46,805 nt of DNA, from positions 1 to 46,805 of the forward strand of contig JACPPF010000038.1 of the NCBI GenBank assembly GCA_016191165.1. The letters run 5' to 3'. Under the pieces are notes generated by a model. That model was not told the DNA's origin. It did not search any database and worked only from the letters and a program-made list of their open reading frames with translations. This document shows positions 1-46,805 of this stretch, one piece after another. Source of the DNA: Planctomycetota bacterium (GTDB taxonomy: Bacteria; Planctomycetota; Planctomycetia; Gemmatales; Gemmataceae). The stretch's first letter is position 1; the number at the start of each line of letters is the position of its first letter. The position numbers and the translations under genes are program-made.

Positions 1-79
1 GCCGGGCTTGTCCCGGCGGTGCATTCCGATTCGCCTTGGTTCACCGCCGGGACAAGCCCGGCGGCTCGCGGATTGTTTG
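1..79. repeat. GC-rich palindromic repeat, copy 1
   Basis: Two 20-bp arms at 1-20 and 43-62 are perfect reverse complements (GCCGGGCTTGTCCCGGCGGT and its complement). The right arm is itself a hairpin, CCGCCGGG-acaag-CCCGGCGG. The right half plus its flank (ggctcgcggattgttt) recurs at 12047-12096. It lies just beyond the 3' end of recJ. It looks like a dispersed intergenic repeat that could also terminate transcription. The remaining bases to 200 hold nothing else I recognise. Confidence 0.7.
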
Positions 80-200
80 TTACCCCAAATTCGATCGATT
101 TGAACCAGGCCCGGAAGAGGTTCCAAAAAAAACCGCAACCCGCAGTCAATATGGCGCTTATGGCGCGGAAGGGATTTCTCGCATCGAGCGCCGCGGGGTT

Positions 201-1970
201 TCAATCCAGCTTGGCGGTGGGCCCCGGCTGGAAGTCTTTGACCTCGATTTCGACCTTTTTGAAACCTTGCCATTCGTTCCAGCGCGGCACGAAGGCGAGG
301 CAGCACTGGCCTTGTTGCGACATCAGTTCTTCGGCGCGGTCGCCCATGCCGAAGGCGATGCCGCGAAGCTCTTTGCCGCCTTGTTTGACGCGCAGACTGA
401 GATGGCGTTCGCCGCCGCCGACCTTTTTCGGCTCGCCGACGATTTGCAAGCGGTCGGCCAGCAGCAGCGGGGGCGGATTGCCGGCGCCATAGGGTTCGAG
501 TTGATCGATCGCCTGCATCAAACCCGGGGTCAACGATGCGAACGGGATCTCGGCATCGAGGGTGAGCCGATGCGGTTGCGGATCGGGGCCCATCTGGCGA
601 CCGACCACGTTGCAGAAGTTTTCCCTAAACGCATCAATCGCCTCGGGCAAGATGCGAAACCCCGCCGCGGCCGCGTGACCGCCGTGGCCGACCAGGTCGG
701 CTGTGCATGCCTGGAGCGCCTCGTGCAGTTTGAGGCCGGGGACGGACCGGCCGGACCCCTGGCCGTGGGGCTGGCCGTCCCGTAGCGCGATCATCAGGAC
801 GGGACGAGCGTATTGATCGACCAGCCGACTGGCGACGATGCCCAAAAGGCCCGGGTGCCATTCGGAACTGGCGAGCACGAGCGCGGGCGCCTGAAAATGC
901 GCATCCGCCTGCGTGCGGGCCTCGTTCAGGATGCGCCGCTCAATGAGCTGGCGTTCCTGATTCTGGCGTTCCAGATAATCCGCGAGAATGTCGGCACGCT
1001 GCTGATTACGCGTCGTGAATAGCTCGACCGCCAGCCGGGCCGTGCCCAGCCGGCCGGCGGCGTTGATGCGCGGGGCGATCGCGTAGCCAATATCCACGGC
1101 GCCCAGGTTTGCCTTGGTATCGAGCTTCGCGCATTTCATCAGGGCGACCAAACCCATCATCGGCTGGCTTCGCAGCCTTGCCAACCCATGCCGGACCAGA
1201 ATGCGATTCTCGTCAAAGAGCGGCACCACATCCGCGACCGTCCCCAGCGAGGCGAGCAGGACGGCGTCGAGCAGACACTCGCGCAGCTCCGGCGTTACCT
1301 TGGCGCTGCCGCACGCTTTCTTGCAGAGCGCCCAGGCGAGTTTGAAGGCGACCCCAGCGCCGGAAAGCCCGCCGAACGGATAAGCCGTGCCGGGCAGGCG
1401 CGGATGCACATGGGCCGAGGCGCGCGGCAGCGTGTCCTTCATTTCGTGATGATCGGTGATGATCAATTCCAGGCCTAGCCGATGCGCCTCCTCGGCTTCC
1501 TCGATGCTGGCGATTCCGCAATCGACGGTGACGACGACGTTGACGCCCTGTTCGGTCGCGAGTTTGTAGAGCGTCTCCTTGTTGAGGCCATAGCCGTCGT
1601 CGAGCCGATGGGGCACATGAAAATCGACGCGAGCCTTGAGCAGGGTCAAACAGGTAAACAGGATGGCGGTCGCGGTGACGCCGTCCACGTCGTAGTCGCC
1701 GTAGATGCAGATTTTCTTTTGTTCTTGGATCGCGCCGTGGATGCGTTCGACGGCCATCTCGACGCCGGGGAGCAGTTCCGGCTCCAGCAATCCGCTCAAG
1801 GGGCAAGTGAGAAAGCGCTCGGCCGCCGACGCGTCGGTGATGTTGCGATTGAGCAGAAGTTGGGCGATGATAGGCGAGCAGCGCCGGGCTTTGCTGAGGC
1901 GTTCGATGGCGGCCGAATCGTGTGGCAGGAGATGCCAGATCTTGGCAGGAGTTCGGAGGGGGTCGTCCAT
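201..1970 (-). CDS. recJ: Single-stranded-DNA-specific exonuclease RecJ
   Basis: This is a 5'-3' single-strand DNA exonuclease that works in the cytoplasm in recombination and mismatch repair. The 589-residue protein carries the DHH phosphoesterase core: GDYDVDG at about 91-97, the aspartate of VVTVDCG near 150, and the DHH triad at about 173-175. The DHHA1 region has the GHGGHAAAAG motif that helps bind DNA and metal. Length fits the family (about 560-600). I chose the ATG at 1970; a TTG twelve bases upstream is an alternative. No partner gene adjoins it, and its 3' end is followed by a palindromic repeat. Confidence 0.96.
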   Translation of the reverse strand: MDDPLRTPAKIWHLLPHDSAAIERLSKARRCSPIIAQLLLNRNITDASAAERFLTCPLSGLLEPELLPGVEMAVERIHGAIQEQKKICIYGDYDVDGVTATAILFTCLTLLKARVDFHVPHRLDDGYGLNKETLYKLATEQGVNVVVTVDCGIASIEEAEEAHRLGLELIITDHHEMKDTLPRASAHVHPRLPGTAYPFGGLSGAGVAFKLAWALCKKACGSAKVTPELRECLLDAVLLASLGTVADVVPLFDENRILVRHGLARLRSQPMMGLVALMKCAKLDTKANLGAVDIGYAIAPRINAAGRLGTARLAVELFTTRNQQRADILADYLERQNQERQLIERRILNEARTQADAHFQAPALVLASSEWHPGLLGIVASRLVDQYARPVLMIALRDGQPHGQGSGRSVPGLKLHEALQACTADLVGHGGHAAAAGFRILPEAIDAFRENFCNVVGRQMGPDPQPHRLTLDAEIPFASLTPGLMQAIDQLEPYGAGNPPPLLLADRLQIVGEPKKVGGGERHLSLRVKQGGKELRGIAFGMGDRAEELMSQQGQCCLAFVPRWNEWQGFKKVEIEVKDFQPGPTAKLD

Positions 1971-2032
1971 GGGGAGTGTCAATCAGGATCGGGAAATCGG
2001 CGCGGGCGCCTAGTGTTCTTGAACCGCGAAAC

Positions 2033-2359
2033 TCATGGCGATTGAGTCAAGTTTGCATACGAGCCCGAAGCGTTAGCGAGGTTTGCCGTTGCAAGCGATC
2101 CCTCGCTTACGCTTCGGGCTGGTATGCGTGGGTTGCTTTGGTCTGAGGTGCCGCGCACCATGACAAAGTGATGCATCAGGACGTAGTCGCCTTCGGGAAA
2201 CTTTGGAAGAGGTACAATCGCGCCGGTTGTCTTGTGCTCGTAGCGTAATCCTTGGCCATTTTTTTCAAACACAGTGCATGAAAAACCGAACGATCGCAGG
2301 ACCTTGCCGAGCCGCCCGTAGGTTACATCGATTTTCGGCATCAGGAATTCATCGGTCAT
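2033..2359 (-). CDS. Small hypothetical protein, weakly HicA-like, with a repeat-derived tail
   Basis: This 108-residue protein is of unknown function. Residues about 8-75 contain a region (GKVLRSFGF followed by GLRYEHKTTGAIVPLP) that recalls the small double-stranded-RNA-binding fold of HicA toxins, but the usual GSH motif is absent, so the resemblance is weak. The last about 35 residues (ARSVSEGSLATANLANASG and onward) are translated from a palindromic repeat at 2055-2127, so the original stop was probably displaced. It follows the 2393-2626 gene by 33 bases and may share its transcript. Confidence 0.55.
   Translation of the reverse strand: MTDEFLMPKIDVTYGRLGKVLRSFGFSCTVFEKNGQGLRYEHKTTGAIVPLPKFPEGDYVLMHHFVMVRGTSDQSNPRIPARSVSEGSLATANLANASGSYANLTQSP
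2055..2127. repeat. Palindromic repeat of the agcccgaagcg type
   Basis: Imperfect arms of about 27 bases at 2055-2081 and 2101-2127 share GCATAC, then AGCCCGAAGCG and AGCGAGG, in inverted orientation around an unpaired middle of about 19 bases. It overlaps the 3' end of the small gene on the minus strand and supplies its C-terminal codons. A related palindrome, with different sequence but the same layout, lies at 29871-29930. Confidence 0.7.
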
Positions 2360-2392
2360 GACGTTGGGTTCCAGCCGTGGCGAGGCCGTCTG

Positions 2393-2626
2393 TCACTCAG
2401 TTCGTGGCATTGACCATTCGCTGCTCGCGAATACGTCCTCGGGCAATTCCCTAAGAGCGTCTTCCGGCGCTTCCACGTCGAAAATGTCCACACAACAACC
2501 GCAACCTTGGTTTCTTGACAGATACGAACACAAGGATCGCCGGCGCGCCAGCCAATCAAGAACGATTGATTGCTCAGGCGAACCGGCGTCCACACAAATC
2601 GTCACTTTACGCATCGGACCAGCCAT
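2393..2626 (-). CDS. Small hypothetical protein with a CGCC cysteine cluster
   Basis: I do not recognise this protein of about 77 residues. It starts with a beta-strand-like stretch (RKVTICVDAG), contains a cysteine cluster (NQGCGCCVDIF) and ends in an acidic segment (EAPEDALRELPEDV). The ATG at 2626 lies 13 bases after the stop of the oxidoreductase gene; GTG at 2638 and ATG at 2611 are also possible. Its position between the oxidoreductase and the next small gene, all on one strand, suggests co-transcription. A competing frame over 2356-2595 reads as arginine-rich noise. Confidence 0.5.
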   Translation of the reverse strand: MAGPMRKVTICVDAGSPEQSIVLDWLARRRSLCSYLSRNQGCGCCVDIFDVEAPEDALRELPEDVFASSEWSMPRTE

Positions 2627-2638
2627 GAGGATTTCCAC

Positions 2639-4072
2639 TTACCCCACGCGCTCCGGCACGGCGAAGCCTTCGCGATATTGCCGCGTCAGCAAGCGGTTCG
2701 CCTCGGCGTTGCCGTTGAAGTTTTCGGTGCGGGCTTGCACCTGCAAGAGCGGGCCGACGTGGAGTTGCATTTCCGCCAGACGCAGGTTGTGCGGGTTGCC
2801 TGACAGGTGGGCCTCCATGCGTTCGATCGATTCCAGGAAGTCGCGATTCTCGGTGGTGACGCGGGCGCGCGGGGCGAAGGCGACATTGCGGCCCATCTGG
2901 TAGGAGATGTTGGCCAGGTGGCACAGGGCGCTGGAGTAATGGCCTTCCTCGATGTCGGCGTTGAGGTCGGCCCGGCGGCGCGAGCGGACGCCGGCGATGA
3001 AGTTGGCAAAGTGGTTGCTGCCGCCGGGGCGCCGCGCCACTTCCATGTCCGGAATCGCCTCGCCGGCGCCGGCGCCGCGCGCGAAAAAGCGATGCCCCGC
3101 GATGACGCCTTGCTCGAGGTGGAAAACATTGCCGACCGATTGATTGCGGTAACCCGGACCGGTCAGGCCGCGCACTTCGAAGATGAGTTTGGTCTGTCCG
3201 AAGTCCATCAGGGAGACTTGCGTGTTCGGGGTTTGGCCTTGATCGGAATAGCCGAAGCGACCGCCGACGGTGACGACACTGCGTGGTAGGGTCGCGCCCT
3301 GGATGGCCCAGCGGGCGATGTCGAACTGGTGCACGCCCTGGTTGCCGATGTCGCCGTTGCCAAAGTCCCAGAACCAGTGCCAGTTGTAATGAACGAGGTT
3401 GGTGTGAAAGGCCGTGCGCTGGGCCGGGCCAAGCCACAGGTTGAAATCGAGTTCGGCGGGGGGATTGCCGTTGGGCCGATTGCCGATGCTGTTGCGGCGC
3501 TTGTAGCACAACCCGCGCGATACGAGAAGTCGGCCATAGCGGCCGGAATGAATCGCGGCAATGGTGTTGGCCCAGGCGGCGTCCGAGCGGCTTTGGGTGC
3601 CATGCTGCACGATCACGTTGTGCCGACGCGCCATCTGCACGGCGATGCGGCCTTCATGGACATTGTGGCTGCTCGGCTTCTCGACGTAGACATGCTTGCC
3701 GGCTTGAGCGCCCCAGATGGTCATCAGGGCATGCCAGTGGTTCGGCGTCGCGATCGAGATCGCATCGACGTTGCGATCCTCCAGCGCCCGGCGAATATCT
3801 TGCACGGTGCGCGGTGCTGGCCCGCGAACCTGTTGCAGGCGGCGTGCGTAGGTGCGCGTGTCAGGATCGACCAGGTAGGCGACCTGGACATTTTGCATTC
3901 CCGCATACGCGCCGACATGGGCGCTGCCGCGGCCATTGAGGCCGGCGACCGCGACGCGAATTGCCTCGTTGGCGCCGCGCACCTGGCCGGACGATTTGGT
4001 GCCGGCGACCGTGATCGTTGCCATCGCGGCAATCGAACCCTTTACGAACTGGCGTCGGGTGATTTGACTCAT
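2639..4072 (-). CDS. Gfo/Idh/MocA family oxidoreductase, Tat-exported
   Basis: This is an NAD(P)-dependent dehydrogenase of the glucose-fructose oxidoreductase / inositol dehydrogenase type, 477 residues. The N-terminus has a twin-arginine signal (TRRQFVKGS, then a hydrophobic stretch to about residue 30), so it is exported folded with cofactor. The Rossmann start is IRVAVAGLNGRGSAH, and the catalytic-region motif EKPSSHNVHEG follows near residue 130. GNGDIGNQGVHQFDIARWAI is the conserved middle segment. Planctomycetes carry many paralogs of this kind, thought to act on sugars in the periplasm; the substrate here is unknown. Confidence 0.92.
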   Translation of the reverse strand: MSQITRRQFVKGSIAAMATITVAGTKSSGQVRGANEAIRVAVAGLNGRGSAHVGAYAGMQNVQVAYLVDPDTRTYARRLQQVRGPAPRTVQDIRRALEDRNVDAISIATPNHWHALMTIWGAQAGKHVYVEKPSSHNVHEGRIAVQMARRHNVIVQHGTQSRSDAAWANTIAAIHSGRYGRLLVSRGLCYKRRNSIGNRPNGNPPAELDFNLWLGPAQRTAFHTNLVHYNWHWFWDFGNGDIGNQGVHQFDIARWAIQGATLPRSVVTVGGRFGYSDQGQTPNTQVSLMDFGQTKLIFEVRGLTGPGYRNQSVGNVFHLEQGVIAGHRFFARGAGAGEAIPDMEVARRPGGSNHFANFIAGVRSRRRADLNADIEEGHYSSALCHLANISYQMGRNVAFAPRARVTTENRDFLESIERMEAHLSGNPHNLRLAEMQLHVGPLLQVQARTENFNGNAEANRLLTRQYREGFAVPERVG

Positions 4073-4229
4073 GGTTGGACATCCTTTGTTTGGAGAGAGG
4101 GAAACGGTAAGGGTTGGCAGGTCATTCGTTTATACCCGGCTGGGCGCGTGGATGCAACGATTTATTTTGCGGGATCATCGTTTTCGTTTAGCGCCCGCCG
4201 CGCGCTGATCGAACGCGGCGACGCCGTGC

Positions 4230-6689
4230 CTATTCCGCGCCGAGCGGAACTTCGCAGACGACGCGGAAGCCGGTCTGCACGTTGGCTTGATTGGGATTTC
4301 GCGCGTTCCGAAAGGTGGAGCGGCAGGCGGGTGGGAGATCGAGAAAACTACCCCCCCGGGCGACGCGGCCCTGCCCGGAATCCGAAGTCGGGCCGAGTGG
4401 GTCCGCTGCCGGGCTTTTCGCGTAATAGGTCGTACTCCACAGGTCCGAGCACATCTCTTCCACGTTGCCGTGCATATCGAACAGGCCGAACGCATTGCTG
4501 CCCCTCATGCCGACCTTGTGAGTGACGGGCAACTTCAGCCCCGCGAACTGCATGTGCCACATATGGTCGCGCGCCTGTTTTGGGTTTTCGCCAAAGTACC
4601 ACGCGCTGGTCGTGCCCGCCCGGCAGGCGTATTCCCATTCGGCCTCGGTGGGGAGGCGGTAGCGCCTGGAGTCCTTGGTGTCCTTGGAGTCCTTTTTGCT
4701 CAACCAGGCGCAAAACGCCTCGGCGTCGGCCCAGGTCACGTTGCACACGGGATGGTCGAGCGACAGGGCAAAGCCGGGGTCGCGCCAGGTGTAACGAGGC
4801 CCGCGCTGCGTGGTCCAGCCAAATCCAGGTCCCGTTCCGCCGACCTTGGTTTTTTGAGCCTCGGTCTGGTAGTTCATGGCGGCGACGAAACTCGTGAATT
4901 GGCCGACCGTCACCTCGGTCATGCCCAGGTAGAACGGCCTGCTGATGCGCACGGAATGGGCTGGCGCCTCGGCTTCGACGTGCTGACGATACCGATCAAT
5001 TACTCCCTTGCGCTCGAATTTGGCGTAATCGGCCAGGAGCTTCTTCACCGCCTTGGCCGACGAGCCCATCGTGAAATCGCCTGGGGGAATCAGCACCATT
5101 TTGATTCCGATCGAGTTTCGCGCCGTCACCTCGCGCCCCAGGAACTTGGCCCATGCTTCTTGCTGCTTCTGGGCATTCTCTGGCGTGATGAGCGTTCGTG
5201 GCGGCGGCGCCGGTTTCGGCGGCGCCGACTGGACGTTGATCTTGTGAACTTCCCCCCGGCCCAGTGCGAACGACATCGGGTCGACCTTCAAACCCTTGGG
5301 CAGCGCCGCCTGATCGACTTGATAAATACCCGAAGGCAGGTTCTGTTCCCCAAGCACCAATCTGTGGAATCTCTTGCGGTGGTCCCGAACCGCCAACCCC
5401 GATTCATTCAAGAGCGATTCTGCCTGAACGTCGTCGGCAATCAGGTGAACGCTGCCCCGATCGGTCAGCGACACGATGCCGAAGCAACAGCAAACCGACA
5501 GGATGGCGACGAGGGCGCCTCCAAGGCCGGCGACGACCCACGAGCGATGTCGCGGTGGCGCGGAAGCGCCTGGAGGCGCGGGCGTCTGCAACTCCATTTC
5601 GGTGATGGCCGATTCTTCCAGGGCCGGGTCCGCGTCGCCCACGGTCGCATCAGGGCCCGGCTTTTGCGGCGAACTCGTGACAGGGCGCGTGGCCACCGTC
5701 CGACCCGACGCGATCCAATCGCGCTCGATTTCCTGGATCGTCTGCACCACCGCCTTGGCCGACGCCGGGCGATCGTCGGGTTTCTTGGCCAGCAATCCAT
5801 GAATCAGGTCGGCCAGGCCCACCGGCAGGTCCGCCTTCAGTGCCTTGAGCGGAGGCGGCTCCTCGCTGGTGATTGCCAGGAGCACCGACATGGCGTCCTT
5901 CCCGGTGAAGGGCAGCTTCCCGGCGCAAAGCCGATAGAGCACGCAGCCAAGACTGAAGAGATCGCAGCGCTCATCGATATTCATCCCGCGTGCTTGCTCA
6001 GGCGACATGTACGCGGGAGTTCCCAGGATCATCCCCAGCTGGGTGAGATGCGTGTCTTCCTTGGTCGGCCGCGCCAGGCCAAAGTCGAGAATCTTGACGC
6101 GCCCCTTGTTGGTGGCGTCGAGCCAAATATTTGACGGCTTGATGTCGCGATGAATGAGTTGTCGGGCATGCGCGGCGGCGAGCCCCTTGGCAATCTCCTT
6201 GCCGATGCGGAGGATCTGCGGGAAGTTGAGCGTCTTGCCTGCCTTGAGCCAATCTTCCAGCGTCATGCCCTTGAGGTATTGCATGGCCGCATAGGGAATT
6301 TCACACTCTTCTTGAACGTCGTAGATGGTGATGATGTGATCGTGTTCAATGGCGGCGATGGCCTGGGCTTCGCGTTTGAAGCGGTCACGCGCGATTGGCT
6401 TCTTGGCGATGGCGGGCAGCATGACCTTGAGCGCGACGATGCGGTGCAGCTTGGTGTCCTCGGCCATGAACACCGTGCCCATGCCGCCGCGGCCCAGAAC
6501 CTTCAGCACGCGATAATGCGCGAGGCGGCCTAGCTCATCCGGTTTTTGGGCTGGCTGCAGGTATTCAAGGATTTCATCGCGCTCGACAGCCGCGTTTCCC
6601 TTTGCGCCGTCCACGGCTCGCGCCGCCAGCTTATCGCGCCCGGACTGGGGTTTCGGCTTGTCGCTCATTTCGGTCTCAATGCGACCCAT
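4230..6689 (-). CDS. Serine/threonine protein kinase with C-terminal FGE-like (SUMF1) domain
   Basis: This is a membrane-anchored eukaryote-like kinase of about 819 residues. The kinase domain has a glycine loop GRGGMGTV near 67-74, lysine in VALKVM near 88, HRDIKPSN at about 180-187, DFGLA at about 202-206 and the GTPAYMSPEQARG activation segment. A helix (VVAGLGGALVAILSVCCCFG) near 395-420 leads to an outer FGE-sulfatase domain starting at KMVLIPPGDFTMG, with YRLPTEAEWEYACRAGT and GLFDMHGNVEEMC. In RGGSFLDLPPACRS the first catalytic cysteine position of true FGE is aspartate, so the domain is probably a ligand-binding or structural relative. ATG 6689 was chosen for the AGGAAGGA upstream; 6668 is possible. 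Confidence 0.93.
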   Translation of the reverse strand: MGRIETEMSDKPKPQSGRDKLAARAVDGAKGNAAVERDEILEYLQPAQKPDELGRLAHYRVLKVLGRGGMGTVFMAEDTKLHRIVALKVMLPAIAKKPIARDRFKREAQAIAAIEHDHIITIYDVQEECEIPYAAMQYLKGMTLEDWLKAGKTLNFPQILRIGKEIAKGLAAAHARQLIHRDIKPSNIWLDATNKGRVKILDFGLARPTKEDTHLTQLGMILGTPAYMSPEQARGMNIDERCDLFSLGCVLYRLCAGKLPFTGKDAMSVLLAITSEEPPPLKALKADLPVGLADLIHGLLAKKPDDRPASAKAVVQTIQEIERDWIASGRTVATRPVTSSPQKPGPDATVGDADPALEESAITEMELQTPAPPGASAPPRHRSWVVAGLGGALVAILSVCCCFGIVSLTDRGSVHLIADDVQAESLLNESGLAVRDHRKRFHRLVLGEQNLPSGIYQVDQAALPKGLKVDPMSFALGRGEVHKINVQSAPPKPAPPPRTLITPENAQKQQEAWAKFLGREVTARNSIGIKMVLIPPGDFTMGSSAKAVKKLLADYAKFERKGVIDRYRQHVEAEAPAHSVRISRPFYLGMTEVTVGQFTSFVAAMNYQTEAQKTKVGGTGPGFGWTTQRGPRYTWRDPGFALSLDHPVCNVTWADAEAFCAWLSKKDSKDTKDSRRYRLPTEAEWEYACRAGTTSAWYFGENPKQARDHMWHMQFAGLKLPVTHKVGMRGSNAFGLFDMHGNVEEMCSDLWSTTYYAKSPAADPLGPTSDSGQGRVARGGSFLDLPPACRSTFRNARNPNQANVQTGFRVVCEVPLGAE

Positions 6690-6840
6690 GACGGTGGAAT
6701 TCCTTCCTATTCTACAGCGCATTTCCTCCAATCTTGACGCATTTTTCAAACACTGACAAAAACGCAAGGGCCGCGTTCGAACCCGTCGCTGGCGCTCCGG
6801 GCTGGTTCGGTGTCGACACTGACCGCCGAAACCAAACGCA

Positions 6841-8754
6841 TCACCGATCCCACGTCACCGTCACCCGCGACGCTGGCACTTCGAGGCGCAGGCGGATGAA
6901 GCCGATCGGGTCATCGCCGAGCGTTGCCTTTTCGATTTGCACTCGGCCCGGCGACGTCCGCATCCCTGGCTGAAAATGGAGGCTCAGAACGACGATCCCA
7001 TTCTGCGGCACGACATTGGCCAGGCGGATCGAATGCCCGGTCGCCTCCAGAAATTCAGCCTGCCCTCGTAGCGCCAGACTGGGCGTGCGTTTCACCTCGA
7101 ACAACCAGCCGGTCTCCTGATCCACGAGAGGAGACTGTTTCTTGGCATCTCCCCATTCCTCGAGTCGGTGAATCACCGCTGGCGACCAGGCCACGATCCA
7201 GCGCACGTTGTACCGTCGGCAGTAGTCGCGCAGCTGGTCATCATCCCAGCTCGCGATTGGCCGGCCTTCCAGCGCTTCATCAATCAGGCTGATCGACGAA
7301 TGCACGATGAATCCGTCAGGATCGAGACCGCCGATGCACGAACGCCCGGTCAGCCGCGGCAACAGGGCCGACCAGCGCGACGCGTGCCGCGGACGCTTGC
7401 GATCCTCCCAAAGAATCCGCGCATCGCTTGACGTGTTCTCCACCAGCGCCTGCACCAGATGCTCACGCCGTGCGTCCAGCCCAATCTCCAGCGCCTCGCC
7501 CGGCAAGCAACGGTCGTTCAGGCAGATCGGCCCGTCAGTTAGCAGCACGACGCCCGCTCCGGCACCGATGGTCAGACCGGCCAGGCCGATTCGGCCCACC
7601 CAACCCAAACGCCAGAGATGGGTGCTGGTCCACGTCAACGCCAGCGCCGCCGGGATGCAGGCGAACCAAAGCGACGGCGCGAACAACGCCGCCGTGCCGA
7701 CGGTCCCCAGCGGCTCCCACGAGATGCCCAGCAGCGCCAGCGTCAGCGCGCCGCCCGACGAGAGAGCCAGCAGGCGCGCCGTCGGCCGTTGCCGCGTTTG
7801 ATTCAGGATCAACACGCCGACCAGGCCCGCGGCCAGAAGAAGCACCGCGATCAATCGGCTTGTCTCGCCGCCCCAGATCGGCGCGTTCCACAGCGTACTG
7901 AAGGTGCGATGCGCCAGGAGATCGGGACCCGCTGGCAGAGGCGTACGCAGCCACCACGAGTCCACCCAGTCCGACAGCCAGGCCAGGTTGATCGCGACGG
8001 CCAAAAACTCCGCACCCCAGAACGCGAAGTGCCAGGTCAGAAAATCATGCTTGGCGCCTACGCTCAGGTAATACGTAAGCAACACCGGAAGGGCGATGGG
8101 GAGGAAGAGCGGCTGAAGAAACCAGACCAGACCGGCCGTGAGGAATAGGCCAAACCACGCCGTCACGCTCCCGCCGCGGTGGAACGCGATCAGGAAGCCT
8201 ATATGCGCCAGCGATGCCAGCGCGGCCAGATACAACCCGCAGTCGCCGGTCTCCATCGCGACGCGGCCATGAGGCCCCCACCAGATAAGTTGCCCCAGGA
8301 ACGTCGCCAGCAACGAGGCGCCATGACTGATGTCCAGGGCCTTGCAGGCGATCAGCATGAACCACGGCATGAGGAAGACGACGATGGCAAACCCGATCTT
8401 GTACGCCGCCGGGTTGTAGCCCCCGCCCCCTGCCACCAACCAGACCTCCGCGAGGCGAGCGCCGTCGAAAATGGGAGTCTTCAGAAACCCGGCTTGAAAT
8501 TTGTCGTCAAACCCGATGGTCCGACCCCGCGAGGTAAATGCCGCCGCCCCTAGCGAGGCCAGGTAGAGATTCTGCGGATGCGCGCCGGAAACGATCGGCC
8601 TGTCATCGGTCAGATTGACCCACGGTTCCGAGCCAAAAAGCGCGAGCGTGAGCCAGGCCTGCCAAGCCAAAAGGGCCACGACCCCGCCCAGCCAGGCCCA
8701 AGTCGGCAACTTCCAGGGCGCCGATCCCTCGGCTATTTTTTCATTTCGTTCCAT
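6841..8754 (-). CDS. Large multi-pass membrane protein, unknown function
   Basis: This 637-residue protein has about ten hydrophobic segments over the first about 420 residues, starting with LGGVVALLAWQAWLTLALFG, then a soluble C-terminal part of about 200 residues. The layout (a loop after the first helix, many helices, a final soluble domain containing RYNVRWIVAWSP) resembles GT-C-like glycosyltransferase or YfhO-like membrane proteins, but I see no motif that proves this. It is divergent from the WD40 gene, with 159 bases between their starts. The first ATG (MERNEKIAEG) is a good start. No signs of transfer. Confidence 0.8.
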   Translation of the reverse strand: MERNEKIAEGSAPWKLPTWAWLGGVVALLAWQAWLTLALFGSEPWVNLTDDRPIVSGAHPQNLYLASLGAAAFTSRGRTIGFDDKFQAGFLKTPIFDGARLAEVWLVAGGGGYNPAAYKIGFAIVVFLMPWFMLIACKALDISHGASLLATFLGQLIWWGPHGRVAMETGDCGLYLAALASLAHIGFLIAFHRGGSVTAWFGLFLTAGLVWFLQPLFLPIALPVLLTYYLSVGAKHDFLTWHFAFWGAEFLAVAINLAWLSDWVDSWWLRTPLPAGPDLLAHRTFSTLWNAPIWGGETSRLIAVLLLAAGLVGVLILNQTRQRPTARLLALSSGGALTLALLGISWEPLGTVGTAALFAPSLWFACIPAALALTWTSTHLWRLGWVGRIGLAGLTIGAGAGVVLLTDGPICLNDRCLPGEALEIGLDARREHLVQALVENTSSDARILWEDRKRPRHASRWSALLPRLTGRSCIGGLDPDGFIVHSSISLIDEALEGRPIASWDDDQLRDYCRRYNVRWIVAWSPAVIHRLEEWGDAKKQSPLVDQETGWLFEVKRTPSLALRGQAEFLEATGHSIRLANVVPQNGIVVLSLHFQPGMRTSPGRVQIEKATLGDDPIGFIRLRLEVPASRVTVTWDR

Positions 8755-8858
8755 CGCCGTGCATCGTAATGCTTTCCGGTAAAGCTGGCAAGGCGAATGG
8801 GGCCTGATTCACGCGACACCTCAACCAAAAAACCGTTCGCTCTTTGCATTTGGAGTTG

Positions 8859-8879
8859 TTCCTGTTAAGGTAACAGGAA
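8859..8879. promoter_or_regulatory. Perfect 9-bp inverted repeat in a divergent promoter region
   Basis: TTCCTGTTA-agg-TAACAGGAA lies between the starts of the divergent genes at 8754 (minus) and 8914 (plus), 34 bases before the latter. Unlike the long GC-rich repeats elsewhere it is AT-balanced and short, as an operator for a dimeric regulator would be. It could instead be a hairpin in a 5' leader. No other copy was seen in the window. Confidence 0.45.
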
Positions 8880-8913
8880 TAACCTTTGCCACGAAACGAG
8901 CGGACGGGCGAAC

Positions 8914-11907
8914 ATGCGAATCACCTGTTTCCAGTGTCGGCAGCAGCTGGATGTACCCGCGGACAGCGCGGGGCGGCGCGTGCGTTGTCCGCATTGTGAA
9001 TACGTGATCGTCGTACCGACGCAGAGACCGGTTGGGGATGGTGGCGAGGCGGCGACGGCGCTGCCAAGTCTGGAACTTGACGCTGAGCTTGACCGCCCGA
9101 TCGAGACGAAGGTGGCCCCGATGCCGTTGCCGCCGATCGCGCCGGCGCCCGAGGAAAAGGCAACGCCGAAGCCCGCGTCGTTCGATGATTTTCCGCCGCT
9201 GCCCCCGCTTGAAAAAACCAGGCGTCGGCGCGTGTCGATGAGTCCGCTGGCGAAGCCTGGTTTGCCGTGGGGGCGGATCGTCGTCATCGGCGCGGTCATC
9301 ATGCTGGTGGTGATTGGCGTGATCGTGGGATTGGTGTCGTCGCAGTCGAATCGCCGGCGTCAGCATTTTCAGGTCGCCGTCAATCCCCCCCAGCAGTTTC
9401 AACCGCCGGTTCAGAAAAAACCTTTTGATTTCGAGAAGCCGCCGCTCTGGCAGCCGCGGGGTTTTCCCAAGCCCAATCCGGTGTTGCCTCCCGTGAACCT
9501 CCCGCCCTGGCGTGATTACCAGAACCAGGGACATCGCTTTCGGACGCAGTTTCCGGGCGGGCCGATTCAGATGGTTCAGCAAATCAACGGCGCGCCCATC
9601 ACCGTCTTTGAGGTAAAGCATTTCACCTGGGAGTTTGCCGTCGGGCATCGCACGCTGGCGGGCCGTGGGATTCCGGATTTTCAACATGTCGGATTGTTCA
9701 TCAATACGGAAGTTCATCTGCGCAACCTCCACGGCGGTTTTCGGACGCGCGACATCCCGATCCAACTCAAAGGCGGACATCCGGGCCAAGAGTGGGATTT
9801 CGCCTTGCCAAACAATGCGCGCATGTTCGCTCAAACCTTTTTGGTTCGCGACGGCGACACGCAGCATCACTACGTCCTGACCGTTCGCACGCCGAACAAC
9901 GTCCAGCGTTTTCACCCCGACGTGGTTCGCTTTTTCAACGCTTTCCAGTCGCTCGACCAGTCCAAGGGGATGCCGTTCCATGAGGATATGGACGACATCC
10001 TCCGCGGCGCCCGGCGCGACAATGAGATCACCACGTTTGCCTGGCACCCCAAGAAGCCCATCGCCGCGTTCGGTAACCAGGACGGCAGCGCCGTCATCGT
10101 CCAGGCCAATCAGCGGATTCAGTTCACGCCCGAGATCGGCAAGGCCATCGAACAGGTCGGTGTTTCACCCGATGGCCAATGGCTTGGCATCGCGGTCGGC
10201 GGCAACCTTCACTTTCGCAAGGCCTGGGAAAACGGCGGCAACTTTGCGGACAATTTCCTGATGCCAGGCCATCGTTTCGTTTTCGCGAAAAAAGCCCAGC
10301 ACCTGTTCCTCGCCAACCGCGACGAGGTGATGGAAGTGAAACTGGGCCAGGAAGTGCCGATCGCCGCCATGCCCATTGCCGACTTGCCCATCGACGGCTT
10401 CGCCGTTTCTTCCGATCAGCGCACCGTCGCGATCTTCGGCGGCAAGGCGGTTGCGCTTTTGGACTGGACTCAGAAAAAACAACTGGGCCGCTTCGACGCG
10501 CACGCGGCGCCGATCACCAGCGTCGTGTTTTCGCCGGACGGCAAGACGCTGGCCAGCGCCTCGGTTGATCGCTCGATCAAGCTCTGGGACGTGGCCACAC
10601 GCGCCGAACGGGCGACCCTGAAACAACACGCCTGGACCGTGGCGTCTCTCGCATTCACTCCCGACGGCAAACACCTGGCGAGCGGCGGGCTTGACGGCAT
10701 GTACTTGTTGTGGGACCTGAAGCCAACCCCGCCGCGCTTGTCCTGGGCCCAGGCCCATCAATTCCCGGTGCGGGCGGTCGCGTTTGACGCCGGAGGGAAA
10801 CACGGCTACGTGGCGGTCAAACACGCGGCCGGGGTTGTGGCCCAGGGCAGCCGCCGTTTTGCGCGCCGGCTCGTGAAATTCGCCCTGGCCGATATCAAGC
10901 CCAACCCGCAAGCCGCGGAACTCTTGGTAGCCCAGCAAGCCGGCTTGCACCTGCCCGCGATCAGCACGCTGTCGTATTTCACGCCCGATGGCAAGACGTT
11001 TGTGTCCACTTCTGACGGCATTGACAACTTCGCCACGCTCAACAGCCTGCGCATCTGGGACCTGCCAACCGGTTCGCTACGCCACGCCAAGTCGATGAAG
11101 TTTTTCGGCGTACTCAGCCCGGATGGGCAATGGTTCGTCTTCTCAAAACCGGGTCAGGTCAACCAGATGCAAATCCTCGAGATGAAAACCCAGCGCGTCA
11201 TCGACCACGCCTTCACCTGGCAAGGTAACCTGTTCCCGCTCGTGCTGTTCGCGCCGGACGGCAGCTCATTCTGGGTGCAACGCAATCACGAATTCATCCG
11301 CTGCCAGATCCAGGCGCCCGAGAAGGGAGAGCCGAAGGTCGTTCAACATCCGCCACTCTTGCTTCGCAAACCCAATGACCTCAGTGTCCTTCAGATTCAC
11401 CCGGCGGCCGACCACAAGACCTTTCTGGTCGAGCGGTGTTTCAACGGCGTGGTGCGTTCGCGCACGCTTTACTCCAGCGCGGACGGTACGGAGTTGCCCT
11501 TCCCGATGCCGAAGCCGGGCGAGCCGGCCTCCTTCGTGCGAATGGAGCAAACTGGCAACCAGATCGATCTGCGCGACATCTTGCAGGGAAGCAGCCTCAC
11601 CATCGGCCAGCAACGCCTGCGCATGAACCAGCACGCGATTCAACCCAAAGGAAAGCTGGCTGTCAGCGCCTGTACTGGCAACGATCCCAGCCTGCGGATT
11701 CATTTCTGGGATCTGCACGAGCGCCGTCCGGTCCTGACTTTGCGCGACACCCAGACACGAGCCGTGACGGCGCTGCGGTTTTCACCCGACGGCAACTTGC
11801 TCGCCCTCGTGACCGGCGAGAGCTGGACGCGCATCGTGCCCGTCGATTGGCTGCTCGAACGTCGGCAACTCCTGGCCTGCAATCCAGCTGAGGTCGCGGG
11901 ACGATGA
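8914..11907 (+). CDS. WD40-repeat protein with N-terminal zinc ribbon and one membrane helix
   Basis: This 997-residue protein starts with a short zinc-ribbon motif (CFQCRQQ then CPHCEY, four cysteines in the first 30 residues). A proline-rich linker and one membrane helix (VVIGAVIMLVVIGVIVGLV) near 126-145 follow. The outer part begins with a domain of about 200 residues of unknown function, then a beta-propeller-like region. The clearest WD repeats are near residues 530-610: VVFSPDGKTLASASVDRS...LWDV and LAFTPDGKHLASGGLDG...LWDL; further weaker blades (FSPDGNLLALVTG) run to the C-terminus. This build is common in Gemmataceae. Partners are unknown. Confidence 0.88.
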   Translation: MRITCFQCRQQLDVPADSAGRRVRCPHCEYVIVVPTQRPVGDGGEAATALPSLELDAELDRPIETKVAPMPLPPIAPAPEEKATPKPASFDDFPPLPPLEKTRRRRVSMSPLAKPGLPWGRIVVIGAVIMLVVIGVIVGLVSSQSNRRRQHFQVAVNPPQQFQPPVQKKPFDFEKPPLWQPRGFPKPNPVLPPVNLPPWRDYQNQGHRFRTQFPGGPIQMVQQINGAPITVFEVKHFTWEFAVGHRTLAGRGIPDFQHVGLFINTEVHLRNLHGGFRTRDIPIQLKGGHPGQEWDFALPNNARMFAQTFLVRDGDTQHHYVLTVRTPNNVQRFHPDVVRFFNAFQSLDQSKGMPFHEDMDDILRGARRDNEITTFAWHPKKPIAAFGNQDGSAVIVQANQRIQFTPEIGKAIEQVGVSPDGQWLGIAVGGNLHFRKAWENGGNFADNFLMPGHRFVFAKKAQHLFLANRDEVMEVKLGQEVPIAAMPIADLPIDGFAVSSDQRTVAIFGGKAVALLDWTQKKQLGRFDAHAAPITSVVFSPDGKTLASASVDRSIKLWDVATRAERATLKQHAWTVASLAFTPDGKHLASGGLDGMYLLWDLKPTPPRLSWAQAHQFPVRAVAFDAGGKHGYVAVKHAAGVVAQGSRRFARRLVKFALADIKPNPQAAELLVAQQAGLHLPAISTLSYFTPDGKTFVSTSDGIDNFATLNSLRIWDLPTGSLRHAKSMKFFGVLSPDGQWFVFSKPGQVNQMQILEMKTQRVIDHAFTWQGNLFPLVLFAPDGSSFWVQRNHEFIRCQIQAPEKGEPKVVQHPPLLLRKPNDLSVLQIHPAADHKTFLVERCFNGVVRSRTLYSSADGTELPFPMPKPGEPASFVRMEQTGNQIDLRDILQGSSLTIGQQRLRMNQHAIQPKGKLAVSACTGNDPSLRIHFWDLHERRPVLTLRDTQTRAVTALRFSPDGNLLALVTGESWTRIVPVDWLLERRQLLACNPAEVAGR

Positions 11908-11930
11908 CGGCCTGACCGGGAGGAAACACC

Positions 11931-12041
11931 ATGCCGCTGCTTATTCGCGACCCATCGATTAGCCGAGCGTTGATTCGAAAACGCCGATCGCTTGGAATCG
12001 ATCAACCTGGACACCAGAACCAGCGCGACCAGAGGGGCTAG
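11931..12041 (+). pseudogene. Remnant of a Uma2-family endonuclease gene
   Basis: A strong ribosome-binding site (GGGAGGAA at 11918-11925) precedes an ATG at 11931 and an open frame of 36 residues. The first about 25 residues (MPLLIRDPSISRALI, RKRRSLGID) resemble, from memory, the N-terminus of Uma2-family putative restriction endonucleases, which are abundant in planctomycetes and about 190-230 residues long. After residue 25 the likeness stops and a TAG follows. A palindromic repeat starts a few bases downstream, so repeat insertion or deletion may have cut the gene. Confidence 0.45.
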
Positions 12042-12046
12042 CCAAC

Positions 12047-12096
12047 CCGGCTTGGTTTACCGCCGGGACAAGCCCGGCGGCTCGCTGATTGTTTGC
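12047..12096. repeat. GC-rich palindromic repeat, copy 2 (half)
   Basis: This matches the right half of the repeat at the start of the window: ttggtt, then a hairpin CCGCCGGG-acaag-CCCGGCGG, then ggctcg and gattgttt. It sits between the Uma2 remnant and the 3' end of the DoxX-SRPBCC gene, which are convergent, so it may also act as a terminator. Confidence 0.6.
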
Positions 12097-12102
12097 GCGA
12101 GC

Positions 12103-13065
12103 CTACTTCTGCTTCTTGGCCTCCACGACCGTTTTCATGTTCTTCAGACCGTCTTCGTATTTTTCGCCGATCATTTTCTCGATTCCCAGGGCAAACGCGA
12201 ATGCCTTGCCAACGTAATTGTTCGTGCCCTTCATGCTCCAGGTCACGGCCGTCTTGTCGTCTTTCGCCTTGAAAACAAAATCGGTCTGGGCGATGCCTTC
12301 CATCGGCTTGGCGAATTCGAGTTTGATACGGATCAGTTCATTGGGCCTGGACTCGAGGATGGTCATCGTTCCCTCACCGACCTTTTCGCCGGCCCATTTG
12401 TAGACGGCGCCTTTTCCCGAAGGCGCGCCTTCGATGGTGACCTTGGCGGTATCATCGCCTTTCAGCCAGGGATTCCAGGGCGCCCATTTGTGGAAATCGT
12501 TGACCTGGGCGAACACCTCCGATGGCGGAGCGTCGATGGTCGTGGATCGCTCGACGCTGAAATCGGTGGGGAGGGCGGCAATTAGACCGCCGATAAGGGC
12601 GATCAGCACGATCAACGTGAGGAGCACTTTCCCGAATGCCGCGAGGAATCCCCCCGTCGGCGTGGCCAGGGACGGGCGACGCCAGGGCAGCAGACCGCGC
12701 ACGCGATCGTCCCGCAGGAGCAGACCGAACCAGACAAGAACCCCAATGACGATCGGCGGCGAAAACTGGTCGCCAATACGAACATGCGTCGCCACGGCGC
12801 CACCCAGGTACCCGGTGACCAGGATCGCGCCCAGAAGCGCCGTGCGCGGGAACAGATACAGGACGGCGCACCCGACCTCGACGAGCCCAAGCCCAAAAAA
12901 AGCGCTCTCCGCCCATCCAACATTCGGCGCGCCCTCGGGCGGCTTGACGCCCATGAACTTCACCGTTCCGCTGGCGATCAGGGCCAGAGCCGGCAGGAGC
13001 GTGAGGATCCAGCCGAGGATCACCATCCACATTGGGGTCGGTTCTGCTTGGGGTTCCGTTTGCAT
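12103..13065 (-). CDS. DoxX-like membrane domain fused to an SRPBCC (polyketide cyclase/START-like) domain
   Basis: This is a two-domain protein of 320 residues. Residues about 12-125 hold four hydrophobic helices of the DoxX-like type (VILGWILTLLPALALIASG, then GWAESAFFGLGLVEVGCAVL). A further helix near 140-165 (FGKVLLTLIVLIALIGGLIA) leads to an SRPBCC domain that begins VERSTTIDAPPSEVFAQV and contains WAPWNPWL, typical of activator of Hsp90-like or cyclase-like lipid-binding folds. The start ATG at 13065 has GGAGAG 8 bases upstream; an earlier ATG at 13125 would add 20 unlikely residues. The ligand is unknown. Confidence 0.85.
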   Translation of the reverse strand: MQTEPQAEPTPMWMVILGWILTLLPALALIASGTVKFMGVKPPEGAPNVGWAESAFFGLGLVEVGCAVLYLFPRTALLGAILVTGYLGGAVATHVRIGDQFSPPIVIGVLVWFGLLLRDDRVRGLLPWRRPSLATPTGGFLAAFGKVLLTLIVLIALIGGLIAALPTDFSVERSTTIDAPPSEVFAQVNDFHKWAPWNPWLKGDDTAKVTIEGAPSGKGAVYKWAGEKVGEGTMTILESRPNELIRIKLEFAKPMEGIAQTDFVFKAKDDKTAVTWSMKGTNNYVGKAFAFALGIEKMIGEKYEDGLKNMKTVVEAKKQK

Positions 13066-13424
13066 CGATCGGCTCTCCGCGGGGTTGAGGTGATCGCCAT
13101 CGTCAGATCGCGATAGGTGTAGCATATCGCCAGTGGCGAGAAAAAGCAGAGGGCGGTCCTGCCAGGGCGCTGGGCAGCTGGCCGGCGCGATTCGGGTTTT
13201 CGATTACTTGACGCAACCAGTTGAAAATTATAGACTTGCGATCAAATCGCCCGGGATGGAACGGCGAATTTAACGGCAAAAACCCGTCGCGCAGCCTGAT
13301 TTCTTATATAAAAAAAAGTACGTGGGCAAGAGTGGTCCACCCGCTCTTTGAAATCCACCGACGCACCCAGCGCCTTCGGCCCAGCGCGACGCCGTTTATC
13401 CCACCTAGTCAAAGGCAGGTCATT
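13066..13424. other. Intergenic region of 359 bases between divergent genes
   Basis: No gene was recognised. An AT-rich stretch at 13200-13320 stands out from the GC-rich background and contains ttgaaaattatag and a run TTATATAAAAAAAAG near 13303-13317. It probably holds the promoters of the dehydrogenase (plus strand) and the DoxX-SRPBCC gene (minus strand). Confidence 0.5.
13208..13234 (+). promoter_or_regulatory. Possible sigma-70-type promoter for the short-chain dehydrogenase
   Basis: TTGACG at 13208-13213 and TATAGA at 13229-13234 resemble -35 and -10 boxes, but the spacer is only 15 bases. It points toward the dehydrogenase start at 13425. Inference from sequence only. Confidence 0.3.
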
Positions 13425-14117
13425 GTGGCGCGGAATCAACCCAAGGTAATCGTCCTGACCGGCGTCACCCGCGGTCTGGGCCTGGCGATGGCGGAGAAAT
13501 TCATCGAGCTGGGGCACACCGTATTGGGGTGCGGGCAAAAGCGCGACATGATCGAGAATCTGCGCATCCGCTTTCGTCCGCCGCACGATTTCGCCGCCCT
13601 GGACATCTCGCTCGAAAGCCTCGTCGAGCCGTGGGCCGCCCGCTTGCTTTCCAGCCACGGCGTGCCCGATCTCATCATCAACAACGCGGGCGTCATCAAT
13701 CAGAACGCGCCGCTCTGGCAGGTTCCCGCCGACGAATTCGATCGGCTCATGGACGTTAATGTCAAGGGCGTCGCCAATGTCATCCGCCATCTCGTGCCCG
13801 CGATGATCGCGCGGAAGGCGGGCCTGATCATCAATTTCAGCTCGGGCTGGGGTCGCGAAGTCGCCGCCGATGTCGCGCCGTATTGCGCCAGCAAATGGGC
13901 CATTGAAGGCCTGACGCTCGCCCTCGCCGAGGAGTTGCCGCGCGGCATGGGGGCGATCCCGCTCAATCCGGGGATCATCGACACGGACATGCTGCGCAGC
14001 TGTTTCGGCGGCACGGCGAGCCGCTACCCGTCGCCGCAGAAATGGGTCGAGAAGGCAGTGCCCTTCATCCTGTCGCTCAATTCGCGCGATAGTGGGAAGC
14101 AGTTGACGGTGAAGTGA
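13425..14117 (+). CDS. Short-chain dehydrogenase/reductase (SDR)
   Basis: This is a cytosolic NAD(P)-dependent oxidoreductase of about 230 residues. It shows the classical SDR signature: TGVTRGLG cofactor loop near the N-terminus, NNAG, a serine in NFSSGWG and the catalytic YCASK. I chose GTG at 13425 because AGGCAGG lies 6 bases upstream and the SDR fold begins at once (KVIVLTGVTRG); the open frame extends upstream to 13221 but that part has no protein-like character. The family usually has 240-260 residues, so this is a short member. Substrate not deducible. Confidence 0.9.
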   Translation: MARNQPKVIVLTGVTRGLGLAMAEKFIELGHTVLGCGQKRDMIENLRIRFRPPHDFAALDISLESLVEPWAARLLSSHGVPDLIINNAGVINQNAPLWQVPADEFDRLMDVNVKGVANVIRHLVPAMIARKAGLIINFSSGWGREVAADVAPYCASKWAIEGLTLALAEELPRGMGAIPLNPGIIDTDMLRSCFGGTASRYPSPQKWVEKAVPFILSLNSRDSGKQLTVK

Positions 14118-14141
14118 CTTGGAGTGCCTAAAACAATGAAA

Positions 14142-14190
14142 GTAGGTCAGGCTTTTTAGCCTGACGGTCAGGCTGGAAAGCCTGACCTAC
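14142..14190. repeat. gtaggtcaggct palindrome, short form
   Basis: This 49-base element begins GTAGGTCAGGCTT and ends with the reverse complement CCTGACCTAC. It is built of two small hairpins back to back (gtcaggct...agcctgac and gtcaggct...agcctgac). It lies between convergent genes (SDR and DNA alkylation repair) and is the short relative of the 62-base units at 19160 and 27086-27360. Confidence 0.8.
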
Positions 14191-14209
14191 TTCATTTCTT
14201 TGGACGCTC

Positions 14210-14917
14210 TTAGCATTTTGCGCTTTTGCGTTTCTTCCCGATCGTCCCGCGGTCTTTCACCTTCTTGATGTAGTCGGGCGCGCAGGGAACCTTGCACGCC
14301 GTTCCCCCCATGTCCACGGACACCGTGCCCACGCTTTTCGCCGTCTCGACCGCGATCCCGGTCAGTGCCTTGACAAAGCAGCCGACCGCGATGACGAAGC
14401 CGTTCATGCAATAACGCACGCGATTGGGTTGGTCATGGATCGTCGTCCTGACGCGCTCGAGCAACTTCTTGATCTCCGCGAGATCAAGGTCAGCGTCATC
14501 CTTGATACCAACCAGGCTGCCGTAGGTTGCCCAACCGGACGACGCGATGCTTTCCGATTTGGATTCCATCCACTTGAGGGCCATCTCCCGGCCATGCGGA
14601 CCGCTGGACGCGACCCAGGGGACGGTATATTCGCTGAGCCACGGCCAATAGGCCGCCTCGACCCAGGTCTGCAAATCTTTTTTGGTCATCTTCGCATCGT
14701 CGGCGATGAGGCCGGCGAGGTACATGGCATCGGAGTTGCCGGTCTTGTACAGATCGAGCGCGAGAGCGTGGTCCATCTTGATACGTTTCTGGATTAGCTT
14801 CAGGTGCTCGACTTTGACGCCGAAAACAGGCTCCCTGGCGCCGTGCCTTAACAGCGTTTTCTTGATCGACTCGCTGCCGAGGGACTTGAGTTCGTCAAGG
14901 ATTTCGGTCGCGGACAT
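14210..14917 (-). CDS. DNA alkylation repair protein (AlkD-like, HEAT-repeat fold)
   Basis: This 235-residue protein matches the AlkC/AlkD-type DNA alkylation repair family: the N-terminus (ILDELKSLGSESIKKTLLRHG) and GVKVEHLKLIQKRIKMDH are characteristic, and the whole is helical. Members remove alkylated purines by flipping-free glycosylase action. Near the C-terminus the segment CMNGFVIAVGCFVKALTGIA, followed by lysine-rich residues to the end, is typical of a subgroup that may lack glycosylase activity. It stands alone, convergent with the SDR gene. Confidence 0.85.
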   Translation of the reverse strand: MSATEILDELKSLGSESIKKTLLRHGAREPVFGVKVEHLKLIQKRIKMDHALALDLYKTGNSDAMYLAGLIADDAKMTKKDLQTWVEAAYWPWLSEYTVPWVASSGPHGREMALKWMESKSESIASSGWATYGSLVGIKDDADLDLAEIKKLLERVRTTIHDQPNRVRYCMNGFVIAVGCFVKALTGIAVETAKSVGTVSVDMGGTACKVPCAPDYIKKVKDRGTIGKKRKSAKC

Positions 14918-14981
14918 GGACTAACCTCCGGCGCCGCTGGCAGCGTGGCAAGGGGTTAAACCACGCCGGGTGCGACGAGAA

Positions 14982-16391
14982 TCACGCCAGGATATCCGTC
15001 ACCAGCTGGCCATGCACATCGGTCAACCGGAAATCGCGTCCCGCATGTCGGAACGTCAGGCGTTCATGATCGAAGCCGAGCAGGTGTAGGATCGTGGCGT
15101 GCAGGTCGTGAATGTGGACACGTTTTTCAATTGCGCGGTAGCCGAAATCGTCGGTGGCGCCGTGGACGTAGCCGCCGCGCACGCCGGCGCCGGCCAGGGC
15201 GATGGTGAACCCCCAGTGATTGTGATCGCGCCCCATTGCCGGGCGGCCGCCGGCCAACTCCACCGCGGGCGTGCGGCCGAACTCGCCGCCGATGATCACG
15301 AGGGTTTCCTCGAATAAACCCAATCGCTTCAGATCGGCGATGAGGGCGGCGATTGGACCATCGATCTCGCGGCCCAGCCGGCGATGTTCCCCCGCGATGT
15401 TGTTGTGGCTATCCCACGGCTGAACATCGCCGTGGTAGCACTGCACGAAACGGACGCCGCGTTCGATCAAGCGGCGGGCGATCAGTAGTTGCCGGCCCTG
15501 CACGTGGTTGCCGTAGGCGTTGCGCGTGGTTTGTGTTTCGCGATTGACGTCAAAGGCGTCGGTTGCTTCCATCTGCATTCGGTAGGCCAGCTCGAACGAC
15601 TGGATTCGTGCTTCAAGCGCGCCGTCCTCGGGGCGGCTAGCCTGATGCTGGCGATTGAGTTCCGCGAGCAAATCAAGTTGCCGGCGTTGATCGCCGCGCG
15701 TGACGAGCGGATTGCGAATGTTCTCGATAAGCTCGTTGACGTTGGTGCGCCGGGTGTCGATGTGCGTGCCCTGATAGATGCCAGGCAAGAATGCCGAGCG
15801 CCAGTTCGAGGTATCGGCGACGGGCAAGCCCGGGCACATGGCGACGTAGCCAGGCAGGTTGCGGTTTTCGCTGCCCATGCCGTAGTTGATCCACGCCCCC
15901 ATCGAAGGCCGCGACAGCCGCTCGTCGCCACAATTCATGAGCCGCATCGATTGTTCATGGTTGGGCGTGTTGGCGTACATGGAACGAATGAGGCAAATGT
16001 CGTCGATGTGAGCCGCGGACCTCTCGAAGATTTCGCTGACCTCGATGCCCGATTGCCCATACCTGCGAAAGTGAAACGGCGACGGCAAGGCGCCCGCGGT
16101 GGGCCGTTCCGTGGTGAGGTTCCCGGCCGGCAAGGTCTGCCCCGCATAGCGCGCCAACAAGGGTTTGGGATCAAAGGTATCAACCTGCGACGGTCCGCCA
16201 TTGAGGTAGACGTGAATGACATGCTTCGCCTTCGCGGGAAAATGCGGCGGACGTGGCGCCAGCGGCGCACGCGGATCGGGCGTCGTCGTCTCGTCCGCAT
16301 CGGCGCACAGGGCAGCGAGACCGAGCATGCCGAGGCCGGCGCCGGTCTTGGTCAGGAAGGAGCGGCGGGAAAAAAGCATGTCATCGATCAT
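14982..16391 (-). CDS. DUF1501 protein, Tat-exported sulfatase-like
   Basis: This 469-residue protein has a twin-arginine signal (FSRRSFLTKTGAGLGMLG) and the planctomycete DUF1501 fold, an alkaline-phosphatase-superfamily relative. Visible family motifs are VYLNGGPSQVDTFDPKP near residue 60, HEQSMRLMNCG, and near the C-terminus GGEFGRTPAVE and GRDHNHWGFT. Such genes usually pair with a cytochrome-c-like DUF1549/DUF1553 gene; here no such partner adjoins it, so it is a solitary copy. Biochemical role is not established; periplasmic location is inferred from the signal. Confidence 0.92.
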   Translation of the reverse strand: MIDDMLFSRRSFLTKTGAGLGMLGLAALCADADETTTPDPRAPLAPRPPHFPAKAKHVIHVYLNGGPSQVDTFDPKPLLARYAGQTLPAGNLTTERPTAGALPSPFHFRRYGQSGIEVSEIFERSAAHIDDICLIRSMYANTPNHEQSMRLMNCGDERLSRPSMGAWINYGMGSENRNLPGYVAMCPGLPVADTSNWRSAFLPGIYQGTHIDTRRTNVNELIENIRNPLVTRGDQRRQLDLLAELNRQHQASRPEDGALEARIQSFELAYRMQMEATDAFDVNRETQTTRNAYGNHVQGRQLLIARRLIERGVRFVQCYHGDVQPWDSHNNIAGEHRRLGREIDGPIAALIADLKRLGLFEETLVIIGGEFGRTPAVELAGGRPAMGRDHNHWGFTIALAGAGVRGGYVHGATDDFGYRAIEKRVHIHDLHATILHLLGFDHERLTFRHAGRDFRLTDVHGQLVTDILA

Positions 16392-16607
16392 GAATAGGAA
16401 ACCACGTTTCGTTCCCGTTGGCGCCTTCTTATTCTACCGCGAATCCAAACGACCAGCAACCAGGAAACAAGTCGGGCGAGCGTTTGTCGATTTCCACGGG
16501 GGTTCGACGCGCTGGGCTCGGCCAGGCAGGAAGCAATCTTGACCTCGGAGCGCTGCCCGGGACGCCGGGGCGCGGTCCGATGCGCCTTCGGACTTTTCCC
16601 CTGGCCG

Positions 16608-17447
16608 TCATCCGGCGCAGAACCGGGTGATCGCCTCGACGAATTCGAGTTCCTTCTCGAACATCGGCAGATGGCCACAATCCTTGATGAGTTTGAGTTC
16701 AGCGCCCGGAATGTGTTTCTGATAGGCTTCGCCGAACGCGGGGGGCACGAGCCGATCGTGTTCGCCCCAGAGCAGGAGCGTGGGGCAGGCGATCCGGCGT
16801 AGGCGCGACGCCAGTTTCGGATCATACGGTCGCGTCCATATCATGCGTGCCAGGACGGTCATCGCCTGGTAGGCATTGAGCATGGTCGATTCATCGACGT
16901 GGTCCTTGATGACCATCGTCGCCATCGCGCTATGCGGATCGTGGAAGAGCATCTTGCGAAGCTCCTCGCGATCTTGCATCAGGCGAAAGAGATCGCCGAG
17001 CGAGGCGCCTTCGACCCACAGGCCCGGGGCGTCGGCGATCCACAGTTTCCTGACGCGTTCCGGCCAGCGCACGGCAATCTCGGCCGCGATCCAGCCGCCC
17101 AGGCTGACGCCGCCCAGGCAGACCTGCTCCAGGCCCAGGGCGTCGAGCATGTCGATGTAGTGAAACGCCATGTCCTCGATATCGCTGATCTGGTCGAACC
17201 CGCCGGAGCGCCCGAAGCCGGGATGGAGGGGCGAATAGACCTTGAATTTCCTGGCAAACGCCTGGTGGAAGGGCAGCCACAACATCGACTCGCCCAGGGC
17301 GCTGTGTAGGTAAACGAACGGCTCCCCTTCGCCGCCATGCGTGATGACGGTGGGTCTGCTGGCGATTTCGACGGTCTCCGGTTGCCCCCCGCCCCTGGAG
17401 AGGAGGACGCGGGCGCCGTAGTGGAGTTTTTTGAGGATGTTCAACAT
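16608..17447 (-). CDS. Alpha/beta hydrolase
   Basis: This is a serine hydrolase of about 279 residues. It has the oxyanion-region strand FVYLHSALGESMLW, the nucleophile elbow GGVSLGGW (GxSxG with serine), the acid aspartate in LLLWGEHDRLVPP, and the histidine in KDCGHLPMFE. The lid lies between. I chose ATG 17447 (MLNILKKLHYG) because upstream sequence is heptad tandem repeat and then another gene in the same frame. The family includes esterases and C-C bond hydrolases; the substrate is unknown. Confidence 0.9.
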   Translation of the reverse strand: MLNILKKLHYGARVLLSRGGGQPETVEIASRPTVITHGGEGEPFVYLHSALGESMLWLPFHQAFARKFKVYSPLHPGFGRSGGFDQISDIEDMAFHYIDMLDALGLEQVCLGGVSLGGWIAAEIAVRWPERVRKLWIADAPGLWVEGASLGDLFRLMQDREELRKMLFHDPHSAMATMVIKDHVDESTMLNAYQAMTVLARMIWTRPYDPKLASRLRRIACPTLLLWGEHDRLVPPAFGEAYQKHIPGAELKLIKDCGHLPMFEKELEFVEAITRFCAG

Positions 17448-17459
17448 TCGTGGGTTCCA

Positions 17460-17505
17460 AGTGCTGAGTGCTGAGTGTTGAGTGCTGAGTGCTGAGTGCT
17501 GAGTC
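17460..17505. repeat. Heptad tandem repeat AGTGCTG, left arm
   Basis: Six consecutive 7-base units (AGTGCTG, one AGTGTTG variant) plus a partial AGT. It lies just upstream of the hydrolase start. It is in inverted orientation to the block at 17926-17956, and the two enclose the four-helix-bundle gene. The same heptad recurs at 34649-34675 and, as AGTGGCG, at 30440-30470. Confidence 0.9.
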
Positions 17506-17508
17506 AAA

Positions 17509-17889
17509 TTAGCCACCGTCGCGCCGCCTTTCGACGGCGGCACGCAAGCCGCCGAGGATCTTCCCGACTTCAATGGCAAGCGCGACCAACTGATCGAATC
17601 TCGGTTGATCCAGGTAGCACGCATCCAGGGCGATATACAACTGGGAGCGCAGTTCGGCGCACGAGGCCTTTGCCACGGACAGGAATTGGTGAAACTCCGC
17701 GGGCCGGTTCCGTTCAAATCCTTCCGCGATGTTCGACATGATGGACACCGCCGCGCGCCGCATCTGATCCTTGAGCGCAAAGTCTCGCGAAAAAGGCGAT
17801 TCCGAAGTGAGTTCATAAATCTGCCGAGTAAGCACGCGCGCTTTTTGCCAAGCAATGAGATCCTCGAATCTCTCGATCGATGCAGCCAT
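17509..17889 (-). CDS. Four-helix-bundle protein (S23 / 23S rRNA intervening-sequence protein family)
   Basis: This 126-residue protein belongs to the bIVP/S23 four-helix family: FEDLIAWQKARVLTRQIYEL at the N-terminus, DFALKDQMRRAAVSIMSNIA with EGFERN, and the third helix EFHQFLSVAKASCAELRSQL. Relatives occur inside 23S rRNA intervening sequences and, as Avd, in diversity-generating retroelements; standalone genes like this one have unknown function. The ATG at 17889 was chosen because homologs begin with this sequence. It is enclosed by inverted heptad repeats, which suggests that gene and repeats moved together. Confidence 0.88.
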   Translation of the reverse strand: MAASIERFEDLIAWQKARVLTRQIYELTSESPFSRDFALKDQMRRAAVSIMSNIAEGFERNRPAEFHQFLSVAKASCAELRSQLYIALDACYLDQPRFDQLVALAIEVGKILGGLRAAVERRRDGG

Positions 17890-17925
17890 TCGCTCCTCCA
17901 AGTCTTGGGTACCTCGATCCACCGG

Positions 17926-17956
17926 ACTCAGCGCTCAGCACTCAGCACTCAGCACT
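17926..17956. repeat. Heptad tandem repeat, right arm (inverted)
   Basis: ACT followed by four CAGCRCT units, the reverse complement of the AGTGCTG block at 17460-17505. It contains the TGA stop of the monooxygenase gene (minus strand, 17949-17951), so the repeat forms that gene's 3' end. Confidence 0.9.
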
Positions 17957-19079
17957 TGATTTTCGGCAGGACCTCGCGTGCCAGCAATTCCATGCTCTTG
18001 CGTGCCAGCTCGTGGGACAATGTCCCGGTCTGGCAACCCGTCAACACGACGCCGACACCAAGTTCCTTTTGATAGCGTTGGAGTTTTTGCCGCACCGTCT
18101 CCGGGCTGCCGACGATGGCGAATACGCCATTCTCGATGTCGGCCCAGGTTTTTTGCTGATAGAGAAAATACTGCTGGTTCTTCAGGATCGCCGCTGCGGA
18201 TTTGGCGCTCGTGTAGCCCGGGGGCGTGGTGCCGATGCCTTTCATCAGGTTTTTGATGAAGTACCAGAATGCCGGCTCGAACTCTTCGCGCGCCTGTTTG
18301 TCGGTCTCGGCGACGTAGATGGGCACGCCCCAGCCCATTTGCTCCGGATGCGCCTCGTAGCCGGCTTTCTGGCAGGCTTCGCGAAACTGGCCAAACACCC
18401 GGCGAAAGATATCGATGTGGAAGTACGGCACCCCCATGTAAGCGTAACGCCGCTGGGCGACAAACTCGATCGTCTCCAGACTGCCGACGCCCGGAATCCA
18501 GATCGGCGGGTGCGGCTTCTGCATCGGCGTCGGCCAGGGGTTGACGTAGCGGAAGTAATAGTGTTTGGAATGCCACTCGAACGGGCCGGGGGTCGTCCAC
18601 GCTTTGACAATCAGGTCGAGAGCCTCGCGAAAACGTTCACGCGCCGTGGTCGGCTCAATCTGATAGGAGAAATACTCCGGCCCGCCGCCGATCACCATGC
18701 CCGTGATGAGCCGGCCGCCCGACATCACGTCGAGCATCGCAAACTCCTCGGCCACGCGCAGCGGCGGGTTGTAGAGAGGCAGAGCGTTGCCGATGACGGC
18801 GATCTTGCAGTTCTTGGTGCGCTGCGTCAACGCGCCGGCGATGACGTTGGGCGATGGCATCAGGCCATAGGCGTTTTGATGGTGCTCGTTGACGCACACG
18901 CCGTCGAAGCCGAGTTCGTCGGCGTAGGCGAGCGTGTTGATGTACTCGCGATAGAGATCGTGCCCCTTGACCGGGTCGTAGAGCGAATTGGGGGCCCAGA
19001 TCCACGCGGAGTCGTGGGTTTGTTCAAAGTTCGGCGGGAGGTGAGGCCAGGACATGAGATGAAAGAAGAAGTATTTCAT
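17949..19079 (-). CDS. LLM-class flavin-dependent monooxygenase (luciferase-like)
   Basis: This is a TIM-barrel FMN-dependent oxidoreductase of 376 residues. It has the typical start MKYFFFHLMSWPHLP, the conserved FDGVCVNEHHQ near residue 57 (the EHH of the family), GRLITGMVIGGGPEYF, and RFREALDLIVKAWTTPGPFEW. Length fits the luciferase-like monooxygenase family. I chose ATG 19079 for the family-like start. The stop codon lies in a heptad repeat (AAG TGC TGA), so the last residues may not be original. Substrate unknown. Confidence 0.9.
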   Translation of the reverse strand: MKYFFFHLMSWPHLPPNFEQTHDSAWIWAPNSLYDPVKGHDLYREYINTLAYADELGFDGVCVNEHHQNAYGLMPSPNVIAGALTQRTKNCKIAVIGNALPLYNPPLRVAEEFAMLDVMSGGRLITGMVIGGGPEYFSYQIEPTTARERFREALDLIVKAWTTPGPFEWHSKHYYFRYVNPWPTPMQKPHPPIWIPGVGSLETIEFVAQRRYAYMGVPYFHIDIFRRVFGQFREACQKAGYEAHPEQMGWGVPIYVAETDKQAREEFEPAFWYFIKNLMKGIGTTPPGYTSAKSAAAILKNQQYFLYQQKTWADIENGVFAIVGSPETVRQKLQRYQKELGVGVVLTGCQTGTLSHELARKSMELLAREVLPKIKC

Positions 19080-19159
19080 GGAGGTGGATATAGTTGGATG
19101 CGTCCCGATCCGCAAGCCAGGTCGCGGCGAACGGCTTTTCGGTGATGGTACAGGTAGGT

Positions 19160-19221
19160 GTAGGTCAGGCTTTCCAGCCTGAGTTTTCGCGGCTGCTGTC
19201 AGGCAAGAATGCCTGACCTAC
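19160..19221. repeat. gtaggtcaggct palindrome, 62-base unit
   Basis: A single copy of the unit found four times in tandem at 27086-27360: GTAGGTCAGGC at one end, GCCTGACCTAC at the other, and the shared centre gcggctgctgtcaggcaaga. It lies between the divergent monooxygenase and DsbB-like genes. Confidence 0.85.
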
Positions 19222-19315
19222 GTCAAATCGTGCTACCACCGGTTTTCCCGGTTGCAACCCGCGCAATGCTGGATAGGCTATTGAGACATACTCACACCAA
19301 ACCAGGTGCTGCGAA

Positions 19316-19891
19316 ATGGCCAATATTACTCCGCCGGCTCCGGACAAAACGCTTCCCGACCTGAAGATCCTTTGGACGCGTGCCGCACTTTTCGTCGCGG
19401 TCGTCGGCGTCTTGGGGAGCTTGCACCTCAGCTTGAGCATGGACCTCAAGGCGTGTCCGCTTTGCCTGTACCAGCGCGCATTCATGATGTCCGTCGCGGC
19501 AATTCTCGCGTTTGGCATGTTCCTTCCTAGCTTGCCCACGGCGGCGCTGAGCGTGCTGGCCCTGGCGCCGGCGGTGGCGGGCGCCGGAATCGCGGCTCAC
19601 CATGCATACCTTGACGCCACCGGCGTGCTGGAGTGCCCGGCCGGGGTCACCGGCGTCCTGATGGCGCCGCAGGAGAGTCTGATCGTTTTCCTTTTCCTGG
19701 TTGTGTTTCTGGCCGGTGATTTGTTCCACCAGAAACGATTTGTCATGCAGGGCCTCGGTGCAATCCTGCTTGGCTATGTATTCTACACCACCTGCATGAA
19801 GGGCACCCCGAAGATGCCCCCGCGCACCGTTCCCTACCCGGCGGAACAGGAACTGGACGGTTGCCGGATGAAGTACAAAGCTCCCGCGTGA
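19316..19891 (+). CDS. DsbB-like disulfide bond formation membrane protein
   Basis: This 191-residue inner-membrane protein has four hydrophobic segments and the DsbB quinone-reductase signature DLKACPLCLYQRAFM near residue 47 (CxxC next to QR). A second cysteine is in LECPAG after the third helix, and others (YTTCMKG, DGCRM) near the C-terminus. DsbB re-oxidises the periplasmic thiol oxidase DsbA and passes electrons to quinone. The family is usually about 160-180 residues. No dsbA adjoins it. The start ATG lies two bases after AAATGGCC, without a strong Shine-Dalgarno site. Confidence 0.85.
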   Translation: MANITPPAPDKTLPDLKILWTRAALFVAVVGVLGSLHLSLSMDLKACPLCLYQRAFMMSVAAILAFGMFLPSLPTAALSVLALAPAVAGAGIAAHHAYLDATGVLECPAGVTGVLMAPQESLIVFLFLVVFLAGDLFHQKRFVMQGLGAILLGYVFYTTCMKGTPKMPPRTVPYPAEQELDGCRMKYKAPA

Positions 19892-19950
19892 CGGCGGTAC
19901 GGTGATCCGAGAAACCGATTCAATTCGGGTTCATTTTTAGCCGAGCGCGG

Positions 19951-19956
19951 TATAAT
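19951..19956 (+). promoter_or_regulatory. Consensus -10 box upstream of the Tudor-like gene
   Basis: A perfect TATAAT lies 58 bases before the ATG at 20009. A weak -35 candidate (GGTTCA, 19928-19933) is 17 bases upstream. GAGG at 19997-20000 is the likely ribosome-binding site. Confidence 0.5.
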
Positions 19957-20008
19957 AAAAAAACGGCTGACAACCAACCTTGACAAGCATTTCAGCGAGG
20001 TAACCGCG

Positions 20009-21124
20009 ATGGGCCTGTTTGACTGGCTGAAATTCAAAAAATCGCCCACCAAGGCCGCCAATTCATGGAGGGTCGGCGATCGCGTACTGGCGAAATGGCA
20101 GGATTCCTACTTTTATCCCGGCGTCGTCCGCGACGTGCAGGGCGAGGGCTGCCTGATCGTCTACGACGATGGCGACAATAGCTGGGCCCATTGTGCTCAC
20201 GTCCTCCCCGCCGACATCGACATCGGCAGCCGGGTCTTTTGCAAAATCAAGGGAAGCCCGAACTTCGCACCGGCTGTCGTGAAGCAGAAAAAGGGCGAGA
20301 CGCTGCTGGTGCGCTACGATCACGGCGAGGAGGAATGGACCTCGGTCAGCATGGTGCGTGTGCAACGGCCGATCGCCAACGTCAACCTCAACGAGATGGC
20401 CAACTCGATGGGCATGCCGACCAAGCAATCACTCGATCTGGGCGAAGCCGTCAAGGATTCCAACTGGCGCGTCGGGGATCGCGTCCTCGCGCGCTGGCTT
20501 GATTTCTACTGGTACCCCGGCACCATTCTCAACATGGGGGAGCGAGGCATCCACATCCTCTACGACGACGGCGATCAACGCGTCGTGCAGGACATCGCCA
20601 TCGCGCCGCTCGTCATTGAGGAAGGCGAGCATATCTTCATTCGCTCCAAGAATGAGCCGCAGAAAATCTACACTCCCGCAGTGGTGACGCGCGTGCATGG
20701 TGAGATGCTCGATGTTGAACTCGAAGACGCGACCATGGAGAACAACACGCGCGCGAGCCGGGCGCGGTTCTGGCGCTGCCCGGTTGGCGTCGGAAGTTTC
20801 CCATTCGAGGAAGGCGACCGCGTCCTGGCCTGCGACTGCGACGAGTGCATCTACCCTGCCGAGATCGTGTCCATCGAAGATGAAGAACGCATCGTCGTGC
20901 AATACCTCGACGGCCCCGAGCGCATGCTCACGCCGGAGCTGATCCGCAAGTTCGAGATCAAACCCGGCATGAAGGTCGAGGGACGCTGGGCCGGCGGGCC
21001 CCATTATTTCCCGGGCGCGATCACCAAGCTCGACGGCGAGCGCATCCATATCAAGTATGACGACGGCGACGAGGAATGGACCAGCGTGCGCCTGTTCCGC
21101 ATTCCGCCGAAGTCGCCGGTTTGA
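20009..21124 (+). CDS. Protein of six Tudor/agenet-like repeats
   Basis: This 371-residue protein is made of repeated small beta-barrel modules of 50-60 residues with the pattern W-x-V-G-D-R-V-L-A ... YPG ... VxYDDGD. Clear copies start near residues 20 and 152 (both WRVGDRVLA), 263 (EEGDRVLACD) and 316 (MKVEGRWAGG), and two diverged ones lie near 74 and 205. Aromatic cage-like residues (W, Y, F) and the YDDGD loop resemble eukaryotic Tudor or SGF29 domains, which bind methylated lysine or arginine. There is no signal peptide or membrane helix, so it is probably cytosolic. What it binds is unknown. Confidence 0.8.
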   Translation: MGLFDWLKFKKSPTKAANSWRVGDRVLAKWQDSYFYPGVVRDVQGEGCLIVYDDGDNSWAHCAHVLPADIDIGSRVFCKIKGSPNFAPAVVKQKKGETLLVRYDHGEEEWTSVSMVRVQRPIANVNLNEMANSMGMPTKQSLDLGEAVKDSNWRVGDRVLARWLDFYWYPGTILNMGERGIHILYDDGDQRVVQDIAIAPLVIEEGEHIFIRSKNEPQKIYTPAVVTRVHGEMLDVELEDATMENNTRASRARFWRCPVGVGSFPFEEGDRVLACDCDECIYPAEIVSIEDEERIVVQYLDGPERMLTPELIRKFEIKPGMKVEGRWAGGPHYFPGAITKLDGERIHIKYDDGDEEWTSVRLFRIPPKSPV

Positions 21125-21130
21125 TTGGCT

Positions 21131-21224
21131 CCCCTCTCCCTCTGGGAGAGGGGCCGGGGGTGAGGGCCGGGTTTGCTGCTGCCCTATCCCCTCACCCCCT
21201 ACCCCTCTCCCAAAGGGAGAGGGG
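21131..21224. repeat. Double hairpin CCCCTCTCCC repeat
   Basis: Two strong hairpins, CCCCTCTCCC-tct-GGGAGAGGGG at 21131-21153 and CCCCTCTCCC-aaa-GGGAGAGGGG at 21202-21224, flank an inner complementary part (ggggtgaggg / cccctcacccc). This kind of element is widely dispersed in bacterial intergenic regions. It lies between two genes on the same strand. Confidence 0.85.
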
Positions 21225-21265
21225 AGACATTTGCATTTCCGCGTTTCCCTTGATACATTCCCTGC

Positions 21266-23119
21266 ATGACCGAATCTCCTCGACCGACGCGCGTTCGTTA
21301 CCTCGTTCTCGCGCTCACCGTCTGCGTGGCCGTCCTTCTCTACCTCGATCGCTATTGCCTGGGGTACATCACGCCGTATGTTCGGGAGGGGCTGCGCCTC
21401 GACAGTGACCAAACGGGGTTGCTGCTTGGGGCATTCTTTGTGACCTACGCCTTCGGCCAGCTTCCTGGGGGCTGGCTGGCGGATCGGTTTGGCACGCGCT
21501 GGATGCTGGCGATTTATCTGGCGATCTGGTCGGTGCTGACCGGGCTCACTGGTTTTGCCAGCACCTTTTCCATTCTCCTGGTTTTACGGTTGGGCTGCGG
21601 CTTGTTTGAGGCCGGCGCCTACCCGGCGTGCGCGGGGCTGATTCGCCGGTGGATTCCATACCAGCAGCGCGGGCTGGCGAGCGGGATCGTCTCCCTGGGC
21701 GGCCGGATCGGCGGCGCGATCACCCCCGGACTGACGGTCTTGTTGATGATGTTTTTCATGCCGGTGTCAACGCCGTCGCTGATATCGGAACCGGCGCGGG
21801 ACATTCTCGATGCGCCAGGGTTCGCACGCGATCTGCTGTTGATTCCACAGGCCGATCCCAAGCTCGCTCCCGCCAAGATTGTCGGCTCGCTGGGATTGAT
21901 GGCGTCGCCCCTCGGACAGGGTCCGTCGCTGGCAACCGCGGCTGTTTTTTCTGGAGTAGCTGACAAGGAAATCCCCAGGGTGATGCAGCAAATGGCGCCG
22001 CTTCTCCAGGCGACTCTGACGCCAAAGCAACGCCAGCTCATCGTAAAACTGGCGGGCCTGGGGGAAAAGGAAACTCCCAACGCAAACGATGTGGATGCGT
22101 TCGCAGCCATCCTCAACGGCTGGCTCAAGCAGCCCGACCTATTTGCCAGCGTGAATCTGGACCCAATCCGGACCAAGTTGACCCGCCAAACCCATGGTCT
22201 GTTAGGCGACCCCGAGACGTCCTCCAGCGCGGACAAGACGACCCGGCTCAATCGGTCGGTCCTGGAAGTAGTGTTCCCGGGCCGTATCCGTCAGGTGCTC
22301 GGCGACGGCTGGCCTCCCGTGTTGATGATCTATGGTGTGATCGGCGTGCTGATCGCCGTGGTGTTCTTCCTGTTCCACCGCGACACGCCCCGGCAGCATT
22401 TTCTGGCCAACGAGGCCGAGACGCGGCTCGCGGAGGCGCATGAGAAAGCCGCGGAAGGCGAGCCCCCTCTGCCTGTCTGGACGTTGTGGCGGAGCATCTT
22501 CACCGACCGCAGTTTATGGGCGAGTTCGATCGTGCAGTTCGGCACCAACTTCGGCTGGATCATTCTGGGCAATCAACTGGCGCTGTACCTTTTTGAAGTC
22601 CACAAGGTTCCCGAGGGTCTTGAGAAGAGCATCATGGCGAGCCTGCCGTTCTGGGTCGCGCTGCCGACGTTGATCTTGGGTGGGTGGTGGACGGACTGGA
22701 TGACGAAGAAATACGGTCCCCGCATGGGCCGCTGTTTCCCGATCGCCGCGACGCGTTTCGCCACGGCCGCGGCCTTGGTGGCGTGTCTGTTCCTCGACGG
22801 AGCGTGGCCGGTGATTATCGTTTTGTGCGTCATGTCCTTCGTTCACGACCTGGGCCTGCCGGCGCTGTGGGGATACAACCTCGACGTGGGCAAGCGCAAC
22901 GTCGGCGTGGTGCTTGGCTGGGGGAACATGTGGGGCAACCTGGGTGGGGCGCTTTCTCCCTATGTCTTGATTCCCATGACCGACTGGTTTGGAACCAAGA
23001 AGGCCGGTTATAACGCCGTCTTTTTCACCTGCGCCGCCGTCTTCGCGTTCATCGGCGTGGTGTCCCTCTTCATCGACGCCAGCAGGCCGATTGGCGCCGA
23101 GTCGTCGAAGACCACTTGA
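21266..23119 (+). CDS. MFS transporter with a large insertion between helices 5 and 6
   Basis: This 617-residue major facilitator protein resembles the anion:cation (ACS) group of sugar-acid and organic-anion symporters. The first helices are YLVLALTVCVAVLLYLDRY and TGLLLGAFFVTYAFGQLPGG, followed by the loop WLADRFGTRW (GxLaDrxG motif A). Helix 5 ends near residue 165, and helix 6 (GVIGVLIAVVFFLFHRD) starts near 352. In between is a soluble stretch of about 180 residues absent from ordinary ACS carriers (about 430-450 residues); by topology it should face the periplasm. The C-terminal half is normal. Substrate unknown. Its stop overlaps a palindromic repeat. Confidence 0.88.
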   Translation: MTESPRPTRVRYLVLALTVCVAVLLYLDRYCLGYITPYVREGLRLDSDQTGLLLGAFFVTYAFGQLPGGWLADRFGTRWMLAIYLAIWSVLTGLTGFASTFSILLVLRLGCGLFEAGAYPACAGLIRRWIPYQQRGLASGIVSLGGRIGGAITPGLTVLLMMFFMPVSTPSLISEPARDILDAPGFARDLLLIPQADPKLAPAKIVGSLGLMASPLGQGPSLATAAVFSGVADKEIPRVMQQMAPLLQATLTPKQRQLIVKLAGLGEKETPNANDVDAFAAILNGWLKQPDLFASVNLDPIRTKLTRQTHGLLGDPETSSSADKTTRLNRSVLEVVFPGRIRQVLGDGWPPVLMIYGVIGVLIAVVFFLFHRDTPRQHFLANEAETRLAEAHEKAAEGEPPLPVWTLWRSIFTDRSLWASSIVQFGTNFGWIILGNQLALYLFEVHKVPEGLEKSIMASLPFWVALPTLILGGWWTDWMTKKYGPRMGRCFPIAATRFATAAALVACLFLDGAWPVIIVLCVMSFVHDLGLPALWGYNLDVGKRNVGVVLGWGNMWGNLGGALSPYVLIPMTDWFGTKKAGYNAVFFTCAAVFAFIGVVSLFIDASRPIGAESSKTT

Positions 23120-23188
23120 CCAGCCCCCAGCGCAAGCTGGGGGTCTTTGGAGGCTGCTCACCCCCCCACGCTTGCGCGTGGGGCTGGT
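23119..23188. repeat. 70-base double-hairpin repeat, orientation A
   Basis: It begins ACCAGCCCCCAGCGCAAGCT and ends with a hairpin CCACGCTTGCGCGTGG then GGCTGGT. Its first base is the last base of the MFS stop codon. The reverse complement of the same element lies at 37282-37350. Confidence 0.8.
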
Positions 23189-23271
23189 CTCGCGCCGCAT
23201 GGCATTGCCATGTCGCGACGTGAAGCGATAGAATCTCCTCAGGGGAAATTCTGTGGTGCAAGGGAGGCCGC

Positions 23272-23838
23272 ATGATCCGATTCCTAGCGGGACTTTGCAT
23301 TTTTGGGCTAGCCGCCGCATCGTTGTCCGCCGGCGGCGACGATGCCAAAGACCCCAAGAACTGGACGCCGGTGCGCATTCGCGGCGGACAGGAGGCGCCG
23401 GAATTCGAAGACATCGCGCAGTGGCTCAACAGTCCGACCCTCACAATGAAGGCGCTCAAGGGCAAGGTCGTCGTCATTCATTTCATGGCCTTCGGCTGAA
23501 TCAACTGCGTACGCAACTACCCTTGGTACAAGGGCATCTGGAAAGATTTCAAGGACAAGGGCGTCGTCGTCATCGGCATCCACACACCGGAAACCGAAGG
23601 GGAGAAAAACGTCAAGGCGCTGCAAAAACGCCTCAAGGATGCGGGCCTGACCTTCCCGGTCGCAGTGGATAACAAGACCACGATGTGGCGGCGCTACAAC
23701 AACAGCTACTGGCCCTCGGTTTACCTCATCAACAAGCAGGGCCTGGCGCGCTGGGGCTGGGCCGGCGAACTCGGCTGGAAGGGCGCGCGGGGCGAAGTTC
23801 ACATGCGCGCGAAAATCGTGGCGCTTCTCAAGGAATGA
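23272..23838 (+). CDS. Predicted selenoprotein: secreted thioredoxin-fold (TlpA/redoxin-like) protein with Sec-x-x-Cys
   Basis: If the TGA at 23497-23499 is read as selenocysteine, this is one 188-residue gene. An N-terminal signal peptide (MIRFLAGLCIFGLAAASLSA) is followed by a redoxin domain: KGKVVVIHFMAFG, then U76-I-N-C79, then VRNYPWYKGIWKDFKDKG. A cis-proline region (NNSYWPSVYLINKQG) and helical C-terminus follow. Homologs carry C-I-N-C at this place, so TGA replaces exactly the attacking cysteine. Coding character continues unchanged after the TGA to the true stop at 23836. A ribosome-binding site AGGGAGG lies 4 bases before ATG 23272. It probably acts as a thiol-disulfide or peroxide reductase outside the cytoplasm. 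The alternative is a nonsense mutation. Confidence 0.8.
23520..23534 (+). promoter_or_regulatory. Candidate bacterial SECIS hairpin
   Basis: CCCUUG-GUA-CAAGGG forms a perfect 6-bp stem with a 3-base loop. The loop starts with G, 26 bases after the UGA at 23497-23499. Published bacterial SECIS rules ask for a short apical loop with a G in the first two positions, a stem of at least 4 bp and 16-37 bases from the UGA; all three are met. It lies inside the coding region, as bacterial SECIS elements do. Confidence 0.6.
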
Positions 23839-24097
23839 GGGCAAGGGAACAGGCCGGCTCGACGGACATTGGCACGAATCGGACCCGGTCCGGCGAATTC
23901 GATCTCGCCACGGCAGGTCTAGATCGTGCGGGCCGGTGGATTCATCGCTCACACCTCAATGAGTGGATGAAAAGCGCCGATTTCAAAATAATCCCACACC
24001 TCCTGCAAACTTTTACCCGCAGCGGAAATCTCCTTGTACGGGAAGAGCTTTCGCGGCACGTGCCCTTCGCAACGGGGCGCCGCGGTTGGAGTTTCTG

Positions 24098-24637
24098 ATG
24101 CAAGAAAAGCAAGACCAGGAAGATCTCTTTCGCCAGCAATGGGTCCACTGGCAGCCTCGCATCTATGCATTTATTCGCACCGTCATTTTCAGCCGCGCCG
24201 ACGCGGAGGACCTGCTTCAGGAAGTCGCGGAGGTGCTGTGGCGGAAAATCGATTCGTTCGAGCCGGGCACGCGCTTTGATCAATGGGCCTTCGGTGTCGC
24301 CCGCAACAAGATGCTCAATTTTCAGAAGAAGAAGGCGCGCGAGCGCGTCCGGTTCAGCGACTCGCTGGAAGAGATCCTGACCGACGAGGCCGCCGCATCG
24401 CTCGACAAGAACCCAGCCATGCTCGATTCGCTGGAGGCGTGCGTCGAGAAACTCCCAGCTCAACACCGCGATTTGTTGCGGCGCCGCTATGAGCCCCAGG
24501 CGACTGGCCGCAGCGTCGCCACCGCGCTGGGCCGCAGCGAGGCGGCGATCAGCAGGACGCTCAACGCGATCTATGGCCTTTTGCTGGCGTGCATTGAAAT
24601 GGACGTCGAAATCACGCCCACGGAGCGAAGCCAATGA
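24098..24637 (+). CDS. ECF-type RNA polymerase sigma factor
   Basis: This 179-residue sigma-70-family factor has region 2 (YAFIRTVIFSRADAEDLLQE, then FDQWAFGVARNKMLNF) and region 4 (LPAQHRDLLRRRYEPQATGR, then SVATALGRSEAAISRTLNAI, a helix-turn-helix). It belongs to the planctomycete-verrucomicrobial ECF group. I chose ATG 24098 because TTGGAG lies 7 bases upstream and homologs start here. Its stop overlaps the ATG of the next gene (ATGA), so the two are translationally coupled. The downstream membrane protein is the likely anti-sigma partner, which would hold this factor inactive until a signal arrives. Confidence 0.93.
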   Translation: MQEKQDQEDLFRQQWVHWQPRIYAFIRTVIFSRADAEDLLQEVAEVLWRKIDSFEPGTRFDQWAFGVARNKMLNFQKKKARERVRFSDSLEEILTDEAAASLDKNPAMLDSLEACVEKLPAQHRDLLRRRYEPQATGRSVATALGRSEAAISRTLNAIYGLLLACIEMDVEITPTERSQ

Positions 24638-27075
24638 GCGCTGGTTCCTTCGATCAGAACGAATTGCTGCAACTCCTCGGCGCCGTGCGCGACGAGCAGA
24701 TCACGGCCGAGCAGCTTGAACGCCTCGAAGGCATCCTCACCCAAAGTGCCGAGGCCCGGCGATTCTATGTGCGATTCCTGACCATTCACGGATTGTTGGA
24801 ACAGGCAGCGGTTGCCGTTTGTGCGGACGCGAGCGCCGGGCCGACGCCCGGCGTCCCAACGGCTCGGCCCGCGCCGAGAGCCTGGCGCCGTTCCGTTTGG
24901 GCCATTGCAGGCATGGCGGCGGCGGTGCTGGTCGGCCTGTCGATCTGGTGGGTCCTTTCCAATCGGCCCGACGACCGGGGTCCGCCGGGCAAATCGCCGG
25001 CGTTCGCCTGGAATGTGACGCCGACGGGAAACGCTCAGTTTGATCGGCTCTCGCCAACGTCCGGGCGCCTGGTGCGCGGCGAGGTGCGTATCCAGTCCGT
25101 CAAGCTCGACGTCGAGCCAGGCAGGGACGCCGAAGAACCGGGGCCGATGATCGTCGAGACCCCGGCCGGCCAAGTCACCATCAACGGTTCCGATGTCCTG
25201 ATAGGGACTCACGAAATCACCCCCCCGCAAGAAAAAGGAGAACAAGCAATGAAGCGTTTCACGCGCGTCCTGGTGTTGGCCGGGGTTGCCACGCTGATGA
25301 ACCAGCAGGGCGCCATCACGGGAGACGCCAACAGCCTCCTCGCCGCTCAGCCCAATCTGGCGCCGGCCAAACAGATCGTCCAGGCCAACACCGATTTTGC
25401 CGTGGACCTCTTTCGCCAGCTCGCAAAACAAGAAGCCGGCAAGAACGTCTTCTTCAGTCCGTACTCGGTTTCCGTCGCGCTGGCGATGGCCGCCGAGGGA
25501 GCGCGGGGCGCGACCGCCGAGGAGATGGGTAAGGTCCTGCACTTCCCGAAAGCCGCACGCCGGATCGGCGCTGACGCTCAGCTCATTCCCTGGCAAACGG
25601 CATTGATTCATACGGGACTCGCCAAGATCAGCCGCGACCTGATCGCCTTGCCGAAGAAGGGGGCGCATCCGTTCGACCTGCGCATCGCAAACGCCCTGTG
25701 GGGGGAACGTACTTTTCCGTTCCGCAAGCAGTTTGTTGAAACGCTCAACGACTCGTATCGCACCGGCGGCGTGTTTCCCTGCGATTTCGCCGCGAATCCC
25801 GAGAAGGAGCGCGTGCGGATCAACGACTGGGTTGCCGATCAGACGAATAAACGCATCAAGAACTTGTTGCCGAATGGCTCGCTGCAACGTGACACGCGTC
25901 TGGTGTTGACCAACGCCATCTATTTCAAGGGAGACTGGGTGCAGAAATTCGACCGCAAGAGCACCAAGGCGGCGGATTTCACGACCCAGGCAGGCCAACG
26001 CATCAAGACGCCCATGATGTTCGGCGCCTTCCATGAGGCCCGGTTCGCGTTCATCGGCGCCGGGGACGCGACCGAATCGCTCAGGCTCGGCAAGGCGGAC
26101 AACCTTCGGCTCGTGGAGTTGCCCTACCGCGGCGGCCTGTCGATGGTGTTGATCGCTCCAGACAACGTCGGCGGACTGCCCAAACTGGAGTCCAGGCTCA
26201 ACGCGGGAACCCTTAACAAATGGATCGGACAGCTTCAGCCCGAGAAAAAAGTGGAGGTAAGCCTGCCGCGCTTCAAGTTTACGACGGCGTATGACCTTCC
26301 CGATGTCTTGAAGCAGCTTGGCATGGTCTGCGCGTTTCGCTCGCCCGGTCCGGATGGGGCCGACTTTTCCGGCATGAGCCAGTCCGGTTTGCGCGAACTG
26401 GCGCTTGGCGCCGTGGTCCACAAGGCGTTTGTCGCTGTCAACGAGGAAGGCACCGAGGCGGCGGCCGCGACGGGCGTTGTCGGAATGACTGGCCCCGCGC
26501 CGAAGCCCGCGCCAAAATTTGCCGGGGATCGCCCCTTCCTGTTCCTCATTCGCGATCAGCGCTCCGGAACCATTCTGTTCATGGGCCGGGTGGCGGATGC
26601 CGCTGGCGTCGCGAACAACGACCTCAGCGAGGCGCAGGAGCAAAGCATCAAGCTGGCGCGGACGACGCCGACGAAGCACCCGCTGTACCAGCGCTTGAAG
26701 AACGCGGCGGGTGTGGCCATCGTGCGGACCTATCGCGACCCGAGCGGACTCATGGAACTCAAGGCGGACCGCGCGGGCCGGACAATCCTGCAATGCCGAA
26801 TCGTGCTCGACCTGAAGGGCGGCTTGAAAACCGGCTCGCTTCCCTGGCTGACCCTGGAACGAAAAGTAAACGAGGCCGAAACCGGCCAGGCTTTTGTTGA
26901 TTTCTTCAGCCCATCCTACACCACCTATTCCGTGCTCGCTGTCTATCGGCGCGATGGCGGTAAGGCGATCGTCGAAGAGGTGATTGAGGTTGACGAAGCG
27001 GCGCGGCTAATCGTCGCGAACCTCTATGCCATTCCCGTCGAAAGGCTTTCCGGCTACGTGGAACGCGGCAAGTAG
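24634..27075 (+). CDS. Anti-sigma/FecR-like membrane protein fused to a serpin
   Basis: This is a continuous 813-residue protein. The N-terminal cytosolic part (NELLQLLGAVRDEQITAEQL, then ARRFYVRFLTIHGLL) is the usual start of planctomycete FecR regulators. One membrane helix (AIAGMAAAVLVGLSIWWVL) is at about 90-108. A FecR-like segment spans about 120-245, including TRVLVLAGVATL. A serpin domain (about 255-665) follows: NVFFSPYSVSVALAMAAEGA, TNAIYFKGDW and the inhibitory hinge EEGTEAAAATGV near 604-615, then RPFLFLIRD. The last about 150 residues are unrecognised. An internal ATG at 25249 with AAGGAG upstream could make a serpin part alone. Such a protein could link protease activity outside to the sigma factor. 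Confidence 0.9.
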   Translation: MSAGSFDQNELLQLLGAVRDEQITAEQLERLEGILTQSAEARRFYVRFLTIHGLLEQAAVAVCADASAGPTPGVPTARPAPRAWRRSVWAIAGMAAAVLVGLSIWWVLSNRPDDRGPPGKSPAFAWNVTPTGNAQFDRLSPTSGRLVRGEVRIQSVKLDVEPGRDAEEPGPMIVETPAGQVTINGSDVLIGTHEITPPQEKGEQAMKRFTRVLVLAGVATLMNQQGAITGDANSLLAAQPNLAPAKQIVQANTDFAVDLFRQLAKQEAGKNVFFSPYSVSVALAMAAEGARGATAEEMGKVLHFPKAARRIGADAQLIPWQTALIHTGLAKISRDLIALPKKGAHPFDLRIANALWGERTFPFRKQFVETLNDSYRTGGVFPCDFAANPEKERVRINDWVADQTNKRIKNLLPNGSLQRDTRLVLTNAIYFKGDWVQKFDRKSTKAADFTTQAGQRIKTPMMFGAFHEARFAFIGAGDATESLRLGKADNLRLVELPYRGGLSMVLIAPDNVGGLPKLESRLNAGTLNKWIGQLQPEKKVEVSLPRFKFTTAYDLPDVLKQLGMVCAFRSPGPDGADFSGMSQSGLRELALGAVVHKAFVAVNEEGTEAAAATGVVGMTGPAPKPAPKFAGDRPFLFLIRDQRSGTILFMGRVADAAGVANNDLSEAQEQSIKLARTTPTKHPLYQRLKNAAGVAIVRTYRDPSGLMELKADRAGRTILQCRIVLDLKGGLKTGSLPWLTLERKVNEAETGQAFVDFFSPSYTTYSVLAVYRRDGGKAIVEEVIEVDEAARLIVANLYAIPVERLSGYVERGK

Positions 27076-27085
27076 GAAGTGACAG

Positions 27086-27360
27086 GTAGGTCAGGCTTTC
27101 CAGCCTGACGTTGCGCGGCTGCTGTCAGGCAAGAAAGCCTGACCTACTTCAACCGTAGGTCAGGCTTTCCAGCCTGACGTTGCGCGGCTGCTGTCAGGCA
27201 AGAAAGCCAATGCCTGACCTACTTCAACCGTAGGTCAGGCTTTCCAGCCTGACGTTGCGCGGCTGCTGTCAGGCAAGAAAGCCTGACCTACCTCAACCGT
27301 AGGTCAGGCTTTCCAGCCTGACGTTGCGCGGCTGCTGTCAGGCAAGAATGCCTGACCTAC
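27086..27360. repeat. Tandem array of four 62-68 base palindromic units
   Basis: Four units at 27086-27147, 27155-27222, 27230-27291 and 27299-27360 are separated by identical 7-base spacers (ttcaacc, once ctcaacc). Each unit starts GTAGGTCAGGCTTTCCAGCC and ends CCTGACCTAC, so it can fold end to end or as two hairpins. Unit 2 has a 6-base insertion (gccaat near 27207). The array lies between the convergent serpin-fusion and slipin genes and could block read-through in both directions. It fills the 313-base gap between these genes. Confidence 0.95.
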
Positions 27361-27388
27361 TTCACGCAGGGTCACTTCTCACTTTCTC

Positions 27389-28489
27389 CTACAACACATT
27401 CACGATGCGCTCGGTCAGTCCCTTTTCACCGAGCACAACGTTCAGCTTCGCATTGGCGGCAACCTTTTCCAGGACCTCCAGCTCCCGCAAACGCATGAGG
27501 GTCGGGTTGTCCTGGAGCAGCTTGGCGGTGTTGGCCTGACTGCGCATCGCCGCGGTTTCTTCACGCCGCACGATCAGGTTCGCCTCGGCGGCCTTCTTGG
27601 CCTCGGTCACCTTGTTCATCAGCTCCTTCATTTCGCCCGGCAGGATGATGTCGCGGATACCAACCGTGACGATCTCCAGACCGAACGCGCCGACGCGCCG
27701 ACGGATGCCGGCCTCGAGCTCCTGGACCACGCTATCCTTGTCCGCCAGGAATGCATCGAGTTCGCGAGCGCCGACCAGGGCGCGCAGCACGAGCTGCGTC
27801 TCGCGATAGAGCGCCTGGCGGGCGTCCTCCACGACCGTCAAGCTGAGCCGAGCGTCCGCGACCTTGAAGGTCACGAGGGCGTTCAGCCGCAGGGTCACCT
27901 TGTCCGCGGACATGATTTCCTGCCCGGCCACGTCCACGATCTGCTCGCGCAGGTCGATCGGCACGAGGCGGACATCGGCGACGTTGCGCCAGAACGCGTA
28001 ACGGCCTGGCGGCAGCGTCTCGCCGAAGCTGCCGTCGCGAAACCAGACGCCGACGAAACCGGCCGGGACCGTGTGAACTTCAAGCACCTGCGGGGTCATC
28101 GCCGCCTTGACGATAACCGAAAACTCCGGGTGCATGAAGCGCACTGCCCGCGCGTCCACGATTTCGATCTCCACTTCGCGGTGGGTGGTCCAGTACGCGA
28201 ACAGGCCCGGGGGCAGCACGTGGCTGAAACGACGATCGACCCAGACCAGGGCGCGCTCGTGATCCTTCAGATCGACCACCTGGGCCCGATCGCGCAACAC
28301 GCCCGCCTTGACGATGACGTCAAGCTGCTCGTGGACCAGCCACGGCGCACGCTGGGATACGATCTCGACGCGCACGCGGCCCAGCGGATCGACGAACCAG
28401 TGGCGGCCCGCGTCCAGCAGGCCGCGGAACTCGCCGTCGCGGAACAGCAGGCCGATCTCGAAATCACGAATCTTGATGAGCTTGATCAT
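27389..28489 (-). CDS. Slipin / SPFH (band 7) family protein
   Basis: This is a stomatin-like scaffold protein of 366 residues. The SPFH core starts near residue 140 (VPAGFVGVWFRDG), with KVTLRLNALVTFKV near 187-200 and GAFGLEIVTVGIRDIILPGEM, followed by the coiled-coil MKELMNKVTEAKKAAEANLI and a short flotillin-like C-terminus. It has no N-terminal membrane hairpin, unlike most slipins. Instead, two extra modules of about 67 residues precede the core and look like copies of its first part. No NfeD partner gene adjoins it. Confidence 0.9.
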   Translation of the reverse strand: MIKLIKIRDFEIGLLFRDGEFRGLLDAGRHWFVDPLGRVRVEIVSQRAPWLVHEQLDVIVKAGVLRDRAQVVDLKDHERALVWVDRRFSHVLPPGLFAYWTTHREVEIEIVDARAVRFMHPEFSVIVKAAMTPQVLEVHTVPAGFVGVWFRDGSFGETLPPGRYAFWRNVADVRLVPIDLREQIVDVAGQEIMSADKVTLRLNALVTFKVADARLSLTVVEDARQALYRETQLVLRALVGARELDAFLADKDSVVQELEAGIRRRVGAFGLEIVTVGIRDIILPGEMKELMNKVTEAKKAAEANLIVRREETAAMRSQANTAKLLQDNPTLMRLRELEVLEKVAANAKLNVVLGEKGLTERIVNVL

Positions 28490-28820
28490 TTTTCACCTGC
28501 CTTTTGCCACGCCGCGCGCGGCCTGGAAAAATGCCGTTGGGGGGCGGGGCTGCCTGCCGATCCCACGGACCTGAGCGGAGTGCGTTTGAGCAGTGGCGGC
28601 CCTCGGCAGGCGTCACAGCGGAACCTGAACGCGGGCGTGACGTGCAGGCTGCGGTTGTTGGCCCGGCGAGGCGGCCGGTGCGGTATCCGCGCACTTCAGG
28701 GCCTTGGCTCGTGTTGCCGATCCCGCGTTTGCGAGGCGGCAGATCGAACGGGCGCCCGCCTCCCGCGGGCGGTAAGCGAACGCGTTTCAGGCGTTCTGGA
28801 GAACGAGTTGGCACTCGTCC
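28490..28820. other. Non-coding stretch between slipin and tRNA
   Basis: No gene was supported; the frames here are arginine- and proline-rich without domain character. A 7-bp hairpin (CGCCCGC-ctccc-GCGGGCG) near 28750-28772 and CGAGT-tggc-ACTCG near 28804-28817 lie downstream of the tRNA's 3' end and could take part in its termination or processing. Confidence 0.4.
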
Positions 28821-28894
28821 GGTGTGGTACAGGAGTCGAACCCGTAACAGCCAGATTATGAGTCTGGTGCTCTACCCGTTTGAGCTAACCACGA
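28821..28894 (-). tRNA. tRNA with CAT anticodon and an imperfect acceptor stem
   Basis: The minus strand gives a tRNA body: T8-A9, D-stem GCTC/GAGC with GGG in the loop, anticodon stem CCAGA/TCTGG around loop CTCATAA (anticodon CAT), a 5-base variable loop and a T-arm with TTCGACT. The acceptor pairs at only five of seven positions (TCGTGGT against ACCACAC; the first two pairs mismatch) and no CCA is encoded. CAT can mean methionine, or isoleucine if the C is modified. It is not an initiator by its anticodon stem. It could be a diverged extra copy. Confidence 0.75.
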
Positions 28895-29172
28895 TCAGAA
28901 GCCGCCGTCGTTAGAACCCGTCCACGGAACGCCCAGGGCCGATCGCCGTGGCGAGACCTGGGACGCCGCCGGCCGGGCGGCTTCTGCTAGTCAGCATGGC
29001 GATTAGCCAGGCTGATGCAAACGTTGAGCGACGCCAGACCGGAAAGGTTCACGTTTCCCCCTTGGAACTCGGAACGGCTTTTCAGATTGACACGCGATCT
29101 TGCGTCGATAACATTTGGGACGGTGACAACACCTTGTGATCCAGTCGGGCGAGTCAGGAGGAACCCGCGTCC

Positions 29173-29862
29173 ATGCTCCGGGCCATCAAGGATTACTTGC
29201 GCCGACGCGAGCTGGCCAGGCTGGGCATCACGGTTCAAGTGGCATTGCCAACCTTCACCTCGGGAGATCGTTCCGGCGTGTGGACGGTTTGGCCCGATCC
29301 GCTCAACCAGGACAGCATCGTGTATTCCTTCGGCGTCGGCGACAACCTGGCCTGGGAGCTCGCGCTGGTGAATAGGTTTGGCTTGAACGTTCATGCGTTC
29401 GACCCGACGCCCGCCAGTGTGGCCTGGGTTGCCGAGCAAACGCTGCCAGCCCGCCTGCACTTTCATGCCGTCGGCCTGGCCGACCACGACGGCATGATGC
29501 GCTTCGCCCCGCGCCGGCCGGAAAGTCAATTCAACTATCGACCGCTGACGACCGCTTCCGTCCCGGCGTCAGCCACGGTGGAGGCACCTGTCTCTCGGTT
29601 GACCACGCTCCTGCACCGGGTTGGGCGGGAGCGCATCGATGTAATCAAGATGGACATCGAGGGAGGCGAATACCTCGCGCTGGCCGACATGCTGAAAAGC
29701 GGAATCTTGCCCCGACAAGTCCTCGTGGAGTTTCACCACCATTTCGCTGACGTCGGCATCGACGCCACCGTAAGCGCGGTTTCAGCCTTGAAAACCGCCG
29801 GCTATCAGATCTTCCATATCTCCGCGCGCGGGCTGGAAATGAGTTTCGTACACGCCGGTTGA
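29173..29862 (+). CDS. FkbM family methyltransferase
   Basis: This 229-residue protein is an S-adenosylmethionine-dependent O-methyltransferase of the FkbM type. The SAM-binding region appears as VYSFGVGDNLAWELAL with the acidic end VHAFDPTP, and the family motif IDVIKMDIEGGEYLAL lies near residue 155. LVEFHHHF follows. AGGAGGAA at 29157-29164 is a strong ribosome-binding site. Such enzymes often modify sugars or lipids of cell-surface polymers; no such gene cluster surrounds it. The 278 bases upstream, back to the tRNA, hold no gene I can see. Confidence 0.9.
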   Translation: MLRAIKDYLRRRELARLGITVQVALPTFTSGDRSGVWTVWPDPLNQDSIVYSFGVGDNLAWELALVNRFGLNVHAFDPTPASVAWVAEQTLPARLHFHAVGLADHDGMMRFAPRRPESQFNYRPLTTASVPASATVEAPVSRLTTLLHRVGRERIDVIKMDIEGGEYLALADMLKSGILPRQVLVEFHHHFADVGIDATVSAVSALKTAGYQIFHISARGLEMSFVHAG

Positions 29863-29870
29863 TGTTCATC

Positions 29871-29930
29871 CGAGCCTGAGCGCCAGCGAAGGGCCAACCA
29901 AAAATCGCCCTTCGCTGGCGCTCAGGCTCG
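29871..29930. terminator. Perfect 23-bp palindrome, possible terminator or dispersed repeat
   Basis: Arms at 29871-29893 and 29908-29930 are perfect complements (CGAGCCTGAGCGCCAGCGAA then GGG), with a 14-base A-rich loop. It begins 8 bases after the FkbM stop. No T-run follows, so it may be a dispersed repeat first and a terminator second. Its layout matches the palindrome at 2055-2127. Confidence 0.65.
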
Positions 29931-30019
29931 GTTGCCGTGCGGCGGCGAAACATCGCCGTGACGGGCGCGTTTCGTAAACTAGGCGAATCACCTGTCCATG
30001 TCCTTGGCGAGGTCCGTCC

Positions 30020-31138
30020 ATGCCTACCATGAAAGCCCTGGTCAAATCCAAACGCGAAGTCGGCGTCTGGCTCGACGACGTGCCCGTTCCCACCATCGGC
30101 ATCAACGACGTGCTCATCAAGGTCCTGCGCACCGGCATCTGCGGAACCGATCTGCATATCTACAAATGGGACGCCTGGGCTCAAAAGACCATCCCCGTGC
30201 CCCTCGTTATCGGGCATGAATTCGTCGGCGTCATCGTCGAGGTCGGGTCCAACGTCACAGACTTTCACGTCGGCGAGATCGTCTCGGGCGAAGGTCACGT
30301 GGTGTGCGGACGCTGCCGCAATTGCCTGGCCGGACGCCGGCATCTGTGCAAGGCCACGCAGGGGGTGGGCGTCAATCGGCCTGGCGCGTTCGCGGAATAC
30401 ATCGCGCTGCCGTTCTCCAATGTCTGGGTCCACGGAAGCAGTGACGAGTGGCGAGTGGCGAGTGCCGAGCAAAAGGCCCAAGCACCAGCAACACCCACCA
30501 CGCACTGCTCACCAATGGCCACCGCCAGAGACGTCCAGTCGATCTTTGATCCCTACGGCAATGCCGTTCATACGGCGCTGTCGTTTGACATTCTTGGCGA
30601 GGACGTGCTCATCACCGGCGCCGGCCCCATCGGCTGCATGGCGGCGGCCATCGTCCAACATGCCGGCGCCCGCCACGTCGTCATCACCGACATGAACCCC
30701 TACCGACTGGCGCTCGCCAAAAAACTCGGCGCCACCCGCGCCGTCGATGTGCGGACCGAAAAACTCAAAGACGTGCAAGCCGAACTCGGCATGAGGGAAG
30801 GTTTCGACGTCGGCCTCGAAATGTCAGGCAACGGCGACGCCTTTCGCGACATGCTCGCCAACATGGCCCACGGCGGCAAGATCGCCATCCTCGGCATCCC
30901 CGACCGCGAGATCGCCATCGACTGGAATCTCGTCATCTTCAACATGCTCACACTCAAGGGCATCTATGGCAGGGAGATGTACGAGACCTGGTACTACATG
31001 ACCGTCATGCTGCAAACGGGTCTTGATATTAGCCCCGTTGTCACCCACCGCTACCCCTGGAACGAATATCAAAAGGGCTTCGATGCGATGCTCGGCGGGA
31101 ATTGCGGCAAGGTCGTGCTGACCTGGGCGGAGGGGTGA
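30020..31138 (+). CDS. tdh: L-threonine 3-dehydrogenase with an in-frame repeat insertion
   Basis: This zinc-dependent medium-chain dehydrogenase oxidises threonine to 2-amino-3-ketobutyrate. It follows E. coli Tdh closely: [13 protein letters not shown] (catalytic Zn cysteine), GHEFVGVI, four structural-zinc cysteines in [39 protein letters not shown], the GAGPIG nucleotide loop, and [12 protein letters not shown]. At 372 residues it is about 30 longer than the family (341). The excess is residues about 141-168, encoded by 30440-30520, which starts with four AGTGNNG heptads. Whether the enzyme still works is unclear. ATG 30029 is an alternative start. No kbl gene adjoins it. Confidence 0.92.
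30440..30520. repeat. Heptad repeat insertion within tdh
   Basis: AGTGACG-AGTGGCG-AGTGGCG-AGTGCCG at 30440-30467 keeps the same phase (AGTGNNG) as the intergenic repeats at 17460 and 34649. A degenerate inverted end (gcactgctcaccaatggccac) follows at 30502-30522. The segment is about 81 bases, a multiple of three, and has no counterpart in Tdh proteins. Confidence 0.75.
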
Positions 31139-31153
31139 GGCATCACAACATCC

Positions 31154-31897
31154 CTACTTCTTCGCCTTGGCGTCCTTCGTCTGGCTCAGCTGCCAGACGG
31201 CGGCATCGTGCCAGGTAGCGCTCAGGTCGTAGCGCTCATTGTTGACAAGGTCCAGTGGATAGGCGACGTTAGCGTGCACGACCTTCGGATCGAAAAGTTT
31301 CACCACCGTTCCCGCGGCGACGGAAAGCTCCGAGCAGATCCAGCTATCGCGATCCAGGACGGTCGCGCCGAGCAGCCACTCGCGCAAGGGGCCGCGCGAA
31401 CGCAGCCAGGTGCCTTGCAACAACAGCCGGCCGATGGCGTAACGCTTCCCCGCTTGCGCGTGCGCGAACCTGGTCAGCGCCTTCGATTGCTCGGCGGTTA
31501 GCGTTTTTTTGCACCGGCGGATTTGGATGATTCCCTTGAAGTCGCGCTGAAATTGACCGAGGCGTTTATCGAGATCGAGTAATTCCACGCGCACCGTATC
31601 ATCCGGGCCCGCTTCCAGGATGGCGAATTTGCCTGCCTTGGTTTTGACGACCATGCCCATGTGCAGAGGCGGCCCGGTCCCCGCATAGGCGAACAGGACC
31701 ATCCACATCAGGTTGCGGTCGTCGTAGAAGACGAGATCGCCTTCGCGCGGCGTGTAGGGAACGGACTGGGCTTTCGGCTGGCCGGCCTTGTTTTTCCCAG
31801 CCAACTTCAAAAAGCCCGCCGGTTTTTCGCCGCCCGGTGATGGCGGGGTAAAACCAAGGAGTGCAAGGAAGCAGATTCCCAGACCAATTCGCTTCAT
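31154..31897 (-). CDS. Secreted permuted NlpC/P60-like (YiiX-type) cysteine hydrolase
   Basis: This 247-residue protein has a signal peptide (IGLGICFLALLGFTPPSPGG). The mature part starts YTPREGDLVFYDD, then LHMGMVV with the conserved histidine near residue 80, and further on DSWICSELSVAA with the likely catalytic cysteine. The order histidine then cysteine is that of the circularly permuted NlpC/P60 (YiiX/LRAT-like) group, which cleaves amide or acyl links, for example in lipids or peptidoglycan. It is convergent with tdh, only 15 bases apart. Substrate not known. Confidence 0.75.
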   Translation of the reverse strand: MKRIGLGICFLALLGFTPPSPGGEKPAGFLKLAGKNKAGQPKAQSVPYTPREGDLVFYDDRNLMWMVLFAYAGTGPPLHMGMVVKTKAGKFAILEAGPDDTVRVELLDLDKRLGQFQRDFKGIIQIRRCKKTLTAEQSKALTRFAHAQAGKRYAIGRLLLQGTWLRSRGPLREWLLGATVLDRDSWICSELSVAAGTVVKLFDPKVVHANVAYPLDLVNNERYDLSATWHDAAVWQLSQTKDAKAKK

Positions 31898-32089
31898 GGT
31901 GGATTCCTTTCAAAACGGGCGGACCGCTGCAACGGCGCTTGCGGTCATCACGCCGATTTTCCAAGTTCTTGCAATCGAAGTTTGACGCCACCTGCTCCCG
32001 TGGGTTAGAATGATGCCATACCACTGCCCATTGTACGCCGCCATGACAAAGTGTCTGAACCTGCTCCTCATCACGCCTGGCGATTTCCC

Positions 32090-33046
32090 ATGAAAAAAAA
32101 CCTCTTGCTGTTGATACCGATGCTTCTCATTCTGGCCCCTCGGCCGGTGCTCGGCTGTACCATTCCCGTCTTCCGCTACGCCCTCGAGAAATGGGACCTG
32201 ACGCCCTACGACGTTGTCGTCTATCACCGCGGTCCCTTGCCCGCTGAGTTGCAGACGGCGCTCAAACCGTGGGCCAATGCGCTCAAGAAGATCAACCTGG
32301 ATCTCACGATCGTCGATCTCGACGGCAAGGTGGACAAGAAATACGCCAAGTGGCACAAGGAGTTTGGCAAGGACGCGAAGACCCCCTGGATGTTGGTGCG
32401 TTCGCGTTCCGCCAATGCCGTGGACGCGCCAGCGTGGAGCGGGCCTTGCACGGCGGCGAACCTGAACAACCTCGTCGACTCGCCGCTGCGCCGCGCCATC
32501 CTCGCTCATTTGACACGAGGCTCCTCGATGGTCTATGTTCTCATGACCAGCGCCGACGCCAAGGCCGACAGGGCTCTTTACGACATGACGTTGAAAGAAC
32601 TGCAAGGGCTTGAGAAAAAAATCAAGCTCCCCGAACAGGTGAAGGAAGGCCCGCAGATCAAGCTGCCGCTGCCGTTGAAGGTTTCCCTACCGCTTTTAGT
32701 TCTGGATCGCAACGATCCCGCCGAGGCGTTGTTCGTGCAGCTTCTCCTGGGCACGGAGGACGATCTCGCCAAGAAGAAAGGGCCGATTCTGTTCCCGATC
32801 TTTGGCCGCGGGCGAGCGCTGGCGAGCCTGTACGAAAAAGACCTGACCCCGCAGGTGATCGTGGCGGCGACGAGTTTTCTGTGCAAGGAGTGCTCCTGCC
32901 AGGTGAAGGAGTTGAATCCGGGCGTCGATTTGCTGATGCTGGCGGACTGGGAAGCGCATTTCGCGGCCATGTTCAAGGGGCGCCAACCGGTGCCGATGCC
33001 GAAGGTGCTGCCGACGGCGTTGCCGACGCGCGTGGTGCGGCCGTGA
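32090..33046 (+). CDS. Secreted or lipoprotein of unknown function
   Basis: This is a 318-residue protein with signal sequence MKKNLLLLIPMLLILAPRP followed by VLGC, a possible lipobox; the mature form would start CTIPVFRYALEKW. I recognise no enzymatic domain. Near the C-terminus a cysteine cluster FLCKECSCQVKEL suggests metal binding or disulfides. I chose ATG 32090 for the signal peptide; the frame is open to 32051. It is followed, after a palindrome, by the ABC transporter operon on the same strand, so it may be co-transcribed with it. Confidence 0.75.
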   Translation: MKKNLLLLIPMLLILAPRPVLGCTIPVFRYALEKWDLTPYDVVVYHRGPLPAELQTALKPWANALKKINLDLTIVDLDGKVDKKYAKWHKEFGKDAKTPWMLVRSRSANAVDAPAWSGPCTAANLNNLVDSPLRRAILAHLTRGSSMVYVLMTSADAKADRALYDMTLKELQGLEKKIKLPEQVKEGPQIKLPLPLKVSLPLLVLDRNDPAEALFVQLLLGTEDDLAKKKGPILFPIFGRGRALASLYEKDLTPQVIVAATSFLCKECSCQVKELNPGVDLLMLADWEAHFAAMFKGRQPVPMPKVLPTALPTRVVRP

Positions 33047-33047
33047 A

Positions 33048-33116
33048 GTTTGGCCGCTCGCGTGTGGCGAGCGGTGACGTTGGACCGGCGCGCCTGCCCA
33101 GGGCGAGCGGCTAAAC
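33048..33116. repeat. Inverted repeat gtttggccgctcgc / gcgagcggctaaac
   Basis: Arms at 33048-33061 and 33103-33116 match in 13 of 14 bases. It begins 2 bases after the stop of the secreted protein and ends 14 bases before the ATG of the binding protein. The right arm ending GAGCGGCTAAAC recurs at 39660-39671, upstream of the D-threonine-aldolase-like gene. Confidence 0.65.
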
Positions 33117-33129
33117 CTGGATCAATCCG

Positions 33130-34650
33130 ATGGTCAACAAACTCTCGCCCGCGATTCTTGTTTTCGCCGGTTCAGTCCTCGCGGTAGGCGCTCTGATTGG
33201 CGCGCTTTACTGGATGCAGGACGCCGGCGCATCGTCGGACCTGGACCAACCTCTCGAAGTCTTTTGTGTTCCCGCCATGCGCTTGCCCATGGAGGAGATC
33301 GCCCGCGAATATGAAAACGCGCTCGGGCAAAAGGTCATCCTGCATTTCGATCCGTCGGAAACCTGCCTGGCGAAATTCGAGATTGCCAAGAAAGGGGACC
33401 TGTTCCTGCCCGCCGACGAAAGCTACGTTCACATCGCCAAAGAGAAAAACCTGGTCGACGAAATTACGAGCCTGGCAACGATGCACGCCGTCCTCATTGT
33501 TCGCCCGGGCTTTCCGCGAACGATCGCCAGCTGGGACGATTTTCTCGCCAAGGGCAACAAGCTCGGCTTGCCCAATCCCGAGGTAACCGCCATTGGGAAG
33601 CTAACCAAGGCCGAGTTGCAGCGACTCGGAAAATGGAAAGACGTCGAGGCGCGCAATCCGACCTACCTGGGCGACATTAGCCGGGTCGGCAATGCCGTCG
33701 CCAAAATCGGCGCCAGCGACGTCGGCATTGTCTTTGATGCCATTGCTCTCCAGCTCCAGGCCCTCAACCCCAACATGAAAATCGTTCATCTGAAAGAACT
33801 GAAAGACGTTCAGGCCCACATCAAGGTCGGCCTGGCGAAGAGCTCCAGTCAGCCCGGCAATGCCCGGCGCCTCGTCAATTTCATCCTCGGCAAAGATCAC
33901 GGCGCACCCATCCTGCGCAAACACGGCTATTCCGAGGTCGAGGTCCGTGCGGCGCCGACCAGGCGACCGGAGCTAGTTGTCTATGCCGGCTCGATGCTTC
34001 AGCCCGCGATTGAGAAATCGCTAATCGAATTCGAGAAACGCGAAAACGTCAAGATCACGCGCGTCTACAACGGCTGCGGCATCCTCGTCAGTGAGATGAA
34101 GGCCGGCAAGATGCCCGACCTCTATTTCGCCTGCGACACCAGCTTCATGCTCCAGGTCAAAGAGGACTTCGAGCCGGCAAAAAACGTGTCCAACAACCAG
34201 CTCATGCTCATCGTAAAAAAAGGCAACCCGCACGAACTCAAACGCCTGGCCGACATGGGCAAACCCGGCCTGAGAGTCGGCGTTGGCCATGAACACCAAT
34301 GCGCCATGGGCGCTCTTACCAAAGAAACCTTCCTACGCACCGGGGTCTACGCTCGTGTTGTCAAAAACGTCAAGGTGACGGCCCCGACCGGCGACTACCT
34401 GGTGAACCAGATGCTCCTGTCAGGCCAGCTCGATGTCGTGGTCGCCTATCGCAGCAACTGGCTCCCGTACAAAGACAAACTCGACGCGGTTCCGATCGAG
34501 GGCATTCCGTGCGCCGCGCCATCGCAACCGATCGCCGTGGCCAAAAGTAGCACCCACCCGGACCTGAGCCGCCGCCTGATGGATTTCTTACAGCGCGAAG
34601 AATCCCGCCGGCAGTTCCAGAACCTGGGCTTCGGCTGGGAGGGGAAGTAG
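33130..34650 (+). CDS. Membrane-anchored binding protein with two tandem ModA-like domains
   Basis: This 506-residue protein is an extracytoplasmic solute-binding protein of the molybdate type. An N-terminal helix (AILVFAGSVLAVGALIGALY) anchors it. Two SBP domains follow: the first starts LEVFCVPAMRLPMEEIAREY near residue 42, the second LVVYAGSMLQPAIEKSLIEF near 285 with VYNGCGILVSEM. Each has the inner motifs DLFLPADES / DLYFACDTS. Single ModA proteins are about 250 residues, so this is a duplication. The permease and ATPase genes follow directly. Ligand could be molybdate, tungstate or another oxyanion. Confidence 0.88.
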   Translation: MVNKLSPAILVFAGSVLAVGALIGALYWMQDAGASSDLDQPLEVFCVPAMRLPMEEIAREYENALGQKVILHFDPSETCLAKFEIAKKGDLFLPADESYVHIAKEKNLVDEITSLATMHAVLIVRPGFPRTIASWDDFLAKGNKLGLPNPEVTAIGKLTKAELQRLGKWKDVEARNPTYLGDISRVGNAVAKIGASDVGIVFDAIALQLQALNPNMKIVHLKELKDVQAHIKVGLAKSSSQPGNARRLVNFILGKDHGAPILRKHGYSEVEVRAAPTRRPELVVYAGSMLQPAIEKSLIEFEKRENVKITRVYNGCGILVSEMKAGKMPDLYFACDTSFMLQVKEDFEPAKNVSNNQLMLIVKKGNPHELKRLADMGKPGLRVGVGHEHQCAMGALTKETFLRTGVYARVVKNVKVTAPTGDYLVNQMLLSGQLDVVVAYRSNWLPYKDKLDAVPIEGIPCAAPSQPIAVAKSSTHPDLSRRLMDFLQREESRRQFQNLGFGWEGK

Positions 34651-34675
34651 TGCTGAGTGCTGAGTGCTGAGTGTT
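34649..34675. repeat. Heptad tandem repeat AGTGCTG
   Basis: Three AGTGCTG units and a partial AGTGTT begin within the TAG stop codon of the binding-protein gene (34648-34650). It lies between that gene and the permease start at 34723. Confidence 0.85.
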
Positions 34676-34722
34676 TGTTTTCTGTAGTACACGCCCCGCT
34701 ACTCCACCTAACCCCTATTTCC

Positions 34723-35526
34723 ATGAAGCCACGCCTGAATCCCGACTGGGGCTACTACCTTTGCCTGTCTATCCTGGGCGGGGTATATGTGATCCTGATC
34801 GTTGCGATGATCGTGGCCGATTTGTTTTACACTTCGCCGGAACATCTCTTGAGCGCTCTGAACGATCCGAACATCCGCTACGCGATCATGCTCAGCTTGA
34901 TTTCTTGCACCATCACGGCAATCCTGTCGCTCTGGGTTGGCGTGCCAATGGGGTACCTATTAGCGCGAACGAATTTCTGGGGCAAGACTTTTATCGACAC
35001 GCTGCTTGACGTGCCGATCGTCCTGCCGCCGCTGGTGATTGGGTTGAGTTTGTTGATCCTGTTTCAAACGTGGCCTGGGCGGTTTTTCCAGGAGCACTTT
35101 TTCGGCGTTACGTTCCAGGTGCCGAGCGTGATTTTGGCGCAGTTTTCGGTATCGGCGGCATTCGCGGTGCGGACGATGCGCGTGACGTTCGAACAGATTT
35201 CGCCGCGCACGGAGCAGGTGGCGCTGACGCTTGGCTGCACGCGGGCGCAGGCGTTCTGGCTGGTGGCGCTGCCGGAGGCGCGGCGCGGATTGCTGACGGC
35301 GGCGACGCTGTCGTGGGCGAGGGCCCTGGGTGAATTCGGGCCGATCCTGATCTTTTCGGGAGCGACGCGCATGCGCACTGAAGTGCTCTCCACGACCGTC
35401 TGGCTTGAGTTTTCGATCGGTCACCTCGAAGCGGGCATCGCCGTCTCGCTGCTGATGATCGTGGCCGCCGTCGTCGTACTCATCCTGACGCGTACCCTCG
35501 GCCTGCGCGGGACGGGGTTGGTGTAG
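34723..35526 (+). CDS. ModB/CysT-like ABC transporter permease
   Basis: This 267-residue inner-membrane protein has about six helices and the ABC permease core: LDVPIVLPPLVIGLSLLILF, and the EAA-type loop RTEQVALTLGCTRAQAFWLV followed by ALPEARRGLLTAATLSWARA, LGEFG. These are typical of molybdate, tungstate and sulfate permeases. I chose ATG 34723 (MKPRLNPDWG) because the frame upstream is heptad repeat. It forms an importer with the binding protein before it and the ATPase after it. Confidence 0.92.
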   Translation: MKPRLNPDWGYYLCLSILGGVYVILIVAMIVADLFYTSPEHLLSALNDPNIRYAIMLSLISCTITAILSLWVGVPMGYLLARTNFWGKTFIDTLLDVPIVLPPLVIGLSLLILFQTWPGRFFQEHFFGVTFQVPSVILAQFSVSAAFAVRTMRVTFEQISPRTEQVALTLGCTRAQAFWLVALPEARRGLLTAATLSWARALGEFGPILIFSGATRMRTEVLSTTVWLEFSIGHLEAGIAVSLLMIVAAVVVLILTRTLGLRGTGLV

Positions 35527-35584
35527 CCGCTGGCGGCGTAGCGTTCGTAAGGCGCCACGCAAGCGGCAGGTTGGATTTTGTCCC

Positions 35585-36283
35585 ATGATCGACGTCGAAC
35601 ACCTCCACATCCGGCAAGGCGCGTTTCGCCTCGACGACGTTTCTCTGCACATTCCGCGGGGCAAATACGCGCTGCTCATGGGCAAGACCGGCTGCGGCAA
35701 GACGACCATTCTCGAAGCAATCGCGGGCTTGCGCTCCATTGGCGCCGGCGTCATCCGACTCAATGATCGCGAGGTCACCCACCTTTCCCCGGCCGGGCGT
35801 GAAATCGGCTATGTGCCTCAGGATGGCGCCCTGTTTCGCACGATGACGGTGCGCGACAACTTGGGATTTGCCTTGAAGCTGCGTGCCCTGCCGGCGCGAG
35901 CGATCAAGGAACGGGTCGAGCAGCTGGCCGATTGGCTGGGGGTTCGTCCCCTTTTGGACCGCCGGGCGGTCGGTCTGTCCGGCGGTGAGGCGCAGCGCAT
36001 CGCTCTGGGCCGCGCGCTGGCAAACCACCCGCCGATTTTGCTCATGGACGAGCCGTTGAGTTCACTCGACGAGGAGACGCGCGACCGCATGATCGAGCTT
36101 TTGAAGGGCTTGCCGCAGCGGGAGAGCGTCACGGTCCTGCACATTACGCATAGTCGCCACGAGGCCGATCAACTTGGCGAGTGGATTTTTCGTTTGCAAG
36201 AAGGACGCATCGAGGTTATCAAGGCACAAGGCGCCCCGAGCGAGAACATCACGGAAAGTCGTCCTCAAGACCGGAGCACATGA
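35585..36283 (+). CDS. ABC transporter ATP-binding protein, ModC/WtpC-like
   Basis: This 232-residue ATPase has Walker A GKTGCGKTT near residue 36, Q-loop EIGYVPQDGALF, signature LSGGEAQRIALGRAL and Walker B ILLMDEPLSSLD. It lacks the C-terminal MOP/TOBE ligand-sensing domain of full-length ModC. It energises import with the preceding permease and duplicated binding protein. Its stop codon overlaps the start of the next gene (ATGA at 36280-36283), so that gene is translationally coupled to it. Confidence 0.92.
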   Translation: MIDVEHLHIRQGAFRLDDVSLHIPRGKYALLMGKTGCGKTTILEAIAGLRSIGAGVIRLNDREVTHLSPAGREIGYVPQDGALFRTMTVRDNLGFALKLRALPARAIKERVEQLADWLGVRPLLDRRAVGLSGGEAQRIALGRALANHPPILLMDEPLSSLDEETRDRMIELLKGLPQRESVTVLHITHSRHEADQLGEWIFRLQEGRIEVIKAQGAPSENITESRPQDRST

Positions 36284-37257
36284 TGCGCAAATTCCTCTTC
36301 CTGGTCGTGTTGCTGGCATTCGTCATGTTCACGGCGAGTTGCCGGCAGAACACCGACGACGCGAATAAGCCCAAGAAGAGTGTGAAGGGCACGGTCGGCG
36401 TGTCCGTCTTGACGATGACCAACCCGTTCTTCAAGGAGATCGCCGACGTGTTGACGGCCGAGTTGGCCAAGGATGGCTACGAGGTGATCGCGGTCAGCGG
36501 CGACCACGACGTGCCGAAGCAGCGGAAACAGGTACAGGATTTCCTCGTACAGAAAGTTTCCGCAATCGTGTTGTGCCCGTGCGATTCGCGGGCGATCGGT
36601 GCCGTCATCAAGGAGGCGAACCAGGCCGGCGTGCCGGTCTTCACCGCCGACATCGGCTGCCTCGACCCCGACGCCAAGGTCGTCACGCACGTCGCCACCG
36701 ACAATTATCAAGGCGGCAAACAGGCGGGCGAGGCCATGATCGAGGCGCTCGGTGAAACGGGCGGCAACGTGCTCGTGCTCGATTATCAAAAAGTCGAATC
36801 GTGCATCCTGCGCATCAAGGGCTTCGACGAAGTCCTGGCAAAGCACAACGCGGGACGAACGGCGGGAAAGATCAACGTCGTCAAACGCTTGCCCTGCGAC
36901 GGCGACAAGGACAAGAGTTACAAGGCCACGCAGGACACGCTCGAATCCAATCCGGATATCGTCGGCATCTTCGCGATCAACGACCCGGCCGCCTTGGGCG
37001 CCCGCGCCGCGCTCGAGAAAGCCACGAAGGCCGAACGCATCAAGATCATCGGCTTTGACGGCCAGCCCGAAGGCAAACAGGCCATCCGTGACGGCAAGAT
37101 CTACGCCGACCCGATCCAGTTTCCCGACAAGATCGCTCAGGAAACCGCCCGCGCGATCGTGCGCCACTTCCAGGGCGACCCGCTGGGCAAGGAAATCCTG
37201 ATTCCGACGCGCCTTTATCGCCAGGCCGACGGGCGCAAGGATGCCACGTTGAAATGA
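36280..37257 (+). CDS. Sugar-type (RbsB-like) solute-binding lipoprotein
   Basis: This periplasmic-binding-protein type I of 325 residues has a lipoprotein signal (LVVLLAFVMFTASC) and the family features GVSVLTMTNPFFKEIADVL, VLCPCDSRAIGAVI, GIFAINDPAALGA and IIGFDGQPEGKQAI. Relatives bind ribose and other sugars, or autoinducer-2. No sugar permease or double-domain ATPase adjoins it; it is coupled by ATGA to the molybdate-type ATPase, which is an odd pairing. It could serve a distant transporter or act as a sensor. Confidence 0.9.
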   Translation: MMRKFLFLVVLLAFVMFTASCRQNTDDANKPKKSVKGTVGVSVLTMTNPFFKEIADVLTAELAKDGYEVIAVSGDHDVPKQRKQVQDFLVQKVSAIVLCPCDSRAIGAVIKEANQAGVPVFTADIGCLDPDAKVVTHVATDNYQGGKQAGEAMIEALGETGGNVLVLDYQKVESCILRIKGFDEVLAKHNAGRTAGKINVVKRLPCDGDKDKSYKATQDTLESNPDIVGIFAINDPAALGARAALEKATKAERIKIIGFDGQPEGKQAIRDGKIYADPIQFPDKIAQETARAIVRHFQGDPLGKEILIPTRLYRQADGRKDATLK

Positions 37258-37281
37258 GGACCGACCGACCCGCACCGAGGT

Positions 37282-37350
37282 ACCAGCCCACGCGCAAGCG
37301 TGGGGGTCGGGGCAGCCTTCAGAAACCCCCAGCTTGCGCTGGGGGCTGGT
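37282..37350. repeat. 70-base double-hairpin repeat, orientation B
   Basis: Reverse complement of the element at 23119-23188: it starts ACCAGCCCACGCGCAAGCGT and ends with AGCTTGCGCTGGGGGCTGGT. It lies between convergent genes (sugar-binding lipoprotein and rhomboid protease). Confidence 0.8.
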
Positions 37351-37394
37351 CACGGGCTCTTCGACGAACGGTTATTGTGGCCAAACGGGCCGAG

Positions 37395-38513
37395 TCACAG
37401 GCGACCGGCCTGCCAGAGCACCGCGACGAAGAACCCTAACGGGATCGCGGCCACGCCGCCGAGCGCGAGCCAGCGAACGATGGGCGACGGATGAAAACGG
37501 TTCGCGTGCAAAAAAAGTCCGGCCAGCAGCCCGCCGACGGCCCCGCCGAAATGCCCCTGCCAACTGATTCCCGGAAAGAAATTGATGGCCAAAAGCAAAA
37601 CCACGTTGATAACGGTGTTCCTCTTCCACGCCTGCACTAGCCCGTCGGGAAGGTAGGTGTAGTTGAACCAGAACCACACCAGCATGGCGACAAAAATGCC
37701 GAACAGGCAGCCTGACGCGCCGGCCGTGATGGGACCCTCGCCGCCCGGTCGATGGTCGGATTGAGCGAGTAAAAGCACCACGCAGCCACTGACAATGCCC
37801 GAGACAAGATAAATTGCCAGAAAGCGCGCATGGCCCCACATCCCCTCGATATGCGGCGCGAACGAGCCGAGAAAATACATGTTCATGAACAGATGCAAGA
37901 GACCGATATGCAGAAAGCAGGCCAACACGATCCGTTCATATTGCGGCCGATTGTCGAGAACGCGTTGGTCGGGGAACACCAGCGAGGGGCGCAGCGCGCC
38001 CAGGGCCTTTAGGACGGCGGTGGTGGTCGCGCCTTCGCCCAGGAGATATTCGTTCAATTCAAGGTCGTGTTGAACCGCGTAGGCGGCGCCGAATGCGAAG
38101 TACAGCAGATTGGCGATGAGCAAGACGCGCGCGACCACCGGCGGCTGCGGCAGGAAGATCGCCCTGCGGACCAGATCGCCGCGCTCCAGATCGCTCAGGC
38201 CGGTGAGCTCCGTGGGCGGTTCGAGGGCAACGGCTTTGCTCAATCGCTTGCTGGTGAGCGCCTGCCGGCCCGCGTCGGTCAGCGTACAGCCCTGGCCAAG
38301 GTCTTTTACCCAGTCGGTAAAGCGCACCAACCCGAGCCGGCGCAACTCGTCCAGACCCCGATCGAGTTTCTCCCGATCGAGGCCCCGAGCCTGAGCGAAG
38401 GGGGCCGGATACAAAGGCTCCGCCGCCAGCTCGGCCATCGCTTGCAAAAGGCCCAACAGGAAATCCTCGTTGCCGGTCGCCGTGCCCATGTCAATGCCTC
38501 CCGGGGTTGCCAC
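37395..38513 (-). CDS. Rhomboid-family intramembrane serine protease with N-terminal winged-helix-like domain
   Basis: This is a 372-residue membrane protease. The rhomboid core has FLHIGLLHLFMNMYFLGSFA near residue 207-226, the active serine in ITAGASGCLFGIF (GxSG) near 275, and the catalytic histidine in WQGHFGGAVGGLLAG. The first about 100 residues are soluble: EDFLLGLLQAMAELAAEPLY, LDRGLDELRRLGLVRF and CTLTDAGRQALTSKRL look like a winged-helix fold. Rhomboids release membrane proteins by cleavage in the bilayer; the substrate is unknown. Confidence 0.9.
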   Translation of the reverse strand: MATPGGIDMGTATGNEDFLLGLLQAMAELAAEPLYPAPFAQARGLDREKLDRGLDELRRLGLVRFTDWVKDLGQGCTLTDAGRQALTSKRLSKAVALEPPTELTGLSDLERGDLVRRAIFLPQPPVVARVLLIANLLYFAFGAAYAVQHDLELNEYLLGEGATTTAVLKALGALRPSLVFPDQRVLDNRPQYERIVLACFLHIGLLHLFMNMYFLGSFAPHIEGMWGHARFLAIYLVSGIVSGCVVLLLAQSDHRPGGEGPITAGASGCLFGIFVAMLVWFWFNYTYLPDGLVQAWKRNTVINVVLLLAINFFPGISWQGHFGGAVGGLLAGLFLHANRFHPSPIVRWLALGGVAAIPLGFFVAVLWQAGRL

Positions 38514-38553
38514 GTTTCTCGAACTCGAATCGTGTCTGGCAGCGGACTCAAAC

Positions 38554-39477
38554 TCAGTCTCTAAGCCCTCGACCTGTCAGGTGCAGGAACACCCGTTCCA
38601 GGTTTGGCTCCTCCGTTTCCAGGCCCGTCATCTCTACCTGCTCCTCGCTCAGGATCGGCACGAGTTGCAGGAGCAAGCGCTTGACGTCGCCGCATTCGAT
38701 CTCGATGCTTTCGGCGCTCGGAAATGTGACACGCCCGTCGCCCAGCGAGCGCAGACGCGTGCGCGCGCCTTCCGATAGAGACCGGGCGCTCAGGCGTAGC
38801 CGGCTCGGGAGTTGCGCGAGGAGGTTCCTGACGGCATCGCAGGCGATCAGCTTGCCGTGGTCGATGATGCCGACGCGTGGGCACAGCGCCTGCACCTCCT
38901 CCATGTAATGGCTCGTATAAACGATGGTGATGCCCAGCGCATTGAGTCGGCGGACCTCCTCGAAGATGTGATTGCGCGACTGGGGATCGACGCCGGTGGT
39001 CGGTTCATCGAGCAGCAGGATTTTGGGCGCATGAACCAGCGAAGCGCCCAGGTTGAGCCTGCGTTTCATGCCGCCGGAGAAGGCGCCGGCGCGCTGGTCG
39101 GCGCGATCGGCCAGGGCGACCGCCATCAGGATCGCCTCGACGCGCGTTTCCAGTTCAGCCCCGGCGAGGGAATAAAGTTGGCCGAAGAAGCGAAGGTTTT
39201 CACGCGCCGTCAACTCGTTGTAGATGGCCAGCTCTTGAGGCACGATGCCGATGAGGCGGCGCAGTTCGCGGTCGCGCCGATGAAACTCCTTGCCGTCGAG
39301 GACGATTTGCCCGGCGGTGCGATCGAGCAGGCCGGCGACAATCGACATGAGCGTCGTCTTGCCCGCGCCGTTGGGGCCGAGCAGGCCGAACAATTCGCCC
39401 TTGTCGACGGTGAAAGAAATGCCCGCGAGGGCTGGTGTCGGCCCATAGTCTTTTCGCAGGTTGCGAACTTCGAGCAT
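38554..39477 (-). CDS. ABC transporter ATP-binding protein (CcmA/DrrA-like exporter type)
   Basis: This 307-residue ATPase has Walker A LLGPNGAGKTTLM near residue 34-46, signature FSGGMKRRLNLGASLVH, Walker B ILLLDEPTTGVDP, and the H-loop YTSHYMEEV. The sequence resembles the exporter ATPases of the DrrA/NatA kind. The C-terminal about 80 residues are variable, as in that family. No permease gene lies next to it, so the membrane partner must be elsewhere. It is followed on its strand, after 40 bases, by the rhomboid gene. Confidence 0.93.
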   Translation of the reverse strand: MLEVRNLRKDYGPTPALAGISFTVDKGELFGLLGPNGAGKTTLMSIVAGLLDRTAGQIVLDGKEFHRRDRELRRLIGIVPQELAIYNELTARENLRFFGQLYSLAGAELETRVEAILMAVALADRADQRAGAFSGGMKRRLNLGASLVHAPKILLLDEPTTGVDPQSRNHIFEEVRRLNALGITIVYTSHYMEEVQALCPRVGIIDHGKLIACDAVRNLLAQLPSRLRLSARSLSEGARTRLRSLGDGRVTFPSAESIEIECGDVKRLLLQLVPILSEEQVEMTGLETEEPNLERVFLHLTGRGLRD

Positions 39478-39732
39478 GATAAGCGCAGCCAGAGTTGTGC
39501 GGTCCGGTGAGGGCGACGGGGTTGAATTCCGCGGAACCTGCTCGATCGATTCGTGGCGAGCGGATTGATCGCCACGGCCATTCTATGGAATCCATGGCCC
39601 GGCAACGCGATGTTCCGCCCGTTTCCTGTTCCTAGACTCGCGACCGCGCTCACCGGAGGTGAGCGGCTAAACAAATCCGCTGGCTGGCATATCATAAAAT
39701 ACATCGCCAACACCCCTGATGGAATCACCGCC

Positions 39733-40815
39733 ATGTCCTTCTTGATCGGCCAACCGCTCGACGCGCTCGATACGCCGTCCCTCCTTCTCGACCTCGATGT
39801 CATCGACGCCAACCTGCGCCGCATGTTCGATGCGGGCAAACAACGCGGCGTCAACGTGCGCACGCATTTCAAATCGCTCAAGTGCGGCGGATTGGCTCGC
39901 TATATCAAGGAGCGCGGCGGCGCCACCTTTTTGGCCGCCAAGCTCAATGAAGCCGAGGTGTTGGCCGACGCGGGCATCACGGATATTCTCATCGCCAACC
40001 AGGTTGTCGGCGCCCAGAAAATGGGGCGGCTCGCCGAGCTGGCCAGGCGCGTGCAACTCCGCGTGTGCGTCGATTGCGTCGAAAACATCGAGCAGTTGAG
40101 CAAGGCCATGAGCAAGGCAGGGGCCACCCTCGGCGTCCTGATCGAAGTCGATATTGGCATGGCGCGCTGCGGGGTGCTGCCCGGCGACGCGGCGGTTGGG
40201 CTGGCGCAGCGAATCGCCAAAAGCCCGGGTCTGCGCTTCGACGGGTTGCAGGGCTACGACGGTCATTTGCAACTCATCGCCGACCCCGCCGAGCGCAAAG
40301 GAAAGTCAGAGGAGGCCACCGAGCAACTTGTTGCCACGCGCCGGCTCATCGAACGCGCCGGCATCCCGGTCACCATCGTCACGGGCGCCGGCACGGGCAC
40401 GTGGGAGTTCGTCGCCGGCTACCCTGGCGTCACCGAGATTCAGCCCGGCTCCTTCGTCTTGATGGATTGCGTCTACCATCCCGTCCGCCCGGAATTCAAC
40501 TGCTCGCTGTCGATCCTGACCTCGGTCATCAGCGTCAGGCCCAAATGGTACAATCTCGACGCCGGTTCGAAAGCGATCTCCAAGGATTTTGGCATGCCCG
40601 CGATCAAGGACCACTCGACCGAGGCGGTGACGCGCCTTTCCGAAGAACACACGAAGGTCGAATGCGAGCCGGTCCCGGTGCAGGTCGACGATCGCCGCGA
40701 GGTGATTCCGGCCCATTGCTGCGCAACGATGAACCTGCACCGCCAGGCCATTGCCGTGCGCAAGGGCAAGGTGGAAGCCGTCTGGCCGATTGAAGCGAGC
40801 GGCCGTTACGATTGA
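39733..40815 (+). CDS. D-threonine aldolase / DSD1-like PLP enzyme (alanine racemase N-terminal fold)
   Basis: This 360-residue enzyme has the fold-type III PLP barrel: DTPSLLLDLDVIDANLRRM, then RTHFKSLKCGGLARY with the expected PLP lysine, ILIANQVVG, and VLIEVDIGMARCGV. The C-terminal metal site is PAHCCATMNLH (His and Cys). Family members split D-threonine to glycine and acetaldehyde, or act on D-serine or 3-hydroxyaspartate. I chose ATG 39733 for the family-like start. It is followed by eda and nnr on the same strand with short gaps that each hold the CCCAGGGG repeat. Confidence 0.9.
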   Translation: MSFLIGQPLDALDTPSLLLDLDVIDANLRRMFDAGKQRGVNVRTHFKSLKCGGLARYIKERGGATFLAAKLNEAEVLADAGITDILIANQVVGAQKMGRLAELARRVQLRVCVDCVENIEQLSKAMSKAGATLGVLIEVDIGMARCGVLPGDAAVGLAQRIAKSPGLRFDGLQGYDGHLQLIADPAERKGKSEEATEQLVATRRLIERAGIPVTIVTGAGTGTWEFVAGYPGVTEIQPGSFVLMDCVYHPVRPEFNCSLSILTSVISVRPKWYNLDAGSKAISKDFGMPAIKDHSTEAVTRLSEEHTKVECEPVPVQVDDRREVIPAHCCATMNLHRQAIAVRKGKVEAVWPIEASGRYD

Positions 40816-40824
40816 AATCCCAAG

Positions 40825-40853
40825 CCCAGGGGTGAGCGCAGCGAACCCCTGGG
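40825..40853. repeat. CCCAGGGG palindrome, copy 1
   Basis: CCCAGGGG-tgagcgcagcgaa-CCCCTGGG, a perfect 8-bp stem with 13-base loop, lies 10 bases after the stop of the aldolase-like gene and 22 bases before the eda start. Confidence 0.85.
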
Positions 40854-40874
40854 ATCAGCGTGGCGTAAATTGAC

Positions 40875-41531
40875 ATGAGCAAAGAAGACCAACTCCGGCA
40901 GGTTCTCGATTCCGGCATCGTGGCGGTCGTGCGATCGACCGATAGCCAGCAGCTGGTGGAGGTGGTGCGCGCCCTCGCCGACGGCGGCGTCACCGTTGCC
41001 GAGATCACGATGACGGTCCCCGGCGCGCTGGACGTGGTCAAGCAGGTGCGGGCGGCCCTGGGAGAGCGTGTAATGCTTGGCGCCGGAACCGTCCTCGATC
41101 CAGAGACGGCACGCGCCGCTTTCCTCGCGGGAGCCGAGTATATTGTGGCGCCGACGGTTAATCTCGAAGTGATCCGTCTGTGCCAGCGCTATGACAAACT
41201 CGTGATGCCCGGCGCCTTCACGCCAACGGAAATACTGGCCGCCTGGGAGGCCGGCGCTGACATTGTCAAGGTTTTCCCCGCGGATGTCGTTGGTCCCGCC
41301 TTCTTCAAGGCGATCAAGGGGCCGTTGCCTCAAATTCGCGTCATGCCGACCGGTGGCGTCGATTTGACCACTGCGGCGGCGTTTCTGAAAGCGGGCGCAT
41401 GTTGCCTCGGCATCGGCAGCCAGCTCGTCGAACCGAAGGCGATCGCCGAGGGCAACTTCGCGCGCATTCGCGAGTTGGCCCAGCAGTATGTCAGCATTGT
41501 CAAGGAAACGCGCGCCGCGATGGCGCGCTAG
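40875..41531 (+). CDS. eda: Bifunctional 4-hydroxy-2-oxoglutarate / KDPG aldolase
   Basis: This class I aldolase of 218 residues cleaves 2-keto-3-deoxy-6-phosphogluconate to pyruvate and glyceraldehyde-3-phosphate (Entner-Doudoroff pathway). It has the family's catalytic glutamate in VAEITMTVPGA, the substrate loop GAGTVLDPETARAAFLAGAE, YIVAPTVN, PGAFTPTEI and the Schiff-base lysine in DIVKVFPAD near residue 137, then MPTGGVD. Length is standard (about 210). It lies in a three-gene run with the D-threonine-aldolase-like gene and nnr; no phosphogluconate dehydratase is present here. Confidence 0.95.
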   Translation: MSKEDQLRQVLDSGIVAVVRSTDSQQLVEVVRALADGGVTVAEITMTVPGALDVVKQVRAALGERVMLGAGTVLDPETARAAFLAGAEYIVAPTVNLEVIRLCQRYDKLVMPGAFTPTEILAAWEAGADIVKVFPADVVGPAFFKAIKGPLPQIRVMPTGGVDLTTAAAFLKAGACCLGIGSQLVEPKAIAEGNFARIRELAQQYVSIVKETRAAMAR

Positions 41532-41541
41532 CCATTCCAAG

Positions 41542-41570
41542 CCCAGGGGTGAGCGCAGCGAATCCCAGGG
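41542..41570. repeat. CCCAGGGG palindrome, copy 2 (degenerate right arm)
   Basis: CCCAGGGGtgagcgcagcga as in copy 1, but the right arm is changed to atCCCAGGG, so it no longer pairs. It lies between eda and nnr. Confidence 0.75.
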
Positions 41571-41582
41571 ACCGGGACGCCG

Positions 41583-42236
41583 ATGAACCACTCTGCCAAC
41601 CTATCGCGCAAGCAAGTCCGCGCTTTCGACCGCCACGCCATCGATATCCTCGGCATTCCCTCCTGCGTGCTGATGGAAAACGCGGGCCGCGGCGCCGCGC
41701 AAGTTCTGTTTTCGCTCGGCATTGCCGGCCCAGTAGTCATTTGCTGCGGCAAGGGGAACAACGGCGGCGACGGCCTTGTCATCGCTCGCCATCTGGCGAA
41801 CCGGGGTGTTGCCGTCCGAATCCTGCTGTTCACCAGGCCCGAGGACCTGTCCGCCGATGCCGCACTTCAGTGGAACATCGTACAGAAGATGGGACTATCG
41901 GCGGCGATTTGCCCCGACGGGGAGTTCGAGCAAGGCTTGGCAAACGTCGCCTGGATCGTGGACGCGCTCTTCGGCACGGGTTTGACAGGCCCGGTGCGGG
42001 CGCCTTTGGATCGCGTCATCGAGGCGATCAACGCCAGCGGCAAACGCGTGTTCGCGGTCGATATCCCTTCGGGCCTCGACTGCGATACGGGCGAACCCCA
42101 GGGACCGACGATCCGGGCCGAGCATACCGTAACGTTTGTCGCGCCGAAACTCGGCTTTCAAAATCCCGCAGCGCAGGCGTTCACCGGTCAGGTTCACGTG
42201 GTGGACATCGGCATCACACCCGAAGCCCAGGGGTGA
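41583..42236 (+). CDS. nnrE: NAD(P)H-hydrate epimerase (YjeF N-terminal domain)
   Basis: This single-domain 217-residue enzyme repairs damaged NADHX/NADPHX by epimerising the hydrate. Visible family motifs: FDRHAIDILGIPSCVLMENA, GCGKGNNGGDGLVIARHL, DALFGTGLTGPVR and DIPSGLDCDTGEP with catalytic aspartate. It lacks the C-terminal dehydratase (NnrD) domain often fused to it. Its stop codon TGA lies inside a CCCAGGGG repeat, so the last residues (PEAQG) come from the repeat. It is convergent with aguA. Confidence 0.92.
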   Translation: MNHSANLSRKQVRAFDRHAIDILGIPSCVLMENAGRGAAQVLFSLGIAGPVVICCGKGNNGGDGLVIARHLANRGVAVRILLFTRPEDLSADAALQWNIVQKMGLSAAICPDGEFEQGLANVAWIVDALFGTGLTGPVRAPLDRVIEAINASGKRVFAVDIPSGLDCDTGEPQGPTIRAEHTVTFVAPKLGFQNPAAQAFTGQVHVVDIGITPEAQG

Positions 42237-42254
42237 GCGCAGTGAACCCCTGGG
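42226..42254. repeat. CCCAGGGG palindrome, copy 3
   Basis: CCCAGGGG-tgagcgcagtgaa-CCCCTGGG, a perfect 8-bp stem that contains the stop codon of nnr (42234-42236). It lies between convergent genes and could terminate both. Confidence 0.85.
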
Positions 42255-42267
42255 ATCAAACCGCGCA

Positions 42268-43329
42268 TCACCCCCGGGCTCGCGGTTGCTGTTGCGTCAT
42301 ACAGTGTAGCGTCCCGAGGCCCCAGACCAGATCGACCGCATGAATTCCGACGACGGTGCGACCCGGAAACAGGGCGGCCAGGGTGGCCAGCGCCACCGCG
42401 TCGTTGGGATCGTTGAACGTCGGCATCAACACTTTCTCGTTGCCGATGTAGAAGTTCGCATAACTGGCAGGCAGGCGCTGGCCATCAAAAATGAGCGGCG
42501 CCGGCATGGGCAGCGTCTCCAGCGTCAGTGGCTGGCCGGCGAGATCGGTCATGGCGGTTAACCGTTCGAGGTTCTCTTGCAGAATTTCGAAGTTCGGATC
42601 AGCGTGATTGTCCTCGACGACCGTCACGACCGTTCCCGGCCCAACGAAGCGAGCCAGGTCATCGACATGCCCATGCGTGTCGTCGCCGACGATGCCGCGA
42701 TTCAGCCACAGCACCTTCTTGACGCCGAGGTGATCGCACAGTTGGCGTTCGATTTCGGTTCGGTCCAGGTGCGGATTGCGGGCCTGGATCGGGCTGAGCA
42801 GGCATTCCTCAGTCGTGAGTAACAGGCCGGTGCCGTTGACGTCGATGCTGCCGCCTTCGAGCACAAGGCGTTTGCCTTTGCAGGTGGGCCGCCAGCTCTT
42901 GATGCCCAGGTGCTTGTTGATGCGAGCGGGGACCTGATCGTCCTTCTTCCAGTTGTCGTACTTGGCCCAGGCGTTGAAGTGCCAATCGGTCATGGCGAGC
43001 TGGCCCCGGGGATTGGTCAGGAAGATCGGCCCGGAATCGCGCAGCCAGACCCGGTCGGTCGGGATGCGGAAGAAGCGGACGCGCTCGAGATCGACGCCGA
43101 CTTTTTTTAACACCTGGCGGGCTCGTTTTTCGTGGGTTAGGTCATTGACGAGTAGGTGAACGAATTCGCCGGTGTGAAGATGCTTGACGATGTCGCCGTA
43201 GACCCAGGGAATAGGTGCGAACTTGCCCGGCCAATCGGCGCGGTTGTGCGGCCAGGCGATCCAGGTCGCGTCATGAGGTTCCCATTCGGCGGGCATGCGC
43301 CAGCCCAGCGAGGAAGGCGAGGCCGCCAT
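42268..43329 (-). CDS. aguA: Agmatine deiminase
   Basis: This 353-residue member of the PPAD/amidinotransferase fold hydrolyses agmatine to N-carbamoylputrescine and ammonia, a route to putrescine. It has RMPAEWEPHDATWIAWPHN at the start, DRVWLRDSGPIFLTN, VLEGGSIDVNG, GDDTHGHVDD, and the catalytic cysteine in GTLHCMTQQQP at the C-terminus. Start ATG 43329 has AGGAAC upstream; an earlier in-frame start at 43506 would add residues encoded by a repeat-like region. The next step enzyme (aguB) is not nearby. Confidence 0.95.
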   Translation of the reverse strand: MAASPSSLGWRMPAEWEPHDATWIAWPHNRADWPGKFAPIPWVYGDIVKHLHTGEFVHLLVNDLTHEKRARQVLKKVGVDLERVRFFRIPTDRVWLRDSGPIFLTNPRGQLAMTDWHFNAWAKYDNWKKDDQVPARINKHLGIKSWRPTCKGKRLVLEGGSIDVNGTGLLLTTEECLLSPIQARNPHLDRTEIERQLCDHLGVKKVLWLNRGIVGDDTHGHVDDLARFVGPGTVVTVVEDNHADPNFEILQENLERLTAMTDLAGQPLTLETLPMPAPLIFDGQRLPASYANFYIGNEKVLMPTFNDPNDAVALATLAALFPGRTVVGIHAVDLVWGLGTLHCMTQQQPRARG

Positions 43330-43486
43330 CGTATGTTCCTGTTTTGAGACGTTGCCATAGGCTCTGCGCGGGGCATGGCTTGGCCCCTCGCTGCCGCTTC
43401 GTGTTGGCGTCGCACGTGCCAAACCGGGCTGCGCAGAGTATACAATACCTGAAACCCACCGCAGTATTGTAGGAGTCGCCCCCGGC

Positions 43487-43879
43487 ATGGCTTCCGTGAA
43501 AACCATCCTGATTGTGGATGATGACCGCGAAATCGTTCAGGGGCTTCGGCTGGTCCTCGAAGGGCTGGGTTATCACGTCCTGACCGCGCACGACGGTGCC
43601 GCGGGAATATCGCTGGCCCATTCCGGGCGGCCCGACCTGGTGATTGTGGACATGATGATGCCCAAGAAAAGCGGATTCCTGGTTCTTGACGATCTGAAAA
43701 GCAAGGACGCCCGCTTTCCCAAAATCGTCATGATGACTGCCAATGAAGGCAGCCGACATCGCGCTTACGCGGAGATGCTCGGCGTCGATGACTACCTGCG
43801 CAAGCCTTTCGCGATGGACCGATTTCTGGAATGCGTCGAGCGCCTGGCTCCCCTCAACCCAGGAGACACGCCGGCATGA
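43487..43879 (+). CDS. Single-domain response regulator (receiver)
   Basis: This is a CheY-like receiver of 130 residues with no output domain. It has the acidic pair in LIVDDDREI, the phospho-acceptor aspartate in LVIVDMMMPKKSG near residue 57, threonine in VMMTANEG, and lysine in YLRKPFAMD. No histidine kinase lies in the window, so its input is unknown. Its stop overlaps the start of the next gene (ATGA at 43876-43879), so the two are translationally coupled. Confidence 0.92.
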   Translation: MASVKTILIVDDDREIVQGLRLVLEGLGYHVLTAHDGAAGISLAHSGRPDLVIVDMMMPKKSGFLVLDDLKSKDARFPKIVMMTANEGSRHRAYAEMLGVDDYLRKPFAMDRFLECVERLAPLNPGDTPA

Positions 43880-44274
43880 AGAAAGCGTTCGATCACATCG
43901 GCATCGTCACGCTGGAACCGCATGAGGGCGAATCCTGGATCGCCGACAGCCAGGTATGGGTCACGAATCCTCGCCTGCATCCGCAGCGCATCGAGTACAT
44001 CAGACCCAGGGAGTTGCCGGGCGTTTCACCGGAACAGGTGGGCCTCTGGAAACTGTGGCACTGGCCCCACGTGGCCTATCGCGTCGAGGATCTGCGCGCG
44101 GCGATTGTGGGTCAAGATGTGGTACTCGGCCCGTTCTTCCCGGCGCCGTTTCTGGAGGTCGCCTTCGTTCACCGGCACGGTATCATCGTCGAATACATGC
44201 AATACCGCGAACTGGACCACTGGTTTGGCCAGCCGAACCCTCCCGGTTTTCGGCATGAACCGTTGACCGAGTAA
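43876..44274 (+). CDS. VOC/glyoxalase-like protein
   Basis: This 132-residue protein begins MKKAFDHIGIVTLEPHEGES and has alternating strands ending in FVHRHGIIVEYMQY, the pattern of the vicinal oxygen chelate fold, in which histidine and glutamate bind a metal (candidates: H7, H98 or H100, E104). Enzyme activity cannot be deduced; single-domain VOC proteins include dioxygenases, epimerases and resistance proteins. It is translationally coupled to the response regulator upstream. Confidence 0.75.
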   Translation: MKKAFDHIGIVTLEPHEGESWIADSQVWVTNPRLHPQRIEYIRPRELPGVSPEQVGLWKLWHWPHVAYRVEDLRAAIVGQDVVLGPFFPAPFLEVAFVHRHGIIVEYMQYRELDHWFGQPNPPGFRHEPLTE

Positions 44275-44337
44275 GGCGCTTGGCCGCGATCCGAAGGGGA
44301 GCGCGGGCATTCTCGCCCTTGAAAGTGCGAATCCTCC

Positions 44338-45507
44338 ATGAAAAACACACAACGAATCCGCGAGCGCCTTCTCAAGGCCGTCCGGCCAACCCGTCTTCTC
44401 GACATGGCGACGAAGCTGGTCGCGGTGCCAAGTCGAACGGGCGAGGCGAAGGGCGTACTCGATTGCTTCGCCGATTTGCTCAAGGCGGAAGGCTTCACGG
44501 TGGAACGGCCCGATGGCGGCTACCCGCAGGCGCCGGCGGTTGCCGTGCGCTGGCACGGGAAGAAGCCGGGCAAGACCTTGCAGTTCAACGGGCATCTCGA
44601 CACCGTCCATCTACCGTTCGTGCCGCCGCGCGTCGAGGGCGACCTGTTGCGCGGCAGCGGTTCATCGGACATGAAGGCCGGCACCGCCGCCGCGGCCGAG
44701 GCGCTACTGGCGCTGCGCGACGCCGACGCGCTGGAGACCGGCGCCATCCTGCTGACCGCTCACGATCTGCACGAAACCCCCTGGGGCGACGGCCGGCAGC
44801 TCAACGCGATGATCCACGCCGGCTACTCGGGCGATGCCGTTTTGCTGCCCGAGTATTTGAACGAGGTCTTGCCCGTCATCGGCCGCGGCGGACTGACGTG
44901 GAAAATCTCGATCCAACGTCCGGGCGCCCCCGTTCACGAAGTAATGCGCCCGGCCGAACCCAACGTGATCGCGGTTGCGGCGGAACTGGTGAATCGTTTG
45001 CTGGCGCTCGACGTTCAGTTGAGCGGCAAGCGCGACAAGCTTGCGGGAGCCGAGAGCTTGTTCATCGGGCAGATTCACAGCGGTGAAATCTTCAACCAGT
45101 ATCCCCAGGAGTGTCGCCTTGAAGGCACGCGCCGCTGGCTGCCGGGGACGAAGCACGCGGACGTCGAACGGCAGCTGCGCTCCCTGCTCGACGAGGTCGC
45201 GAATGTGACCGGCACGACCATCACGGCTGAACTATGCCTGATGCGCGACGCCTTCTTGCTGGATGAGAAGAATCCGTTTGTGGCGACTTTTCAAGGCGCC
45301 TACCAATCCCTTTCGGGCCAGGCGCTGCCAATCGGCGCCAAGCCGTTTTGTGATGATGGCAACAGCTTCTGGGCCCTGGCGAACATTCCCGCGATCACGC
45401 ACGGCCCCCGCGCCGGCGGCGCTCACACCCTCAACGAGTGGGTTTCCATCGACGACCTCGCGCGCGTCGCCAAGCTCTATGCGTCGACCGCCGTCGAGTT
45501 TTGTTGA
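44338..45507 (+). CDS. M20-family metallopeptidase (ArgE/DapE/CPG2-like)
   Basis: This is a cytosolic dizinc deacylase or peptidase of 389 residues. The first metal site is FNGHLDTVHLPF near residue 83 (His, Asp), followed by LRGSGSSDMKAG (Asp). The general base region is HDLHETPWGDGRQ rather than the usual EE pair, a departure from the family. The dimerisation domain lies near 190-300, and the last metal histidine is in GAHTLNEWVSI near the C-terminus, after GPRAGG. Relatives hydrolyse N-acyl amino acids. The substrate cannot be deduced; its upstream gap is short. Confidence 0.9.
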   Translation: MKNTQRIRERLLKAVRPTRLLDMATKLVAVPSRTGEAKGVLDCFADLLKAEGFTVERPDGGYPQAPAVAVRWHGKKPGKTLQFNGHLDTVHLPFVPPRVEGDLLRGSGSSDMKAGTAAAAEALLALRDADALETGAILLTAHDLHETPWGDGRQLNAMIHAGYSGDAVLLPEYLNEVLPVIGRGGLTWKISIQRPGAPVHEVMRPAEPNVIAVAAELVNRLLALDVQLSGKRDKLAGAESLFIGQIHSGEIFNQYPQECRLEGTRRWLPGTKHADVERQLRSLLDEVANVTGTTITAELCLMRDAFLLDEKNPFVATFQGAYQSLSGQALPIGAKPFCDDGNSFWALANIPAITHGPRAGGAHTLNEWVSIDDLARVAKLYASTAVEFC

Positions 45508-45568
45508 AAAAATCGCGAACCCCGGACCCGCCAGGCACGTCCTTTCTTCCGCTTCCACGAACCACCGA

Positions 45569-45642
45569 GGCTCGGTAGGCAACCGGACGACCACTCTCGC
45601 TCAGAACGAGAGATGCTGTGGGTTCAAATCCCACCTGAGCCA
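45569..45642 (+). tRNA. tRNA-like gene, CAG anticodon, irregular D-arm
   Basis: Acceptor GGCTCGG/CTGAGCC pairs fully (one G-T), with discriminator A and no encoded CCA. The T-arm is GTGGG-TTCAAAT-CCCAC, and the anticodon helix CTCTCG/CGAGAG closes the loop CTCAGAA (anticodon CAG, leucine). The D-arm (GGCA ... GACC) pairs at only two positions. The variable loop is 5-6 bases, whereas bacterial leucine tRNAs have a long arm. So it is either a diverged or degenerate tRNA, or a tRNA-like element. Confidence 0.6.
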
Positions 45643-45994
45643 TTGCGGCTCGTCCCGCGCCATCGAAGCGCTAGCCCGCAATTCTCACCAATACGCTTGC
45701 GCGATGGCCCCTGATTTGACATGAAGGCTTTACCACAAGGTCTTGTTCCCAAATCCAGGAGGCCATCGCGTCATTGACACCACGGTGCGGGGAAGATTGA
45801 ACTCCAAATCCGAATCACGAAAATACAAGAGAACAAAAAACACGAAACGAGGGAAGAGCAGGCCCCGGTGGCAACCATGCCATTCAATCACCATTTTTCA
45901 TGATTTCGTTCTTTCGTTTTGTCGTGATTCGAATTGTTGGTTGGTTTCGGCTCGACCGCGTCAAGGCAGGATCGTTGTTTCCCGACCTCCGCGA
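45643..45994. other. Non-coding stretch with AT-rich inverted repeat
   Basis: No gene was supported. At 45811-45850 and 45893-45932 are A/G-rich and T/C-rich arms that pair imperfectly (CGAATCACGA and TCGTGATTCG at their outer ends, with acgaaa-rich inner parts). The AT content is far above the rest of the window, which suggests a foreign or mobile origin. Confidence 0.6.
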
Positions 45995-46432
45995 CTACCA
46001 CGTCCCGTGGATGTATTCCTGTAGCTGGTGAATCGTCCGTTCCTGGTTATTGACCTGCAAGGCGTTTAGGTCGCCGATCGAGATCACGCCGACGACTTCG
46101 CCGTTTTCACCCAGGACGGGCAGATGCCGGATGCGCAGGTTCTTCATCATGCTGCGCGCGTCTTCCACGTCGGTTTCGGGTCGGCCGTAGGCAACATCCC
46201 GGGTCATCACGTCGCCAACTCGCGTGGTGGCGGGGTCGCGTTGATCAGCCACGATGCGGCGCAGGATGTCGCGCTCGGTGAAGATTCCGACCAGTCGGCC
46301 GTCCCGGAGCACCAGGAGCGAGCCGATTTTGTGCTCGTTCATCAGGACAGCCGCCTCGTAAACCGTGGCTTGCGGGGAAATGGTGTTGAGGTGCCGACCC
46401 TTGACCGCCAGGATTTCGTTGATGGTAGCCAT
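45995..46432 (-). CDS. Protein with two CBS domains
   Basis: This is a 145-residue tandem-CBS (Bateman module) protein without any other domain. The first CBS covers about 8-63 (TISPQATVYEAAVLMNEHKI then GSLLVLRDGRLVGIFTERDI), the second about 72-130 (VMTRDVAYGRPETDVEDARS then MMKNLRIRHLPVLGENGEVV, GVISIGDL). Such modules bind adenine nucleotides and regulate enzymes or transporters. The first ATG is a natural start. No partner adjoins it. Confidence 0.92.
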   Translation of the reverse strand: MATINEILAVKGRHLNTISPQATVYEAAVLMNEHKIGSLLVLRDGRLVGIFTERDILRRIVADQRDPATTRVGDVMTRDVAYGRPETDVEDARSMMKNLRIRHLPVLGENGEVVGVISIGDLNALQVNNQERTIHQLQEYIHGTW

Positions 46433-46805
46433 GGAGGTGTCCCTTGCGTGCGAATCGGGCGAAGAAATGCGCTGCTAACCCGTTATCATGCCAGGAGCAA
46501 TGCAGGTCCGCAAGAGAAAAGTTTGGGATGGTTCAAAGCGCCCGGCGATTCGGTAACGGCACCGAGCTGGCACGCCACGGCATGGTGCGTGCGAAAACAC
46601 TTGAGGACCCAAGCGGAGATGTTCTCGCGGCGATTGCTGCCGGCATCGACACCTCGTATTTGACGGGTGCCGTCACTCCCTGCCAGGAATTATGCGGCCA
46701 TTTCGAAAGAATTCGTGTCTACGGTAACCTTAGTGGTTCGTTTCACAAATAACGTCGTGGTTTCCCGGTTCCTTCCCTCAGGCAGCGGAAGCTGCTAAAA
46801 AATGC
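46433..46805. other. Terminal stretch without a recognised gene
   Basis: A 102-codon open frame at 46444-46752 (plus strand) has no recognisable domain, no clear ribosome-binding site at its start and no compositional support, so I do not call it. The promoter of the CBS gene must lie in the first part. Nothing else was seen to the window end. Confidence 0.4.

Follow-up and report, generated by a model that had tools for sequence, protein, structure and literature searches.

A DipZ-like thioredoxin-fold protein of Planctomycetota with selenocysteine almost certainly at its active site

Gene, reading frame and predicted product

The window, a stretch of 46,805 nucleotides taken from a draft assembly of a planctomycete of the Gemmataceae, has a G+C content of 62%. 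The features relevant to this study, all on the forward strand, are as follows.

23260–23267, + strand: Shine-Dalgarno-like AAGGGAGG, 4 nt 5' of the ATG (direct reading)
23272–23838, + strand: proposed selenoprotein gene, 188 codons plus stop, for a predicted secreted TlpA/DipZ-like thioredoxin-fold protein with a UINC active site
23272–23334, + strand: signal-peptide-like N terminus MIRFLAGLCIFGLAAASLSAG, recognised by inspection only; orthologues have similar hydrophobic N termini
23497–23499, + strand: in-frame TGA (Sec76), position 1 of UxxC, matching the first Cys of the DipZ CINC motif
23506–23508, + strand: TGC (Cys79), second residue of the UxxC pair and presumed resolving Cys, invariant in the alignment
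23520–23534, + strand: bacterial SECIS hairpin CCCUUG(GUA)CAAGGG, covarying, kept by genes with TGA and seldom present in those with Cys
23707–23715, + strand: cis-Pro loop Tyr146-Trp147-Pro148, with WP invariant and matching the YWP of DipZ

Between the ATG at 23272 and the stop TGA at 23836–23838 the sole interruption is the TGA at 23497–23499, confirming the original prediction that this codon splits a continuous thioredoxin-fold gene whose frame is otherwise open to 23836. Read through, the 188-residue product (...HFMAFG-U-INCVRNYPWYKG...YWPSVYLI...) matches the Pfam domains AhpC-TSA (6.4e-14) and Thioredoxin_8 (9.5e-10), as well as Redoxin, with a sub-threshold match to GSHPx. An AhpC-TSA/Thioredoxin_8 domain with a CxxC motif and a cis-Pro loop is what defines a TlpA/DipZ-like oxidoreductase, and the window protein has these features, with UxxC at the active site. 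Orthologues that carry the TGA share 53–69% identity with the window protein, and a search of NCBIfam gave no fitting model over cut-off for it. An AlphaFold model built from a three-row alignment reached a pLDDT of 46.9, with an order of helices and strands compatible with a thioredoxin fold; as the model is poor, the fold assignment rests on sequence homology and on the predicted order of secondary structure.

Several other elements lie nearby. A GC-rich imperfect inverted repeat at 23120–23187 (CCAGCCCCCAGCGCAAGC ... GCTTGCGCGTGGGGCTGG), possibly a terminator or a mobile repeat, separates the gene from an MFS transporter gene, and a DsbB-like gene is found ~3.4 kb upstream, with nothing tying the two redox genes together. 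The interval 23963–27075 holds a gene for a sigma-70-like factor followed by an 813-aa open frame, the C-terminal part of which is a full serpin domain (1.1e-110), and the N-terminal region of which reads like a membrane-anchored segment. The open reading frames inspected around the loci L047 and L048 included no common neighbours, hence there is no operon evidence.

Selenocysteine and cysteine at one codon

A split frame is in itself weak evidence of recoding, since 79 TGA codons in the window each lie between two open stretches that share one frame and are both longer than 60 codons. The free energy of the hairpin is similarly unremarkable, being not unusually low when compared with shuffled sequences (z = -0.46), so the case depends on relatives of the gene. 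Homologues of the read-through protein were gathered from the genome's own family and class, and 53, all from Planctomycetota, were aligned. Codon 76 is TGA in 13 of these and TGC or TGT in the other 40, with nothing else at the position, which is the alternation of TGA with cysteine codons that had been proposed as a check. The TGA falls exactly on the first catalytic Cys of the CxxC motif, in the homologues and in DipZ alike, and thus on a redox-active residue, as expected of a bacterial selenoprotein. In addition to the window's own genome (G000), the carriers are G001, G009, G030, G046, G052, G058, G063, G261, G269, G309, G331 and G366.

The simplest rival explanation is that a Cys codon has been mutated or misread to TGA, leaving either a dead gene or an intact one that encodes Cys. 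The assembly is a draft, TGA is a single step from both TGC and TGT, and the chance-split frames noted above show how readily such an arrangement arises; against this, the same TGA recurs in 13 genomes from several families, and the 12 other assemblies refute a pseudogene or sequencing error in practice. One carrier, G331, is a single-contig genome of 99% completeness, which makes draft error a poor explanation. The sequence 3' of the TGA is also under purifying selection, with a dN/dS of ~0.17–0.27 for the window's gene and its closest orthologues. Among close orthologues synonymous sites have changed more than replacement sites on both sides of the codon, indicating that the downstream half is translated. 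With the covariation of the hairpin described below also against it, this explanation retains next to no probability.

The SECIS hairpin

The hairpin consists of six base pairs closed by a GUA loop with G in first position. The original prediction had placed it 20 bases past the TGA, in agreement with bacterial SECIS geometry, and this is upheld; the loop, which had been put at 26 bases, in fact starts at the 27th base past the UGA. Strict SECIS-like criteria were then defined as a stem of at least 5 bp, a loop of 3–6 nt, a G at loop position 1 or 2, and a loop starting 16–37 nt past the UGA. Hairpins of this description occur in 12 of the 13 TGA genes, where synonymous recoding of the same proteins would yield 1.8, and in only three of the 40 Cys genes, against an expectation of 2.4; the hairpin is therefore conserved with the TGA, as had been anticipated. 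In the thirteenth TGA gene, from G046, the stem is longer and interrupted by an internal loop, and the apical loop is GUC.

Covariation was assessed across the 11 genes that share the same register, comprising 66 cells over six pairs. Of these cells 97% are paired, two of the 66 being unpaired, and three of the six pairs are altered on both sides; no pair has become a different standard pair through a change on a single side. The covariation score of 0.339 compares with 0.163 for shuffled alignments, 0 of 500 of which scored as high, and all shuffle and slide controls score lower. The stem persists in G001, as CUCUU/AAGAG, even though the protein changes from PWYKG to SSYKS, so that the pair change alters the protein yet preserves the stem, which suggests selection on the RNA. 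A small apical loop containing G, just 3' of the UGA, is characteristic of a bacterial SECIS element, and its presence in 12 of 13 TGA genes together with the covariation identifies the hairpin as one. The pattern goes beyond chance because TGA and Cys exchange at the exact codon across 53 homologues and because retention and covariation of the hairpin are confined to the TGA genes.

A Cys version of the gene, L068 (G264; TGC), still spells CCUUG-GUA-CAAGG at the SECIS position and groups with the TGA genes in the tree. This may be a relic SECIS left by a reversal from Sec to Cys.

Selenocysteine machinery

The window's genome encodes a tRNA-Sec(TCA) (73 bits), SelA (559.9 bits) and a 667-aa SelB (361.6 bits) that includes the SelB winged-helix (SelB-wing) domain, and so has the three components expected of an organism that makes selenoproteins. 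Of the machinery for which a search had been proposed, only SelD did not exceed the cut-off in the draft assembly, which is 95% complete; context and sequence reading indicate that its two best matches are ThiL- and HypE-like. As SelD is present in all six of six same-genus genomes, and given the completeness of the assembly, its absence is likely an assembly gap. In many relatives selD has one in-frame TGA (e.g. G001:C92, G030:C366, G063:C12; L063, L065), which suggests a Sec-containing SelD, while in other relatives SelD lies within an open frame of 630–810 aa that is probably a fusion.

Across 42 genomes, SelA exceeds the cut-off in 12 of the 13 with the TGA form, whereas it does so in 14 of the 29 with the Cys form only. 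The remaining TGA genome, G058, has a completeness of 79% and carries tRNA-Sec, with SelA below the cut-off; it alone combines the TGA form with a lack of SelA, and the TGA form is absent from each of the 15 Cys-set genomes tested in which SelA does not exceed the cut-off. Full-length tRNA-Sec was found in nine of the 13 TGA genomes and not in the other four (G009, G052, G269 and G366), all of which have SelA.

Decoding of the TGA as an amino acid other than Sec (Trp or Gly, under an alternative code), or general read-through of the stop, would account for read-through itself, which is well supported. It is contradicted by the use of TGA as the stop codon of both the adjacent MFS gene and the selenoprotein gene itself, by the homologues, which have Cys and never Trp or Gly at the position, and by the presence of tRNA-Sec, SelA and SelB alongside a retained SECIS hairpin. 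On these grounds an alternative code was rejected, and decoding other than as Sec is scarcely more credible than the error considered above. Recoding of UGA 76, selection on the downstream protein and a conserved SECIS hairpin are each supported by comparison of the sequences.

Identity and proposed mechanism

The closest solved structures are M. tuberculosis DipZ, followed by SOQ1, NHLRC2 and ResA, with Sec76 aligned over the first Cys of CINC. The C-terminal thioredoxin-like domain of DipZ (PDB 2hyx, 5cyy), which matches residues 41–165 (2hyx, E 5.9e-29), shares the active-site motif, a VIGVHTPE stretch and a cis-Pro loop, YWPAEYLID. DipZ joins this domain to a DsbD-type membrane domain and uses Cys, whereas the window protein is small, stand-alone and predicted to be secreted, with Sec. 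The thioredoxin-like domains of NHLRC2 and SOQ1 (6gc1 and 7djj; E 8.3e-15 and 2.2e-17) have the CINC motif and belong to the same thioredoxin subfamily; they differ in having Cys and an NHL propeller, while both the propeller and a CC motif are missing from the window protein.

The product could instead be mainly a selenium-dependent peroxidase of peroxiredoxin or GPx type, and the original prediction had supposed high reactivity to peroxides. Sec is a good peroxide nucleophile, and the AhpC-TSA and Redoxin matches, along with the sub-threshold GSHPx match, would fit such a role. However, the residues ahead of Sec76 (VVVIHFMAFGUINC) contain no PxxxT/SxxC(U) peroxidatic motif, so that a peroxiredoxin identity was rejected and the supposed peroxide reactivity loses its basis; moreover, UxxC is combined with a thioredoxin-type WP loop, and the nearest relatives belong to the thiol-disulfide oxidoreductases. 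A peroxidase is therefore unlikely, if less remote than the readings that dispense with Sec. The other functional proposal, a secreted Sec-containing thiol reductase, agrees with the TlpA/DipZ-like homology and the hydrophobic N terminus.

The locus is almost certainly one gene making a secreted redox protein with an active-site selenocysteine, and there is little room for doubt that the best explanation as a whole is a single selenoprotein gene in which UGA 76 is recoded, the SECIS is conserved and the product is TlpA/DipZ-like. From the established pathway, SelB carrying Sec-tRNA(Sec) would bind the hairpin and insert selenocysteine at the UGA. The N terminus predicts export of the product, which by homology would fold as a TlpA/DipZ-like thioredoxin, in which Sec76 would act as the nucleophile attacking disulfides, Cys79 would resolve the mixed selenenylsulfide, and a putative membrane electron carrier (CcdA/DsbD-like) would re-reduce the protein. 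Such a cycle would make the product, probably, a periplasmic thiol-disulfide reductase.

Relation to known selenoproteins and evolution

Selenocysteine use in planctomycetes has already been reported (PMC4807772). Published UxxC selenoprotein families include a 'Prx-like thiol:disulfide oxidoreductase' (pfam00578), a 'Redoxin family protein' (PF08534) and a 'Thiol-disulfide isomerase-like protein' (cd02966), which, as described there, combine a thioredoxin-fold redoxin domain with UxxC and are of the same broad kind; those descriptions, on which the comparison is based, do not name the DipZ-like CINC subfamily or the planctomycete clade (PMC9312934, PMC13188914). A search of the main texts of openly accessible papers returned none naming selenoproteins together with DipZ, and the only one returned with both 'selenocysteine' and 'NHLRC2' concerns a glycoside hydrolase family. 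Since UxxC redoxin/TlpA-type selenoproteins are published, the claim of an undescribed selenoprotein can hold at most for the subfamily: the kind is already known, and the DipZ-like subfamily appears to be undescribed, going by the published family descriptions.

A tree of the 53 domains implies no fewer than five changes of the Sec/Cys state, four of which are forced by well-supported branches. On this phylogeny Sec and Cys have been exchanged repeatedly at one codon, the direction of individual changes being left undecided by the tree. The codons of PWY[KR]G are close to the hairpin sequence, such that the motif NYPWY[KR]G, as CCY-TGG-TAC-ARG-GG, nearly spells the SECIS hairpin; gain of a SECIS may consequently be easy.

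A TGA was also observed in NHLRC2/SOQ1-like proteins that join a thioredoxin domain to an NHL propeller, in six relatives (L049 in G009, L050 in G060, L051 in G022, L052 in G048, L054 in G041 and L091 in G412). Here the TGA replaces the second C of a CCINC motif (WT[LF]C-U-INC), and in each of the six a hairpin whose loop contains G follows downstream. L051 matches SOQ1 at 2.7e-109 and NHLRC2 at 3.2e-100, and in L054, partly read, a further in-frame stop precedes the domain. When the phylum was scanned for the pattern of the NHL type, most matches were due to chance and one, that in G412, was real. These proteins are apparently a second undescribed selenoprotein family. The odds lean slightly towards the joint reading, namely an undescribed Sec branch of DipZ/NHLRC2-like thioredoxins in Planctomycetota, with several Sec/Cys exchanges at one codon that NYPWY[KR]G may make repeatable, and a parallel exchange in the NHLRC2-like Trx-NHL proteins.

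Standard annotation would split or truncate the gene at its active site, and the correct reading adds a well-supported selenoprotein subfamily to Planctomycetota. With Sec in some close relatives and Cys in others, the gene offers a natural series well suited to studying the contribution of Sec to a periplasmic thiol reductase and the origin of a SECIS hairpin within coding sequence.
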